A stretch of 64,000 nucleotides of DNA from Ralstonia soli (GTDB lineage Bacteria > Pseudomonadota > Gammaproteobacteria > Burkholderiales > Burkholderiaceae). Below the pieces are notes generated by a model, which was given only the letters and a program-made list of their open reading frames with translations, searched no databases and had not been told where the DNA came from. The position numbers and the translations under genes were made by a program. The stretch is taken from the NCBI RefSeq assembly GCF_023955655.1, contig NZ_JAMXHT010000001.1, positions 744,001 to 808,000 on the forward strand. Reading direction: 5' to 3'. This document shows, piece after piece, positions 1-64,000 of the stretch (its first letter is position 1; each line of letters starts with the position of its first letter).

Positions 1-920
1 CGCACGGCATCAGCGATGGTGTCGGCAGTCAGCGCCAGCAGCGTGGCTTGCACGTCTTCGGGGCGGGCTGTATTCAGCGCATCACCGAGCGTCTGTTGCA
101 GCCACGCCGGATTGAACAGGTCGCGGCCGGTGCTCTTGGGCGGCGGCGCGGCGAAGAACGGTTCGGCCTTCAGGCGCGCGAGCAGGGCTGCGTCGACGTG
201 GCCGGTGCGGGCCCAGGCGCCATCGGCGTCATAGCGGCTGCCTTGGTGCGTGTGGACCCAGTAGTCCATCAACGCGTTGCCGGGGCCGCAGTCGAAGCCG
301 AGCACGGCGTCGCGCGCGTCCGAAGCCTGCGGGGGCAACACGGTCAGGTTGGCGATGCCGCCGATGTTGCAGACCACGCGCCACGCGTTGGGCAGGCCGA
401 ACAGCGCGCGGTGCAACGCCGGCACGAGCGGTGCGCCCTGGCCGCCGGCGGCAATGTCGCGGCTGCGGAAATCGGCGATGACGTCGATGCCGGCGCGCTC
501 GGCCAGCACCGCGGCGTGCTGCGTCTGGCGCGTGTAGCCGAGACCATCGTGCGCGCCGGGCTGGTGGCGGATCGTCTGCCCATGCGCGCCGATGGCTCGC
601 ACGTCGTGCGGGGTCAGCCCCGTGGCGGCGAGCAGCTTGGCCACGCACTCAGCGTAGACGGAGGCCAGCGCGTTGGCGGCTAGCGCTTCGCGATGAATCT
701 CATCATGGCCGGCGTGCTGCAGGTCCAGAAAACGCTGGCGCAGTTCGGCCGGAAAGGGCACGTACGCATCGGCCAGCACGGCCGGATGCTCGCCGGAAAA
801 GTCCGCCAGCACGCCATCGACGCCGTCCAGGCTGGTGCCGGACATCAGGCCGATATAGTGGTCACTGCGGTGGTCACCGCCGCGATCGCTGCGGGCAGGG
901 GTGTCGTTGGGATGCTTCAT
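1..920 (-). CDS. anmK: Anhydro-N-acetylmuramic acid kinase, partial (C-terminus beyond left edge)
   Basis: This cytosolic enzyme converts 1,6-anhydroMurNAc released by wall turnover into MurNAc-6-phosphate. Reading down from the ATG at 918-920, the protein has the glycine-rich motif [12 protein letters not shown] (residues 25-36), then GAHGQTIRH, and FDCGPGN, which carries the catalytic aspartate region of the family. About 306 codons are visible; the family is about 370 residues long, so the end is missing at the window edge and not by mutation. It diverges from tyrS, leaving about 176 bases for two promoters. amgK and murU, later steps of wall recycling, lie 15-17 kb away. Identification is secure from the motifs. 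Confidence 0.95.
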
Positions 921-1096
921 GCGCGACAGCTTACCAGCGCGAAGGCGGGCCGGATGGGCACATCACGGTAAAATCACGGGATTGCGCAGCCGGCTCGCTG
1001 GATTCGATGTCGGCCATCGCGCACGCACTGGTTTCCCCGATTGTTGATCCGTTCGCGCCGTTTTCCACCTGCGGCGCGGTGACCTTTCCTTTTGCC

Positions 1097-2368
1097 ATGA
1101 CCGCTTCTGACGCTTCCAACGCACCCGCATCCGACAACGCTACGCCGGGCAAACCGAAATATCCGGTGACGCCGGAGGTGCTCCACGCGATGGAAGTCTC
1201 GCTGCGCGGCTGCGATGAACTCCTCGTCGCGGCCGACTGGGAGCAGAAGCTGGCCCGCAGCGCCGCCACCGGCGTTCCGCTGCGCATCAAGCTGGGTCTG
1301 GACCCGACCGCGCCCGACATCCACATCGGCCACACGGTGGTGCTCAACAAGATGCGCCAGTTGCAGGACCTGGGGCATCAGGTGATCTTCCTGATCGGCG
1401 ATTTCACCTCGACCATTGGCGATCCGTCCGGCCGCAACTCGACCCGCCCGCCGCTCACGCGCGAGCAGATCGAGGCCAACGCGCAGACCTACTACCGCCA
1501 GGCCAGCATGGTGCTGGACCCGAGCAAGACCGAGATCCGCTACAACAGCGAATGGTGCGACCCGCTGGGCGCGCGCGGCATGATCCAGTTGGCCTCGCGC
1601 TACACCGTCGCCCGCATGATGGAGCGCGATGATTTCACCAAGCGCTTCAAGGCCGGCGTGCCGATCTCGGTGCACGAATTCCTGTACCCGCTGATGCAGG
1701 GCTACGACTCGGTCGCGCTGAAATCCGACCTGGAGCTGGGCGGCACCGACCAGAAGTTCAACCTGCTGGTCGGCCGCGAGCTGCAGAAGGAATACGGCCA
1801 GGAGCCGCAGTGCATCTTGACGATGCCGCTGCTGGTCGGCCTGGACGGCGTGGAGAAGATGTCCAAGTCCAAGGGCAACTACGTCGGTATCAGCGAGGCA
1901 CCGAACGAGATGTTCGGCAAGCTGATGAGCATCTCCGACGACCTGATGTGGACGTACTACACGCTGCTGTCGTTCCGTCCGCAGGCCGAGATCGACATGA
2001 TGAAGGAAGAGATTGCGCTGGGCCGCAACCCGCGCGATTGCAAGGTGCTGCTGGCGCAGGAGATCGTCGCGCGTTTCCACAGCCAGGCCGATGCCGAGCG
2101 CGCGCTGGAAGACTTCAACCACCGTGCGCGCGGCGGCGTGCCGGATGACATTCCGCAGATCGAGCTGTCGGGGGCGCCGCTGGGCATCGCGCAACTGCTC
2201 AAGCAGGCGGGCCTGTGCCCGTCTACGTCGGATGCCAACCGCAACATCGAACAAGGTGGCGTGAAGATCGACGGCACCGTCATCAGCGACAAGGCGCTGA
2301 AGGTGGAAGCTGGCACGTTCGTCATGCAGGTCGGCAAGCGCCGCTTTGCGCGCGTGGTGCTGTCGTGA
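1097..2368 (+). CDS. tyrS: Tyrosyl-tRNA synthetase
   Basis: A class I aminoacyl-tRNA synthetase that charges tRNA-Tyr. The catalytic core shows the nucleotide-binding HIGH signature ([10 protein letters not shown]) and the KMSKS loop (EKMSKSKGN). The C-terminal part, ending in [11 protein letters not shown], is the S4 RNA-binding domain with the [13 protein letters not shown] turn. The start chosen is the ATG at 1097, giving 423 residues, the usual family length. The same frame is open to an ATG at 1007, but the added 30 residues look unlike any synthetase N-terminus. The gene overlaps dtd at its stop codon, so the two are translationally coupled. Confidence 0.96.
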
Positions 2369-2865
2369 TCGGATTGATCCAGCGTGTGTCGGAAGCGGCC
2401 GTTCGGGTGGATGGCCGCGTGGTCGGCGAGATCGGCCCGGGGCTGCTCGCGCTTGTGTGTGCCGAGCGTGGTGATACGGCTGCCGAGGCTGACCGCCTGC
2501 TGGAGAAGCTGCTGAACTACCGCGTGTTCTCCGATGCGCAGGGCAAGATGAACCTGCCGGTGCGCAACATCGACGGCAACGGGCAGGCAGGCGGCTTGCT
2601 GATCGTCTCGCAGTTCACGTTGGCGGCGGATACCAAGTCCGGCACGCGCCCGAGCTTTACACCTGCGGCAGCGCCGGAAGATGGCCGCCGACTGTATGAG
2701 CACTTCGTGGCGCGCGCTCGGGCTCAGCACCCCATCGTCGCCACCGGCGAGTTCGGCGCCGACATGAAGGTGTCGCTCGTCAACGATGGCCCGGTCACGT
2801 TCTGGCTGCAGATCGCGCCGCAGACTGCGCGCGTTGCCACGCCGGAAGTGGCCAAATCCGTCTGA
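2365..2865 (+). CDS. dtd: D-aminoacyl-tRNA deacylase
   Basis: Hydrolyses D-aminoacyl-tRNA (classically D-Tyr-tRNA-Tyr) and recycles the tRNA, so it proofreads the product of its neighbour tyrS. The start is a GTG at 2365-2367 that overlaps the tyrS TGA at 2366-2368; from it the protein begins [13 protein letters not shown], the canonical N-terminus. The active-site motif SQFTLAADT and the cross-subunit NDGPVTFWL motif with the Gly-cisPro are both present. It is 166 residues, about 20 more than the E. coli protein, the extra being a C-terminal tail. The frame is open far upstream inside tyrS, but that is an overlap artefact. Confidence 0.94.
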
Positions 2866-2883
2866 TTCGTCTGGGAACCTTTG

Positions 2884-3564
2884 ATGCCACGCGCCGCCGC
2901 CATCCCCCTGCCGATGCCGCAGATCACCCACATCGTGCTCATCCGTCATGGCGAGACCGATTGGAACCGCGAACGCCGCCTGCAAGGCCAGCTCGACGTA
3001 CCGCTGAATCCGCAAGGGCAGGAGCAAGCCGCGCAACTGGGCAAGGCGCTCGCGGGTGAACGCTTCGATGCCGTGTATGCGAGCGACCTGTCGCGTGCGA
3101 AGCAGACCGCGCAGGCGCTGGCCGACGAGGTCGGCACCACCGTGCGCGACGACGCCGGCCTGCGCGAGCGCCACTACGGCCAGTTCGAAGGCCTGACCTA
3201 CGCGGAGGTCGCAGAGCAGCATCCGGCGGAATTCGACGCGTGGCAGAACCGCGTGCCCGAGTTCGCTCCGCCAGGCGGCGAGACGCTCACCGAATTCCAC
3301 GAGCGCGCAGTGCAAACCGCGCTGCGCCTGATTCGCCGCCACCCCGGCGAACGTATCGCGCTGGTCAGCCACGGCGGCGTGCTGGACTGCCTGTACCGCC
3401 ACGCCAACGCCATGACGCTTACCGAACCGCGCCGGCATGAGTTGCGCAACGCAAGCATCAACCGGCTCTCATCTGATGGTCATCAACTGACCGTGTTGCA
3501 TTGGGGGGATGTCGCGCACCTGGATTTGCTGGTGCTCGACGAGGTGGACCGCCGCGTGCCGTAG
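2884..3564 (+). CDS. Histidine phosphatase family protein (phosphoglycerate mutase-like)
   Basis: A 226-residue member of the RHG phosphatase superfamily. The phospho-acceptor motif is LIRHGETDWN near the N-terminus, the acidic partner lies in RERHYGQFEGL, and the second catalytic histidine is in LVSHGGVLDCL. Family members include GpmB-like phosphatases, alpha-ribazole phosphatase and other small-metabolite phosphatases; the sequence alone does not fix the substrate. Start ATG 2884 is preferred; a later in-frame ATG at 2914 directly before QITHIVLIRHGE is a real alternative. It follows dtd by 18 bases in the same direction and probably shares its transcript. Downstream lies a repeat array. 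Confidence 0.88.
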   Translation: MPRAAAIPLPMPQITHIVLIRHGETDWNRERRLQGQLDVPLNPQGQEQAAQLGKALAGERFDAVYASDLSRAKQTAQALADEVGTTVRDDAGLRERHYGQFEGLTYAEVAEQHPAEFDAWQNRVPEFAPPGGETLTEFHERAVQTALRLIRRHPGERIALVSHGGVLDCLYRHANAMTLTEPRRHELRNASINRLSSDGHQLTVLHWGDVAHLDLLVLDEVDRRVP

Positions 3565-3584
3565 CTGCCAGTCTCGGTCCCCCA

Positions 3585-3840
3585 ACGTTGGCACTCAAAG
3601 AGCCAGTTTCGGGACCCAGAGAACCAGCTTCGAGGCTCGAAGAGCTGGCGGTGGGGTTCACCGAGCCAACGTTGAGACTCAAAGAGCTAGCGTTGGGAAT
3701 CCAAAGAGTCAGGGTATGGGACTCAAAGAGCGACCTTCGGGACTCAGAGAGCCAGCTTCGGCGCGTGGAGAGCCAGCATTACGACTCGAAGCACCAGGGT
3801 AGGAGACTCAGAGAGTCGGCTTCGGGAGTCTGGCAGCCGG
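3585..3840. repeat. Array of twelve degenerate 21-22 bp tandem repeats
   Basis: Twelve head-to-tail units start at 3585, 3607, 3628, 3649, 3670, 3691, 3713, 3734, 3756, 3777, 3798 and 3820; eight are 21 bp and four are 22 bp. The core consensus is GGGACTCAAAGAGCCAG, with the second half of each unit (RAGAGCCAG) best kept. The array fills almost the whole gap between two convergent genes (histidine phosphatase ending 3564, transporter ending 3858). Units are too diverged to be recent slippage products and there are no unique spacers. Frames crossing it give heptad-like peptide repeats, but none has a convincing start site, so I treat it as non-coding. Confidence 0.85.
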
Positions 3841-3857
3841 GCTCGGCAGCGGCAGCG

Positions 3858-4568
3858 CTACACCCTCAGCCGGAACGGCGTGAAGTCCGTATCGCGGTCG
3901 TAGTAATCCTCGTTCTCGGCACGCTTGAGGAAGGCGACGACGCGATAGGTGATCGGCGTGGCGACGATTTCCCAGCCGGTCTTGAGAATGTATTGCGCGA
4001 TGGCCACGCGCAGCACCTGTTCGTGCGGCCAGATGCCGTAGAAAGCGATCACGTAGAACAGCGACGAATCCACCGCCTCGCCCACCACCGTGGAGCCGAC
4101 AATGCGCGTCCACAGCCATTTCCCTTCCGTATAGATCTTCATCTTCGCCAGCGTGTAGCTGTTGGCGAAGCTGCCGCACCAGAACGCGATGAGCGACCCA
4201 GCCACGATGCGCGGCGTGTTGCCGAACACGTCGTTCAGGCTCTTCTGGTAGTCGGCCATGAACGGCGCCACCGGCAGCGCCAGCACCACCAGCGACATGA
4301 ACGACGCGAAGATCAACGCACCAAAGCCGGCCCACACCACGCGGCGGTCGCGCCCGTAGCCGTACACCTCGGTGAGGATGTCGCCGAAGATGTATGAGAT
4401 CGGGAAGAACAGTACGCCCGCGCCAAACGTGACCGGCCCGATGATGGGCAACGTGATCTGCGCCGCCTTGGCCGCCCCGATCAGGTTGGAGCACAGCAGT
4501 ACCGTCACGAAGGCTGCCATGACGAAGTCGTAGTACCGGAAATTGCGCTGAGGACTGGGGACGGTCAT
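3858..4568 (-). CDS. Queuosine precursor transporter (VUT/YhhQ family)
   Basis: A 236-residue integral inner-membrane protein with about six hydrophobic segments (e.g. FVMAAFVTVLLCSNLIGAA at the start, LIFASFMSLVVLALPVAPFM in the middle). The family hallmarks are the FFPISYIFGDILTEVYGYGR stretch and the SFANSYTLAKMKIYTEGKWL region. YhhQ relatives take up queuosine precursors such as preQ0 and preQ1. It starts 19 bases after the ruvB stop, so it may be co-transcribed with ruvB. No preQ1 riboswitch can fit in that gap. The substrate is inferred from the family. Confidence 0.88.
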   Translation of the reverse strand: MTVPSPQRNFRYYDFVMAAFVTVLLCSNLIGAAKAAQITLPIIGPVTFGAGVLFFPISYIFGDILTEVYGYGRDRRVVWAGFGALIFASFMSLVVLALPVAPFMADYQKSLNDVFGNTPRIVAGSLIAFWCGSFANSYTLAKMKIYTEGKWLWTRIVGSTVVGEAVDSSLFYVIAFYGIWPHEQVLRVAIAQYILKTGWEIVATPITYRVVAFLKRAENEDYYDRDTDFTPFRLRV

Positions 4569-4587
4569 GGCGGCGGGGCGGTGAGGG

Positions 4588-5658
4588 TTAGTTGTTGTCG
4601 TCCCAGAGGTCGCCCTTGGGAGCGCCTAGGCCAAAGTGCTGGTACGCCGAGGCCGTGGCCACACGCCCGCGCGGCGTGCGTTGCAGGTAGCCCTGCTGGA
4701 TCAGATAGGGCTCGAGCACGTCTTCAATCGTGTCGCGCTCTTCGCCGATGGCAGCGGCCAGGTTGTCGATACCGACCGGGCCGCCGTTGAACTTGTGCAG
4801 GATCGCTTCGAGCAGCTTGCGGTCCATCAGGTCGAAGCCGACTGCGTCCACATCGAGCATCGCCAGCGCGGCATCGGCCACTTTGCGGGTGATGACGCCG
4901 TCGGCCTTGACCTCGGCATAGTCGCGCACGCGGCGCAGCAGGCGGTTGGCGATACGGGGCGTGCCGCGCGAGCGCTTGGCGATCTCCAGCGCGCCGTCTT
5001 CGGCGATTTTGGCGTTGAGCAGGCCAGCCGAGCGCGTGACGATCTTCGCCAGCTCACTCGGCGTATAGAACTCCAGCCGTGCGACGATGCCGAAGCGGTC
5101 GCGCAGCGGGTTGGTCAGCATGCCGGCGCGCGTGGTGGCGCCCACCAGCGTGAACGGCTGCAGATCGAGCTTGACCGAGCGCGCCGCCGGGCCCTCGCCG
5201 ATCATGATGTCGATCTGGTAGTCCTCCAGCGCCGGGTACAGGATTTCCTCCACCACGGGCGAGAGCCGGTGGATCTCGTCGATGAAGAGGACGTCGTTGG
5301 CTTCGAGGTTGGTGAGCAGCGCGGCCAGGTCACCCGGGCGTTCCAGCACGGGGCCAGAGGTCTGGCGCAGGTTGACGCCCATCTCACGCGCGATGATGTG
5401 CGCCAGCGTCGTCTTGCCCAGACCCGGCGGGCCAAACAGCAGCACGTGGTCCAGCGCTTCGCTGCGGTTCTTGGCCGCCGTCATGAAGATGTCGAGCTGG
5501 CCGCGCACCTTTTCCTGGCCGACGTATTCGTCAAGCAGCTTGGGGCGCAGCGCGCGCTCGAAGGCCTCCTCGTTGGGGGAGGCGGGGGAGGCTGAGATGA
5601 TGCGTTCAGCCTGCACAGGATTGGCGGCCTTGGCGGCGAGCTTGTCGGTTTCGATCAT
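4588..5658 (-). CDS. ruvB: Holliday junction branch migration helicase RuvB
   Basis: Hexameric AAA+ motor that drives branch migration of Holliday junctions with RuvA and RuvC. The 356-residue sequence shows Walker [11 protein letters not shown], Walker [11 protein letters not shown], the sensor motif LVGATTRAG with the nearby arginine finger in NPLRDRFG, and the C-terminal winged helix ending in [16 protein letters not shown]. Length and start match the family. Unlike enteric ruvAB, it is separated from ruvA by 288 bases holding a small plus-strand reading frame. The yhhQ-type transporter follows closely. Confidence 0.97.
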
Positions 5659-5854
5659 GGCGAGATGGCGGCGTTGGCGGCCATTTTACCGCCGCCTTGT
5701 TGTGGGGCGCGATTTCACAACAAGGGCTGCTGGGCTGGCTTCTGAAGCGCCCATACCATGGCTTGCAAGCGCTGCCCGAGCGAAATTCGACCGCGGGCCG
5801 GCTTCCTTAATTCTCGGAATACTGCGCTTTCCGAATACCCATGGAGCTTTCTCA

Positions 5855-5941
5855 ATGATGAACAACCTGACTTCGCTGTTTCAAGCCGCTACCGCACTGG
5901 TGACCGCTCTTGTGGCGCTTATTGTGTTGCTGCGACGCTAG
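5855..5941 (+). CDS. Possible 28-residue single-pass membrane peptide between ruvA and ruvB
   Basis: A short reading frame on the strand opposite to ruvA and ruvB. It begins with two adjacent ATG codons (5855, 5858), and GGAG at 5843-5846 sits about eight bases upstream, a good ribosome-binding distance. The peptide begins MMNNLTSLFQ, continues as a purely hydrophobic run rich in Ala, Val and Leu (about residues 11-26), and ends in Arg-Arg, the pattern of a one-helix membrane peptide. It stops six bases before the ruvA stop codon and does not overlap ruvA. No known family is recognised; a chance frame cannot be excluded. Confidence 0.4.
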   Translation: MMNNLTSLFQAATALVTALVALIVLLRR

Positions 5942-5946
5942 TCGTG

Positions 5947-6528
5947 TCAGCCCTTGGAAAGCGCCTTGAGCGCCAGCTTGATGCCTTCGGAGACGCCCGT
6001 GCCGGCCGGCACCTGCTTGATAGCGAGCGCCGCTTCCTTGTCGGAATAGCCGAGCGCCAGCAGGGCGTTGAGCACGTCCACCGCGTCGTCCGAGACGGCC
6101 GGGCCACCCGGTACCGCACCCAGGTCCGCGCCGAGCTTGCCCTTGAGTTCGAGCAACAGGCGCTCGGCGGTCTTCTTGCCGATACCGGGGATGCGCGTCA
6201 GCCGCCCGGCTTCCTGCAGCGTGACGGCCTGCGCCAGTTCGGCCACGGACATGCCCGACAGCACCGCCAGCGCAATCCGCGCGCCGATGCCGGAGATCTT
6301 GATGAGCTGGCGGAACGTCTCGCGCTCGGCGGCGGTGCCGAAGCCGTACAGCAGGTGCGCATCCTCGCGCACGATCTGCTGGATGAGCAGCACGATCGGC
6401 GCGCCGGTGGCGGGCAAGTTGTAGAACGTGCTCATCGGCACGTCGATCTCGTAGCCGACGCCGTGGCAATCGACCAGCAGGTGCGGCGGGTTCTTTTCGA
6501 TCAGCGTCCCGGCGATGCGTCCGATCAT
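5947..6528 (-). CDS. ruvA: Holliday junction DNA-binding protein RuvA
   Basis: Tetrameric protein that holds the Holliday junction square-planar and loads RuvB. The 193-residue protein starts [13 protein letters not shown] (OB fold), contains two helix-hairpin-helix motifs ([15 protein letters not shown] and [14 protein letters not shown]), and ends with the flexible RuvB-binding domain ([15 protein letters not shown]). Length is normal. It lies downstream of ruvC on the same strand with a 95-base gap and upstream of ruvB. Confidence 0.96.
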
Positions 6529-6623
6529 GGGTGGGGTTCCTCCTCCAAAACGGGACGCAGTGTAGCCGATGCGGCGCGCACCTCAGTGCTTGAAGGTGAG
6601 GGGCGCTGAGGGTGTTGATTGAA

Positions 6624-7169
6624 TCAGCCGACCAACCGCCCGCGTCGCACGCGCAATCCCTTTTGCGCAAGCTGGGGAGCGAGGCCAGCCATGGCGGCCA
6701 GCGTCTCGCCACCGTGCGCATGGCAGATCGCCACGCCCAGCGCATCGGACGCATCCGAGCCGGGTTTGCCTTCGAGGTTGAGCAGGCGCACGACCATTTC
6801 CTGCACCTGGTCCTTGTTGGCGCGGCCGTAACCGACCACGGCCTGCTTCAGTTGCAGCGCGGTGTATTCGAACACCGGCAGGTTGCCGCTCATCAGACCG
6901 CAGATCACCGCGCCGCGCGCCTGGCCCAGCAGCAGCGTCGATTGCGGGTTGACGTTGACGAACACCTTTTCGATGGAGGCGCAGTCGGGCCGGTACGTGC
7001 TGACCAGTTCAGAGACGCCGTCGTAGAGCGTTTTCAAGCGGCTGGGCAGGTCGGCGTTGCCGTTGCTCTTGATCGTGCCCGAGGCCACGTACACAAGCTT
7101 GTGGCCGTGCCGTTCGAGCACGCCAAAACCTGTTGTGCGAAGGCCGGGGTCGATGCCGAGGATGCGCAT
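6624..7169 (-). CDS. ruvC: Crossover junction endodeoxyribonuclease RuvC
   Basis: Dimeric RNase H-fold nuclease that resolves Holliday junctions by symmetric nicking. The four acidic catalytic residues are visible: D7 in RILGIDPG, E67 in CASIEKVF, and D139 and D142 in [11 protein letters not shown]. The 181-residue length fits the family. A strong terminator after purH sits only 23 bases upstream of the start codon, so ruvC either has its own promoter within that gap or depends on readthrough from purH. Confidence 0.96.
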
Positions 7170-7191
7170 GAAATGGAGCGGAGTAGAAAAG

Positions 7192-7229
7192 AAAAACGGG
7201 GCAGGCGACAGTCTACGCCTTGCCCCGTT
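7192..7229 (-). terminator. Rho-independent terminator after purH
   Basis: On the minus strand the arms AACGGGGCA and TGCCCCGTT pair perfectly, extended inward by four more base pairs (GGCG with CGCC) past a one-base bulge, around an eight-base loop. The stem is followed by TTTTTC and another T run. It begins 24 bases after the purH stop and ends just before ruvC. Confidence 0.85.
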
Positions 7230-7252
7230 GATCGGGAGAACCGCCGTGTTGC

Positions 7253-8827
7253 TTAGTGACGGAAGTGGCGGGTGCCCGTGAAGATCATCGCCACGTTGCG
7301 CTCGTCGGCGGCGGCGATCACTTCATCGTCGCGCACCGAGCCGCCCGGCTGGATCACGCACGAGGCGCCGGCATCGACCACCACGTCCAGGCCGTCGCGG
7401 AACGGGAAGAACGCGTCCGATGCCACGGCAGAACCAGCGAGCGTCAGGCCTGCGTTCTGCGCCTTGATGCTGGCGATGCGGGCCGAGTCCACACGGCTCA
7501 TCTGGCCGGCGCCGACGCCCAGCGTCATACCGCCGCCGCAGAACACGATGGCGTTCGACTTGACGAACTTGGCGACGCGCCACGCGAACATCAGGTCGTC
7601 CATTTCCTTCGGGGTCGGGTGGCGCTTGGTGACCACGCGCAGCTCGCTCGGCTGCACGTTCTTGGCGTCCGGGCTCTGCACCAGCAGACCGCCGCCGACG
7701 CGCTTGAAGTCATACGCGTTCACGCCGTTGCCCAGCGGAATTTCCAGCACGCGGACGTTCTGCTTGGCCGCGAACACGGCACGTGCGCCTTCCGAGAAGC
7801 CCGGGGCGATCAGCACTTCCACGAACTGCTTGGCGACGATCTGCGCAGCGGCTTCATCCAGCGGCACGTTGAAGGCGATGATGCCGCCGAAGGCCGAGGT
7901 CGAATCGGTCTTGAATGCCTTTTCGTACGCTTCCTGCGCGGTGCCGCCGATGGCCACGCCGCACGGGTTGGCGTGCTTGATGATGACGCACGCGGCACCC
8001 TTGGCCGGGTCGAACGACTTCACGCATTCCCACGCGGCATCGGCGTCGGCGATGTTGTTGTACGACAGCTCCTTGCCCTGCAGTTGCTTGTAGTTGGCGA
8101 GTGCGCCGTTCACGGCCTTCAGGTCACGGTAGAAGGCGGCGGACTGGTGCGGGTTCTCGCCGTAGCGCATTTCCTGCACCTTGTCGAAGGCCAGGTTCAG
8201 CGTTTGCGGATAGGCGCTGCGCGTGCTGTGCGATTTGTCGGCGCCCAGGCTCGTCAGGTAGTTGGTGATGGCCCCGTCGTACTGCGCGGTGTGCGCGAAC
8301 ACCTTCTTGGCCAGCATGAAGTTCGTCTCATAGCCGACGGTGTTGTTGTTGGCCTGCATCTCGGCCAGCACGGTGGCGTAGTCCGCCGGGTCGACGATGA
8401 CCGTCACGTCGCGGTGGTTCTTGGCCGCCGAGCGCAGCATGGTCGGCCCGCCGATGTCGATGTTCTCGATGGCGTCGGCCAGCGTGCATTCGTCCTTGGC
8501 AACGGTCTGCTGGAACGGGTACAGGTTCACCACCAGCAGGTCGATGGTCGGGATGCCGTGTTCGGACAGCTTGGCCATGTGCTCAGGCAGGTCGCGGCGG
8601 GCTAGGATGCCGCCGTGCACCTTCGGGTGCAGCGTCTTGACGCGGCCGTCGAGCATTTCCGGAAAGCCGGTGTAGTCCGCCACTTCCGTCACGGGCAGGC
8701 CGGATTCGGCGAGCAGCTTGGCGGTGCCGCCGGTGGAGAGGAGCTTGACGCCGCGCTCGTGCAGGGCACGGGCAAAGTCGACGATGCCGGTCTTGTCGGA
8801 AACGGAAAGCAGGGCTTGCTGGATCAT
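7253..8827 (-). CDS. purH: Bifunctional AICAR transformylase/IMP cyclohydrolase
   Basis: Catalyses the last two steps of IMP synthesis: formylation of AICAR using 10-formyl-THF, then ring closure. The N-terminal MGS-like cyclohydrolase domain begins [20 protein letters not shown] and contains [14 protein letters not shown] and [15 protein letters not shown]. The C-terminal transformylase domain has [13 protein letters not shown], the KHANPCG motif with the catalytic Lys-His, and [10 protein letters not shown]. Length (524) is typical. It is followed by a strong terminator. fis ends 88 bases upstream in the same direction, so dusB-fis-purH may be one transcript. Confidence 0.97.
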
Positions 8828-8915
8828 GGTGGGAACGCCGGTGGGCGGGTGTGGCGCCAGGTTGGTCTTGGACGCCGTCAGAAAGAAAAATCGGTACGAA
8901 GGCCGGTCCGCAATC

Positions 8916-9149
8916 TCAGATGAGGCCGTGCTGCTGCAGCTTCTTGCGCAGCGTGTTGCGGTTGATGCCGAGGTAATCAGCCGCCTGCGACTGGTTGTTG
9001 GAAGCCCATTCCATCACGGTTTCCAACAGCGGGCGTTCGATGGCCTGCAGCACCATGTCATAGACGTTGGACGGGTTCTCGCCGTCCAGGTCGCGGTAGT
9101 ACGCATCCAGGCTGTCCCGGATGCAGCGTTCGATCGGGTTGCGGCTCAT
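8916..9149 (-). CDS. fis: Nucleoid-associated DNA-binding protein Fis
   Basis: A 77-residue Fis homologue; the family binds and bends DNA and activates growth-phase promoters. The C-terminal helix-turn-helix reads [19 protein letters not shown], the diagnostic Fis motif, preceded by the dimerisation helices. The start ATG (9147-9149) overlaps the dusB stop as ATGA, so translation is coupled. A longer open frame extends upstream into dusB but has no family similarity. The dusB-fis arrangement matches enterobacteria, where the fis promoter lies in front of dusB. Confidence 0.95.
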
Positions 9150-10213
9150 GCGGCAAGCAGTTCCTTGTTGTTGTCGTTGTTGCCCGTCGTGGGGTGGTCG
9201 CCACCGCTGGCTTGATCTTCGTAGACCAGGCGGTCGGACAGCGCACGCTGCTCGTCGAAGAACGCATTCACGGCGGCCAACTGCTCGGCCGTGTCTTCGA
9301 TGGTGTTCATGCGGTGGCGGAACAGGTTGGCCCCCGCCAACCCGCGCGTGTACCAGGCGATGTGCTTGCGTGCGGTGCGCACGCCGGTGTACTCGCCGTA
9401 GAACGCGTAGTGCTCTTCCAGGTGCGTGTTCATGATGCCGCGGATCTCTTCCACCTCCGGCGCCGGCAGCAGCGTGCCGGTCTGCAGGAAGTGCTCGATT
9501 TCGCGGAACAGCCACGGGCGCCCCTGCGCGGCGCGGCCGATCATGATGGCGTCGGCGCCCGTTACGGCCAGCACATGCTTGGCCTTGGCCGGCGTGGTGA
9601 TATCGCCGTTGGCGACCACCGGAATGCGCACCGATGCCTTGACCGCGGCGATGGTGTCGTATTCCGCATCACCGTGGTACAGATCGGCCCGTGTGCGGCC
9701 ATGCACGGTCAGCATGCTGATGCCGGCGTCCTGCGCGATGCGCGCCACGGTGAGCGCATTGCGGTGTTCGCGGTCCCAGCCGGTGCGGATCTTGAGCGTG
9801 ACGGGCACGCGGTCACCCACGGCACCCACCACCGCCTCAACGATGCGCTGGACCAGTGGCTCGTTCTGCAGCAGCGCGGAACCGGCCGCCACGTTGCACA
9901 CCTTCTTGGCCGGGCAGCCCATGTTGATGTCGATGATCTGCGCGCCACGGTCGACGTTGTAGCGCGCGGCCTCGGCCATCATCATCGGCTCGGCGCCGGC
10001 GATCTGCACGGAGATCGGCTCGACCTCGCCTTCGTGATTGGCGCGCCGCATGGTCTTCTCGCTCTTCCAGAGCTGCGCGTTGGACGCGACCATCTCCGAC
10101 ACCGCATAGCCTGCGCCCAGCCGCTTGCAGAGCTGGCGGAACGGGCGATCCGTCACACCCGCCATGGGGGCGACGAACAGGTTGTTGCGAAGGGTATGCG
10201 GTCCGATCTGCAA
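9146..10213 (-). CDS. dusB: tRNA-dihydrouridine synthase B
   Basis: FMN-dependent enzyme that reduces specific uridines in the tRNA D-loop. The 355-residue protein begins MQIGPHTLRNNLFVAPMAGV, the family N-terminus at the FMN site, and has the catalytic cysteine motif INMGCPAKKVCN and the flavin-contacting KIRTGWD, VHGRTR and NGDITTP segments. It is about 30 residues longer than the E. coli enzyme, with a low-complexity C-terminal tail rich in Asn and Asp. Its stop codon overlaps the fis start. Confidence 0.95.
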   Translation of the reverse strand: MQIGPHTLRNNLFVAPMAGVTDRPFRQLCKRLGAGYAVSEMVASNAQLWKSEKTMRRANHEGEVEPISVQIAGAEPMMMAEAARYNVDRGAQIIDINMGCPAKKVCNVAAGSALLQNEPLVQRIVEAVVGAVGDRVPVTLKIRTGWDREHRNALTVARIAQDAGISMLTVHGRTRADLYHGDAEYDTIAAVKASVRIPVVANGDITTPAKAKHVLAVTGADAIMIGRAAQGRPWLFREIEHFLQTGTLLPAPEVEEIRGIMNTHLEEHYAFYGEYTGVRTARKHIAWYTRGLAGANLFRHRMNTIEDTAEQLAAVNAFFDEQRALSDRLVYEDQASGGDHPTTGNNDNNKELLAA

Positions 10214-10316
10214 GGCGGCGTGGAAGAAGCGGCTGAAAGAAACGAAAAAACACCCCTTCCGCCCAAATCTGACAACAGAGTGGCGGAGCGACGGGAGTGA
10301 AAAATGCGAGGACGGG

Positions 10317-10345
10317 ATTTTACCGCCAAACCGCCGGATTGCCTA
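10317..10345 (-). promoter_or_regulatory. Candidate sigma-70 promoter for dusB-fis
   Basis: On the minus strand TAAAAT (10322-10317) lies 17 bases after TAGGCA (10345-10340). The -10 matches five of six and the -35 four of six consensus positions. It sits about 104 bases upstream of the dusB start, the position expected for a promoter of the dusB-fis operon. Judged by eye only. Confidence 0.4.
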
Positions 10346-10444
10346 AATGTTGTGCACAAACTATGCGGCGGTGCGGTTGGCGGCAGGGTCGTTGCCGCGG
10401 CGGGAATGGCCGGAGCCGCCGCAGGCTTGGGCAAGCCCGGCGCA

Positions 10445-11692
10445 CTAGCTCCGTTGCCCGAACATCATCTGCCGTGCCAGCCCGTGCTTGAGCGGCGGCA
10501 GGCATTCCAGCAGCGTGAGCGCCGCACCGCGCAGGTGGCCGAACGGTCGGCCCGGCACGGCAAACGCACGCGGCAGCAGATCGGTCAGCCCGATGGTGAC
10601 GGCGCGGTCGAACGCGCGTTCGCGAGCGAAGCGTGAGAGCGTGACCGGCGTTGCACCGTCACGCAGCGCGCGCGCCATCTCGAAGGCATCGCGCAGCCCG
10701 AGGTTGAAGCCCTGACCCGCCACGGGGTGGATTGTCTGCGCGGCATTGCCGATGGCGGCGACACGCCGATCCACCGGAATGCGCTGCGCATGCAGCCCAA
10801 GCGCGAACGTGTGGCGCGGGCCGGTGTGCGTGAAGCGGCCCATCCGGTCGCCGAACGCGGCGCTCAACTCTGCGAGGAAGGTGTCGTCGGGCAGCGCGGC
10901 GCGGCGGCGGGCCTCGTCGGGCGAGCAGCACCAGACCAAGGCGTAGCCCGGACCGTGCGCATCGTCCTGCGGCAGCAGCGCGAGCGGGCCTTCGGGCGTA
11001 AAGCGCTCCCAAGCCCAGCCTTCCAGCGGCGCGCTGCAGCGCACATGCGCAACGATGGCGGTCTGGCCGTAATCGCGGCGGCGCGCGTGGGCGAGGCTGC
11101 CCGCCTGCTTGCGCGCATCGTCGAACAAGCCGCCTTCGGCCTGGATGACGACTTCGGTTTCGATGGCCAGCGGATGGCGTCCCTCATGCCGCTCGCCTTG
11201 GAGTGCCCGCACGCGGGCCGGGGCGACAGTGCCGTCGGCACGCGGCAACTGTTCGACACGCTCGACCGGCGTGTGGTCGTAGCGTGTGAGGCGGTTCGGG
11301 TGACGCTGCATCTGCGTGGCCAACGCGGCGTTGAGCGCGGCGCTCAGATCGCCGTATTGCACGACGTGGCCGAGTGCGGGGACGTTGTAGTCCTCACGGC
11401 GGATATGCGCTTGCCCGAAGTGGCCGCGCTGCGACACGTGGATATGCGTGATGGGCGTGGCGCGCGCGGGCCAGCCGCCAATCTCCTGCAGCAGCACGCG
11501 CGAGCCATGCGAGAGTGCCAGGGCACGCGGGTCGCGCGCGGCGGCTTCGGCATCGCGCGCATCGAACAGGGCGATGCGCCAGTCGGTGTCGCGCAGCAGC
11601 CAGTTGGCCAGCGCCAGCCCCACCGGACCCGCGCCGACGATGGCGACGTCGAAGTCCACCGTGGTGGTGCCCGACGTTGTGCTGTCGGTCAT
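10445..11692 (-). CDS. UbiH/UbiF/VisC-family FAD-dependent hydroxylase
   Basis: A 415-residue flavoprotein monooxygenase related to the ring hydroxylases of ubiquinone synthesis. The dinucleotide-binding fold is at the start (VAIVGAGPVGLALANWLL), followed by the DPRALALSHGSR motif and, near the C-terminus, the second FAD motif AIGNAAQTIHPVAGQGFNLG. Which ring position it hydroxylates cannot be told from sequence. The start overlaps the pepP stop as ATGA. In E. coli pepP also precedes ubiH, which supports a UbiH role. Confidence 0.88.
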   Translation of the reverse strand: MTDSTTSGTTTVDFDVAIVGAGPVGLALANWLLRDTDWRIALFDARDAEAAARDPRALALSHGSRVLLQEIGGWPARATPITHIHVSQRGHFGQAHIRREDYNVPALGHVVQYGDLSAALNAALATQMQRHPNRLTRYDHTPVERVEQLPRADGTVAPARVRALQGERHEGRHPLAIETEVVIQAEGGLFDDARKQAGSLAHARRRDYGQTAIVAHVRCSAPLEGWAWERFTPEGPLALLPQDDAHGPGYALVWCCSPDEARRRAALPDDTFLAELSAAFGDRMGRFTHTGPRHTFALGLHAQRIPVDRRVAAIGNAAQTIHPVAGQGFNLGLRDAFEMARALRDGATPVTLSRFARERAFDRAVTIGLTDLLPRAFAVPGRPFGHLRGAALTLLECLPPLKHGLARQMMFGQRS

Positions 11693-13065
11693 GCCTGGCT
11701 CCGCATCACGAGTTCGATCTCGTCGGGGGCGACGGGCACGTCGCGCGTGATGAGCTCGCAGCCTTCCGGTGTGACGATGGCGTCGTCTTCAATGCGGATG
11801 CCGATGTGCCAGTACTGCTCAGGCACGCCCGGCGCGGGGCGCACGTAGATGCCGGGCTCGACGGTCAGCACCATGCCGGCCTCCAGCGGGCGCCACGGGC
11901 GTTCGCCTTCCGTCGGGGCAGCGCCCGGGGTGCGGTATTCGCCCACGTCATGCACGTCCATGCCGAGCCAGTGGCCGGTGCGGTGCATGTAGAACTGGCG
12001 GTACTGGCCGCCGGCGATCACGTCGTCGAGCGTGCCGACTTTGTTGGCGTCGAGCAGGCCGGTGTCGAGCATCCCTTGCGCCAGCACGCGCGTGGCAGCG
12101 TCGTGCGGCACGTTGTAGGGCACGCCGGGGCGAGTTTCAGCGATGGCCGCTTCCTGCGCCGCGACCACGAGTTCATACAGCTCGCGTTGCGGCCCGGTGA
12201 AGCGGCCATTGACGGGGAAGGTGCGCGTGATGTCCGACGCGTAGCCGTCGAGCTCGCAGCCGGCGTCGATCAGGCAGAGGTCGCCGTCGCGCAGTTCGGC
12301 GTTGCCGGCGCGGTAATGCAGCACGCATGCGTTCGGGCCGGTGGCGACGATGGAGTTGTAGGCGACGCTCTGTGCGCCGTGGCGGCGGAATTCGTACAGC
12401 AACTCGGCTTCGAGGTGGTACTCACGCAGCCCGGCGCGCGAGGCCTGCATGGCACGCACGTGCGCCCCGGCGGAGATGCGCGCGGCGCGCCGCATGATGT
12501 CGAGTTCGCCCGCATCCTTGAACAGGCGCAGCTCGTCGAGGATGGCGCGCACGTCCAGCGCCTGGTGCGGCGACGACACCCCGGCACGACCCTGCATGCG
12601 CACGGCGTCGAGCCAGCGGCGCATGCGGCGGTCGAACGTGCCGCTCTCGGCCAGCGGATACGCCACGGCGGCAGCGTTGGCGAGCAGGCCCGACAGCGTC
12701 GCGTCGATGTCTTCCACCGAATGCGCTTCGTCCAGGCCGAAGGCGTCCTTCGCAGCTTCGGGGCCGAAGCGGAAGCCGTCCCAGATTTCGCGTTCTTCGT
12801 GCTTGGGGCGGCAGAACAACACGCTGCGTGCCGGTGCGTTGCCCGCAGGCACCACGATGGCGAGCACCGCTTCGGGCTCGGTGAAGCCGGTCAGGTAATA
12901 GAAGTAGCTGTCGTGGCGATAGGGGTAGTCGCTGTCGCGGTTGCGCATCGCTTCGGGCGCGGTCGGCACGATGGCGACACCACCGCCTGCCGCGCGCAGC
13001 CATTGCGCGACACGCTCGCGGCGTTGGCGATAGGTCTGGAGGAAAGCGAGTTCGGTGGCGGACAT
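11689..13065 (-). CDS. pepP: Xaa-Pro aminopeptidase (aminopeptidase P)
   Basis: Metallopeptidase of the pita-bread fold that removes an N-terminal residue preceding proline. The dimanganese ligands are placed in LIDAGCELDGYASDITRTF (two Asp), MHRTGHWLGMDVHD (His), LTVEPGIYV (Glu) and GIRIEDD (Glu). The 458-residue start chosen is ATG 13065, beginning MSATELAFLQTYRQRRERV as in the family; the frame stays open upstream to 13428 but codes nothing recognisable there. It shares an ATGA overlap with the UbiH-type gene and diverges from the c-di-GMP gene. Confidence 0.95.
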   Translation of the reverse strand: MSATELAFLQTYRQRRERVAQWLRAAGGGVAIVPTAPEAMRNRDSDYPYRHDSYFYYLTGFTEPEAVLAIVVPAGNAPARSVLFCRPKHEEREIWDGFRFGPEAAKDAFGLDEAHSVEDIDATLSGLLANAAAVAYPLAESGTFDRRMRRWLDAVRMQGRAGVSSPHQALDVRAILDELRLFKDAGELDIMRRAARISAGAHVRAMQASRAGLREYHLEAELLYEFRRHGAQSVAYNSIVATGPNACVLHYRAGNAELRDGDLCLIDAGCELDGYASDITRTFPVNGRFTGPQRELYELVVAAQEAAIAETRPGVPYNVPHDAATRVLAQGMLDTGLLDANKVGTLDDVIAGGQYRQFYMHRTGHWLGMDVHDVGEYRTPGAAPTEGERPWRPLEAGMVLTVEPGIYVRPAPGVPEQYWHIGIRIEDDAIVTPEGCELITRDVPVAPDEIELVMRSQA

Positions 13066-13251
13066 GGCGTGTTTTCCAGCGGCAGAAAGGATCGTTGAAT
13101 TGTAACGCCGGGCCCTGAGTGGCATCGGCGCCGATCTCAATTGCAAAGAAAATTGTGACGTGCGAGGTCCTCCTCTAAAGTCTTGGGCGGAGGCGGTCGA
13201 TGAACCGCGATGGTGTCTGGCCGCATTGCATCGGTCTACCCAGGAGAACCA

Positions 13252-15309
13252 ATGCTCGCCAGCAGTTACAACCCCCTTCTTGTCCTTCTTTCGCTTCTGG
13301 TGGCCATCCTCGCGTCTTACACGGCGCTGGACATGGCCGGGCGCGTGGTCACGGCACAGGGCCGCGCGGCTGCCTGGTGGCTGGCGGGCGGCGCATCGGC
13401 CATGGGGCTGGGCATCTGGTCGATGCACTTTGTCGGCATGCTGGCGTTCAGCCTGCCGATTCCGCTTGGCTATGACGTCTCCATCACGCTGGCTTCACTC
13501 GCCATTGCCATTGCGGCGTCTGCGTTTGCGTTGTGGCTGGTCAGCCGAAGCGAGCTGCCGTGGCCGCGTTTGGTGGGTGGCGCGCTACTGATGGGCACCG
13601 GCGTTGCGGGCATGCATTACACCGGCATGGCGGCGTTGCGGATGCTGCCGGGCATCGAGTACGACCCCGCCATGTTCGCACTGTCGGTCGTGATTGCCGT
13701 GCTGGCTTCGGGCGCGGCGCTGTGGATTGCGTTCCGGCTGCGGCGCCAGTCGCACCGTGTGCGGGCCCTGCGGGCCGGTGCCGCGGTGGTGATGGGCGTG
13801 GCCATCGTAGGCATGCATTACACGGGGATGGCGGCAGCCGCCTTTCCCTACGCCAGCGTGTGCGGCGCGGCCCATACCGGCGTGAGCACCGAATGGCTGG
13901 CGCTGGTCATCATCATCGTGACGCTGGCGGTGCTGGCCATTGCGCTGATCATTTCCGTGCTCGATATGCGGATGGAGGCGCGCACGGCCTTGCTCGCCAA
14001 TTCGCTGGCCGCCGCCAACAAGGAGCTCGCCTATCTGGCACTGCACGACAACCTGACCAAGCTCTCCAACCGCGTGCTGCTGGAAGACCGCCTGAGCCAG
14101 ACCATCCGCACGGCCGATCGCGAGAAGCGCCGCTTTGCGCTGATGTTCATGGACCTGGATGGCTTCAAGGCGATCAACGACGTCTATGGCCATCACGTGG
14201 GTGATCTGCTGCTGATCGAGGTCGCGCAGCGCATCGTTTCGCGTGTGCGCCAGCAGGACACGGTGGCGCGCGTGGGTGGTGACGAATTCGTCGTGCTTGC
14301 CCACGTGGACGACCCGCAAGACGCCGGGACCCTCGCCGATGCCCTGCTGGAAGCGGTGCGCGAGCCGTTCATGGCGGGCGGGCACGAGTTGCGTGTCTCC
14401 ACCAGCATCGGCATCGCGGTCTACCCCGGTGATGGCGGCAACCAGCACGATCTGCTCACCAATTCCGACGCGGCCATGTACCACGCCAAGGGTTTGGGGC
14501 GGAACGCCTACTGCTTCTTCGAGGCGTCGATGAACGCCAACGTGCACAAGCAACTGCAACTGGTACAGGACCTGCGCTCGGCGATCGAGCGCAACGAGCT
14601 TGTGCTGCACTACCAGCCGAAATTTCATGCGCCGGATGGCCCCATTGCGGGCGTGGAGGCGCTGGTGCGCTGGCAGCATCCGGTGCGCGGTCTCGTGCCC
14701 GCCAACGAGTTCATTCCGCTGGCCGAGAAGACCGGCCTGATCGTGCCGATGGGCAACTGGGTACTCAACGAAGCTTGCCGCCAGATGGCGCAGTGGCATC
14801 GTGAGGGGCGCACCGGCTGGACGGTCGCCGTCAATCTTTCGGCGCTCCAGTTCGGTCACACCGCCCTGATCGACACCGTGCGCGAGACGCTGGCGCGCCA
14901 TGCGCTCGATCCGCACAGCCTGGTGCTGGAGATCACGGAATCCACGGCCATGCGCGATGCGGATGCCAGCCTGTTGATCCTCCAGCAGCTCGACGCGATG
15001 GGCGTGCGCATCTCGATTGACGATTTCGGTACCGGCTATTCGAGCCTGCTGTATCTGAAACGTTTGCCGGCCAGCGAACTGAAGATCGATCGCGGCTTCG
15101 TGCGCGATCTGGCGCACGACACGGAAGACGCAGCCATCGTCTCGGCCATCGTGGCGCTGGGGCAGACGCTGAATCTGCGCATCGTCGCAGAGGGCGTGGA
15201 GACCGCCGAGCAGCAGGCGTTTCTTACGCGGCTCGGCTGCCACTCGCTGCAGGGCTATCTGCTGGGCCGCCCGATGACGGCGGAATCGCTGAGCGCCGCG
15301 GCAACGTAG
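13252..15309 (+). CDS. MHYT-GGDEF-EAL membrane c-di-GMP signalling protein
   Basis: A 685-residue protein combining a sensor with both c-di-GMP turnover domains. Residues 1-240 form an MHYT domain of about seven helices with the repeated motifs MHFVGM (58-63), MHYTGM (121-126) and MHYTGM (188-193), proposed in this family to bind a metal and a diatomic gas. The GGDEF domain (about 265-430) has an intact GGDEF at 342-346 and an inhibitory RxxD site RQQD (333-336). The EAL domain (about 440-685) keeps EALVRW, a DDFGTGYSS loop and QGYLLG. Both activities therefore look possible. Start ATG 13252 has AGGAGA five bases upstream; an earlier in-frame GTG/ATG lacks one. Confidence 0.93.
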   Translation: MLASSYNPLLVLLSLLVAILASYTALDMAGRVVTAQGRAAAWWLAGGASAMGLGIWSMHFVGMLAFSLPIPLGYDVSITLASLAIAIAASAFALWLVSRSELPWPRLVGGALLMGTGVAGMHYTGMAALRMLPGIEYDPAMFALSVVIAVLASGAALWIAFRLRRQSHRVRALRAGAAVVMGVAIVGMHYTGMAAAAFPYASVCGAAHTGVSTEWLALVIIIVTLAVLAIALIISVLDMRMEARTALLANSLAAANKELAYLALHDNLTKLSNRVLLEDRLSQTIRTADREKRRFALMFMDLDGFKAINDVYGHHVGDLLLIEVAQRIVSRVRQQDTVARVGGDEFVVLAHVDDPQDAGTLADALLEAVREPFMAGGHELRVSTSIGIAVYPGDGGNQHDLLTNSDAAMYHAKGLGRNAYCFFEASMNANVHKQLQLVQDLRSAIERNELVLHYQPKFHAPDGPIAGVEALVRWQHPVRGLVPANEFIPLAEKTGLIVPMGNWVLNEACRQMAQWHREGRTGWTVAVNLSALQFGHTALIDTVRETLARHALDPHSLVLEITESTAMRDADASLLILQQLDAMGVRISIDDFGTGYSSLLYLKRLPASELKIDRGFVRDLAHDTEDAAIVSAIVALGQTLNLRIVAEGVETAEQQAFLTRLGCHSLQGYLLGRPMTAESLSAAAT

Positions 15310-15321
15310 GGCGTCAGGACA

Positions 15322-16023
15322 TTAGGGCGATCCGACTTCGGCGTTCAGGGCCGCCAGCTGGGCGGGCGTGCCGACGTTTTCCCAGCGGCCATTGAAGCGC
15401 TCGCCGGTGGCGCGGCCTTCGGCGATGGCCCGGTGGTACAGCGGCGTCATCGCCAGCCGCGTGCCGGGCGCGATGCCGGCAAACAGGCGCGTGTCGTACA
15501 GGCCGATGTTGCCGAAGGTGAGTCGCGCGGCACCGTCGGGGCGGAGTACCCCGGCGTCGTCCAGTACGAAATCGCCGTGAGGGTGGTAGGGCGGGTTGGG
15601 CACCATCACCAGGTGCATGCCCGGCGTGTGTTGTGCGGCCATTGCCGGGGCGCGCTCGCGCAGCACGGCGTAGTCGTAGTCACAGAACACATCGCCACTG
15701 ATGGCAATGAACATGCTGTGGCCATCGCCCACATGCAGCAGCGGCAGGGCTTTGACGATGCCGCCCGCCGTTTCCAACGCTTCGCCTTCCGCCGAATACG
15801 CGAGGCGCACGCCCCAGGCGCTGCCGTCGCCGAGCGCGGCTTCGATCTGCATGCCGAGCCAGGCGTGGTTGATGACGATGTCGCGCACACCGGCCGCAGC
15901 CAGGCGTTCGATCTGCCAGACGATCAGCGGTTTGCCGCCTACCGCCAGCAGCGGCTTGGGCGTGTGGTCGGTCAGTGGGCGCATGCGGTCGCCGCGGCCA
16001 GCAGCAAAAATCATGGCTTTCAT
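15322..16023 (-). CDS. murU: N-acetylmuramate alpha-1-phosphate uridylyltransferase
   Basis: Nucleotidyltransferase that turns MurNAc-1-phosphate and UTP into UDP-MurNAc, closing the peptidoglycan-recycling shortcut that bypasses MurA and MurB (and so fosfomycin). The N-terminus has the signature AAGRGDRMRPLTDHTPKPLL; ISGDVFCDYD holds a metal-binding Asp, and WENVGTPAQLAALN closes the domain. At 233 residues it has the compact length of MurU, not of larger sugar-nucleotide pyrophosphorylases. The kinase amgK lies upstream on the same strand with azlC and azlD between. It converges with the c-di-GMP gene, 12 bases apart. Confidence 0.88.
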   Translation of the reverse strand: MKAMIFAAGRGDRMRPLTDHTPKPLLAVGGKPLIVWQIERLAAAGVRDIVINHAWLGMQIEAALGDGSAWGVRLAYSAEGEALETAGGIVKALPLLHVGDGHSMFIAISGDVFCDYDYAVLRERAPAMAAQHTPGMHLVMVPNPPYHPHGDFVLDDAGVLRPDGAARLTFGNIGLYDTRLFAGIAPGTRLAMTPLYHRAIAEGRATGERFNGRWENVGTPAQLAALNAEVGSP

Positions 16024-16030
16024 TGCGGGT

Positions 16031-16357
16031 TCAGGCCATTACCTTCATGAAAATCAGCAGAACGGCCATGCCGCCGACGATGGTCCACATCGCGCTCTTG
16101 GTCACCCGTGCGATGACGATGGCGACGAGGCCGGCAAGCAGGCGCGGGTTGTCGACCGAGACTGCCAGCGCACCATCGCGCATCAGCAGGTCGGGCGCAA
16201 TCAGTGCGGTCAGCATCGCGGCCGGCACGTAGGGCAGGGCACTGCGGAACCACATCGGCAGGTTCATGCGCCCCTCGAGCGCGATGAACGACAGGCGGAT
16301 GAGGTAGGTGGCCGCGCCGGAAATCAGCAGCACGCCGAAGAGGATCAGCGCCTTCAT
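16031..16357 (-). CDS. azlD: AzlD-family branched-chain amino acid transport protein
   Basis: A 108-residue hydrophobic protein with about four membrane segments. It matches the AzlD family: an N-terminal hydrophobic helix with the TYLIRLSFIALEGR loop, then ALPYVPAAMLTALIAPDLL and a hydrophobic C-terminus. AzlD is the small partner of AzlC in a two-subunit exporter of branched-chain amino acids and analogues. Its ATG overlaps the azlC stop (ATGA) and it ends seven bases before murU. Confidence 0.85.
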   Translation of the reverse strand: MKALILFGVLLISGAATYLIRLSFIALEGRMNLPMWFRSALPYVPAAMLTALIAPDLLMRDGALAVSVDNPRLLAGLVAIVIARVTKSAMWTIVGGMAVLLIFMKVMA

Positions 16358-17079
16358 GCCGTTGCGCCCTCCTTCTTCACATTGGCGAGCCGTTCAACCA
16401 GCGCGCCGACGGCGATGCCCACGCACGCCGCGCTCATCAGACCCAACTTGTGCGGCCAGCCCGTCCACGCCACGGCCAGTGCAGCGCCAGTCAGCGCGGC
16501 GGCCAGTTGCGCGCGCGTGCGCAGCGCCGGCACCACGATGGCGATGAACGTGAGCGGCAGGAAGAAATCGAGCGGCCACGTGGTCGGCACCTGCGCGCCC
16601 AGCACCACGCCGACGAGGGTCGACGCTTGCCAGCTCGTCCACAGCGCCACGCCGGCGCCAAGGAAGTACCAGTGGCGATAGGTCGTTTCTTCAGACCCCG
16701 CGCGCGCATTGACGACGCGCCGGTTCATGGCTGCAAAGGCTTCGTCTGTCAGCAGATAGGCGATCAGCCATTTCCAGCGGCGCGGCAGGTGCGCCAACGA
16801 TGGGGCAATGCTGGCGGAGTACAGCGCATGCCGCAGGTTGACCATCGACACCGTCGCCGCAATCACCAGCGCGGGCGCGCCACCGGCCCACAGCTGCACG
16901 AGGATCATCTGCGAGGCGCCACCGAAAACGATCGCGCTCATCGCCACGGCAAGCCACGCAGGCATGCCGGCCGATGTGGCCAGCACGCCGTAGATCAGGC
17001 CGAACGGCACCACGCCGAGCAGCATGGGTGCGAGCGCCAGCATACCGGCGCGGAATTCGGCGGCGCGCGAGGATGCCAT
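16354..17079 (-). CDS. azlC: AzlC-family branched-chain amino acid exporter subunit
   Basis: A 241-residue inner-membrane protein with roughly seven hydrophobic segments. AzlC hallmarks are LGVVPFGLIYGVLATSAG near the start, the FGGASQMILVQLWAGGAP stretch, and NLRHALYSASIAPSL. The AzlCD pair exports branched-chain amino acids in characterised relatives. Start ATG 17079 overlaps the last base of the amgK stop, so all four genes amgK-azlC-azlD-murU are packed as one operon. Export function is inferred from the family. Confidence 0.88.
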   Translation of the reverse strand: MASSRAAEFRAGMLALAPMLLGVVPFGLIYGVLATSAGMPAWLAVAMSAIVFGGASQMILVQLWAGGAPALVIAATVSMVNLRHALYSASIAPSLAHLPRRWKWLIAYLLTDEAFAAMNRRVVNARAGSEETTYRHWYFLGAGVALWTSWQASTLVGVVLGAQVPTTWPLDFFLPLTFIAIVVPALRTRAQLAAALTGAALAVAWTGWPHKLGLMSAACVGIAVGALVERLANVKKEGATA

Positions 17080-18152
17080 CAGAACGTGTAGCCGACCTGC
17101 TGGGCGCGATCCTCAAGCTGATCGAGCAGACGTGCGAGCGGTGCCAGCGCGTTGTAGCGGCTGCACACGCGGCGCAGGTACGCGATGAAGCGCGGGGTGT
17201 CTTCCACGTAGCCGGTCTTGCCGTCGCGGTAGCACAGGCGCGCGAAGATGCCGGCCACCTTCAGGTGGCGCTGTGCGCCCATCCATTCGAGCGCCCGGTA
17301 GAACTCGCCGAAGTCTTCATCGACCGGCAGGCCGGCTTTGCGCGCGGCTTCCCAGTAGCGCACGGCCCAGTCGAGTTCCTCTTCTTCTTCCCACGACAGG
17401 AAGGCGTCGCGCAGGAGCGAGGCGGCGTCGTAGGTGATCGGGCCGTAGACGGCGTCCTGGAAGTCCAGCACGCCCGGCTGCGACGGGTCGGCCGCGTTGA
17501 TCATCAGGTTGCGCGGCATGTAGTCGCGATGCACGTACACGCGCGGCTGGGCCAGGGCGCTGTCGACCAGCAGCTTGAACACCTTGTCGAGCGATTCGCG
17601 CTGAGCGGCGTCGAGCGGGCGCTGCAGGTGGCGGTCGATGTACCAATCCGGGAACAGCGACAGCTCGCGGCGCAGCAGCGCCTCGTCGTACGGCGGTAGC
17701 TCGCCCTCGCGCGAGGCCAGTTGCCAGCGCACCAGGGTCTGGATGGCCGGGCGGAACAGCGTGTTGGCGTAGGCGAGGTCGAAATCGTGCTCACGCAGCG
17801 ATTGCAGGTAGGTCTGCGGGCCCAGGTCAGTCAGCAGCAGGAAGCCTTGCGCGAGATCCTGCTCCAGCACCTGCGGTGCGTGCACGCCGGCACCGTTCAG
17901 CAGGCCGGCCACGTGGACGAACGGGCGGCAATCTTCCTGCGGCGGCGGGGCGTCCATGACGATCAGCGTGCCGGGGTGGTCACTGACGGCGCCGTCCAGG
18001 CGGAAATAGCGGCGGAAGCTGGCATCGGCCGAAGCGGGCTGCAGCGTGTCGATGCGCAGGCTGTGGGCGGCGGGCAAAGTGCTGAGCCAGTCGCGCAGTT
18101 GGCTGAGGCGTGCGTCGGTTGCGCCGGTGGCGGCGCCAGGGGTCGAAGCCAT
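17079..18152 (-). CDS. amgK: N-acetylmuramate/N-acetylglucosamine kinase
   Basis: Anomeric sugar kinase of the aminoglycoside phosphotransferase fold that makes MurNAc-1-phosphate, the substrate of MurU. In the 357-residue sequence the catalytic loop is VYVHRDYMPRNLMIN (Asp and Asn), the metal-binding DFQD lies in GVLDFQDAVYGPITYDAAS, and LIVMDAPPPQEDCRPF is a typical N-lobe segment. murU shares the operon, which strengthens the assignment. It diverges from lptD. Confidence 0.9.
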   Translation of the reverse strand: MASTPGAATGATDARLSQLRDWLSTLPAAHSLRIDTLQPASADASFRRYFRLDGAVSDHPGTLIVMDAPPPQEDCRPFVHVAGLLNGAGVHAPQVLEQDLAQGFLLLTDLGPQTYLQSLREHDFDLAYANTLFRPAIQTLVRWQLASREGELPPYDEALLRRELSLFPDWYIDRHLQRPLDAAQRESLDKVFKLLVDSALAQPRVYVHRDYMPRNLMINAADPSQPGVLDFQDAVYGPITYDAASLLRDAFLSWEEEEELDWAVRYWEAARKAGLPVDEDFGEFYRALEWMGAQRHLKVAGIFARLCYRDGKTGYVEDTPRFIAYLRRVCSRYNALAPLARLLDQLEDRAQQVGYTF

Positions 18153-18191
18153 GCTGAGGGAACGCTGGAAAGGAGCTGGAAAGAAGCCCCG

Positions 18192-18197
18192 TATAAT
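18192..18197 (+). promoter_or_regulatory. Candidate -10 hexamer between amgK and lptD
   Basis: A perfect TATAAT lies 137 bases upstream of the lptD start in the gap between divergent genes. The hexamer 17 bases before it (AAAGGA) is a poor -35. Because the site is nearly symmetric (GTATAATAC), it could equally serve amgK on the other strand as TATTAT. Confidence 0.35.
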
Positions 18198-18328
18198 ACC
18201 CGACCGAGTTTCGCCGCGAGCGCGCGCCGGCCCTGTCCAGGCCGCGTCTGGCGGCGGGATTGCCCCGCAGTACTGACTGATTTGTGCCCGTGCGTGCCGT
18301 TGTGCGCGCGGCCCCGTTCCCGATCTGC

Positions 18329-20770
18329 ATGACCGAACCGAACCGAGCCAGGAAAAACAGGCAGCGCGCTGCTGTTACCGCGCCCGATCAGTGGACCGCC
18401 GACTGGGCCACCATCAGGCGTGGCACGCTGGCATTGCGCCCGCTGGTGTTCGCGGTGGCCGGTGTCTGGACGGCGACGTCCGCGGCGCAGACTGCGGATA
18501 CCACGCAATCGACGACGCCCGCCGCAACACCGGCCTCGTCCGTGACCGCGCTGGCCACGTCCGGCCCTACCACGCCCGGCGGCAGCCCGCTGGTGCCCAA
18601 GATGGCCGAGCCCGTCCAGCGGCCCGACAACACCGTCCCCACTTTTACCGCGGCCGACAAGATGGACGGTCGCACCAACGAAGACATCCACCTGCGCGGC
18701 AACGGCGAGTTGCGCCGCAACGGTTCGGTGCTCAAGGGCGACACGCTCGACTACAACCAGGACACCGACGTTGCCACCGCGACGGGCAACGTGCGGTTGT
18801 TCAAGGGTGGCACGCTCGTCACCGGCCCGGACGCCAAGCTCAAGGTCACCGCCAACGAAGGCACCATGAGCACGCCGGCCTACGAGTTCCACACGACCGG
18901 CGGCCGCGGTACGGCAGACCGTATCGACTTCATCGACAAGGACAACAGCCGCATCACGCGCGGCACGTACACGACGTGCTCGCCCGACAACGTCGACTGG
19001 TACTTCAGCGCGAGCCGCATCGATATCGACAGCGATCGCCAGGTCGGCAGCGGCCGCAACGGCGTGCTGCACTTCTTCGGCGTGCCGGTGTTTGCCACGC
19101 CGGTGATGGATTTTCCGCTCAATGACGATCGCCGCAGCGGCTTTCTCCCGCCGGTGTTCGGCTACAACAGTCGCAGCGGGGCGGATGTCACGCTGCCGTA
19201 TTACTTCAACATCGCGCCCAACCGCGACCTGACGCTGTATCCGCGCCTGCTGACCACGCGCGGCTTGCAACTGGGTGCCGAATACCGCTATCTCGATACC
19301 GCGTACAACGGGGTCCTGCGTGGCGAATTCCTGCCCGATGACCGCGAGGCCGGCCGCAACCGGTGGTCGATTTCGGCGGTGCATACGCAACGCCTGGCAC
19401 CGGGCCTGACTGCTTTCCTGAACTACAACAAGGTCTCCGACAATACCTACCCGGACGATCTGGGGCGCAGCATTGTCACGGCGACACAGCGCCAGTACAT
19501 GCAGTCGGGTGGTGTCACGTATGCCATCGGTGACTGGGTCGCCATGGCGCAGGTGCAGAAATTCCAGACGCTCTCGACCGCTACCACGCCCCTCTCACCT
19601 CCGTACGAGCGCGTGCCGCAGTTGAACCTGTCGTACACGAAGTACGACCTCAACGGGTTTGATCTCAGTTTCCAGACTGATTACACGCGCTTCTCAATCC
19701 CGACAGCCAATACCGTCCAGGGCGAGCGCCTGTTCATGCAGCCGACGATCAGCTACCCGATCGTCCGCCCCGGCTGGTACGTCACGCCGAAGTTCATCCT
19801 GAACACCACGGCGTATCGCCTGGACCGCCCGGCCGGCGACACGCAGAATTCGCAGATCAACCGCACGCTTCCGACCTTCTCGCTCGATTCGGGCATGACG
19901 TTCGAGCGCGATGCGCCCGCTGTCTCCAAGCTGTTTGGTGTGAGCTACATCCAAACGCTGGAGCCGCGCCTGTTCTACGTGTACACGCCGTACCGCGATC
20001 AGTCGCAGATCCCGTTGTTCGACACCGCGCAGTCGGACTACAACCTCGGCCAGATCTTCACCGAGAACCCGTATACCGGCTACGACCGCATCGCGGATAA
20101 CAACAAGCTGACGGCGGGTGTCACCACCCGCTTCATCGAGGCGGAATCGGGCATTGAACGCCTGCGTGCCACGATCGCGCAGCGTATCGATTTCGAAGGC
20201 CAGCGCGTGACGCTGGCGGGCGCCGCGCCCACGTCGGTGCGCCGCTATTCGGACCTGCTGGGCGCGACCACGATCCAGATGTTCCGCGGCATCTTTTTCG
20301 ATACGAACCTTCAGTACAATCAGGACATCGATCGCATCATGCGCTCGACCGTGGCGTTCAGCTGGAAGCCGGAAGCGAACAAGGTGATCAACCTCGGCTA
20401 CCGCTATTACCGGCAAGACACCAACACCGGCCAGTTGCCGCTGGAGCAGGCGGATATCTCGGCGCAGTGGCCGATCACGCGGCGCTTGTACGGTTTGGGC
20501 CGCATCGGTTACGACCTGGATGCGAAGAAGCCGTCCGACATGCTGCTCGGCCTCGAATATGTGGCGGACTGCTGGGTTGGCCGCCTGGCGGTGCAGCGTT
20601 ACAGCAACGCGATTTCGGGCTACACGACGCACATCTTTGCCCAGATCGAATTCAAGGGCCTGTCGAAGGTGGGGAACAATCCGATCGACGTGATTCGCCT
20701 GAACGTGCCCGGCTACCAGCCGGTGACCGCGCAGCCGATTACGCCGTCCGTGCTGGATCAATATGAATAA
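18329..20770 (+). CDS. lptD: LPS-assembly outer membrane protein LptD
   Basis: The outer-membrane beta-barrel that, with LptE, inserts lipopolysaccharide into the outer leaflet. The 813-residue protein has an N-terminal signal region (hydrophobic PLVFAVAGVWTATSAAQ), a Pro/Thr-rich linker, the OstA/LptA-like jellyroll (about residues 100-230, with GNGELRRNGSVLKGDTLDY), and a long barrel. Two cysteines, in YTTCSPDN and ADCWVG, are placed like the inter-domain disulphide of E. coli LptD. The ATG at 18329 is preferred to an upstream GTG at 18284. surA overlaps its end. Confidence 0.94.
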   Translation: MTEPNRARKNRQRAAVTAPDQWTADWATIRRGTLALRPLVFAVAGVWTATSAAQTADTTQSTTPAATPASSVTALATSGPTTPGGSPLVPKMAEPVQRPDNTVPTFTAADKMDGRTNEDIHLRGNGELRRNGSVLKGDTLDYNQDTDVATATGNVRLFKGGTLVTGPDAKLKVTANEGTMSTPAYEFHTTGGRGTADRIDFIDKDNSRITRGTYTTCSPDNVDWYFSASRIDIDSDRQVGSGRNGVLHFFGVPVFATPVMDFPLNDDRRSGFLPPVFGYNSRSGADVTLPYYFNIAPNRDLTLYPRLLTTRGLQLGAEYRYLDTAYNGVLRGEFLPDDREAGRNRWSISAVHTQRLAPGLTAFLNYNKVSDNTYPDDLGRSIVTATQRQYMQSGGVTYAIGDWVAMAQVQKFQTLSTATTPLSPPYERVPQLNLSYTKYDLNGFDLSFQTDYTRFSIPTANTVQGERLFMQPTISYPIVRPGWYVTPKFILNTTAYRLDRPAGDTQNSQINRTLPTFSLDSGMTFERDAPAVSKLFGVSYIQTLEPRLFYVYTPYRDQSQIPLFDTAQSDYNLGQIFTENPYTGYDRIADNNKLTAGVTTRFIEAESGIERLRATIAQRIDFEGQRVTLAGAAPTSVRRYSDLLGATTIQMFRGIFFDTNLQYNQDIDRIMRSTVAFSWKPEANKVINLGYRYYRQDTNTGQLPLEQADISAQWPITRRLYGLGRIGYDLDAKKPSDMLLGLEYVADCWVGRLAVQRYSNAISGYTTHIFAQIEFKGLSKVGNNPIDVIRLNVPGYQPVTAQPITPSVLDQYE

Positions 20771-22268
20771 CGACATCATGGCTTTCCAATCGACCGCTTT
20801 TGCCACGCGTGTGGCACCTCTGCGCCGTCTACGCGTTGCGACTGGCGTGCTGGTTGCGCTCATGGCGGGCGCGGTTCTATCGCCCGCCGTTCACGCACAG
20901 CAGGCGCAACCGGCGCAAAAGAAGGGTGCGCCGTTGCGCGGTATCTTCTCCGGCCCCAATGCGTCACCCAGCCAGCCGCTGCTGCAGGGCACGCTGCCGG
21001 GTCCGACGGCCGCAGGCGCGCCGCGCAGCCAACTCGTCGACGAGGTGGTGGCCGTGGTCAACACGGATGTCATCACCCGCCGCGAACTGCTCAACCGTGC
21101 CGATCTCGTCGAGAAGACCTTCCGCGCACAGAACCGTCCGCTGCCCCCGCGTGCGGACCTGCTCGGTGAAGTGCTCGAGCAGTTGATCCTGGAACGTGTG
21201 CAGGCGCAGACGGCCAAGGAAAGCGGTATTCGCGTGTCCGACGCCGATGTGGATCGGGCCGTGGAAAGCGTGGCCCAGCGCAACAACCTGTCGGTGGCCC
21301 AGCTCAAGGGCAAGCTGACGGAGGCCGGCATGGCCTACAACAAGTACCGCGACGATTTGCGTCAGGAGATTCTGCTGGCGCGCCTGCGCGAGCGCGAAGT
21401 CGACTCCAAGGTGCAGGTCTACGACGGCGAGATCGACAACTATCTGGCGCAGCAAGGCGGTGGCGCAGCCGCTGCGGGTGAGCAGCAATACAACGTTGCG
21501 CAGATCCTGGTGCCGGTGCCCGAAGGTGCGACCGATGCCGAAAAGGCGGCCGCGCGCAGCAAGGCTGAAAGCCTGCTCAAGCAGGCCCAGGGCGGTGCGG
21601 ATTTCGCCAAGTTGGCACGGGACAATTCCGGCGCGCAGGATGCGTCGCAGGGCGGCGAGCTGGGTCTGCGTCCGATTGGCCGCCTGCCCGCCGTATTTGC
21701 GAACGCGGTGCTCGACATGAAGGCCGGTCAGGTGGCCAGCCAGGTGATCGAGAGCCCCGCCGGTTATCACGTGATCAAGCTGCTTGAGAAGCGCGCGCCG
21801 AGCACGGCCATTGCCGCCAAGGTACAGCAGACGCAGGTGCGCCACATCCTGATCAAGACCGGCCCGACCATGTCGCCTGACGACGCGCGCCGCCAGCTGG
21901 CGGGCCTGCGTGATCGCATCGTCCATGGATACGACTTTGGCGACGCGGCACGCCGATACTCGCAGGATGGTTCGGCCAGCGCTGGCGGCGAGCTGGGCTG
22001 GGTGTCGCCGGGCCAGCTCGTGCCGGAGTTCGAGCATGCGATGGACGAACTCAAGCCGGGCGATGTTTCGCAGCCGGTGCAGAGCCAGTTTGGCGTGCAC
22101 CTGATTCAGGTGGAAGGCCGCCGCGAGGCCGAAGTGCCGGTGGACCGCCAGCGCGATTACGCACGCTCTAAGATTCGCGAGCAGAAGGTGCAGGCCGCGT
22201 ACGAAGACTGGCTGCGTGAGATGCGCGACTCTGCGCACGTGGAATACCGCGTGAACCGTCAGGAGTAA
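20763..22268 (+). CDS. surA: Periplasmic chaperone and peptidyl-prolyl isomerase SurA
   Basis: Escorts unfolded outer-membrane proteins, LptD among them, to the barrel assembly machine. The 501-residue protein carries a signal peptide (VLVALMAGAVLSPAVHAQ), an N-terminal chaperone domain beginning at LVDEVVAVVNTDVITRRELL, and two parvulin domains (first near EQQYNVAQILVPVPEGA, second at TQVRHILIKTGP with ELGWVSPGQLVPEFE). The first ATG overlaps the last eight bases of lptD; ATG 20778 is an alternative. Gene order lptD-surA-pdxA-rsmA is the classical proteobacterial one. Confidence 0.95.
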   Translation: MNNDIMAFQSTAFATRVAPLRRLRVATGVLVALMAGAVLSPAVHAQQAQPAQKKGAPLRGIFSGPNASPSQPLLQGTLPGPTAAGAPRSQLVDEVVAVVNTDVITRRELLNRADLVEKTFRAQNRPLPPRADLLGEVLEQLILERVQAQTAKESGIRVSDADVDRAVESVAQRNNLSVAQLKGKLTEAGMAYNKYRDDLRQEILLARLREREVDSKVQVYDGEIDNYLAQQGGGAAAAGEQQYNVAQILVPVPEGATDAEKAAARSKAESLLKQAQGGADFAKLARDNSGAQDASQGGELGLRPIGRLPAVFANAVLDMKAGQVASQVIESPAGYHVIKLLEKRAPSTAIAAKVQQTQVRHILIKTGPTMSPDDARRQLAGLRDRIVHGYDFGDAARRYSQDGSASAGGELGWVSPGQLVPEFEHAMDELKPGDVSQPVQSQFGVHLIQVEGRREAEVPVDRQRDYARSKIREQKVQAAYEDWLREMRDSAHVEYRVNRQE

Positions 22269-22290
22269 GCGACGGCGTTACGCATCGCTG

Positions 22291-22312
22291 ACGGCCGCCT
22301 GCGGGCGGCCGT
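22291..22312. terminator. GC-rich hairpin between surA and pdxA
   Basis: Arms ACGGCCGCC and GGCGGCCGT form a perfect nine-pair stem around a TGCG loop, 22 bases after the surA stop. Only a short T-poor tail (GGCGTTTCT) follows, so it is more likely an mRNA stabiliser or partial attenuator than a full terminator. Confidence 0.45.
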
Positions 22313-22355
22313 GGCGTTTCTGGACCAACCTGACACTGTTGTAGGAAAGCGGCGC

Positions 22356-23372
22356 ATGCTGAACATTGCGATCACCACCGGCGAACCCGCCGGCATCGGC
22401 CCCGACATTACCGTGGCAGCGCTGCTCCATCTGGCGCGGCAGGCGCCGTCGCGCTATGCCGATGTGCAGTGGCATGTGATCGGCGATGCGGCCTTGCTAC
22501 AGGCGCGCGCGGATGCCATCGGACAGGGGGAGTTCTGGCGCGTTGCCTCGACGGCGCTCACGCTCGTGGAGCGTCCGCTCGGCGCGCCGGTGCGCGCCGG
22601 TGTGCTCGATGCCGCCAACGGGCGCTACGTGCTGGACCTGCTCGACGCAGCCATCGACGGCTGCGTGCAGGGCGCTGCGGACGGCGTGCGCTATGACGCC
22701 ATGGTGACGGCACCCGTGCAGAAGAGCACCATCAACGACGCGGGTGTGCCGTTCACGGGCCATACCGAATACCTGGCCGAGCGCAGCCGCACGCCGCGCG
22801 TGGTGATGATGCTGGCCGGCCCGCAACCGGCGCACAACAACGCGATGCTGCGCGTGGCCCTGGCGACGACGCATCTGCCGCTGCGCGAGGTGGCGGACGC
22901 CATCACGCCGGCCGTGCTGGATGAAACGCTCGACATCGTGCAGCGCGATCTGCGCGCCCGCTTCGGACTGAACGCGCCGCGCATCCTCGTGACGGGGCTG
23001 AACCCGCATGCCGGCGAATCGGGCCACCTCGGCCGCGAAGAAATCGAGGTGATCGAGCCCGCCATCGCCCGCGCGCTGGACCGAGGCATCCATGTCCGTG
23101 GCCCGTATCCGGCCGACACGCTGTTTCAGCCGCGTCTGCTGGCCGATGCCGACTGCGTGCTGGCGATGTATCACGACCAGGGCCTGGCGCCGCTCAAGTA
23201 CGGCACCTTCGGCCACGGCGTGAACATCACGCTGGGCCTGCCGTTCGTGCGCACATCGGTCGATCACGGGACTGCGCTGAATCTGGCAGGCACGGGCCGC
23301 GCCGAGTTCGGCAGCATGATCGAGGCGATCGACACCGCCATCGCCATGGCTCGCCACGCAGCACGTTCCTGA
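22356..23372 (+). CDS. pdxA: 4-hydroxythreonine-4-phosphate dehydrogenase
   Basis: NAD-dependent enzyme of pyridoxal-5'-phosphate synthesis (DXP-dependent route). From ATG 22356 the 338-residue protein starts [20 protein letters not shown], the exact family N-terminus. The metal-binding histidines are found in [14 protein letters not shown]-flanking TTHLPL, and [24 protein letters not shown] is also diagnostic. TAGGAAAG precedes the start. The open frame continues upstream to 22311 without similarity. Confidence 0.95.
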
Positions 23373-23403
23373 ATTTTTGACCTTTCTGATCTCGAGTACC
23401 GCG

Positions 23404-24261
23404 ATGGCACGATCCACGACCGGCGTTCACCAGGGGCACCAGGCCCGCAAGCGCTTCGGCCAGAACTTTCTGGTCGATGACGGCGTGATCCACGCCATCG
23501 TTGCCGCCATTGACCCGCAGCCCGACGACGTGCTCGTCGAAATCGGCCCGGGCCTGGGCGCGCTTACCGTACCGCTGATGGAGCGCGTGCGCACGCTGCA
23601 GGTGGTCGAGCTGGACCGCGACCTCGTGGCGCGCCTGCAGAAGCGTTTCGGCGATCGGCTGATCGTGCATGCGGGCGATGCGCTGGCGTTCGATTTCGGT
23701 TCGCTGCACGAGGCAGGCCGGCCGCTGCGTATCGTCGGCAACCTGCCGTACAACATTTCGAGCCCGCTCTTGTTTCACCTGGCGGCGTTTGCCGACCGTG
23801 TGCGCGACCAGCACTTCATGCTGCAGAAAGAGGTCGTCGACCGCATGGTGGCGGCACCCGGGAGCAAGGCGTTCAGCCGACTGTCGGTGATGCTGCAGGT
23901 GCGGTACTACATGGAGCAAGTGCTGGATGTGCCGCCGGGCTCATTCAACCCGCCGCCCAAGGTGGATTCAGCGGTGGTGCGGATGATTCCGTGGCCCGCC
24001 GACAAGTCGCCGTATGCGCCGGTCGACATGCGTGCACTGGGCACGGTGGTGACGATGGCGTTCTCGCAGCGGCGCAAGGTGCTGCGCAACACGCTGGGCG
24101 CGCTGCGCGATGTGATCGATTTCGAGGCGCTGGGCTTCGATCTGGGCCGCCGTGCGGAAGAAGTGCCGGTCGAGGACTTCGTGGCGGTGGCGAATGCGCT
24201 GCCGGCGGATCGTGTCACCACGGGCATCGTCGGCAGCGCGTCAGACCTCAGCGAAGATTGA
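23404..24261 (+). CDS. rsmA: 16S rRNA dimethyladenosine transferase (KsgA)
   Basis: Dimethylates two adjacent adenosines in the 3'-terminal hairpin of 16S rRNA during 30S maturation. The SAM-binding motif I is [11 protein letters not shown], acidic VELDRD binds the ribose, and the catalytic NLPYNIS motif (motif IV) is intact, as is [12 protein letters not shown]. Start ATG 23404 gives 285 residues, slightly longer than in E. coli. The 3' end overlaps the convergent EamA gene by 14 bases. Confidence 0.96.
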
Positions 24262-25153
24262 CGAGCAGGATGCCCGACAGCACGAGCGCCGCGGCCAGCG
24301 CAAACCGCAGGCCCACCGGCTCGTGCAACAGCAGTACGCCAAACGCCACGCCAAACAGCGGCGTCAGGAACGAGAATACCGACAGCCGCGACGCCAGGTA
24401 GCGGCGCAGCAGCCAGAACCACGTCAGATAGCTGGCAAACGCGATCAGCACGGACTGGTAGGCGAGGCTGGCCATCGCCGTCGGCGTCAGATTGGCCGTG
24501 GCGATCTGGCCGGTGCCGGCGGCCATCAGCATCAGCAGCGCGGCAGAGACGACCAGTTGATACAGCAGCGTCTTGGCTGCCGGCGCTTCCGAGAGCTTGG
24601 TTGCCCGCACGACGATGGTCGTTGCGCCCCACAGCGCGCCGGCCACCACGCCCAGCGCATCGCCCAACGTCGTTGACGGGCCGGCTGCCGGGTGCAGGAT
24701 GCCATCGGCAAACGCCAGCACGATCCCCGCAAATGCAATGCCGATGCCGATCCATTGGCGTGGACGCAGATGTTCGCCGGAGACGAAAAAGTGCAGGCCC
24801 AGCGCCGTGAAGATCGGCGCGGTGTAGAGAAACACCGCCATGCGCGACGCCGTGGTGTAGCCCAGGCCGATGAAGATGCACAGGAACTCCACGCCGAACA
24901 GGACGCCCGCCACCACGCCGCCGGGTAACGTACCGTCGCGCACCGACAGACCCGTGCGGCGCCACAGCGCAAACGCAAGCACGAGCACCGACGCAATCGC
25001 CGAACGCACGCCGGCCTGCATGACAGGCCCGACGTCGTGCGCGGCGACCTTGATGGCGACCTGCTGAAAGCCCCAGCACATGCACAACACCACCATCAGG
25101 CCGATGGCGGTGCCGTCCAACGGGCGACGGAGCGCCTCAGTGGCGGTTGCCAT
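24248..25153 (-). CDS. EamA/DMT-family transporter
   Basis: A 301-residue inner-membrane protein of ten hydrophobic helices forming two EamA repeats, with the second beginning about [13 protein letters not shown]. Substrate is unknown; relatives export amino acids, metabolites or drugs. Helices such as [18 protein letters not shown] and [20 protein letters not shown] are clear. Its start overlaps the end of gloA by 17 bases, so the two are translationally linked on the minus strand; its 3' end overlaps the convergent rsmA. Confidence 0.86.
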
Positions 25154-25544
25154 CGGGCATCGAGCGTGCCTGGATCAGCTCGATCTTGTAGCCGTCCGGA
25201 TCTTCCACAAACGCAATGATGGTGCTGCCGCCCTTGACGGGGCCGGCTTCGCGCGTGACCTTGCCGCCCGCATTGCGGATCTGGTCGCAGGCCTGCGCGG
25301 CGTTGTCCACCTCGATGGCGAGATGGCCGAAGGCGGTGCCGAGTTCGTATTCGCTCACGCCGTAGTTGTAGGTCAGCTCGATGACCGTGTTACCGGCTTC
25401 CGGGCCATAGCCGACGAAGGCCAGCGAGTACTTGTATTCCGGGTTGTCGCTCGTGCGCAGCAACTGCATGCCGAGCACCTTGGTGTAGAAGTCGATCGAG
25501 CGCTGCATGTCGCCGACGCGCAGCATGGTGTGGAGCATTCGCAT
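25137..25544 (-). CDS. gloA: Lactoylglutathione lyase (glyoxalase I)
   Basis: Metalloenzyme converting the methylglyoxal-glutathione adduct into S-lactoylglutathione. The 135-residue protein starts [20 protein letters not shown]; the metal ligands are His5, the Glu of VIELTYN, the His of FGHLAIEVD and the Glu of YKIELIQ. Length is typical of the nickel-type bacterial enzyme. It precedes and overlaps the EamA gene. Confidence 0.95.
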
Positions 25545-25617
25545 GGGAGTTCCTTCCTGGGGGACTGCGGGGAAGGCGATATTGTAGGAGCGGATGCCAG
25601 AACGTGCAGGAGCGGAT

Positions 25618-27336
25618 TCAGAATCGGATGACGGCGCTGGCCCAGGTCATCGCGCGAGGCTGGTCGCCGAGCAGCGGATCGTTTTTTCCCCGGATGGCGT
25701 GGCTGAGGTTCAAGGTGGCGCGCTTGCCGGCCGTGTAGCTCACGCCAGCGCCATAGCCGTCCAGCGTGACCCGGTTGGCGCCGTTGCGCACGAACTTCTG
25801 CACCGCTGCCTGGGCGCGGTCGTAGAACGCTTGCACCGTCAAGCCTTTGACGACGGGCACGGCCACGTTGAGCGTGGCGGAAGTCACGTAACCGCTGTCT
25901 GCGCTCGCCGTGTCGTTGCTGTAGGCACGCACGGCGCCAGGGCCGCCGAGCACCATCTTTTCCGAACCGTCGAGATTGCGGGAGGCCTGCTGCGTGTTGA
26001 TCGACAGATCGAGATACGTACCGCGCTGCAACCCCTGGCTGAGTTTTGCGAAGGTCGTCATCTTGTAATAGGCGCCCCGCGTCTGCGCGCCATTCCAGTC
26101 ATCGGTATTGCGCAAGCGTCCGGCGCTGGTACCGATCTGGTATTGCAGAACGTTGGGCTGGCCGGCCAACTGGCCCTGCCGGTCTCCGGAGAGCTGCAGG
26201 TTCAGCACATGGGCCGACCGCTGATTGGGCAGATCGAAGAGCGAATCCGACATGCGCTTGGCATCCAGATTCGCACTGACATCCAGGTTGCTCGACCGGC
26301 CGCGCACGAGGGGATAACTCCCATACAGGCTGAACACCGTCGCATCGCCCTCACCGAGATCGCGGTACAGCCCGCCCAGTGTGTAGTCGACACGCGAGAG
26401 GGCGACCCCGGCGCGGGCGCCCTGCACACCAACGGGTCTGTCGTACGACACGCGCCCGATGAGCGTGCGTCCGCCATCGCTGTCGTGATTGAACTGGAGG
26501 AAGTCCGGGGCGCCGTACAGCACCGCCTGGAGCCGGTCACCCAATCCGAGTGGGCTGTTGACGTTGATCTGTGCACCCACCCGGTTGCGCCCGCTGACGC
26601 GCGAACCTGCATTGTCCAGTACGAAGGCGCCCTCCACGCGCGGGCCGGCATCGGCTTCCACGGACAGCACCGTGCCACCGGCGGTTTGCCCAGGGGAGAG
26701 CACGGGCGTCAACGTGCCGACACCAGGCAGTTCGGACAGGCGGGTTAGCTGGTCCTGGGCGGTTTGCACATCGCCGGTCTGGCTGACACCGCGTGCCAGA
26801 TAGCGTTGCAACACGCGATCCCGCACCAGTGAGCGGTTGGCCTTGATTCGCATCGCCTCGACATGGCCACGCAGCACGCGCAAATGCACGACGCCGTCGG
26901 CAAGGTCGGGCTGCTCTTGCGGCACGTAGGCGTACGAGATGCTTTCGCCGTTGTCCAGCAGTACGCCCGTGATCTGAACGGCCACGTCGCGCACATCCGT
27001 GAGCGACATCTCCCGGTCGCGATAGGGGGCGACGAGGGCATCGATACGCGGCTTCAGGCGCTCAGGCACGTTGTCGACTTCGATGCGCGCGACATGCATG
27101 CGATCCGCATCGGCAGCGGCGGACGCAGTAGCGGGTGGCTGCGCGCTTTCGATGGCGGGTGCATCGCCGACGTGCCGATCGATAGGCGCATTCAGGATGG
27201 GGTTGCTCTGCAGCAGCGAGCCGCTGGACGGCGTGCCGACAGACTGGCTTGGCACGCCCTGCGCGCCGGCAGGCGCGCACGAAAGCACCCCCGAAGCGAG
27301 CAGCCCCAGCGACAGGAAAGAGGAACGGGTCTTCAT
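25618..27336 (-). CDS. Two-partner secretion outer-membrane transporter (TpsB, ShlB/FhaC-like)
   Basis: An Omp85-type barrel that exports the exoprotein encoded just upstream. The 572-residue sequence has a signal peptide ([19 protein letters not shown]), a linker, two POTRA domains (from [15 protein letters not shown] to about residue 230), and a 16-stranded barrel ending in the C-terminal Phe of outer-membrane proteins (ASAVIRF). The lid-loop signature appears as [13 protein letters not shown], with Ala in place of the usual Gly of VRGY. The ATG at 27336 is preferred over a TTG nine bases upstream. A terminator hairpin lies 16 bases before the start. Confidence 0.87.
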
Positions 27337-27351
27337 GGCAAACAAGAGGTG

Positions 27352-27376
27352 AAAAACCCGGCGGTTGCCGGGTTTT
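27352..27376 (-). terminator. Rho-independent terminator between the exoprotein gene and its transporter
   Basis: The arms AAAACCCGGC and GCCGGGTTTT form a perfect ten-pair stem with a four-base loop, and on the minus strand the stem ends in a run of five T. It lies 50 bases after the exoprotein stop and 16 bases before the transporter ATG. Some transcripts should stop here, giving more exoprotein than transporter. Confidence 0.85.
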
Positions 27377-27426
27377 CCGCGCCAGCCCGTGTTGATCCGG
27401 ATTGGCGCATGGCGTTGCGTCAGACG

Positions 27427-29019
27427 TTACCGGCGAGGCAGGCCGATGACTTGGCCGTACACAACGTCAGGTTTGGCGCCAGCGAACACCAGGCTGGTGG
27501 GGGCGAGCTTGTAGGTCAGATCCCCAAAGACCTGCAAGCCGAACCAGTTATCCACGTTGCCGGCGGTCTCCAGCGTGAGGTTTCCCGTTTCGCCACGGCC
27601 TGCGATGGTGATGCCCTGGGCGCCACGCAGATAGGTATCGCCATAGGTGGTCAGTGCGCCCACCATGAGTTGGCCATTGTGCGCGGTGATGTTTGTCGTG
27701 TTGCTAAACAGCCGGCCAGACAGGAGCACGTTATCGAAGCCGTCGATCGTGGTGTTGCCGCGCACGTCCAGCAACGGGGCGTTGTAGCTTCCGTTCGTGG
27801 CGATGACATTGGTACCGAGGACGTTCAGGTCACGTCCGATGGTGGTCTGCCCCGTGAAGGTGATCGTGTCACCCCAGATCGACAGGTTGCCGGGGGTAAA
27901 GATGTCGCCGAAGCGGAGTTCGCCGGTTTCTGCGAAGGCCTGAATGTTAAGGGCCTGCGTGCTATCAACGGTACCGCCTGTGCGGGCCGCGATTTCAAGA
28001 TCGCCGACGATCTGGTTCGACTGGGTCCCGCCGCGCGAGCGCAGGAAATTGACCTTCTGGCCTGCCGACGCCACCGCACCACCCATCACGCGCAGGTTGG
28101 TGAAATTGATGTTGCTACCCGTGTGCGCGCCTAGATTGCCGCCAGCGAAAAGCGAACCGGAACTGTTGATGTCGCCGCCGTTGCCGATGCTCTCCAACCA
28201 GACATTGCCGCGCGTGGGCGCACACGTAAGGCATGCGCGCTGCGTGAGGTTCAGCTTGGCGGCCTCGATCACGCCGGTGTTGTTGACGGCCGTGCGGGCC
28301 AGTGCATCCCGCGCCCACGCGGCCAGCGTGATGTCACCGTCGCGCGTGGTGAGAATGCCGCGGTTGACCACCAGCGCTTCCAGGCTCGCCTTGTCCAGGC
28401 CCACTTGCAGGTGGGAATCGGCAAACGTCAGGTAGATGGCGTCGCCGGCAGCAAGCGCCACGTCGCCATTGAAGGAGGTGATCCGGCCGCCGTTGGTGAC
28501 GTTCTTCGCACCGATCAGGGCCACCGATTCGTTGGCGATGACGAAGCCGTTGTTGGTCACATCGCCTTGTCCGCCGCCGGTAAAGCGCAGCCGGTCAGCC
28601 TTGAAATCCTCGTCACTGATGTTGAGCGACGAGGCGACCAGGCTGCCCACGTTGACCCGGGCGCCGTTGCCGATCAGCACACCGTTCGGGTTCACGATGA
28701 ACACGCGTCCATTGGCGTTGAGCGTGCCAAGAATGGTGGTCGGGTCGGCGGAGTTGATGCGGTTCAGAACGGCCGCGGAGGCGTTCTTCTGTGCGAAGGT
28801 CAGCGTGTCGTTGGCGCCGACGTTCATGCTGTCCCAGTTGACGATGAGCTTGTTGCTCGTTTGTGTGACGGTGGTGGTATTGCCGTTGCGGCTGATGCTG
28901 CCGGTGCCGTCGGTGATGGTACCGGTGCCGACCGCGTGTGTGGCTTGCGCGCTTGCCATCAGCAGGGCAGCCAGCGCAATGGAGCGAACTGGAGTGGGCG
29001 TTTGTGTCATGTCGTTCAT
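27427..29019 (-). CDS. Small two-partner secretion exoprotein (TpsA, filamentous haemagglutinin-like)
   Basis: A secreted right-handed beta-helix protein. After a signal peptide (SIALAALLMASAQATHA), residues about 30-270 form the TPS secretion domain: NTTTVTQTSNKLIVNWDSMN, the NRINSADPTTILGTLNANG segment and the NPNGVLIGNGA motif are diagnostic. The remainder is irregular beta-helix repeats with a CLTC pair in the middle. At 530 residues it is short for the family, where thousands are common, and no adhesin, nuclease or CDI toxin module is visible. The start at 29019 (MNDM) is a choice; ATGs at 29043 and 29010 are possible. Its transporter follows. Confidence 0.85.
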   Translation of the reverse strand: MNDMTQTPTPVRSIALAALLMASAQATHAVGTGTITDGTGSISRNGNTTTVTQTSNKLIVNWDSMNVGANDTLTFAQKNASAAVLNRINSADPTTILGTLNANGRVFIVNPNGVLIGNGARVNVGSLVASSLNISDEDFKADRLRFTGGGQGDVTNNGFVIANESVALIGAKNVTNGGRITSFNGDVALAAGDAIYLTFADSHLQVGLDKASLEALVVNRGILTTRDGDITLAAWARDALARTAVNNTGVIEAAKLNLTQRACLTCAPTRGNVWLESIGNGGDINSSGSLFAGGNLGAHTGSNINFTNLRVMGGAVASAGQKVNFLRSRGGTQSNQIVGDLEIAARTGGTVDSTQALNIQAFAETGELRFGDIFTPGNLSIWGDTITFTGQTTIGRDLNVLGTNVIATNGSYNAPLLDVRGNTTIDGFDNVLLSGRLFSNTTNITAHNGQLMVGALTTYGDTYLRGAQGITIAGRGETGNLTLETAGNVDNWFGLQVFGDLTYKLAPTSLVFAGAKPDVVYGQVIGLPRR

Positions 29020-29127
29020 CCGAGTTGATGGACGAAAGACCATACAAACAACCCGCCGCCGAAAGAATCAGACAAGCCCCAAGGCCGCCTCCGTAGTCAA
29101 ACGGATGACGGCAATGCGGGTGTTCGG

Positions 29128-29993
<866 letters not shown>

Positions 29994-29997
<4 letters not shown>

Positions 29998-30746
29998 GCG
30001 GGCTCGCGGTAGCTGTCGGCGTCGATTCTACGCATTTCTGCTTCGATCCACGCTTGGACTTCGCGGTTGAGCTGGTCGCTGGTCTTGCCGGCGGTCGAGA
30101 TGGCCGGGCCGACCGACAGTGTGATCATGCCTGGATACTTCAGGAACGAGTTGCGCGGCCACACTCGCCCCGAGTTGTGCGCGATGGGGATGACCCAGGC
30201 GCCGGTATCGACGGCAAAGCGTGCACCGCCGCTCTTGTAGCGCGGCTTCGGATCGCCCGAGCGTGTGCGCGTGCCTTCCGGAAACATGATGACCCACGCG
30301 CCTTCGGCCAGGCGCTCCTTGCCCTGGCGTGCTACCGAGGCGAACGCGTTGGCGCCGTCCTTGCGGTTGATGTGCACCATCTTGAGCATGCCCAGCGCCC
30401 AGCCGAAGAACGGCACATACAGCAGCTCGCGCTTGAACACGTAGCACAGCGGGCGCGGCATGGTGGCCACGAAGGCCATGGTCTCCCACGCCGATTGGTG
30501 CTTGGAGAGCAGCACCACCTGCTTGTTGGTGGCGACGGCTTCTTCGATGTGCTCCCAGCCCTGGTATTGCCAGCGGATGCCGAGCAGCCAGCGCGCCATC
30601 CAGATGGCGGACTTGGTCCAGCCCGACACCATCCAGAAGCGGCGGGCCGGGTTCATGAACGGAAACACGATGAAGCAGGCCACCGCATAGATCGGCGTCC
30701 AGACAATCAGGAAAACGAGATACAGCAGCGAACGGATGAAAGTCAT
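29994..30746 (-). CDS. plsC: 1-acyl-sn-glycerol-3-phosphate acyltransferase
   Basis: Membrane-bound acyltransferase making phosphatidic acid. From ATG 30746 the 250-residue protein opens with a membrane helix (SLLYLVFLIVWTPIYAVA), then the catalytic motif SKHQSAWET (HX4E where most relatives have HX4D), and the glycerophosphate-binding MFPEGTRTRSG. VIPIAHNSGRVWPRNSFLKY is also typical. A longer open frame upstream to 30863 reads as low-complexity Arg/Pro sequence over gmhB and is rejected. gmhB ends ten bases upstream. Confidence 0.93.
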
Positions 30747-30756
30747 GGGGGCGAAT

Positions 30757-31335
30757 TCAAGGGGCGCGCGAGGGCATGCCCTGGGACGCGGGGGACAGCA
30801 GCGCACGCGCAAACGCGCGCAGGTCCTCGTGAATCTGGGTGCCGGGTGGCAGGTTGCCGGCATCGCGGGTCTTGATGCCCTTGCCGGTCAGCACGAGATG
30901 CGGCACCGCACCGACTTCCGCGCCGGCCTGCAGGTCGCGCAGCGAATCGCCGACCACCGGCACGCCGGTCAGGTCAACGTCGAAGCGGCGGGCGATCTCG
31001 CGCAACATGCCGGATTTCGGCTTGCGGCACTCGCAGGCGTCGGCGGCGGTGTGCGGGCAGAAGAAGACCGCATCGACGCGCCCGCCGTAGGTGGCGAGCG
31101 CCTTGTACATCTTCTCGTGCATCGCGTTGAGCGCAGCGGCCTCGAACAGGCCGCGCCCGATGCCGGACTGGTTGGTGGCCACCACCACCTGGTAGCCGGC
31201 CTGGTTCAACTCGGCGATGGCTTCCAGGCTGCCGTCGAGGGCGATCCACTCGTCGGGCGATTTGATGAACTGGTCGCTGTCGTGGTTGATGACGCCGTCG
31301 CGGTCGAGGATCACCAGCTTGGGGACGTGGGGCAT
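30757..31335 (-). CDS. gmhB: D-glycero-beta-D-manno-heptose-1,7-bisphosphate 7-phosphatase
   Basis: HAD-family phosphatase in ADP-heptose synthesis for the LPS inner core. The nucleophile motif is ILDRDGVINHDSD, motif II is VVVATNQSGIGRG, and the structural zinc site is visible in CPHTAADACECRKPKSGM (Cys-His-Cys-Cys). The last HAD motif is VVGDSLRDLQAG. Length 192 fits. It follows glyS and precedes plsC, both involved with envelope synthesis in the second case. Confidence 0.94.
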   Translation of the reverse strand: MPHVPKLVILDRDGVINHDSDQFIKSPDEWIALDGSLEAIAELNQAGYQVVVATNQSGIGRGLFEAAALNAMHEKMYKALATYGGRVDAVFFCPHTAADACECRKPKSGMLREIARRFDVDLTGVPVVGDSLRDLQAGAEVGAVPHLVLTGKGIKTRDAGNLPPGTQIHEDLRAFARALLSPASQGMPSRAP

Positions 31336-31366
31336 AGCAGACTCCGGACGACGCTCAGGGTACCAA

Positions 31367-33463
31367 TCAGGCGGCCAGCTTGGAGATGTCCGCCACGCGG
31401 TTCATCAGGCCATGCAGTTCGCCCAGCAGCGCCAGGCGGTTGTCGCGCAGTGCGGTGTCGTCGGCCATCACCATCACGCCGTCGAAGAAGGTGTCGACCG
31501 CTTCGCGCAGGCCGGCCAGCGTCTTCAGTGCAGTGGTGAAGTCGCCGCGCACGAAGGCATCGTGCACGTGCGGCTCGGCCGCGGCGACAGCGTCGTGCAG
31601 GGCGCGCTCGGCGTCTTCCTTGAGCAGTTGCGGCTGCAGCGCGCCGATGGCAACGTCAGTCTTCTTCAGGATGTTGGTGATGCGCTTGTTGGCGGCAGCC
31701 AGCGCTTCGGCTTGCGGCAGGGCGGCAAACGCACGCACGGCTTCGAGGCGCGCGACGATGTCGTCCAGGCGCTGCGGGCGCTGACTGACCACGGCTTCGA
31801 CTTCGTTGGTGCTGTAGCCCTTGTCCTTCAGGTAGCCGCGCAGGCGGTCGTACAGGAAGTCGGTGATGGCGGCCAGGTCCGGCTTGACCGCGCCAATACC
31901 GTCGAAGCTCGCAGCGGCAATCTGCAGCGCATCGTCAATCGTGAGCGTGAGCGGCTTCTCGATCAGCATGCGCAGGATGCCCAGCGCGTGGCGGCGCAGC
32001 GCGAACGGGTCTTTCTCGCCCGTGGGTTGTAGGCCGATGCCCCAGATGCCGACCAGCGTTTCGAGCTTGTCGGCCAGCGCCACGACGGTGCCGGTGGCGG
32101 TGCTGGGCAGCGTGTCACCGGCAAAGCGCGGCTGGTAGTGCTCGGAGCAGGCCAGCGCCACGTCGTCGGGTTCGCCGTCGTGGCGCGCGTAGTAGGTGCC
32201 CATCGTGCCTTGCAGCTCGGGGAACTCGCCCACCATGTCGGTCAGCAGGTCGGCCTTGGCCAGCAGCGCACCGCGCGAGGCGTGTGTGACATCCGCGCCG
32301 AGCTTCTCGGCCAGTTGGCCGGCAATCGCCTGCAGGCGCGACACGCGCTCAAGCTGCGTGCCGATCTTGTTGTGATAGACCACGCGCGAGAGCAGCGGCA
32401 CACGGTCGGCCAGCGGCTTCTTCTTGTCTTGCTCGAAGAAGAAGCGGGCGTCGGCCAGGCGCGGGCGCACCACGCGCTCGTTGCCTTCGATGATGGCTTG
32501 CGGCGTGTCGGTGGCGATGTTCGAGACGATCAGGAAGCGGTTGCGCAGATGGCCTTGTGCGTCCGTCAGCGCAAAGTACTTCTGGTTGGTCTGCATGGTC
32601 AGGATCAGGCACTCCTGCGGCACGGCGAGGAAGGCCTCCTCGAAGTGGCAGGGGTAGACCACGGGCCATTCGACCAGCGCGTTCACTTCATCCAGCAGCG
32701 CTTCGGGCATGACGACCGTATCGGCGCCAGCCGTTTTGAGCAGCTCGGCGCGGATGGCGTCCTTACGCTTGGCATAGCTGGCGATGACCTTGCCCTGGCT
32801 CTCCAGCGTGCTCGCGTACGAGGCGGCGTCGTTGATGACGATCTCGCCTCCCGCCGACAGGAAGCGGTGGCCCAGCGTGACGTTGCCCGATTGCAGCCCA
32901 AACGCGCTCACGGGAATGACGTCGCTATCCAGCAGCGCGATCAGCTTGTGCGCGGGGCGCACGAATTGCACGTTGTCACCGTTCGGGCGCTGGTACGTCA
33001 TCACCTTCGGAATCGGCAGGTTGGCGATGGTCTGCGACAGCGCGGTCTGCAGGCCATCGGCCAGCACGGCGCCGCGCGCGGTGTAGCGGTAGAAGAGCGA
33101 CTCGGCCTTGCCATCCGGTGCGCGCTCGAGCGAAGCAGGATCGATCGAGTCCACGCCCACGGTCTTGGCCAGCGCGGCCAGCTTCTTGACCAGCGGTGCG
33201 GCGGGCTTGCCCTCGGCGTCGAAGGCGATGGTCACGGGCAGCACCTTCTCGCGCAGTTCGCGGTCGGGCGCGGTGCGGCGCACGCCGGTGATCGATGCGG
33301 CCAGGCGGCGCGGCGTGGCAAAGCCTTCCACGGCGGCGCCTTCTTCGAGCAGGCCTTGCGCCGACAGACCCTCAAACAGCCCGCGTGCAAACGCCTCGCC
33401 CAGGCGGGCCAGCGCCTTGGGCGGCAGTTCTTCGGTCAGCAGTTCGATCAGGAGGGTGGACAT
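31367..33463 (-). CDS. glyS: Glycyl-tRNA synthetase beta subunit
   Basis: Beta subunit of the alpha2beta2 bacterial glycyl-tRNA synthetase; it binds the tRNA. The 698-residue protein starts [25 protein letters not shown], with [20 protein letters not shown], the [19 protein letters not shown] stretch and [17 protein letters not shown], all typical. Its catalytic partner glyQ lies upstream, but a gene for a small secreted protein intervenes. Confidence 0.96.
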
Positions 33464-33536
33464 AGCGTTTGAATCGGTGACGTCGTTGTTCTGCGCTGCG
33501 CATGCGCAGCGGTTACGTTGTGAGGTTCAGCAGGGC

Positions 33537-34192
33537 TTAACAGGGCGAACCCGGCACGGGCTCCACGCCCGAGAGCAGCCACACGCCGTTCTGCTGCTGG
33601 AACTGCAACTGCGTGCCGGCACACTGGCCCGGCGGAGGCGGCGGTGCGATCGGCGCCGGCGTCGTGCCGGGCGCGGCGGCATCACGGCGCAGGAAGCGTG
33701 CAGACAGCGTGCCGCGGCGCGCGTCGTAGCGCACCTCCTGCAGCGTGCCCGACACGTTGAATTCCAGGCGGCTCGGCAATTGTGCCGACGAGCGGAACAT
33801 GCGCGCACGCCGCTGCGCCTTCGCGCCGGTGCCTTGCCATTCGACCCACGTGAACGGGAAGCGCAGGGCGGTGGCGTACGTGCGCAGCGGCACGCGGTGC
33901 CAGCCTAGATCGCGTGCGCCGGACAGGTCGCAGGCCATCGTGCGCGCCAGGCTCGTCCACTGGTCGAGCGAGGGCGGGGGCGGCGTCCATTCTGTGCCCA
34001 GCGCTTGCTGCAGCGGCTTGGAATCCGCCACGCAAAGCTGCGTCAGGTTGCTCGGCACGACAAAAACCTTTTCCGTCGATGCCGGCTTGGACGAGCGGTG
34101 CCGCGCCGCTTGCGCAACGCCGGCCGGCAGCGCCAGCGCGGCGATGGACGCAGCGGTCAGCAGAGCCAGGCCGCGCCGCGCACGGGAGGCCG

Positions 34193-34196
<4 letters not shown>
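33537..34196 (-). CDS. Secreted protein of unknown function between glyQ and glyS
   Basis: A 219-residue protein with a clear signal peptide ([20 protein letters not shown]). The mature part contains a cluster around [20 protein letters not shown] and [19 protein letters not shown], then a Pro-rich patch ([11 protein letters not shown]), and ends in GSPC; several cysteines fit a periplasmic, possibly disulphide-bonded protein. I recognise no family. Its ATG overlaps the glyQ stop (ATGA), so it is translated with glyQ. The same frame is open upstream through glyQ but that stretch is a shadow. Confidence 0.72.
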
Positions 34197-35182
<986 letters not shown>

Positions 35183-35324
35183 GGTGGGTCCCGTTGGTCC
35201 GCTGCGGCGTGCAACGGTGCTGTACGCCGCGCGGCGGTGGAATGCAGCGGCGGGCACGAGAAGCGCCTGGCTCCGCAGTTACGTGCATGAGCGCCGCAAA
35301 ACGTTGAATTTTAGCGTTTTTTGT

Positions 35325-35346
35325 CAGCCACTCCGGAAAGTGGCTG
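35325..35346. other. Hairpin between lnt and glyQ
   Basis: CAGCCACT and AGTGGCTG pair perfectly around a CCGGAA loop, 34 bases after the lnt stop. On the minus strand it is followed by A-rich, not T-rich, sequence, so it does not look like a standard terminator for lnt. The plus strand has T6 just before the stem. Confidence 0.35.
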
Positions 35347-35379
35347 GAAAGTCTCCGAGCGCAGGCGAATCAGTTCGCG

Positions 35380-36939
35380 CTAGCCCCGGCGACGGCGCAC
35401 GCATGCGATCAGCAAGACCAGCATGCCCAAGCCAAGTGCAGGTGCGTTGCCGACGCGCACAAACGGCGTCAGACCTTGCGTGCCCTGCACGTTTGCCTGC
35501 AGCGTGCCAAGCGTAAATACAGGGAGGAGCGCCTGCACGCTGCCGTCCGGGCGCACCACGGCGGTCGCCCCCGTATTGGTGGCGCGCAGCATCGGGCGGC
35601 CGGTTTCCAGTGCGCGCATGCGCGAAATCTGTAGGTGCTGGTCCAGCGCGATCGTGTCGCCAAACCACGCCAGGTTCGTCACGTTGGCGAGCATCGTGGC
35701 GGGCTGATCCGCGTGCCGCAGCGAGGCGGCGATCTCCTCGCCGAACAAATCTTCATAGCAGATGTTGGGGGCGATGCGCTGATCGGCCACCGTCATGGGC
35801 GGCTGCACCGGCAGGCCGCGGCGGAAATCGCCCAGCGGCATGTTCATCATGTTGACGAACCAGTGGAAGCCGAAGGGGATGAACTCGCCAAACGGCACGA
35901 GATGGTGCTTGTTGTAGCGGTACACGCCCTGGAAGTCGGGGCCGATGCCGAACACGCTGTTGGTGTAATCGACGCGCGAATCCTCGCTGGCAGCGCCGAA
36001 AAGCACGCTGGAGCGCGTGGTGTCCACATACGTGCGCAGGGCCAGCGCGATCTCCTGCGGCATCTCCTGGATCATGATCGGAAAGGCCGTCTCGGGCGTG
36101 ACCACCAACTGCGCGGGCTGCTCGGTGACCAGCTTGGTGTACAGCGCCAGCGAGCGCTCGATGCCGGTTTGCTGGAACTTCACGTCCTGCGGCACGTTGC
36201 CTTGCAGGAGGCGCACCGAGATCGGCTTGCCCACCGGCTGCGTCCACGCAATGCCGTGCAGCGGCCAGCCGGCCACCAGCACGATCGCGCCCACGATGCC
36301 CGCCAGCCAGTGCAGGCGGCGCTCGGCCGCCACGCACAGCAGGCCGGCCAGCACGGCTGCGATCAGCACGATGCCGTACACGCCCACCAGCGGCGCGTAG
36401 CCTGCCAGCGGACCATCGGTGTGCGCATAGCCGCCGTTGATCCAGGGGAAGCCCGTCCACACCGTGCCGCGCAGCCATTCCGTCACGGCCCATGCCGCAC
36501 CGAATACCAGCGCGGATGCAGTACCAGACCATCGCCCGCGTCTTGTTAGCCCCTGCCACGCCCACACCGCCAACGCCGGATGTAGCGCCAGGTAACCCGC
36601 GAACAGCAGCACGGCCAGCGCAGCCATCCACGCCGGCATGTCGCCGTAGACGTGCATGCTGATATAGAGCCACCAGATGCCCGACAGGAACCACCCGAGC
36701 CCGAAGGCGTAGCCCAGCCATGCCGCATCACGCAAGCGCGGCGCGCGCTGCACCAGCGCGGCCAGCCCCGTCAGCGACAGGATCTGCAGCCACCACCAGT
36801 GGTTTGGCGCGAACGACAGCGTATGCATGACGCCCAGCAACGCCGCCAGCGGCATCGCAAAGCGCAGCCGAGCGAGCGGCACAGGATGGGCGTCCTGCCG
36901 ACGGGACGGTGCGGCAGGGGTAGAGAACTGAGCGGGCAC
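35380..36939 (-). CDS. lnt: Apolipoprotein N-acyltransferase
   Basis: Inner-membrane enzyme adding the third acyl chain to lipoproteins. The N-terminal half has about six to seven membrane segments; the periplasmic nitrilase-like domain shows the catalytic triad in VVTPETAFP (Glu), the HHLVPFGEFIPFG region near the Lys, and APNICYEDLFGEE (Cys). The start is judged to be a GTG at 36939, seven bases after the corC stop, giving 519 residues, close to family length. An internal ATG before PLAALLGVMHTLSF is an alternative. It follows corC. Confidence 0.92.
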   Translation of the reverse strand: MPAQFSTPAAPSRRQDAHPVPLARLRFAMPLAALLGVMHTLSFAPNHWWWLQILSLTGLAALVQRAPRLRDAAWLGYAFGLGWFLSGIWWLYISMHVYGDMPAWMAALAVLLFAGYLALHPALAVWAWQGLTRRGRWSGTASALVFGAAWAVTEWLRGTVWTGFPWINGGYAHTDGPLAGYAPLVGVYGIVLIAAVLAGLLCVAAERRLHWLAGIVGAIVLVAGWPLHGIAWTQPVGKPISVRLLQGNVPQDVKFQQTGIERSLALYTKLVTEQPAQLVVTPETAFPIMIQEMPQEIALALRTYVDTTRSSVLFGAASEDSRVDYTNSVFGIGPDFQGVYRYNKHHLVPFGEFIPFGFHWFVNMMNMPLGDFRRGLPVQPPMTVADQRIAPNICYEDLFGEEIAASLRHADQPATMLANVTNLAWFGDTIALDQHLQISRMRALETGRPMLRATNTGATAVVRPDGSVQALLPVFTLGTLQANVQGTQGLTPFVRVGNAPALGLGMLVLLIACVRRRRG

Positions 36940-36946
36940 GGAAGAA

Positions 36947-37840
36947 TCAGGCGGGGTGAGAACCGGAGGTGTCGGTCGCGGTATTGCCGCCGGCCGGCGT
37001 GGTGATGCGGCGCACGAGCAGCACCTGCACCTGGCGTGCATCGGCGCGCAGCACGTCGAACTGCAGCGTGCCCAGGACGATCTTTTCGCCACGGTGCGGC
37101 ACGCGGCCCAGGTGGTTCGACAGCAACCCACCGATGGTGTCAACGTCGTCGTCGGAGAAGTGCGTGCCGAAGGCTTCGTTGAACTGGCTGATCTCGGTCA
37201 GCCCGCGCACGCGCATGTGGCCATCGGCGGTGGGCAGGATGTTGTCTTCTTCCTGGTCGAAGTCGTATTCGTCCTCGATGTCGCCGACGATCTGCTCCAG
37301 CACGTCTTCAATCGTGATGAGGCCCGCCACGCCGCCGTATTCATCCACGACGATGGCGATGTGGTTGCGATTGACGCGAAAGTCGCGCAGCAGCACGTTC
37401 AGGCGCTTCGATTCGGGGATGAACACGGCCGGGCGCAACATGTCGCGCACGTCGAAGTCTTCATCGGTATAGAAGCGCAGCAGATCCTTGGCCAGCAGGA
37501 TGCCGATGATGTTGTCACGGCTGCCTTCGTAGACGGGGAAGCGCGAATGCGCAGCTTCCTGCACGAAGGGGATGAATTCGGACGGTGCGTCGGCGATGTT
37601 GAGCGCATCCATCTGGGCGCGCGGGATCATGATGTCGCGCGCGCACAGGTCTGAGACCTGGAAGACGCCTTCGATCATCGACAGGGAGTCGGCGTCGATG
37701 AGGCTGCGCGCGTGGGCGTCTTGGAGGATTTCCAGAAGCTCGGCCCGCGATTCGGGCTCGGGCGAGATGAGGTCGGTCAGGCGTTCCAGCAGCGTACGGG
37801 GTTTGTCGGCTGGCTTCGGACTGGGATACGGATCATTCAT
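36947..37840 (-). CDS. corC: CorC/HlyC-type CBS-domain protein
   Basis: Cytosolic protein linked to magnesium/cobalt efflux, without membrane segments. The 297-residue sequence has a tandem CBS pair (RDIMIPRAQMDALNI... and RPAVFIPESKRLNVLLRDF, VVDEYGGVAGLITIEDVLEQ) and a C-terminal CorC_HlyC FAD-like domain (LGTLQFDVLRADARQVQVLL). Next to lnt and, one gene away, ybeY-phoH-miaB: the order corC(ybeX)-ybeY-phoH(ybeZ)-miaB is the usual proteobacterial one. Confidence 0.93.
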   Translation of the reverse strand: MNDPYPSPKPADKPRTLLERLTDLISPEPESRAELLEILQDAHARSLIDADSLSMIEGVFQVSDLCARDIMIPRAQMDALNIADAPSEFIPFVQEAAHSRFPVYEGSRDNIIGILLAKDLLRFYTDEDFDVRDMLRPAVFIPESKRLNVLLRDFRVNRNHIAIVVDEYGGVAGLITIEDVLEQIVGDIEDEYDFDQEEDNILPTADGHMRVRGLTEISQFNEAFGTHFSDDDVDTIGGLLSNHLGRVPHRGEKIVLGTLQFDVLRADARQVQVLLVRRITTPAGGNTATDTSGSHPA

Positions 37841-37881
37841 GGCGCGGTCGCGCGTCGTTCAACATCGGGCCAGCATACACC

Positions 37882-37910
37882 AAAAGCCCCGCCGTCCCGA
37901 TGACGGCGGG
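37882..37910 (-). terminator. Terminator after the Pro-Thr/His-rich protein gene
   Basis: CCCGCCGTC and GACGGCGGG form a nine-pair stem with a five-base loop; on the minus strand CTTTTGG follows. It lies about 90 bases after that gene's stop and 42 bases before corC, so corC-lnt need their own promoter or readthrough. Confidence 0.65.
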
Positions 37911-37916
37911 TGGCCG

Positions 37917-37960
37917 CCCGGCCTCCGTATGTGCTTCGAATTTCACATCTGGAGGCCGGG
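37917..37960. repeat. Long two-part hairpin downstream of the Pro-Thr/His-rich gene
   Basis: CCCGGCCTCC (37917-37926) and GGAGGCCGGG (37951-37960) form a perfect ten-pair stem. The loop contains an inner stem ATGTG (37929-37933) with CACAT (37944-37948). It lies next to a terminator and inside the same 162-base gap. The shape resembles a REP-like palindrome; other copies were not looked for outside the window. Confidence 0.6.
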
Positions 37961-38002
37961 TTCGAGCGGGTTGGAGCGATCGGTCTGCCGAGGGGGGAGC
38001 GG

Positions 38003-39313
<1,311 letters not shown>

Positions 39314-39641
39314 GATGACCTCCCCGCAGTGCCGCGCCCGTCTGTGCGTGGGGGCGGCCGATGGCGCTCGTTTGCGCCGACATTCGTTTGCTCGCTCGGG
39401 TGGCGGCTTATGCGAGGAGGATAGAAATCGCACCGGCAAAACCCCATGCGCCGTACGGAGAGCGGCGAGGGTGTCGGATGGCCGACGGGGAAGCCGGGGC
39501 GTATGCGCGGTTTGACGGGCGCAGGCATGCGCCAAATGGCGGAGGAAAACCCGGAAACCCTTATCCAGACTGGGTCTTCGTCAATGCGGTTGATTCAGCG
39601 TTGAAACAGCTGCATTGACAAAGGTAGGGCGCCTGAAATGC
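39314..39641. other. 328-base gap upstream of the Pro-Thr/His-rich gene
   Basis: No convincing gene. Frames on the plus strand (e.g. 39361-39618) are Arg/Gly-rich and lack a ribosome site. It should hold the promoter of the Pro-Thr/His-rich gene, but I see no good -35/-10 pair. Confidence 0.5.
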
Positions 39642-39665
39642 AAAACGCCGGCATGAAGCCGGCGT
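39642..39665 (-). terminator. Terminator after ybeY
   Basis: ACGCCGGC and GCCGGCGT pair perfectly around a five-base loop and on the minus strand run into GTTTTGCATTT. It starts 24 bases after the ybeY stop, ending the miaB-phoH-ybeY unit. Confidence 0.75.
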
Positions 39666-39688
39666 CGGAACAACAAGCGCGTTGCGCT

Positions 39689-40483
39689 TCAGCGATCTGC
39701 GTACGGATCGGCAAAACCGAGATCGCCGAGGATCTGGGTTTCGATGCCTTCCATCTCTTCGGCGTCGGCCGCGTCTTCGTGGTCGTGGCCCTGGGCGTGC
39801 AGCGCGCCGTGCACGATCAGATGCGCGTAATGCGCCTGCAGCGGCTTGCCCTGTTCCTTGGCTTCCTTCTCGACCACCGGGCAGCACAGCACGATGTCGG
39901 CCGAGACCGGGTCTTCCTCGCTCTCGGCGTACGAGAAGGTCAGCACGTTGGTCGCGTAGTCCTTGCCGCGGTACGTGCGGTTGAGCGTGCGGCCTTCCTC
40001 TTCGCTGACGAAGCGCACGTTGAGCTGCGCATCGGCAAACAGCGCGGGCGCGATCCACGCTTCGATGTCCGCTTCCTTGGGCAGCGCCTTGCGGGCAGCG
40101 GCCTTGAGATCATCGCCGTACTGCACGGTCAGGTCGAGCGTGAGCATGTCTGCGCCGCCGAACGTGTCGTCGAGGTCTTCCGTTCGCTCGGTTTGCACCG
40201 GCTCGGCTTCAATACGAAGCGTGACGCTGTCATGGTGCTCCGGACGCAGCGACAGCATGGCGTTCGTGTTGGTGTCCGAATGCTCGGCGACGAGGGTGAT
40301 GGCGCCATCGGCAGTGTCGGGCACGCTGATGATCAGGCTGCGGCCGTCGGCAAAGGCGATGCGCACGGCGCTGGCATCCACCGTCTTGGGTTTGCCCTTG
40401 GCGTCGAACACGTCGACGCGCGGGCCGAACGACTCGGTGGCTTCGGGTTGGGTCTTCTTGGTTTTGGTTTTAGCTTTGGCCAC
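39689..40483 (-). CDS. ybeY: rRNA maturation endoribonuclease YbeY with N-terminal extension
   Basis: Metal-dependent RNase needed for 16S rRNA 3'-end maturation and ribosome quality control. The catalytic motif is [16 protein letters not shown] (three zinc-binding His) and [18 protein letters not shown] is the family core. The protein has 264 residues where E. coli YbeY has about 155: the first ~110 residues are an added domain (Lys/Thr start, then a beta-rich stretch [21 protein letters not shown]) without an assignment. phoH stops two bases upstream. Confidence 0.93.
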
Positions 40484-40485
40484 GT

Positions 40486-41478
40486 TCAGGCGTCCTTGTG
40501 CTGTGCATGGAATTCGTCATAAGCCTCGACGATGCGCGCCACCAGCGGGTGACGCACCACGTCGACGCTGGTAAAGCGCGTCATCGCCACGCCGCGCACG
40601 TCACGCAATACGTGCTGCGCTTCGATCAGGCCGCTCTTCTGGCCGCGCGGCAGGTCGATCTGCGTCGTGTCGCCGGTAATCACGGCCTTGGAGCCGAAGC
40701 CGATCCGCGTGAGGAACATCTTCATCTGTTCCGGCGTGGTGTTCTGGGCTTCGTCCAGGATGATGAAGGCGTGGTTGAGCGTGCGGCCGCGCATGTACGC
40801 AAGCGGCGCGATCTCGATCATCTGGCGCTCGAACATCTTCTGCGTCTTGTCGAAGCCGAGCAGGTCGTACAGCGCGTCGTACAGCGGGCGCAGGTACGGG
40901 TCGACCTTCTGCGCGAGGTCGCCGGGCAGGAAGCCCAGGCGTTCGCCGGCTTCCACGGCGGGACGCGTCAGCACGATGCGCTTGATGGCGTCGCGCTCGA
41001 GCGCATCCACCGCGCAGGCTACGGCCAGATACGTCTTGCCCGTGCCCGCTGGGCCGATGCCGAACGACAGGTCGTGCGAGAGGATGTTGCGCAGGTATTC
41101 GCGCTGCATCGGCGTGCGGCCATGCAGATCGGTGCGGCGCGTGTGCAATACCGGCGACAGGTCGTTGCCATCCGGCGCGTCGAGGTTCGACTCGGGCAGA
41201 TAGGCGCCGTGCGCGGCCACCTGGCGGGTTTCCACGAGGCCGAGCTGGATGTCATCCACCGACAGCGGCTCGCGCGCGCTGTTGTAGAAGGTCTCCAGCG
41301 CGTTAGCCGCGCCCTGCGCGTTGGCGCCGCGCACGGTGAACTTGGCACCGCGCCGGTTGATGGTCACGTCCAGCGCCTGCTCGATCTGGCGCAGGTTTTC
41401 ATCCAGCGGCCCGCACAGGTTCTGCAGGCGTGCGTTGTCGTTCTTGGGCGCGGTGAATTCAGCGGTGGTCGGTTTCAT
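40486..41478 (-). CDS. ybeZ: PhoH-family ATPase (YbeZ)
   Basis: A 330-residue cytosolic ATPase. Walker A is [19 protein letters not shown], Walker B lies in [20 protein letters not shown], and [13 protein letters not shown] is the family sensor motif; an N-terminal KH-like RNA-binding segment precedes it. YbeZ works with YbeY in RNA metabolism, and here it sits directly before ybeY with a two-base gap and 21 bases after miaB. Confidence 0.93.
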
Positions 41479-41499
41479 CCAATCCGTCTGTGTTGATGA

Positions 41500-42867
41500 T
41501 CAGTGGGTCACACGGTCGCCATCAGCGACCACCTCACCACGCAGCGAGTGCGGGAACGCGTGCACGATGCGCACGTCGAGCATCTGGCCGATCAGTTGAT
41601 CGCGGCGTGCCTGCGGCAGGTCGGGCAGCGCAAAGTTGACGACGCGGTTGTTCTCGGTGCGGCCGTGCAGCTCCGTCGGGTCCTTGCGCGACGGGCCTTC
41701 CACGAGGATGCGTTGCACGCTGCCGACCATGCCCTGGCTGATGCGCGCGACGTTCTCTTCGATGGTCGCCTGCAAATGTTTCAGGCGTTCGAGCTTGACG
41801 GCCTGCGGCGTATCGTCGTGCAGGTTGGCCGCTGGCGTGCCGGGGCGCGGGCTGTAGATGAAGCTGAACGAGGTGTCGTAGCCGATCTCGTGGATCAGGT
41901 CCATCGTCTTGGCGAAGTCCGCATCGGTTTCGCCCGGGAAGCCGACGATGAAGTCGGTGGCGATGGAGATGTTCGGCCGGATCGCGCGCAGGCGGCGGAT
42001 GCTGCTCTTGTATTCGAGCACCGTGTAGCCGCGCTTCATCGCCATCAGGATGCGGTCGGAGCCGTGCTGCACGGGCAGGTGCAGGTGATCGACCAGCTTC
42101 GGGTTGGTGGCGTAGGCCTCGATCAGGCGCGAGGAGAATTCCTTCGGGTGACTGGTCGTGTAGCGGATGCGCTCGATGCCCGGAATTTCGGCCACGTATT
42201 CGAGCAGCAGCGCGAAGTCCGCACGCTCGGTGGTGTCGCCCATCTTGCCGATGTAGGCGTTGACGTTCTGGCCCAGCAGCGTGACTTCGCGCACGCCTTG
42301 TTCGGCCAGGCCCGCCACTTCGGCCAGCACGTCGTCGAACGGGCGCGAGACCTCCTCGCCGCGCGTGTAGGGCACCACGCAGTAGCTGCAGTACTTCGAG
42401 CAGCCTTCCATGATCGACACGAAGGCGCTGGCGCCATCCACGCGCGCAGGCGGCAGGTGGTCGAATTTCTCGATCTCGGGGAAGGACACGTCGACCTGCG
42501 AGCGGCCTGTGCGGCGGCGCGCGGCAATCAGCTCCGGCAGGCGGTGCAGCGTCTGCGGCCCGAAGACGACGTCCACATACGGCGCGCGCGCCACGATGGA
42601 CGCGCCTTCCTGGCTGGCCACGCAGCCGCCCACGCCAACGACGAGGTCCGGCTTGAGGGCCTTGAGCGCCTTCACGCGGCCGAGTTCGGAGAACACCTTC
42701 TCCTGCGCTTTCTCGCGCACGGAGCACGTGTTGAAGAGGATCACGTCCGCGTCTTCGGGCGTGTCGGTGGGGACGAGACCTTCAGCCGCATTGAGCACGT
42801 CGGACATCTTGTCCGAGTCGTACTCATTCATCTGGCAGCCGTAGGTTTTGATGAAGACTTTTTTCAT
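41500..42867 (-). CDS. miaB: tRNA-2-methylthio-N6-dimethylallyladenosine synthase
   Basis: Radical-SAM methylthiotransferase acting on i6A37 of tRNAs. The N-terminal UPF0004 domain starts [19 protein letters not shown] with its cluster cysteine; the second and third are in [10 protein letters not shown] and [11 protein letters not shown]. The radical-SAM CxxxCxxC is in [20 protein letters not shown], and a TRAM domain ends the protein ([16 protein letters not shown]). Length 455 is typical. First gene of miaB-ybeZ-ybeY. Confidence 0.97.
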
Positions 42868-42924
42868 GTGCCGTTCACAGTGGTTGACCTGGGGGCACGT
42901 GCTTCGTGGGGCGTTCTGTTCTGA

Positions 42925-43329
42925 CTACTGAGACTGGGCTTGTGCGGCCACGGCCGCCTTGTAGTCGTCATCGCTGACAACCCAGGCTGTCAGCAACTGC
43001 TGATACAGATCGAGCTGATAGCGCACCTTGAACGACTGGCCGATCACCGAACCCGGTAGCAGCAGGCGCCCATCCAGCGACAGGATCCGCACGCCCGGGG
43101 CGAAACGGATGTCTGCACTGGTACTCCCGAAGCCCAGCAGCAGGATGCGGACAAGCCCGGTGCTGCCGGTGCTCAGCGTGCCCGAATTGGCCGAGTTGAC
43201 GGTCAACTGGGCCGCCGGAGCCGTCGCCGGAATATTGCGCAGCACCTGCGCATGGGCGGACAGCAGCGGCGCCGATGCCGCCACACTGGCAGCAAAGGCT
43301 AGGGCGAGGACTTGGCGTCGGGTGCGCAT
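42925..43329 (-). CDS. Small secreted protein of unknown function
   Basis: A 134-residue protein with a signal peptide (QVLALAFAASVAASAPLLSAHAQ). The mature part is Ser/Thr/Ala-rich, with a conserved-looking FAPGVRILSLDGRLLLPG segment, and ends in a polar VSDDDYKAAVAAQAQSQ tail. No family recognised. Start ATG 43329 puts the signal peptide at the N-terminus; the frame is open to 43389. It lies between an FAD oxidoreductase and miaB on the same strand. Confidence 0.6.
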   Translation of the reverse strand: MRTRRQVLALAFAASVAASAPLLSAHAQVLRNIPATAPAAQLTVNSANSGTLSTGSTGLVRILLLGFGSTSADIRFAPGVRILSLDGRLLLPGSVIGQSFKVRYQLDLYQQLLTAWVVSDDDYKAAVAAQAQSQ

Positions 43330-43419
43330 GGCGTCGTCAGGGGAAAGCCACCGCCGGGTGAGCGACCCGGCACACGAAACACGAGACAACCCGACATTGT
43401 ACCGCCGGCAGGTGCCTTC

Positions 43420-44418
43420 CTACAGCGCTTCGGCGATCTTTGCGGCCAGCGCCACACCGCTGAGGAATGCTGCTTCGACGCGCGGGCCTTCGCACCAGTC
43501 GCCGCAGGCCCCCAGGCGGATGGCGGCATCCCAGTGGCAGGGCAGGCCGGCGGGCTGCTCAACCAGCGCGTGCGGCCACAGGTGGGCAGCCATCACGTCG
43601 GGCTCGGGCGTGCCCGGGAAGGCCTCGGCAAAGCGGGCGTGCAGGGCGTGCAGCGCCTGCTCGTGAGTGTCATTGGCGTGCTGGGCCGACCAGCCCGGCG
43701 ACGCATGCACCACCCACGATTCCTCGACCATCACGCGGCCCGGCTTGGTGTTATCGCGGGCGGCCCAGGCGAGCATGTCGTCGTCGATGCGGATGCCGTC
43801 GTAGGGCAGGCCGAGCGGTTGCGCAAAACCCATCATCAACGCCCAGCACGGCGCGTAGCGCACGGGCGCGATGGTCTCCTGCAGCGAGGCGGGTGTTGCC
43901 CCGTGGAACAGCGCCGGCAGTTCGGGCGCGGGCAGCGCCAGGGCGACGATGTCGGCATGCGTGGTATCCGTGCCGTTGCGCTCGACCGTCCAGTGCCGGC
44001 CATCGTGCGCCACGCGCGTGACGGCATGGCCGAAGCGGATGTCCAGCGGCGCGGCCAGGCTGCGTACCAGCGCGCCCATGCCGGGCAGGCCAACGTAACG
44101 GGCTTCATCGCGCGTGTCGGCTTGCAGCGCGTCGGCTGTGCGATGGCCCCAGCGCGCAGGCCACGGCAGCACGGAGCCTTGCCGGCCGGCGGCATCCACC
44201 GCCCGGCGGAAGGCTTCGCTGCGTACGTTGAACGACTGTGCGCCGTGGTCGAACGCATACGCCGGAGCGGCCTCGGGCAGGACCGTGGTGGCCAGCCGCC
44301 CCCCAACGCCGCCCGCCTGCTCATAGACGGTGGCGGCAATGCCTTCTGCAGCAAGCGCGTTGGCACAGGCAACGCCGGCAATGCCGGCTCCGACGATGGC
44401 GATGGAAGGCTGGGTCAT
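43420..44418 (-). CDS. Renalase-like NAD(P)/FAD-dependent oxidoreductase
   Basis: A 332-residue flavoprotein. The FAD-binding fold is SIAIVGAGIAGVACANALA, followed by the GGVGGRLAT motif seen in amine-oxidase and renalase-type proteins, and DHGAQSFNVRS. A C-terminal FAD contact is GACGDWCEGPRVEAAFLSG. Substrate unknown. Start ATG 44418; longer open frame to 44517 has no similarity. A terminator separates it from ompW upstream. Confidence 0.83.
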   Translation of the reverse strand: MTQPSIAIVGAGIAGVACANALAAEGIAATVYEQAGGVGGRLATTVLPEAAPAYAFDHGAQSFNVRSEAFRRAVDAAGRQGSVLPWPARWGHRTADALQADTRDEARYVGLPGMGALVRSLAAPLDIRFGHAVTRVAHDGRHWTVERNGTDTTHADIVALALPAPELPALFHGATPASLQETIAPVRYAPCWALMMGFAQPLGLPYDGIRIDDDMLAWAARDNTKPGRVMVEESWVVHASPGWSAQHANDTHEQALHALHARFAEAFPGTPEPDVMAAHLWPHALVEQPAGLPCHWDAAIRLGACGDWCEGPRVEAAFLSGVALAAKIAEAL

Positions 44419-44479
44419 GGACGTGACGTGGGAATCGGGGCTGGGAAGTTTCGCCATCATATCGGGTCGCGCCCCAATG

Positions 44480-44505
44480 AAAAACGCCACCCGAAGGTGG
44501 CGTTT
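44480..44505 (-). terminator. Terminator after ompW
   Basis: AAACGCCACC and GGTGGCGTTT make a perfect ten-pair stem with a four-base loop and, on the minus strand, the run TTTTTC follows. It lies 31 bases after the ompW stop. The A run on the other side could let it act in both directions. Confidence 0.85.
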
Positions 44506-44535
44506 GCGACAGCGCAAATCCGCGCAACGCGGCCG

Positions 44536-45456
44536 TCAGAACTTGTAACCGATCGCCAGCCCGAACACGACCGGGTCGACCTTGATGTCGGTCTTGTTGG
44601 TTGCCAGTACCTGGCCTTCCTGGCTGCGGATCGTGATGGTCGAGGTCGTCTTCAGCGGCAGGTACGACACCGTGCCGATGGCGGACCAGTTCTTGGCGAA
44701 TTCATACGACACGCCGACGCTGGCCACCGGCGTCCAGGAGCTGGAGGTCTCGGCGCTCACCTTGGCCGGGCCGGTCGGCACCTGTCCCATGCCCAGCTGC
44801 AGCACCTGCCCCAGGTTCTGCATGGCGTTCACGAAGTTCGAGTTCAGTCGCAGGTTGGTGAAGAAGTTGTAGCTGACGCCGCCGCCGATGAACGGGCGGA
44901 ACTTGCTTTCCTTGGTGCCGAAGTAGTACTGCGCGACGATCGTCGGGCTCCACTCCCGCACCGTGGCAACGGGGTTGTTCTGCGGCAGGCCCAGGTTGAT
45001 CAGCGTCAGCGGCCCGATCACCGGCACCGGCGCGATCACGTTGCCGCTGCCGTACAGGTTGAACTTGGGCGGCACGCCACCGACGAACGTGCCGGCGATG
45101 TTGTCGTTGAAGAAGTGTGTGAACGTGACCGACAGCGTGTTGGCGTTGCTGACCTTCACATCTGTGCCCGGCGACTGGTACGTGCCCAGACCCAGGGCGC
45201 TGGTCGTGGTGGTCAGCGGCGTGGCTGAATCCATCGGGCGGATGTAGAACCAGCCCACCGCCATGACGTTGCGGCCCCAAACGTAGTCGTCCATGAACTG
45301 ACCGAATCCGCCGCCACTGGAGCTGCCTGAGCCGGTGCTGGCGCTTGCAGCGACGTTGGCTTCTGCCGTGGATTGCGCATGGGCGAGGGTGCCAGCGAAG
45401 GTGCTGACGGCCGCGCAGGCAAAGGCGGCGGCGATGCGGCGGGTGGTGCGGTTCAT
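44536..45456 (-). CDS. OmpW-family outer membrane protein
   Basis: A 306-residue outer-membrane barrel: signal peptide (IAAAFACAAVSTFAGTLAHAQ), a Ser/Gly-rich linker, and an eight-stranded barrel ending in the terminal Phe of GLAIGYKF. GWFYIRPMDSATP and VQYYFGTKESKFRPFIGGG-like segments match OmpW, where NPVATVREWSPTIVAQYYFG and RPFIGGGVSYNFF are typical. OmpW relatives form small hydrophobic channels. Start 45456 puts the signal at the N-terminus. A 10+10 inverted repeat lies about 66-97 bases upstream. Confidence 0.86.
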   Translation of the reverse strand: MNRTTRRIAAAFACAAVSTFAGTLAHAQSTAEANVAASASTGSGSSSGGGFGQFMDDYVWGRNVMAVGWFYIRPMDSATPLTTTTSALGLGTYQSPGTDVKVSNANTLSVTFTHFFNDNIAGTFVGGVPPKFNLYGSGNVIAPVPVIGPLTLINLGLPQNNPVATVREWSPTIVAQYYFGTKESKFRPFIGGGVSYNFFTNLRLNSNFVNAMQNLGQVLQLGMGQVPTGPAKVSAETSSSWTPVASVGVSYEFAKNWSAIGTVSYLPLKTTSTITIRSQEGQVLATNKTDIKVDPVVFGLAIGYKF

Positions 45457-45521
45457 GTGGTCGTCTCTCTGGATGGGATTGTTATAACGCCGAGGTGTGG
45501 CGATTTGTGTTTCCGCAGCAT

Positions 45522-45553
45522 AACGCAGCGCTTTTGTTACGTTGCGCTGCGTT
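45522..45553. promoter_or_regulatory. Perfect 10-bp inverted repeat upstream of ompW
   Basis: AACGCAGCGC (45522-45531) and GCGCTGCGTT (45544-45553) are exact reverse complements, 12 bases apart. The spacer is A/T-rich in its first half (TTTTGTTACGTT). Its place just upstream of ompW suggests an operator or a leader hairpin. Confidence 0.55.
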
Positions 45554-45668
45554 GATCGAAGTTTTCCTCTAGCTTGTACGCACGCAACAAGGGGTTTCCC
45601 CCTAGGCACGTTTCATACTGCCCACCGGTCGGCGGAGCCTTGGTGCACAACGATCTGCGGGCGGTGCG

Positions 45669-46604
45669 CTAAAACTTGTATTCCGGGTTTTTGGGGTTGA
45701 AAGTCTGGTCGTTCCAGGTCTTGCGGGTCACGCTTTCGATGACGATTTTCTCGAGCTGGTTGCCCGATTCGTCCCACGATTCTTCGATGCGCACCCAGGG
45801 GTTTTTCAGGTCGAAATACAGGCGCACCCGCTTGGCGTAGAACGTGGGTGGGCCGCTGGGAGCATCCCAGGTCAGGCGCAGCATGCGTTCGCCGTCTTCC
45901 GTCACCAGCTTCGCTTCATTGAACTTGCCGCTGCCGCCAGCCGCCACGTGGGCGCGCCCATCGCGCTCGACCGTGTCGACGATGAACTGCAGTCCGAGCT
46001 CGCGCGCCGTGTGGTTCGACTGCGATTTCGCGAGCGCGCCGTCCAGCGCACTCCAGATCGCCACAAAGCCGACGAGGCCGCCAAGGTGGCCGTACATCGC
46101 ATCCTTGCGCACAGTTTCGTCATAGATGATTTCCTGCCCAGCGTGCGCGCCGCCCTTGAGCCAGCGCGCGTAGAGCTGGCGCGGCGCGTCGCGGTAGCGG
46201 ACGAGCATGAGCGCGGGCTGGCTCTGCCACTGGCCTTTCACGCGTTCCTGGCGGCGCATGCGGTATTCGTACTCGGGCAACTTCGCCACCTCGGCCTTGA
46301 GCCAGCGCACCAGCGTTTCAGGCTTCATGGCCTGCGCCATGGCGAGGACGTCTTCGTCCGGCCAACTGGCGAACGCGTTGGCATGCACCTGGCTGCCGAG
46401 CCAGGCCGTCTGCTTTGCGATGTCCATGGCGGCAAAGGCGTTGATGGCCGCCGATTGCGATGCGGCTGAGGTGGCTGCAGTGGTTGCGGCAGGCGCGGAT
46501 GCATCGGGGGCAGCAGGCTGGGCCCAGGCCGTGGCGGCGCAGGCCAGCGTGGCGGCCAGGGCGAGGGCACGCAATCGCACGCCGGTTCCGTTTGAGCCGG
46601 TCAT
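45669..46604 (-). CDS. DUF1571 domain protein, exported
   Basis: A 311-residue protein with a signal peptide (ALALAATLACAATAWAQ), an Ala/Thr-rich linker and the DUF1571 domain (from LPEYEYRMRRQERVKGQW through GQEIIYDETVRKDAMYGHL to YFDLKNPWVRIEESWD). The fold resembles outer-membrane lipoprotein-sorting proteins (inference). Its ATG overlaps the fadD stop, so it is the last gene of the fatty-acid operon. Function unknown. Confidence 0.78.
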   Translation of the reverse strand: MTGSNGTGVRLRALALAATLACAATAWAQPAAPDASAPAATTAATSAASQSAAINAFAAMDIAKQTAWLGSQVHANAFASWPDEDVLAMAQAMKPETLVRWLKAEVAKLPEYEYRMRRQERVKGQWQSQPALMLVRYRDAPRQLYARWLKGGAHAGQEIIYDETVRKDAMYGHLGGLVGFVAIWSALDGALAKSQSNHTARELGLQFIVDTVERDGRAHVAAGGSGKFNEAKLVTEDGERMLRLTWDAPSGPPTFYAKRVRLYFDLKNPWVRIEESWDESGNQLEKIVIESVTRKTWNDQTFNPKNPEYKF

Positions 46605-48340
46605 TGCTGTGCCTGCGCGCGGGCGCGCTTGATGTCGGGGTCCGCATCGCGCAGCTCGCGGCGCAGGATCTTGCCCACGGTGGATTTGGGCAGCTCTTCA
46701 TGACGGAACTCGACGATGCGCGGCATCTTGTAGCCGGTCAGATGCGCGCGGCAGTGTTCGAGCAGCGCGGCTTCCGTCAGCGCGCTCGTGCGCGGTACCA
46801 CGATGATCTTCACGCGCTCGCCGGCCACCGGGTCGGGCACGCCGATGGCGGCCACCTCCAGAACCTCGGGGTGGAGTGCCACCACGTCTTCGATCTCGTT
46901 CGGGTACACGTTGAAGCCCGAGACCAGGATCATGTCCTTCTTACGATCGATCAGGCGGATGTAGCCGTTGGCATCCATCACGCCGATGTCGCCGGTGGAG
47001 AACCAGCCGTCGGCGTCGATGGCCTTGGCGGTTTCATCGGGGCGCTGCCAGTAGCCGCGCATGACCTGGGGGCCGCGCACCTGCAACTCGCCGGGTTCGC
47101 CCAGCGGCGCGATGGTGCCGTCGTCGCGTTTGAAACGCACTTCGGTGGAGGGCGCCGGCAAGCCGATCGTGCCGCTGAATTCGGTGATGTTCGGCGGGTT
47201 CATCGATACCACGGGCGAGCATTCCGTCAGCCCATACCCTTCCACGATGGTATGGCCAGTGACCTTCTTCCAGCGTTCTGCAATGGCGCGCTGCACCGCC
47301 ATGCCGCCGCCGATGGTGATCTTCATCGCGGAGAAATCGCGCTTGGCAAACTCGGGGTCTTCCAGCAGCAGGTTGAACAGCGTGTTCACGCCCGCAATGC
47401 CCGAGAAGCGCTCCTTGCGCAAGATGAAGAGCACCCGTTTGGTATCGCGCGGATTGGCGATCAGGATGTTGCGTCCGCCCATGGTCATGAACATGAGCAG
47501 GTTCACCGTGAGCGAGAAGATGTGATACAGCGGCAGCAGCGTGACGTTGGTCTCCGCACCGCCGGTGAGCATGCTCTTGGACCACTCCTCTGCCTGCAGC
47601 AGGTTCGCGATGATGTTGCGGTGGGTGAGCATCGCGCCTTTGGCCACGCCGGTGGTACCGCCGGTGTACTGCAGAAAGGCGATGTCTTCCGGTGCCAGTT
47701 GCACCGGCTGCAGCGCACGCGAGCGCCCCGCAGCCAGCGCATCGCGCAGCCAGATCGGCGAGGGTAGCTTGTACGGTGGCACTTGCTTCTGCACATGCCG
47801 CATCACGAAGTTCAGCGCTCGGCCCTTGACGTTGAGCGCGCCGCCCATCAGGTCACCAATACCCGTGATGACGATGTTGCGCACCTGCGTGCCAGGCAGC
47901 GCCTGCTGCAGCGTGCGCGCAAAGTTCTCCAGCACAACGATGGTCTGTGCGCCGGAATCGCACAGCTGATGTGCCAGTTCCGGCACCGTGTACAGCGGAT
48001 TCACGTTGACGACGATGGCGCCGGCCAGCAGCGTGCCGAACAGGCACACCGGATACTGCAGGCTGTTGGGCAGCATGATCGCCACGCGGTCGCCCTTCTT
48101 CACACCTCGCGATTGCAGCCATGCCGCGAAGTGCTGGGCCTGGCGCTCGCATTCGTCGTACGTCATTTCGGTGCCGACGCTCACGTAAGCGACACGCGTA
48201 CGGTACTTCTCCACCGATTCGCGAAACACTTCGGCCAGCGAGCGATAGCGGTCGGGGTCGATCTCCGCAGGCACGCCTTCAGGGTACGACTTCAGCCAGA
48301 TGCGTTCGGTCAGATTGTTGTGGTCAGCAACGGTGTTCAT
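46601..48340 (-). CDS. fadD: Long-chain fatty acid-CoA ligase
   Basis: ATP-dependent activation of fatty acids to acyl-CoA. From ATG 48340 (GGAGA upstream) the 579-residue protein carries the AMP-binding motifs YTGGTTGVAKGAMLTH, EGYGLTECSP and GWFSTGDIG, the hinge RKKDMILVSG and the catalytic Lys in PKSTVGKILRRELR. FADD-like length. The frame continues upstream to 48712 without similarity. It sits between the thiolase gene and the DUF1571 gene. Confidence 0.94.
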   Translation of the reverse strand: MNTVADHNNLTERIWLKSYPEGVPAEIDPDRYRSLAEVFRESVEKYRTRVAYVSVGTEMTYDECERQAQHFAAWLQSRGVKKGDRVAIMLPNSLQYPVCLFGTLLAGAIVVNVNPLYTVPELAHQLCDSGAQTIVVLENFARTLQQALPGTQVRNIVITGIGDLMGGALNVKGRALNFVMRHVQKQVPPYKLPSPIWLRDALAAGRSRALQPVQLAPEDIAFLQYTGGTTGVAKGAMLTHRNIIANLLQAEEWSKSMLTGGAETNVTLLPLYHIFSLTVNLLMFMTMGGRNILIANPRDTKRVLFILRKERFSGIAGVNTLFNLLLEDPEFAKRDFSAMKITIGGGMAVQRAIAERWKKVTGHTIVEGYGLTECSPVVSMNPPNITEFSGTIGLPAPSTEVRFKRDDGTIAPLGEPGELQVRGPQVMRGYWQRPDETAKAIDADGWFSTGDIGVMDANGYIRLIDRKKDMILVSGFNVYPNEIEDVVALHPEVLEVAAIGVPDPVAGERVKIIVVPRTSALTEAALLEHCRAHLTGYKMPRIVEFRHEELPKSTVGKILRRELRDADPDIKRARAQAQQ

Positions 48341-48438
48341 GGTGTCTCCGTCCATGAAAGCGAGCGGCATGGTTTTGTTATGTGCCGCGTGGGTTGGGCG
48401 AGTTTTCTGAATCTGGGCCGTCCCATGGGCCCGTCGAT

Positions 48439-49770
48439 TCAATGCGACATGTTTTCGGGGCGCTCCAGAATGGCGACCACACCTTGGCCGCCCGCCGCGC
48501 AGATCGACACAAGCCCGCGCCCGCTGCCACGTTGCGCCAGCATCTTGGCGAGCGTGGCGACAATGCGCCCGCCCGTGGCGGCAAACGGATGCCCGGTGCC
48601 GAGCGAGCTGCCATTCACGTTGAGCTTGCTGCGGTCGATGCTGCCCATCGGGGTGCTGCGGCCGAGCTTTTCGCGGCAGTATTCCGGCGATTCCCACGCG
48701 GCCAGCGTGCACAGCACCTGCGCAGCAAAGGCTTCGTGGATCTCGTAGTAGTCGAAGTCCTGCAGCGTCAGGCCCGCGCGTTGCAGCATGCGCGAGACGG
48801 CGTAGGCCGGCGCCATCAGCAGCCCTTCGTTCTGCTCAGGCGTGCCGCTGAAGAAATCGACGGCGGCCGTGTCGGCGCAGGTCATGTAGGCGAGCACCGG
48901 CAGGTTGTGCGCACGCGCCCAGTCTTCACTGGCGAGCAGCACGCACGATGCGCCATCGGTAAGCGGCGTGGAGTTGCCCGCAGTCAGGGTGCCCGCCGCG
49001 CTGCGATCGAACACCGGCTGCAGTTTCGCCAGTTGCTCGATGGCGAGGTTGCTGCGCAGGTTGTTGTCGCGGTCCAGCCCGAGGTGGGCGGTCATCAGAT
49101 CGGTGAAGAAGCCGCGCTCGTAGGCGGCGGTGAGATTGTGGTGGCTGCGCAGGGCGAGGGCGTCCTGGTCTTCGCGGCGGATGCCGCAGCGCTTGGCCAT
49201 CAGTTCGCAGTGCTCACCCATCGATAGGCCTGTGCGCGGCTCGCCGTTGCGCGGCAAGAGCGGGCGCACGAACATCGACGGCCGCAGCCCGGCCAGCGCC
49301 TTGATGCGCGCGCCGGTGGACTTGGCGCGGTTGGCCTCCAGCAGGATCTTGCGCATCTTCTCGTTCAGGCCGACGGGCGCGTCGGAGGTCGTGTCCGTGC
49401 CGCCCGCGATACCCACATCGATCTGCCCGAGCGCAATCTTGTTGGCGACCAGGATGGCCGCTTCCAGCCCCGTGCCGCACGCCTGCTGCACATCGTATGC
49501 GGGCGTCTGCTTGGCGAGCGTGGTGGAGAGCACCGTCTCTCGCGCCAGGTTGAAATCGCGCGCGTGCTTGATGACGGCACCGGCCACGACTTCGTCCAGA
49601 CGCATGCCGTGCAGGTTGAAACGATCGACCAGACCCTGCAGCGCAGCGGTCAGCATCTGCTGGTTCGATGCCGTGGCGTAAGCGGTGTTCGAGCGGGCGA
49701 ACGGAATGCGATTTCCCCCGAGGATGGCGACGCGGCGCGGCTGCCCGGTTCCGTGCGCATTGACGAGCAT
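48439..49770 (-). CDS. Acetyl-CoA acyltransferase (thiolase)
   Basis: Degradative thiolase for the last step of beta-oxidation. The acylated cysteine is in VQQACGTGLEA, catalytic His residues in YEIHEAFAAQ and GTGHPFAATGGR, and the second Cys in SICAAGGQGVV. At 443 residues it resembles FadI-type thiolases. It begins four bases after the MaoC gene stop and ends about 98 bases before fadD. Confidence 0.94.
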   Translation of the reverse strand: MLVNAHGTGQPRRVAILGGNRIPFARSNTAYATASNQQMLTAALQGLVDRFNLHGMRLDEVVAGAVIKHARDFNLARETVLSTTLAKQTPAYDVQQACGTGLEAAILVANKIALGQIDVGIAGGTDTTSDAPVGLNEKMRKILLEANRAKSTGARIKALAGLRPSMFVRPLLPRNGEPRTGLSMGEHCELMAKRCGIRREDQDALALRSHHNLTAAYERGFFTDLMTAHLGLDRDNNLRSNLAIEQLAKLQPVFDRSAAGTLTAGNSTPLTDGASCVLLASEDWARAHNLPVLAYMTCADTAAVDFFSGTPEQNEGLLMAPAYAVSRMLQRAGLTLQDFDYYEIHEAFAAQVLCTLAAWESPEYCREKLGRSTPMGSIDRSKLNVNGSSLGTGHPFAATGGRIVATLAKMLAQRGSGRGLVSICAAGGQGVVAILERPENMSH

Positions 49771-49774
49771 GGCT

Positions 49775-50704
49775 TCAGTCTCCCGAAAGTTCTTGTTGTG
49801 TCTGCGTCAGCGTCAGCACGCCACGCAGATAGGGTTTGTCGCCGGCGGCATTGCGGACTTCGAACGGGCCGCCCGGTGCAGCATCATCGGCTCGCCACAG
49901 CGTGGCCGCGCCCGGCAGCGGCAAGGGCGTCTTGAACTCGGCCACCACCTCGCCTTGCGTGAGCGGGGCAGCGGGCAGCAGAGCGGCCAACGCGCGCGCC
50001 TTGGTCCACATTCCGTGCGCGATCGGGTGCGCAAAGCCGAACAGCTTCGCGCCGATGTTCGAGACGTGGATCGGGTTCCAGTCGCCCGACACGCGGGCGT
50101 AGCGGCGGCCGGTGTCGGCGGGTACCTCCCAGTGGCTGTCGAGCGACAGGGCTTGCGGCGTCGGCAGTGCAATCAGCGGTGCGCCCTGTTGCGATGGCAC
50201 GCCTACGCGCAGGTACGTGGACAGCGATTCCCACACCACCGCCCCCGACTTGACGACGGCGGTCTCAATGGCGAACGCCTGCCCGCGCGCGTGCTGGAAC
50301 AGCCGGCGCGGGCGCACCTCCACGCGTACGCGTTCGCCGGGTTGCAGGCGCCGGTGCTGGCGGATCGTGTTGCCCAGGTGCACCAGGCCAATCACCGGAT
50401 ACGGAAACGCGGACTCCGTCATCAGCAAGAGTTGCAGCGGAAAGCCAAGCAGATGCGGATACGTCATCGGCACGCCGTGCGCGGGCGAGAAGCCGCACAC
50501 CGCGGCGTATTGCGCGATGTGCGCGGCGTCGAGCGGCACCTCCTGGCGCACCAGCGTATGGCGCGGCAGCGGTCCGCCGCGCTTGCCCTTGCGTTGCGAC
50601 AGCAGCGCGCGCCATGCCAGCGCACCGGCTGACGGCGGCTCGGTCACCAGCGTCTTCGTGGCGACCATCGGAGCGGGCAGGGGCGATCGGGCAATGGCGC
50701 GCAT
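49775..50704 (-). CDS. MaoC-like hydratase/dehydratase
   Basis: A 309-residue hot-dog-fold protein. The hydratase-2 motif is GDWNPIHVSNIGAKLFGFAHPIAHGM (Asp, Asn and His catalytic positions visible in its two halves), and the N-terminal half is a second, decayed hot-dog. In this operon it likely provides enoyl-CoA hydration. Start ATG 50704 lies eight bases after the FabG-type gene. The longer open frame to 51145 is an overlap shadow. Confidence 0.88.
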   Translation of the reverse strand: MRAIARSPLPAPMVATKTLVTEPPSAGALAWRALLSQRKGKRGGPLPRHTLVRQEVPLDAAHIAQYAAVCGFSPAHGVPMTYPHLLGFPLQLLLMTESAFPYPVIGLVHLGNTIRQHRRLQPGERVRVEVRPRRLFQHARGQAFAIETAVVKSGAVVWESLSTYLRVGVPSQQGAPLIALPTPQALSLDSHWEVPADTGRRYARVSGDWNPIHVSNIGAKLFGFAHPIAHGMWTKARALAALLPAAPLTQGEVVAEFKTPLPLPGAATLWRADDAAPGGPFEVRNAAGDKPYLRGVLTLTQTQQELSGD

Positions 50705-50712
50705 GATCGATC

Positions 50713-52125
50713 TCAGGCCCCCAGCAGGCTCTGCCCGCACACGCGCACGACATTGCCCGTCACGCCATTCGATGCGGGGTTCGCAAACCAGGCAATCGCC
50801 TCGGCCACGTCGACGGGCTGGCCGCCTTGGCTCATGGCGTTCATGCGGCGGCCCGCCTCGCGGATGGCAAACGGCACGGCCGCCGTCATCTGCGTTTCGA
50901 TAAAGCCCGGCGCCACCGCATTGATGGTGATGCCGCGTTCGGCCAGCAGCGGCGCCCCGGCCTGCACCAGGCCGATCACGCCAGCCTTGGAGGTTGCATA
51001 GTTGGTCTGCCCGAGGTTGCCGGCAATACCGCTGATGGACGACACGCACACGATGGCGCCACCCGCGTGCAGCGCATTGGCCGCGAGCAACGCATCGTTG
51101 ATGCGCAACTGCGCGGCCAGGTTGATGTCGAGCACGCTGCGCCACGCGGGCTCGGTCATGCGGGCGATGGTCTTGTCGCGCGTGATGCCGGCGTTGTGTA
51201 CGAGGATGTCGATGCCGCCCATCGCCGCGAGTTGCTGCGCGAGCAGGGCCGGTGTTTCCGGTGCGGCGATGTCATACGCCAACGCTTCGCCGCCGATCGC
51301 CTGCGCCACGGCATGGAGGCCGTCCTGCGCAGCGGGCACATCCAGGCACAGCACGCGCGCGCCGTCACGCGCAAGCACGTGCGCAATGGCGGCACCGATA
51401 CCGCGCGAGGCGCCGGTCACCAGCGCGGTGCGCCCGGTCAGCGGCTTCTGCCAATCCACGGAGACTGTCGCTGCTGCATGCACACGCACCACCTGCCCCG
51501 ATACATAGGCCGAACGCGCCGACAGCAGAAAACGCAGTGTCGATGCCGCTGCGTTCTCCGCACCTTCGGCCACGTAGACGAGCTGTGCCGTACAGCCGCG
51601 CCGGACCTCCTTGCCGAGCGAGCGCGTGAGCCCTTCCAGCGCACGCTGCGCAATCGTGGCTTCGGGTGTCTTACAGCCCTCTGGTGGTCGTCCAATCACC
51701 ACGATGCGCCCGCAGCGACCGATGGCACGCACGCCGTCGTGGAACACGTGATACAGCGCGTCGAGGCCATCGATGGAGGTGATGCCCGTCGCGTCAAAGA
51801 CGATGCCGCCGATGCGGTCGAACGCATCGCCGTCCTTGCCGGTAGGCGCGACAAAACGGCCCGTGATCTGCCCGTGCCGGTTGGCCGCGCCCAGCCATTC
51901 CGGATCGCTCTCATGAAACCGCGTGGGCACCCCGATCTCGGCAAACAGCGCGGCAAGCGTCTCGCGCATTGCACCGCCAGGTGCCAGGCCGACCAGGAAC
52001 GGCCCGACGAATTCGGGCTCCTCAGGGACGTAGCGGCGCAGCGGCACCGGCTGCGGCAGGCCGAGGTTGGCCGACAGCCACTTGCCGAACCCGGAACCCA
52101 CGAAGTCGAGATACTTGTCTTGCAT
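50713..52125 (-). CDS. High-molecular-weight FabG-type 3-oxoacyl reductase
   Basis: A 470-residue short-chain dehydrogenase with an extra N-terminal Rossmann-like domain, as in mycobacterial FabG4. The C-terminal catalytic domain has TGASRGIGAAIAHVL, HNAGITRDKTI, SSISGIAGNLGQ and YATSKAGVIG (the Ser-Tyr-Lys triad). In a beta-oxidation operon it probably acts as 3-hydroxyacyl-CoA dehydrogenase, otherwise absent here (inference). Start 52125; fadE stops 31 bases upstream. Confidence 0.88.
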   Translation of the reverse strand: MQDKYLDFVGSGFGKWLSANLGLPQPVPLRRYVPEEPEFVGPFLVGLAPGGAMRETLAALFAEIGVPTRFHESDPEWLGAANRHGQITGRFVAPTGKDGDAFDRIGGIVFDATGITSIDGLDALYHVFHDGVRAIGRCGRIVVIGRPPEGCKTPEATIAQRALEGLTRSLGKEVRRGCTAQLVYVAEGAENAAASTLRFLLSARSAYVSGQVVRVHAAATVSVDWQKPLTGRTALVTGASRGIGAAIAHVLARDGARVLCLDVPAAQDGLHAVAQAIGGEALAYDIAAPETPALLAQQLAAMGGIDILVHNAGITRDKTIARMTEPAWRSVLDINLAAQLRINDALLAANALHAGGAIVCVSSISGIAGNLGQTNYATSKAGVIGLVQAGAPLLAERGITINAVAPGFIETQMTAAVPFAIREAGRRMNAMSQGGQPVDVAEAIAWFANPASNGVTGNVVRVCGQSLLGA

Positions 52126-52156
52126 CGTTGTTGTTGTGTCGTCTGATGTCGCGCCG

Positions 52157-54667
52157 TCAGGCCGCGCGGCGCTCCGCAGCCTGCAGAGTGTCGAGCGCAT
52201 CCTTGCGGCGCTGCAGGTCGGCCAGCAGGTTGAAGTCGGGCGGGAAGTCGTCCACGGCGACGGCGTGTTCGCCGTAGCGCGCGTAGTCGCAGAGCTGCTT
52301 GCGCTCGGCTTCGTCGATCAGGCCTTGTGCCACGGCCTGCGCGGTCCACGCTTCGAAGTCGGGCAGGCTCTGCGGCACGGGCGGCAGCTTGCCTGCGCGG
52401 ATGGCGGGTTTCAAGCGCAGCTCAATCGCGTCGACGGCAGGCTGCAGGCGGAAGGCAGCTTCGCCGTAGGCAATCGGGTCGACTTCGGGCGACGGGCAGT
52501 ACGAGTCGGCCAGCAGTCGATCACGCGCTGCGCCTGGCGTCTGCATCAGCTCGGCCACTTGGGCGGCCAGCGCGTCCGACGGTTTGCGATAGGGCGCACC
52601 AAACGGGAAGATCAGCACGCGCAGCACTCCTGCCACGCCGCGGTTCGGGAAATTCGCCAGCACCCCGTCGAGCGCGTCGTGCGCTTTCACCAGCGCGTCC
52701 TGCACGGACCAATGCACCAGCGGCGCATCTGCAGCGGGGCGGCCCTCGTCTTCAAAGCGCTTGAGCGTGGACGAGATCAGGTACATCTGCGAAAGGATGT
52801 CGCCCAGCCGTCCGGTGATGCTCTCGCGCCGCTTGAGCGTGCCGCCCAGCGTGAACATCGACACGTCGGCCAGTAGCGCCAGCGCAGTTGAGAAGCGGTT
52901 GACGGCCTGGTAGTAGCGCTGCATTTCGGGCGCCGCACTCGAGGGTGCCGGCGCTACGCGTCCGCCCGACAGCGCATGCAGGAACGCACGCACGAAGTTG
53001 CCCGCGATGAATGCCCCATGGCCGAACAGCGCCGTGTCGAAGGCGCGCAGCGTCTCGGGGGAATCGGGCCCTTGCGCCGCCGTCATCTCGCGCAGCACAT
53101 ACGGATGGCAGCGGATCACGCCCTGCCCGAAGATGATCAGGCAGCGCGTCATGATGTTCGCGCCTTCCACCGTGATGGCGATCGGCACCTGCTGATACGC
53201 GCGCGCCAGGAAGTTGTTCGGGCCCATGCAGATGCCCTTGCCGCCCACGATGTCCATTGCATCGGTGACGACATCGCGCGCCCGTTCGGTGACGTGGTAT
53301 TTGGCGATGGCGGAGATGACCGACGGCTTCTCCCCCAGGTCCACGGCCAGCGCAGACAGGCGCCGCGCCGCATCCATCATGTACAGGTTGCCGCCCATGC
53401 GGCCGAGCGCTTCCTGAATGCCTTCGAACTTGCCGATGGGCGTGCGGAACTGGCGACGCACGGCGGCATACGCGCCGGTGCTGCGCACAGCCAGCTTGGC
53501 CATGCCCACATTGGACGACGGCAGCGAAATCGCGCGGCCCGCCGCCAGGCATTCCATCAACATGCGCCAGCCACGGCCGACCTGCGCTTGCCCGCCGATC
53601 ACCCAGTCGATCGGGATGAATACATCCTTGCCCCAGTTCGGGCCGTTCTGGAACACCGCGTTCAGCGGCCAATGGCGTCGGCCGATATTGACACCGGGAT
53701 GCTTCGTCGGGATCAATGCGCACGTGATGCCCGGTTCCTTGTCGCTACCGAGCAAGCCATCCGGATCGACCGCACGGAAGGCCAGGCCCAGCACCGTCGC
53801 GATCGGGCCAAGCGTGATGTAGCGCTTGCTCCAGGTCACGCGAAAGCCCAGCGTTTCGCGGCCCTCGTGCATGCCGCGGCAGACCACGCCGACGTCGGGG
53901 ATGGCCGCGGCGTCGGAGCCGGCATACGGGTTTGTCAGCGCAAAGCAGGGGATCTCTTCACCGCGTGCGAGGCGCGGCAGGTAGTGGTTCTTCTGCGCTT
54001 CGGTGCCGTAGTGCAGCAGCAGTTCGGCGGGCCCGAGCGAGTTGGGCACCATCACCGACACGGCCGCTGCCGAGCAGCGCGTCGACAGCTTCATGATGAC
54101 CTGCGAATGCGCGTAGGCCGAGAAGCCTTTGCCGCCGTACTCCTTCGGGATGATCATGCCGAGGAAGCCCGCCTGCTTGGCATAGGCCCACGCCTCGGGC
54201 GACATGTCCTGCCAGATCTGCGTGCTTTCCCAATCGTTGGCAAGGTCGCAGAGCTTCTCGGTTTCCACGTCGAGGAATGCCTGCTCTTCCGGCGACAGGC
54301 GTGGCGGCGGCGATGAGAGCAACCGCGACCAGTTCGGCCGGCCGGAGAAGAGTTCGGCATCCCACCAGACCGTGCCGGCTTCAATGGCGTCGCGCTCCGT
54401 GTCGGACATCTCCGGCATGATCTTGCGGAACATCGCCAGCACACGGCGTGTGATCAGCGCGCGGCGCAGGGGCTTGATCGCGAGCACCAGCGCGGGCAGT
54501 ACGAAGACGATGGCAAGTACCGTGGTCATCACCGGGCCGACCAGGCCGAGCCACGCGCCGGCCAGCAGCCACACACCGGTGGCGACCAGCCACGCCGCTG
54601 CCGAGGCTTCCATGCTGGCGAGCCCGAGCGCGCCGATGCAAAGCAGGACGATCCAGATCGTCGTCAT
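52157..54667 (-). CDS. fadE: FadE-type acyl-CoA dehydrogenase
   Basis: First oxidation step of beta-oxidation. The 836-residue protein has two N-terminal membrane helices (IWIVLLCIGALGLA and the TTVLAIVFVLPALVLAI run), then the acyl-CoA dehydrogenase core with MIIPKEYGGKGFSAYAH, FALTNPYAGSDAA, MDIVGGKGICMG and ITVEGANIMTR, followed by the long FadE-specific C-terminal domain. Start ATG 54667 with GGAGACC before it; a TTG 12 bases upstream is less likely. First structural gene after the TetR regulator. Confidence 0.94.
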   Translation of the reverse strand: MTTIWIVLLCIGALGLASMEASAAAWLVATGVWLLAGAWLGLVGPVMTTVLAIVFVLPALVLAIKPLRRALITRRVLAMFRKIMPEMSDTERDAIEAGTVWWDAELFSGRPNWSRLLSSPPPRLSPEEQAFLDVETEKLCDLANDWESTQIWQDMSPEAWAYAKQAGFLGMIIPKEYGGKGFSAYAHSQVIMKLSTRCSAAAVSVMVPNSLGPAELLLHYGTEAQKNHYLPRLARGEEIPCFALTNPYAGSDAAAIPDVGVVCRGMHEGRETLGFRVTWSKRYITLGPIATVLGLAFRAVDPDGLLGSDKEPGITCALIPTKHPGVNIGRRHWPLNAVFQNGPNWGKDVFIPIDWVIGGQAQVGRGWRMLMECLAAGRAISLPSSNVGMAKLAVRSTGAYAAVRRQFRTPIGKFEGIQEALGRMGGNLYMMDAARRLSALAVDLGEKPSVISAIAKYHVTERARDVVTDAMDIVGGKGICMGPNNFLARAYQQVPIAITVEGANIMTRCLIIFGQGVIRCHPYVLREMTAAQGPDSPETLRAFDTALFGHGAFIAGNFVRAFLHALSGGRVAPAPSSAAPEMQRYYQAVNRFSTALALLADVSMFTLGGTLKRRESITGRLGDILSQMYLISSTLKRFEDEGRPAADAPLVHWSVQDALVKAHDALDGVLANFPNRGVAGVLRVLIFPFGAPYRKPSDALAAQVAELMQTPGAARDRLLADSYCPSPEVDPIAYGEAAFRLQPAVDAIELRLKPAIRAGKLPPVPQSLPDFEAWTAQAVAQGLIDEAERKQLCDYARYGEHAVAVDDFPPDFNLLADLQRRKDALDTLQAAERRAA

Positions 54668-54780
54668 GAGGGTCTCCAATCGATGCGGTCTTGTGCCGCA
54701 GGCGTCGGGCAGGCGGCGCCTGCCGAATGCCCGAGCGACTCTTGTGCCTGCGCGCGGAAGATCCGCGCGGCGTCTGGGTA

Positions 54781-55845
54781 TCAGGCGCTGGGGTTGCGCC
54801 AGGGGCGCATCGGGTTGGCCGGGAAGATCGCGCGCGCGGCGTTGCTGCGGCGGATGGCCAGCGCCCGGGTGCGCGCCGTCGGTGCGGCGGTGGCGTCGCT
54901 ATCGTCGCTGCCGTCTCCCTGATCGTCGTGGTCATCGGCGGCGAGGGCGTCGTGCTCGTCTGCGTCTGCGCTGGAGCGCGCGACGGGCGTGCGGCCGAAC
55001 AGATCCCCGGCGAACGGCGAGGCGGTAGCGGGCGTCGTGGGACGCTCGGCCGTGCGGCCGTTGCCGTGCCCGGCCAGGCGCCCGGAGCCGCTGCCGTTAT
55101 TGCCGCTGGAGGCGTCGTCGGCGCGGGCCACAGGCGTGGGCACCTGCGCTTCGGCCAGTTCGACCACCTGGTCGAGCGCGCCGGCCTCGCCGGTGTCATT
55201 GGGTAAGGGGGCGTTGAGCGTGGCCACCACCAGCGCCGTCAGGCGCGCCAGCAGCGAGGCATCGGTCATCGGCTTGCCCTGCGTGAACATCGGCAGCAGG
55301 TTGTTGAGGTCGTCGCCCGCCAGCACGCCGGCGAGTGCCTTGAGCGAGAAGTGCAGGCGCCAGCCAAGCTCAGCGCGCGGGACGTGCGGCAGCGCGCCCG
55401 AGAACGCCTCAAAGAAGCGACCAAACACCGGCGCGTAATGGCCGAGCAGATAGTTCTGCACGAACGGCGAGGTGTCGGAATACACGCGGCCCATCAGGCG
55501 CAGGAAGGCTGGGCCGCCGGTGTCCGGGTTGCGCGCCATCTGCAGCGCCGGCACGAACAGCGCGCCGAGCACGTGGTCGCAGGTGAGCTGCTCCTTGGTC
55601 CAGCGTTCTTCGCAGGCGGTGAGCAGCGCCAGGCGGCGCGTGTTGAGCGGATCGAGTCGGCGGCCGAGCACCGACTGCATCAACGCTTCCTTGCTGCCGA
55701 AGTGATAGTTGACCGCCGCCAGGTTGACCTTGGCACGCGCCGTGATCTGCCGCAACGACATCGCCTCGTAGCCGAACTCGATGAACAGCAGTTCGGTGGC
55801 TTCCAGAATGCGGCCCTTGGTGTCTCCTGCTCCAGGTCGTCCCAT
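54781..55845 (-). CDS. TetR-family regulator with long disordered C-terminal tail
   Basis: Probable repressor of the downstream fad operon. Residues about 10-60 form the TetR DNA-binding domain (ILEATELLFIEFGYEAMSLR, then ITARAKVNLAAVNYHFGSKE). The ligand domain ends near residue 235. About 120 more residues follow, rich in Ser, Gly, Asp and Ala (for example ADADEHDALAADDHDD), ending in a basic segment RRSNAARAIFPANPMRPW. Start ATG 55845 has AGGAG upstream. It resembles PsrA-type fatty-acid regulators by neighbourhood, not by a diagnostic motif. It is 113 bases before fadE. Confidence 0.88.
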   Translation of the reverse strand: MGRPGAGDTKGRILEATELLFIEFGYEAMSLRQITARAKVNLAAVNYHFGSKEALMQSVLGRRLDPLNTRRLALLTACEERWTKEQLTCDHVLGALFVPALQMARNPDTGGPAFLRLMGRVYSDTSPFVQNYLLGHYAPVFGRFFEAFSGALPHVPRAELGWRLHFSLKALAGVLAGDDLNNLLPMFTQGKPMTDASLLARLTALVVATLNAPLPNDTGEAGALDQVVELAEAQVPTPVARADDASSGNNGSGSGRLAGHGNGRTAERPTTPATASPFAGDLFGRTPVARSSADADEHDALAADDHDDQGDGSDDSDATAAPTARTRALAIRRSNAARAIFPANPMRPWRNPSA

Positions 55846-56371
55846 GTCTCCTACCTCGTTTTTTTGGTTCGATATCGGGGGCGATTGCTGCACTGCAGCG
55901 CTCGAACAGACGATTCAAACGTGTGTATTTGTATTGCTTGGGCATGTTAGGAACAGACGTTTGAAAACGCCAAGCGACCAATTCGAGCGCCGACTCTAAA
56001 GCGCAGTAGTCAGACGCACAAATTCAAGCCAAACAAGGTGTAAAAAGAAAGTGAGCACAAACATTACTCGGGTGATGAGAACGAGCCCATCTAGCCTGAC
56101 CACTCAGCCGGCCGGCTGAAGCCTGCTTGAAGTCCGGCAAGGCGGGCGGCAACGGCGTGTGCGAACGCAGCCGTGGACAATCCGTCGCGGAGGCCGAAAT
56201 CGGACACATGAAGCGCACAAAACCAGGCCCCGGGCCGCATCCTGCTAAACTACGGCCCTTCTTGCAGTTCATGCAGTCCCCGGGGTCCAGTCGCCCCGTC
56301 ACCTACCTAGGCTTTGTCCACGATTGGCGCACGAACGAATGCGCGGGACACGCCGGTCCAATCGCTTTTCC
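55846..56371. other. 526-base gap between the TetR gene and rhlE
   Basis: Contains the two operator-like sites of the TetR gene (55904-55969) and a perfect 16-bp palindrome, TCAGCCGGCCGGCTGA, at 56104-56119. No reading frame looks genuine. The rest is presumably the rhlE promoter and leader; no clear -35/-10 was seen. Confidence 0.55.
55904..55969. promoter_or_regulatory. Two directly repeated operator-like sites upstream of the TetR gene
   Basis: GAACAGACGATTCAAAC (55904-55920) and GAACAGACGTTTGAAAA (55951-55967) agree at 14 of 17 positions and are 47 bp apart. Each ends in an imperfect palindrome; the second reads CGTTT-GA-AAACG. TTCAAACGT (55914-55922) and ACGTTTGAA (55957-55965) are also exact inverted copies. 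They lie 59-125 bases upstream of the TetR start. Confidence 0.6.
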
Positions 56372-58030
56372 ATGTCGTTTTCCGAACTCGGCTTGTCAGA
56401 CAAGCTGGTACGCGCCGTGGCCGAACTCGGCTACACCGAACCCACTCCGATTCAACGCCAGGCCATCCCCGCAGTCCTTAAGGGCGGTGACCTGCTCGCC
56501 GGTGCACAGACCGGCACCGGCAAGACCGCCGGTTTCACGCTGCCGCTGCTGCATCGCCTCTCTGCCACGCAGCCGAACAAGGTGCAGACGCCCAACGGCA
56601 TGCGCTTCCCGATCCGCGCGCTGGTGCTCACCCCCACGCGTGAACTTGCCGCGCAGGTGGAAGAGAGCGTGCGCGCCTACGGCAAATACCTGCCGCTGAA
56701 ATCGATGGTGATGTTCGGCGGCGTTGGCATCAACCCGCAGATCGATGCGCTCAAGCGTGGTGTCGATATCGTCGTGGCTACGCCGGGCCGCCTGCTGGAC
56801 CACGTGGGCCAGCGCACCATTGATCTGTCGCATATCGAACTGCTGGTGCTGGACGAAGCCGACCGCATGCTCGACATGGGCTTCATCCACGACATCCGCA
56901 AGATCCTCAACATCCTGCCGCCCAAGCGCCAGAACCTGCTGTTCTCGGCCACGTTCTCGGACGACATCCGCGAACTGGCCGACCGCCTGCTCGACAAGCC
57001 GGCGCTGATCGAAGTCGCACGCCGCAACACCACGGCCGAGACGGTCGAGCAACGCATCTACCCGGTAGACCGCGAACGCAAGCGCGAACTGCTCGCCAAG
57101 CTCGTGCGCGACAACGACTGGCACCAGGTGCTGGTCTTCACGCGCACCAAGCACGGCGCGAACCGCCTGGCCGAACAGCTCTCGCGTGACGGCATTCCGG
57201 CGCTGGCGATTCACGGCAACAAGAGCCAGTCGGCACGCACGCGTGCGCTGACCGAGTTCAAAGCCGGGACGCTGCGTGTGCTGGTTGCCACCGACATTGC
57301 TGCGCGCGGGATCGACATCGATCAACTGCCGCACGTCGTCAACTTCGACCTGCCGAACGTGCCGGAAGATTACGTGCACCGTATCGGCCGTACGGGCCGT
57401 GCGGGCGCGCAGGGCGAGGCGATCTCGCTGGTCTGCGTGGATGAGCATGGCCTGCTGCGCGACATCGAGCGCCTGATCAAGCGCGAACTGCCGCGCACCG
57501 TGCTGGAAGGTTTCGAGCCGGACCCGAGCATCGCGCCGGAGCCGATTCCGAACGGTCGCAACTCGGCGGGCCGCGGTGGCAACGCGCGTGGTGGCCGCCC
57601 GGGTGGTGGTCGCAACCAGCAACCGCGCCAAGCTGCTGGTGGCAACGCTGCACCGCGTGAACCACGTGCGCCGCGTGAGCCCCGCGAACCGCGTCGTGAA
57701 TCGAGCGGTAGCGGCAATGGTCAGGGTCAGAGCCAAGGCCAAGGTCAGGGCCGCAATGGTGGCGGCAGCCGCCAGCGTCAGGCACAAGGCCAGCGCGATG
57801 GTCAGGCAGCACCGAAACCACGCACCGGCAACGGCGCGGGTAATGGTCAGTCGCACGCACGTGGTCAACGCCAGGGTCAGACCCAGGGCAATGGCAACGG
57901 GCAGGGCGGTCAGCGTCGTTCCTCGAACACGCAAGCCGCGCAACCGGCCAAGGTGGCACAACCGGCCAAGCAGCCGTTCAACGGCCTGTTCGCCAAAGCA
58001 GCTGCATTGCTCGGCGGCCGCAAAGCCTGA
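56372..58030 (+). CDS. rhlE: DEAD-box RNA helicase RhlE
   Basis: ATP-dependent RNA helicase, likely in ribosome assembly or RNA decay. From ATG 56372 the 552-residue protein starts [20 protein letters not shown] (Q-motif region), with [43 protein letters not shown] and [10 protein letters not shown]. From about residue 390 a long tail of Gly, Asn, Gln and Arg ([14 protein letters not shown] and [15 protein letters not shown] types) replaces the usual short basic end. srkA follows after five bases. Confidence 0.93.
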
Positions 58031-58035
58031 CGTTC

Positions 58036-59079
58036 ATGCACGGTAGCGACGACAGCGGCCAACCCGCATCCGCCGACGCCCCATACGACGGCCTGACGCC
58101 CGACAGCATCCTCGATGCGCTGGCGCAGGTTGGGCTGATGCCGGACGGCCGCATGTTCGCGCTCAACAGCTACGAGAACCGCGTCTACCAAGTCGGCGTG
58201 GAAGACAGCGCACCGGTGGTGGTCAAGTTCTACCGCCCGGGCCGTTGGAGCGACGCACAGATCGTTGAGGAACACGCCTTTACCGCAGAGCTTGCGGCGG
58301 CTGAAATCCCGGTGATCGCGCCGCTGGAAATCGAAGGCAGCACGCTGCACGCGTTCGAGCGCTGGCACTTTGCGGTCTTCCCGCGTTGTGCGGGCCGCGT
58401 GCCCGCGATTGATCGCGACGACACGCTCGAATGGATGGGGCGCTTTCTCGGCCGCATCCACACCGTGGGTGCGCAACGCCCGTTCATGGCGCGGCCCGCG
58501 CTCGACATCGACACCTTCGGCGTGCAATCGCGCGACTGGCTGCTCGAGCACGACTTCATCCCGCCCGATTTGCTGCCCGCTTGGCGCAGCGTGGCCGATG
58601 CCGCGCTCGACGGCGTGCGCCGCTGCTACGACCGCGCAGGCGATGTCTCGCTGCTGCGCCTGCACGGCGATTGCCACGCCTCCAACGTCCTGTGGATCGA
58701 GGAGGCAGACGCCAAGCAGGGCGACCCGCTGCGCTCGGCCGGCCCGCACTTCGTCGACTTCGACGATAGCCGCACCGGCCCCGCCGTGCAGGACTTGTGG
58801 ATGCTGCTGTCAGGCGATCGCGCATCGATGCAGTCGCAACTCGCCAGCCTGCTGGCCGGCTATGAGGACTTCTGCGAATTCGACACGCGCGAGTTGTATC
58901 TCGTGGAAGCGCTACGCACCCTGCGCCTGCTGCACTACAGCGCTTGGTTGGCGCGTCGGTGGAATGATCCGGCATTCCCAGCCGCGTTTCCGTGGTTCAA
59001 CACGCAACGCTACTGGCAGGACCGGGTCTTGGAATTGCGCGAGCAGATCGCGCTGTTGGACGAACCGCCGCTCTGGTGA
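58036..59079 (+). CDS. srkA: Stress-response serine/threonine kinase SrkA (YihE/RdoA)
   Basis: APH-fold protein kinase that counters stress-induced death in E. coli. The 347-residue protein has LRLHGDCHASNVLW (catalytic Asp and Asn), FVDFDDSRTGPAVQDLWMLL (metal-binding DFDD) and NSYENRVYQVGVED at the start of the kinase fold. The C-terminus ends in LLDEPPLW, and the bases coding this end form the left arm of a terminator. Close coupling to rhlE suggests co-transcription. Confidence 0.92.
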   Translation: MHGSDDSGQPASADAPYDGLTPDSILDALAQVGLMPDGRMFALNSYENRVYQVGVEDSAPVVVKFYRPGRWSDAQIVEEHAFTAELAAAEIPVIAPLEIEGSTLHAFERWHFAVFPRCAGRVPAIDRDDTLEWMGRFLGRIHTVGAQRPFMARPALDIDTFGVQSRDWLLEHDFIPPDLLPAWRSVADAALDGVRRCYDRAGDVSLLRLHGDCHASNVLWIEEADAKQGDPLRSAGPHFVDFDDSRTGPAVQDLWMLLSGDRASMQSQLASLLAGYEDFCEFDTRELYLVEALRTLRLLHYSAWLARRWNDPAFPAAFPWFNTQRYWQDRVLELREQIALLDEPPLW

Positions 59080-59097
59080 AACCGAGCGGCGGTTTTT
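59063..59097 (+). terminator. Terminator overlapping the srkA stop codon
   Basis: AACCGCCGCTC (59063-59073) and GAGCGGCGGTT (59084-59094) pair perfectly over eleven positions with a ten-base loop that contains the srkA TGA; TTTTTCTTT follows. The left arm is coding sequence. Confidence 0.88.
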
Positions 59098-59106
59098 CTT
59101 TAGGCT

Positions 59107-60012
59107 TTAAGCGAACTTGCCAGCCTGGAAGTCACGCACAGCCTGGAAGATCTCTTCCTGCGTGTTCATCACAAACGGGCCGTATTGCGCGATCGACTCG
59201 TTCAGCGGCTTGCCCGCCACCAGCAGCACGCGGGTCTCTGCATCCCCCGCGCGGATGACCACGCCGTCGCTGCCTTCCGTGTTGGCGAGGATGGCCATCT
59301 GCTTGTCATCCACGCGTTGCAGGCCTGCGTTGCCCGGTGCTTCGGCATCGCCCACCTGCGCGCTGCCGCGGAACACGTAGACAAACGCGTTGTGCTTTTC
59401 CGGCAGCGATTGCGCGAACGATGCCCCGGCCGGCAACGTGATGTCGAGGTACAGCGGTTGCGTGGCCTCACGCGTCATCGCGCCTTGCACGCCTTGCGAT
59501 GCACCGGCGATCACGCGCACCGCCACGCCGTCTTCCGTCGTGAACTCGGGAATCTCTTCCGACGGGATGTCGCGGTACCACGGCGTCGTCATCTTGTCGC
59601 TGGCGGGCAGGTTCAGCCAGAGCTGGAAGCCTTCCATCACGCCGTCTTCCTGTTCGGGCATCTCCGAATGCACGACGCCGCTGCCGGCCGTCATCCACTG
59701 CACGCCGCCGTGCTGCAGCAGGCCTTCGTGGCCGGCGCTGTCGCGGTGGCGCATGCGGCCCGCGATCATGTACGTCACCGTTTCAAAGCCGCGGTGCGGG
59801 TGATCGGGGAAGCCGGCCAGATAGTCGTTCGGATCATCGCTGCGGAACGCGTCGAGCATCAGAAACGGGTCGAGCCGGCGCTGCAGGTTGTTGGTCAGCA
59901 CGCGGGTGAGCTTCACGCCCGCGCCGTCCGACGTGGGCCGGCCGGTCACGATGCGCTCCACGCGACGAGCGCGCTGCACTTCATTCGCTTGCGATTGCAC
60001 GAGGGTTTCCAT
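59107..60012 (-). CDS. Pirin family protein
   Basis: A 301-residue double-cupin protein. The metal-binding N-terminal cupin shows FPDHPHRGFETVTYM and then HRDSAGHEGLLQHGG with VVHSEMPE. Bacterial pirins act as quercetinases or as metabolic regulators; which holds here is not visible. Start ATG 60012 has AGGAG upstream; the frame is open to ATG 60042. It diverges from a LysR-type regulator, a common arrangement in which the regulator controls the pirin gene. Confidence 0.9.
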   Translation of the reverse strand: METLVQSQANEVQRARRVERIVTGRPTSDGAGVKLTRVLTNNLQRRLDPFLMLDAFRSDDPNDYLAGFPDHPHRGFETVTYMIAGRMRHRDSAGHEGLLQHGGVQWMTAGSGVVHSEMPEQEDGVMEGFQLWLNLPASDKMTTPWYRDIPSEEIPEFTTEDGVAVRVIAGASQGVQGAMTREATQPLYLDITLPAGASFAQSLPEKHNAFVYVFRGSAQVGDAEAPGNAGLQRVDDKQMAILANTEGSDGVVIRAGDAETRVLLVAGKPLNESIAQYGPFVMNTQEEIFQAVRDFQAGKFA

Positions 60013-60164
60013 GTGCTTCTCCTGAAATTCGGGATTTGTCATACCCACAATGTAGGGTGGTTGCCCCTTTTGCACTAGTCGGTTATGGTGGGAAAAAATG
60101 TTGCTCGCGGCGGGACAATTCCAAACAGAGACCGGCAGGCACAACGATCAGAGGAGGAAACCAC

Positions 60165-61082
60165 GTGGATCTGAACCAACTGGCGCTGTTCGTGCGCGTT
60201 GTCGAAGCGGGGAGCTTCACAGCGGCGGCAACGCGACTGGATTTGCCCAAATCGTCCGTCAGCCGGGGCATTGCCGCCCTGGAACAGGATTTGAACGTAC
60301 GCCTGTTACAGCGCACCACGCGCACGCTGCATCTGACCGACGCGGGCCAGAGCTTGTATCAAGTGGCGTCGCATGCACTGGAAGACATCGAGCGCGCCAC
60401 GACGTGCGCGGGCGAGTTGCAGGACTTGCCGCGCGGCAAAGTGCGGATCACGTCCTCGGAAGACGTGGGACGTTTGTTGGTGGCGCCGGTGGCTGCACGC
60501 TTCATGCAGCAATACCCGGAGATCGACCTGGACGTGGTGCTCACGCCGCGCAATGTCGATCTCGTGCAGGAGGGCTTCGATCTGGCGGTGCGTGTCGGAC
60601 GCCTGGCCGACAGCTCGCTGGTGGCGCGGCCGCTGGGCGTGCTGCGTATCGGCCTGTTCGCGTCACCGGAGTACCTGCAGCGCAGTGGCGTGCCGGAGAC
60701 CGTGCACGATCTTGCGGGCCACTGCTGCCTCGACTTTCGCGGCACCGGCCGCGGTGAGACGCAATGGCGCCTGGTCGGCCCCGATGGCCTGAAGACCGTG
60801 GCTGCGCGCGCGCGCCTGAACGCCGACAGCCTTATCTACCTGGAAACGCTGATCGCCTCCGGCGCCGGCATCGGTCCGCTGCCGCTATACGCGAGTGCCG
60901 TGGCGCGTGCCAATGCGCCGCTGCCGCGTCTCGTGCGCGTACTGCCCGACTATGCCACCAGCGGCGAGCCGATCAACCTCGTCACGCCGTCCGCGCGCTT
61001 TGTGCCCAAGCGCGTTCGCTTGCTCATCGACATGCTGACGGAGTCCGTTCGCCAGGAACTTGAGAACGCCGATCCCGCCTGA
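60165..61082 (+). CDS. LysR-family transcriptional regulator
   Basis: A 305-residue LysR regulator. The winged helix-turn-helix is at residues 1-60 (LNQLALFVRVVEAGSFTAAA, then RLDLPKSSVSRGIAALEQDL), followed by a periplasmic-binding-fold effector domain. The start is a GTG at 60165 with GAGGAGGA eight to fifteen bases upstream. It diverges from the pirin gene with 152 bases between, so it probably regulates that promoter. The effector is unknown. Confidence 0.92.
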   Translation: MDLNQLALFVRVVEAGSFTAAATRLDLPKSSVSRGIAALEQDLNVRLLQRTTRTLHLTDAGQSLYQVASHALEDIERATTCAGELQDLPRGKVRITSSEDVGRLLVAPVAARFMQQYPEIDLDVVLTPRNVDLVQEGFDLAVRVGRLADSSLVARPLGVLRIGLFASPEYLQRSGVPETVHDLAGHCCLDFRGTGRGETQWRLVGPDGLKTVAARARLNADSLIYLETLIASGAGIGPLPLYASAVARANAPLPRLVRVLPDYATSGEPINLVTPSARFVPKRVRLLIDMLTESVRQELENADPA

Positions 61083-61154
61083 GGTGTCGCACTACGTTGG
61101 GCGTCAAATGTTGTCACGACTGATCCGGCTGTGCCGATCGCACGGCATCATGCG

Positions 61155-61332
61155 CCCACGTGTGCCGGACAAATACGTCGTTCCCTCCTTGACGTACCCC
61201 CCGTGAAGCGTTGCAGTGCGTCCCCCCGGTGCACTGCGATGTGTCCGGCATACGCGACCCTTGGGTGTTTCTGATCCCGTCACGTTGTGAGAAACACCGC
61301 AGCCCGGACCTCGTTGTCCGGGTTTTTTTTTT
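61155..61332 (+). ncRNA. Candidate structured small RNA with C-rich and anti-Shine-Dalgarno loops
   Basis: Between LysR and a response regulator, on the plus strand, several exact stems nest into one fold. P1 pairs 61159-61171 with 61242-61254 (13 pairs, one G-U). Inside it P2 (TACGTC with GACGTA, 61174-61179 and 61191-61196) closes the loop GUUCCCUCCUU, complementary to a Shine-Dalgarno, and P3 (61209-61219 with 61231-61241) closes a loop with six C. A second CCCCCC joins P2 and P3. P4 pairs GGTGTTTCT (61264-61272) with AGAAACACC (61290-61298). A perfect terminator ends it. No promoter is evident, so the 5' end is a guess; a 3'UTR of lysR is the alternative. Confidence 0.62.
61303..61332 (+). 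terminator. Strong rho-independent terminator of the small RNA candidate
   Basis: CCCGGAC and GTCCGGG form a perfect seven-pair stem with a six-base loop, followed by ten T in a row (61323-61332), the longest T run in the window. Confidence 0.93.
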
Positions 61333-61538
61333 GCCGTTTTCCGCCGAGAGCATACGGATTGCGGCGTTTCAAGGGACTTCACAAATTAGGACTCTTCTCA
61401 TGGTTCGTGGCAAACCTCGCCATGAAAATTGCAGACACGTAACACATGCAACGGATCGCGTTAAAGCGCGACCGATCGGGGCCAACCGGTGCCCGCGCCA
61501 TCCCGGCAGGCATGTGAGCAACTTTCACGGAACCGAAC
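61333..61538. other. Leader of the response-regulator gene
   Basis: About 206 bases between the terminator and the response-regulator ATG. No gene seen on either strand; short frames here lack ribosome sites. It should contain the promoter of the regulator, but no good -35/-10 pair is obvious. Confidence 0.5.
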
Positions 61539-62279
61539 ATGCGAATCGCCTTACTTGAAGACGATCCCTTCCAGAGCGAAGTCATTGTCCAGATTCTTTC
61601 CCAGGCCGGCCACGACGTGGTCACCTATACCGACGGCGCTACCCTGCTGCGCATGCTGGGCCGCTCTTCATATGACATGCTGATCCTCGACTGGCATACG
61701 CCGGGCATGCTCGGCATCGACGTGCTGAGCGTGGTGCGCAGCCGCCACAAGGACGTGTTGCCGATTCTCTTCGTCACGGCCGAAGAGGGTGAGAAGAGCC
61801 TTGTGCGTGCGCTGACGCAAGGCGCCGACGACTACATTGCCAAGCCGTTCCGCATTCCCGAGCTGCGCGCGCGGGTCGATGCGCTGCTGCGCCGTGCGTA
61901 CCCGATTCCGTACGGCCGCCTGCCATTCGACGTGGGCCCGTACCACTTCAACCCGCAGCGCCAGCAGGTCACGCTGCACGGCGAGCCTGTCACGCTGACG
62001 GGTATTGAATTCCAGCTCGCACTGCTGCTGTTCTCGAACGTGGGCCGCACGCTGTCGCGCGACCACATCTTCGGGCAGGTGTGGGGCCGCAACTCGTCGG
62101 AGTACACCCGCACGATCGACAGCCACGTCTCGCGCATCCGCATGAAGCTGAACATCGAGCCGGTGAACGAGGTGCGCCTGGTGGCGGTGTACAAGCACGG
62201 CTACCGGCTGGACCACCTGAAGCCGGCGGATGACAACAGCGCATTGATGGACGATGACGCATTGTCGTACGCCCGCTAA
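61539..62279 (+). CDS. OmpR/PhoB-type response regulator, orphan
   Basis: A 246-residue two-component regulator. The receiver domain has acidic EDD at residues 7-9, the phospho-acceptor Asp51 in LILDWHTPGM, the Thr of LFVTAEEGE and the Lys of IAKPFR. The C-terminal winged helix includes LTGIEFQLALLLFSNVGRTL and the family ending TIDSHVSRIRMKLN with KHGYRL. No histidine kinase is visible beside it, so its partner is elsewhere. It is separated from LysR by the small RNA candidate and followed by a terminator. Confidence 0.93.
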   Translation: MRIALLEDDPFQSEVIVQILSQAGHDVVTYTDGATLLRMLGRSSYDMLILDWHTPGMLGIDVLSVVRSRHKDVLPILFVTAEEGEKSLVRALTQGADDYIAKPFRIPELRARVDALLRRAYPIPYGRLPFDVGPYHFNPQRQQVTLHGEPVTLTGIEFQLALLLFSNVGRTLSRDHIFGQVWGRNSSEYTRTIDSHVSRIRMKLNIEPVNEVRLVAVYKHGYRLDHLKPADDNSALMDDDALSYAR

Positions 62280-62297
62280 GCACGGACCCGCATAACG

Positions 62298-62341
62298 AGG
62301 GCGACACTGCAGCACATGCGGTGTCGCCCTTGGTGCTTTTT
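62298..62341 (+). terminator. Terminator after the response regulator
   Basis: AGGGCGACAC (62298-62307) and GTGTCGCCCT (62321-62330) pair perfectly around a 13-base loop; the tail TGGTGCTTTTTC has a T run six bases after the stem, so efficiency may be moderate. Confidence 0.7.
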
Positions 62342-62352
62342 CATCGGCTGGT

Positions 62353-62685
62353 ATGCTCGACGCCTCTTATTTTTCAGCCGAGGCCGGTGTGCCGCTTGTC
62401 AATCTCAATGCTGTTGCCGAAGCGCTTCCGAATGCGTGGTCGTCCTGCGTGGTGGAGCGGCTTGGCGGCGGCAATTTCAAGGTGCTGCGCATGGATGGCA
62501 CGGCGTATCCGGATGAGGTGCATGACTACGCCGAGGGCCTGCTGGTGATCGAGGGGGGGCTGCGTCTGCGCATTCACGATGCCGCGGTGACGGTCTCGCG
62601 TGGCGAGCTCTACGTGGTGCCGGCCGGGGTGCCGCACAGTGTGGATGCGGGCAGCGCGGGCACGCTGGTCATTCTGGACGTGTAA
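62353..62685 (+). CDS. Small cupin-domain protein
   Basis: A 110-residue single-domain cupin. The first motif region is around YPDEVHDYAEGLLVIEGGL and the second is LYVVPAGVPHSVDAGSAG, with His and Glu positions for a metal. Substrate unknown. It starts 73 bases after the response regulator and ends, on the opposite strand, inside the region that would be the 3' end of an intact monooxygenase gene. Confidence 0.85.
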   Translation: MLDASYFSAEAGVPLVNLNAVAEALPNAWSSCVVERLGGGNFKVLRMDGTAYPDEVHDYAEGLLVIEGGLRLRIHDAAVTVSRGELYVVPAGVPHSVDAGSAGTLVILDV

Positions 62686-62839
62686 GCGAGCCGTCTGTTG
62701 TCTCGCTGACGGGGGCTGGGGCGAATGCGGCATCGCGCGCAGGCGGTTCCGCCAGGCTGCGTTTCATGAGCCAGGTGACGCCGGGGATGCGCAAGCCGGC
62801 CGTGAACACGACGTCGCGCATCCAGCCACCATACCGCGC
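62669..62839 (-). pseudogene. 3' remnant of the FAD monooxygenase beyond an in-frame amber codon
   Basis: Immediately after the TAG at 62840-62842 the same frame stays open for 56 codons, to a TGA at 62669, and reads ARYGGWMRDVVFTAGLRIPG followed by VTWLMKRSLAEP. This resembles the usual C-terminal helices of UbiH-type monooxygenases (an LTPxFQ segment followed by an amphipathic stretch). If the TAG were CAG (Gln), the two parts would make one 404-residue protein. The last 17 bases overlap the cupin gene on the other strand. Confidence 0.6.
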
Positions 62840-63883
62840 CTAGAAACATGGCGTGAGTGCGCGGCTGAGCGTCTGGTAGGCCTGCACGGTGCGCAGCCGC
62901 CGAGCGTGGTAGGCAAGGGCGCCATCCACTGGGCCGTGGGCTTGTACGCACGATGCCAGTGCCAGGGCATCTTGTGCGGCCAGCGTGGTCCCCAGGCCGA
63001 GTTGCGGGCTCATCGCATGCGCGGCGTCGCCGATGACGCAGTAGGGCGGCTTGGCCAGTGCGCGCGGCCATGTGTGGCGATAGAACGCGAAGGGCAGGTC
63101 GTCGTGCGCGCGGATCTGCTCGACGATGGGCGCGGCTTGCGGCCAGAGGCTCAGCACGTGGGCTTTCCAATGCGTGATATCGGTCTGGCGCCAGGTATCG
63201 ACGGCATCGCTGCGCAGGCTCCAGAACATCGAGAGCCGCGTGCGGGTGCCATCCACCTGGGTGGGCAGCAGGCCCATCATTTCGCGTGTGCCGCGAAAGC
63301 GCTGCTGCAGCACGCGCGCGTTCCAGCCGTCGACCCATCCCTGGAACCACAGCGTGCCCCAGCGGTATGTGCTTGACGGCCCAGCCAGACCAGCCGGCTC
63401 GCGCAGCGCGGAGGCTGCGCCGTCGGCAATCGCGAACAGGTCGAAGGTCGATTCACCGCGCGCATGGGTGACGCGTGCGCGCGGGCCGTCGCGATGCAGT
63501 TGCGCGATGCCGCAGCCGAAGTGGAATGTCGCGCCCGCGTGCAGAGCGGCGTTGTAGAGCATTGACGACAGGGCATGCCGAGTGACCGCCCGGCCAGGGG
63601 TATCGGCGTAGTCGATGTCGAGCAGGCGCCAGCCGCGATGGCTCAGGCCGATCAGCCGGTCGATCGGTGCGCCGATGCCTTCCAGCTCACGGCCCACGCC
63701 GAGCGCTTCGAGCGCACGGATCCCCTGCGGCTGGATCAGCAGGCCCGCGCCCACGGCGGTCAGTTGCGGATGCTTTTCGAAGACGTGCACGTCATGCCCC
63801 TCGCGGGCAAACGCAATGGCGGCGGCCAGGCCGGCGTTACCGGCACCGGCAATGCCGATGGACAGCGGGTGGGGTGCAGTCAT
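62840..63883 (-). CDS. FAD-dependent monooxygenase, probably C-terminally truncated
   Basis: A 347-residue UbiH/PHBH-type flavoprotein hydroxylase. The FAD fold is IGIAGAGNAGLAAAIAFARE with the Glu of VFEKHP, and the second FAD motif is VIGDAAHAMSPQLGLGTTLA. The protein ends ALTPCF at a TAG, where relatives continue with FQ and about 50 more residues; the continuation is preserved in frame downstream. Substrate unknown. Start ATG 63883; a GTG 24 bases upstream is possible. Core catalytic regions are intact, so the product may still fold. Confidence 0.82.
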   Translation of the reverse strand: MTAPHPLSIGIAGAGNAGLAAAIAFAREGHDVHVFEKHPQLTAVGAGLLIQPQGIRALEALGVGRELEGIGAPIDRLIGLSHRGWRLLDIDYADTPGRAVTRHALSSMLYNAALHAGATFHFGCGIAQLHRDGPRARVTHARGESTFDLFAIADGAASALREPAGLAGPSSTYRWGTLWFQGWVDGWNARVLQQRFRGTREMMGLLPTQVDGTRTRLSMFWSLRSDAVDTWRQTDITHWKAHVLSLWPQAAPIVEQIRAHDDLPFAFYRHTWPRALAKPPYCVIGDAAHAMSPQLGLGTTLAAQDALALASCVQAHGPVDGALAYHARRLRTVQAYQTLSRALTPCF

Positions 63884-63943
63884 GAGCGTGGCGGATCGTG
63901 TGTCCACGATGATAACGATACGGCACGCAGGTGAAGGCTGCGC

Positions 63944-64000
63944 CTAAGCGCCCATCATGGTGCGCAACGTGCCGAGCAGCACCTGCCGGCAATTGCGCAC
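63944..64000 (-). CDS. Possible C-terminus of a gene entering from the right edge
   Basis: On the minus strand the frame is open from the window edge to a TAG at 63944-63946, ending in VLLGTLRTMMGA. The 19 codons are too few to assign a family. It would lie 60 bases upstream of the monooxygenase in the same direction, where a regulator would be plausible, but that is a guess. Confidence 0.35.
   Translation of the reverse strand: MRNCRQVLLGTLRTMMGA

What the first reader, a model, noticed from the sequence alone, without database searches (positions are those of the whole stretch)
61155..61332. Unassigned structured RNA with an anti-Shine-Dalgarno hairpin and two C6 runs
Five exact stems fold without conflict: a 13-pair closing helix around two hairpins (a three-way junction), a further 9-pair stem and a terminator with ten T. 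The loop GUUCCCUCCUU could pair with ribosome-binding sites, and two CCCCCC runs sit in exposed positions, as in C-rich-loop trans-acting sRNAs of alpha- and gamma-proteobacteria. I do not recognise it as 6S, RNase P, SRP RNA or tmRNA. Chance formation of this many long perfect stems in 180 bases is unlikely.
Basis: partly seen in the sequence, partly recalled or inferred. Interest (0 to 1): 0.8.

Follow-up and report, generated by a model that had tools for sequence, protein, structure and literature searches.

The report
Conserved small RNA of one genus
This looks like a real gene for a small non-coding RNA, found once in each genome examined of a single bacterial genus, that probably tunes the translation of other genes by base pairing; its transcript and targets have not been shown.

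Summary
Window 61155-61332 (+) folds at -82.1 kcal/mol (z -7.1, 0 of 200 shuffles as good), with the stems, loops and ten-T terminator described. An orthologue lies once in each of 16 of 16 genomes held of the genus, between the same LysR and OmpR-type genes in 15 of 15 loci where both could be seen. Across the 16, 98.9% of pair cells are kept and four pairs have two-sided changes; four of five measures beat all 500 shuffles. No Rfam family reaches its gathering score here or in 15 orthologues. A covariance model found no convincing copy in 283 genomes outside the genus.

It is most likely a free-standing trans-acting sRNA: a conserved promoter-like stretch precedes it, and an unconserved spacer separates it from the regulator's own conserved leader. 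A partial target scan favours ttcA, but that leader's own hairpin is a rival reason for its conservation.

The parts
60165..61082 (+). lysR-family regulator gene upstream (GTG start chosen here); context
   Evidence: Pfam HTH_1 and LysR_substrate; same neighbour in 16 of 16 loci
61103..61119 (+). conserved upstream element GTYAAATGTTGTSACGA, possible activator site centred 44-48 bp before the presumed start
   Evidence: exact in 13 of 16 sequences of the alignment, conservation island; no second exact copy in 5 genomes
61144..61151 (+). conserved GGCATCAT, presumed -10 region (CATCAT 61146-61151)
   Evidence: exact in 12 of 16; role inferred; no consensus sigma-70 promoter found by scan
61155..61332 (+). 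small RNA gene (presumed start 61155-61159, end in U tract 61323-61332)
   Evidence: fold, covariation, 16 of 16 genomes of the genus
61157..61256 (+). three-way junction: closing helix 61157/61159-61170 with 61243-61254/61256
61174..61196 (+). hairpin 1 with anti-SD-like loop (GUUCCCUCCUU, 61180-61190)
   Evidence: exact CUCCUU in 9 of 16; one pair with a double change
61208..61242 (+). hairpin 2 with invariant CCCCCCGGUG apical stretch (C6 61222-61227)
   Evidence: 16 of 16
61264..61298 (+). hairpin 3; loop GAUCCCGUCAC (61273-61283) in 16 of 16, best seed candidate
61302..61332 (+). intrinsic terminator, 8-pair stem and ten T
61380..61459 (+). separate conserved leader/promoter block of the downstream response regulator; context
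61539..62279 (+). OmpR-type response regulator gene; context
   Evidence: Pfam Response_reg and Trans_reg_C

Best explanation
A single-copy, genus-specific, free-standing small regulatory RNA of about 175 nt. It starts shortly after the lysR stop codon from its own (probably activator-dependent) promoter and ends at its own terminator. A rigid three-way junction and a third hairpin present C-rich loops, and these pair with G-rich ribosome-binding regions of mRNAs to block translation. Shown here: the conserved structure, the single-copy distribution, the synteny, the terminator-like end and the separate conservation islands. Inferred: transcription, the start site, base-pairing action, the roles of the loops, any chaperone.
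For: z -7.1. 16 of 16 genus genomes carry one copy. Four pairs with double changes in 11 cells, 98.9% of cells paired against 27-44% in slid versions; 0 of 500 shuffles reach the observed value on four of five measures. Same neighbours. Conservation islands for promoter-like DNA, RNA, and a distinct leader for the next gene, with a divergent spacer of variable length after the terminator. No aligned reading frame with a common stop: the only start shared by at least 13 of 15 sequences (frames of 10 codons or more) lies in hairpin 3 and runs through the terminator to different stops. The apical C6 and GAUCCCGUCAC loops are in 16 of 16. The hairpin 3 loop pairs with the ttcA leader better than the best gene of any of 150 shuffled loops.
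Against: No transcript data. Promoter scan found no sigma-70 consensus, and the upstream element defines no regulon. The anti-SD and C6 loops show no excess pairing in the partial target scan. One measure, further pair types, does not exceed shuffles (408 of 500). Many pairs never vary, and the closing helix and the terminator have no double change. The ttcA lead has a rival reading.
Confidence: 0.72

Rival explanations
1. A structured 3' untranslated region of lysR: the transcript is only made as the end of the lysR mRNA (or cleaved from it) and serves as its terminator and stabiliser, possibly releasing an sRNA.
For: It begins 72 nt after the lysR stop, same strand, with one terminator found for both.
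Against: A separate conserved island (GTYAAATGTTGTSACGA and GGCATCAT) sits between the stop and the fold, where a promoter for a separate transcript would be, and the bases around it are variable. A plain terminator needs no 100-nt three-way junction (inference).
Confidence: 0.15
2. A cis-acting leader (riboswitch or attenuator) of the downstream response regulator, with the terminator as the switch.
For: Three-way junction followed by a terminator, same strand as the regulator gene, upstream of it in 15 of 15 loci where it could be seen.
Against: 206 nt lie between the T run and the regulator ATG. The spacer after the terminator is unconserved in sequence and length, and is followed by a second conserved block that looks like the regulator's own promoter and leader. 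An anti-terminator fold was not searched for.
Confidence: 0.07
3. A protein-binding RNA (sponge or scaffold) whose conserved loops bind a protein, not mRNA.
For: The C6 and GAUCCCGUCAC loops are the same in 16 of 16, as expected for a protein site as well as for a seed; the C6 and CUCCUU loops show no excess of mRNA pairing.
Against: No known protein motif recognised (from memory and by eye: the GGA triplets lie in stems, so a CsrA/RsmA decoy is unlikely).
Confidence: 0.06

Closest known systems
6C / B11 sRNA of actinobacteria (Rfam RF01066)
   Same: C-rich loops that pair with G-rich 5' regions; in M. abscessus B11 represses an eccB4 5' UTR reporter, which holds a tract of six G, through either of two C-rich loops (PMC10470900, passages)
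   Different: Match only 23.1 bits against gathering 47; different architecture (three-way junction plus a third hairpin), other phylum (recalled); only one of the two C6 runs is conserved
mmgR / suhB RNA of alphaproteobacteria (RF00519)
   Same: Weak resemblance of hairpin 3 and terminator, 61250-61339 (20.7 bits, E 0.18)
   Different: Below gathering 41; the match leaves out the three-way junction apart from its last bases
anti-hemB of Burkholderia (RF02837) and Betaproteobacteria toxic sRNA (RF02278)
   Same: Related bacteria (recalled); weak matches at 61221-61331 and 61266-61331 (19.4 and 19.9 bits)
   Different: Below gathering 49.5 and 50; in the toxic-sRNA alignment the agreement is mostly the terminator; the anti-hemB alignment was not viewed
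C-rich-loop trans-acting sRNAs of proteobacteria (CcsR/cuckoo type, recalled)
   Same: C-rich loops that could mask ribosome-binding sites
   Different: No family match obtained here; the comparison is from memory

Membership tests
6C RNA (RF01066) | Covariance-model score at or above gathering (47 bits) | tested here: not met
   23.1 bits in the window; no gathering hit in window or 15 orthologues
6C RNA (RF01066) | Two hairpins each with a C-rich (C6) loop | tested here: not met
   C6 at the tip of hairpin 2 in 16 of 16, but the hairpin 1 loop is CUCCUU-like and variable; the other C run lies in the junction and is six C in 2 of 16
mmgR/suhB (RF00519) | Score at or above gathering (41 bits) | tested here: not met
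   20.7 bits
anti-hemB (RF02837) / Betaproteobacteria toxic sRNA (RF02278) | Score at or above gathering | tested here: not met
   19.4 and 19.9 bits against 49.5 and 50
trans-acting bacterial sRNA (general kind) | Conserved stand-alone structured gene with terminator-like end | tested here: met
trans-acting bacterial sRNA (general kind) | Own transcript | not testable with these tools
   no RNA-seq held; PMC12819619 gives only totals of sRNAs in the passages seen
trans-acting bacterial sRNA (general kind) | Pairs with distant mRNA targets | tested here: inconclusive
   ttcA is the best candidate among 249 genes from about 0.8 Mb, 0 of 150 shuffles as good, but a leader hairpin is a rival reason for its conservation
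trans-acting bacterial sRNA (general kind) | Hfq or ProQ dependence | not testable with these tools
   only the U-rich 3' end is seen

The most novel reading that the evidence does not exclude
A genus-specific multi-loop translational regulator: a rigid three-way junction displays a copy of the 16S anti-Shine-Dalgarno sequence, an invariant C6 loop and a separate specific seed (GAUCCCGUCAC), so that one RNA combines weak general masking of ribosome-binding sites with strong silencing of a few mRNAs, ttcA (tRNA 2-thiocytidine synthesis) among them.
Probability: 0.12. Interest if true: 0.6.

Novelty: new member of a known kind. Interest (0 to 1): 0.4.

Why it matters
It is a covariation-supported RNA that matches no Rfam family at gathering score and is present in each of the 16 genomes held of its genus, so it is probably important there. 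It gives a concrete gene to map and test, and shows which loops to test first: the conserved ones, not only the anti-Shine-Dalgarno loop. Whether it is already among the sRNAs counted by RNA-seq in this presumed genus (629 per sample on average in PMC12819619, passages) could not be checked.

Tried and rejected
Homologues outside the genus: blastn over 120 genomes of the family hit 10, all of the genus, and 0 of the other 110. The covariance model over 299 genomes hit the 16 of the genus strongly and 26 others at E up to 1, best 34.2 bits (stricter filters, up to 9 candidates scored per genome). I inspected the four outside hits with loci: they rest mainly on the terminator with incidental pairs. 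The best (L039, 105 bases) also has a short hairpin and a C run, and a distant relative is not excluded. The other 22 were not inspected. The model's effective sequence number is 0.96, so distant relatives could be missed. The exact hairpin 3 pattern hit 1 of 399 genomes of the order, the window's own, which was the only one of its genus in that sample. An 18-base seed in genome-contig hit six unrelated genomes; I treat these as chance. Plasmids: no match to the RNA; 24 kb of the window matched 17 records only in short pieces, and the names listed do not identify the genus.

Promoter regulon: the element with up to 2 mismatches gave, beside the 5 loci themselves, 4 sites in 5 genomes, while the reversed control pattern gave 7: chance level. 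One of the 4 (L069) lies inside an open reading frame; the others were seen only as sequence.

Target scan: about 0.8 Mb from each of three genomes, a crude gene caller (545, 674 and 641 genes), 249 orthologous start regions. The first version used unrelated shuffles for loops of unequal length. One search used fixed loops with the same shuffle for all species. There CCCUCCUU, the C6 loop and the linker were no better than shuffles (54 of 80, 48 of 80, 36 of 150); the 12-nt core of hairpin 3 reached 7 of 150 and the 17-nt loop 0 of 150. The junction loop was tried only (best -17.2, best control -17.3). Five loops were tested, so the ttcA result is suggestive only. ttcA pairing is -17.0 to -27.6 kcal/mol in 16 of 16 genomes (one search used wrong starts for 11 genomes and is discarded). 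In three genomes of the nearest genus by TtcA identity it is -12.9 to -13.3 at the aligned start, up to -15.8 at another candidate start, and -9.5 in a fourth genome of another genus. At candidate starts in three more genera it reaches -18.0, as good as the weakest case in the genus. The ttcA leader has its own hairpin over the same bases with one two-sided change (6 of 16 leaders folded, no shuffle control); in G125 that hairpin is kept while the pairing weakens to -17.0. So ttcA stays a lead.

Coding: no conserved small reading frame of 10 codons or more.

Full report
What was claimed and what is there. The RNA folds at -82.1 kcal/mol; 200 dinucleotide-preserving shuffles average -52.4 (sd 4.2), z -7.1, none as stable. 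The 16 sequences of the genus fold with z from -3.0 to -7.1 against 40 mononucleotide shuffles each. The terminator scan finds the 3' stem-loop, but shuffles of the region give 0.9 such sites on average.

Distribution. A blastn search of 120 genomes of the family hit 10, all of the window's genus. All 16 genomes of the genus that are held have one copy; the other 15 are 82-88% identical to the window over the matched part. A covariance model from the 16 gave 189-205 bits in those 16 genomes. Nothing above 34.2 bits came from the remaining 283 of 299 family genomes; the four best outside hits are mainly terminator matches with incidental pairs, and 22 weaker ones were not inspected. The pattern of the hairpin 3 loop occurs in 1 of 399 genomes of the order, the window's own, the only one of its genus in that sample.

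Context. The order lysR, RNA, response regulator is kept in 15 of 15 loci where both genes could be seen; the sixteenth has lysR and is cut by a contig end on the regulator side. Pfam confirms LysR and OmpR-type proteins. A 15-species alignment of the whole gap shows three conserved islands. The first, right after the lysR stop, is GTYAAATGTTGTSACGA (exact in 13 of 16 sequences) and, 24 bases on, GGCATCAT (12 of 16). The second is the RNA. The third, after a spacer variable in sequence and length, is a block at 61380-61459 before the regulator. If CATCAT (61146-61151) is the -10 element, transcription would start near 61155-61159, just where the fold begins. The conserved element would then be centred 44-48 bases upstream of the start, as for an activated promoter. 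That is inference: the scan found no consensus promoter. The element has no second exact copy in 5 genomes, and its 4 two-mismatch sites are no more than the 7 of the reversed control. The arrangement favours a free RNA over a regulator leader or a plain lysR tail.

Structure is under selection. On 16 distinct sequences 98.9% of 799 pair cells are standard pairs. Four pairs have changes on both sides in 11 cells (one pair in hairpin 1, one in hairpin 2, two in hairpin 3); shuffles give 0.6 pairs and 1.5 cells on average, and 0 of 500 reach the observed value on four of the five measures. Slid versions keep only 27-44% of cells. Against: the number of further pair types is not above shuffles (408 of 500), the closing helix and the terminator have no two-sided change, and 28 of the 50 pairs never vary. 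The tool also warns that related sequences can exceed shuffles without structure.

Which parts matter. CUCCUU is exact in 9 of 16. The junction C run is six long in 2 of 16 and ranges from three to six. CCCCCCGGUG is in 16 of 16, GAUCCCGUCAC in 16 of 16, and the longer GACCCUUGGGYGUUUCYGAUCCCGUCAC in 15 of 16. Hence the best candidates for contact with a partner are the apical C6 loop and the loop of hairpin 3, not the anti-Shine-Dalgarno loop alone, although that loop is the most open one in the window copy. There is no conserved small reading frame.

Targets. I took about 0.8 Mb from each of three genomes and compared 249 orthologous start regions. With matched shuffles only the hairpin 3 loop stood out: ttcA, mean -25.2 kcal/mol, best of 150 shuffles -23.8; its 12-nt core alone was matched by 7 of 150. 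Five loops were tried. The site lies about 25 to 7 bases before the AUG. It pairs at -17.0 to -27.6 in 16 of 16 genomes and at -12.9 to -13.3 at the aligned starts of three genomes of the nearest genus (other candidate starts in other genera reach -18.0). Two facts weaken it. The same leader bases form a hairpin within the ttcA mRNA with a compensatory change of its own (6 leaders). And in genome G125 the hairpin is kept while the pairing with the RNA drops to -17.0. I therefore hold ttcA as a lead. The scan covers about a seventh of the window's genome.

Known families. No Rfam family reaches its gathering score in the window or in 15 orthologues. Sub-threshold resemblances are 6C 23.1 bits, suhB/mmgR 20.7, Betaproteobacteria toxic sRNA 19.9 and anti-hemB 19.4. 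Functionally the nearest parallel is 6C/B11: in Mycobacterium abscessus B11 represses an eccB4 reporter whose 5' UTR holds six G, through either of two C-rich loops (PMC10470900, passages). The present RNA is not a member by score or by architecture.

Literature. Full-text searches for sRNAs in Ralstonia, for C-rich-loop sRNAs and for structured RNA motifs in Ralstonia listed no paper whose title or abstract start is evidently about this RNA; some searches listed only part of their hits. I saw listings, and passages of two papers (PMC12819619; PMC10470900). PMC12819619 counts 629 sRNAs per sample on average in R. pseudosolanacearum; this RNA may be among them, and supplements could not be read. 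So 'not in print' is not established.

Verdict. A real, conserved, probably free-standing regulatory RNA gene, restricted to one genus as far as these searches reach: a new family of a known kind. The mechanism, pairing of C-rich loops with start regions, is likely but unproven. Interest is moderate.

Noticed in passing
window 61380-61459: Second strongly conserved block (CACAAATTAGGACTCTTCTCATGG ... CCATGAAAATTGC ... TAACACATGCAACGG) upstream of the response regulator in 15 loci aligned; its core patterns were in 6 of 6 genus loci and 0 of 12 loci of RR homologues from other genera. It contains an imperfect CATGG...CCATG inverted repeat; perhaps an autoregulatory site or a leader element.
   Followed up: partly
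L191 and 15 orthologues, ttcA leader (G000:C1, about 423340-423405): The ttcA 5' leader in this genus has a predicted hairpin over the G-rich stretch before the AUG, with one two-sided change among six leaders folded: a possible cis-regulatory element of its own.
   Followed up: partly
window 61539-62279: By eye, no histidine kinase gene was noticed beside the OmpR-type response regulator among the ORFs listed for 59000-63900; only three proteins were scanned against Pfam.
   Followed up: no
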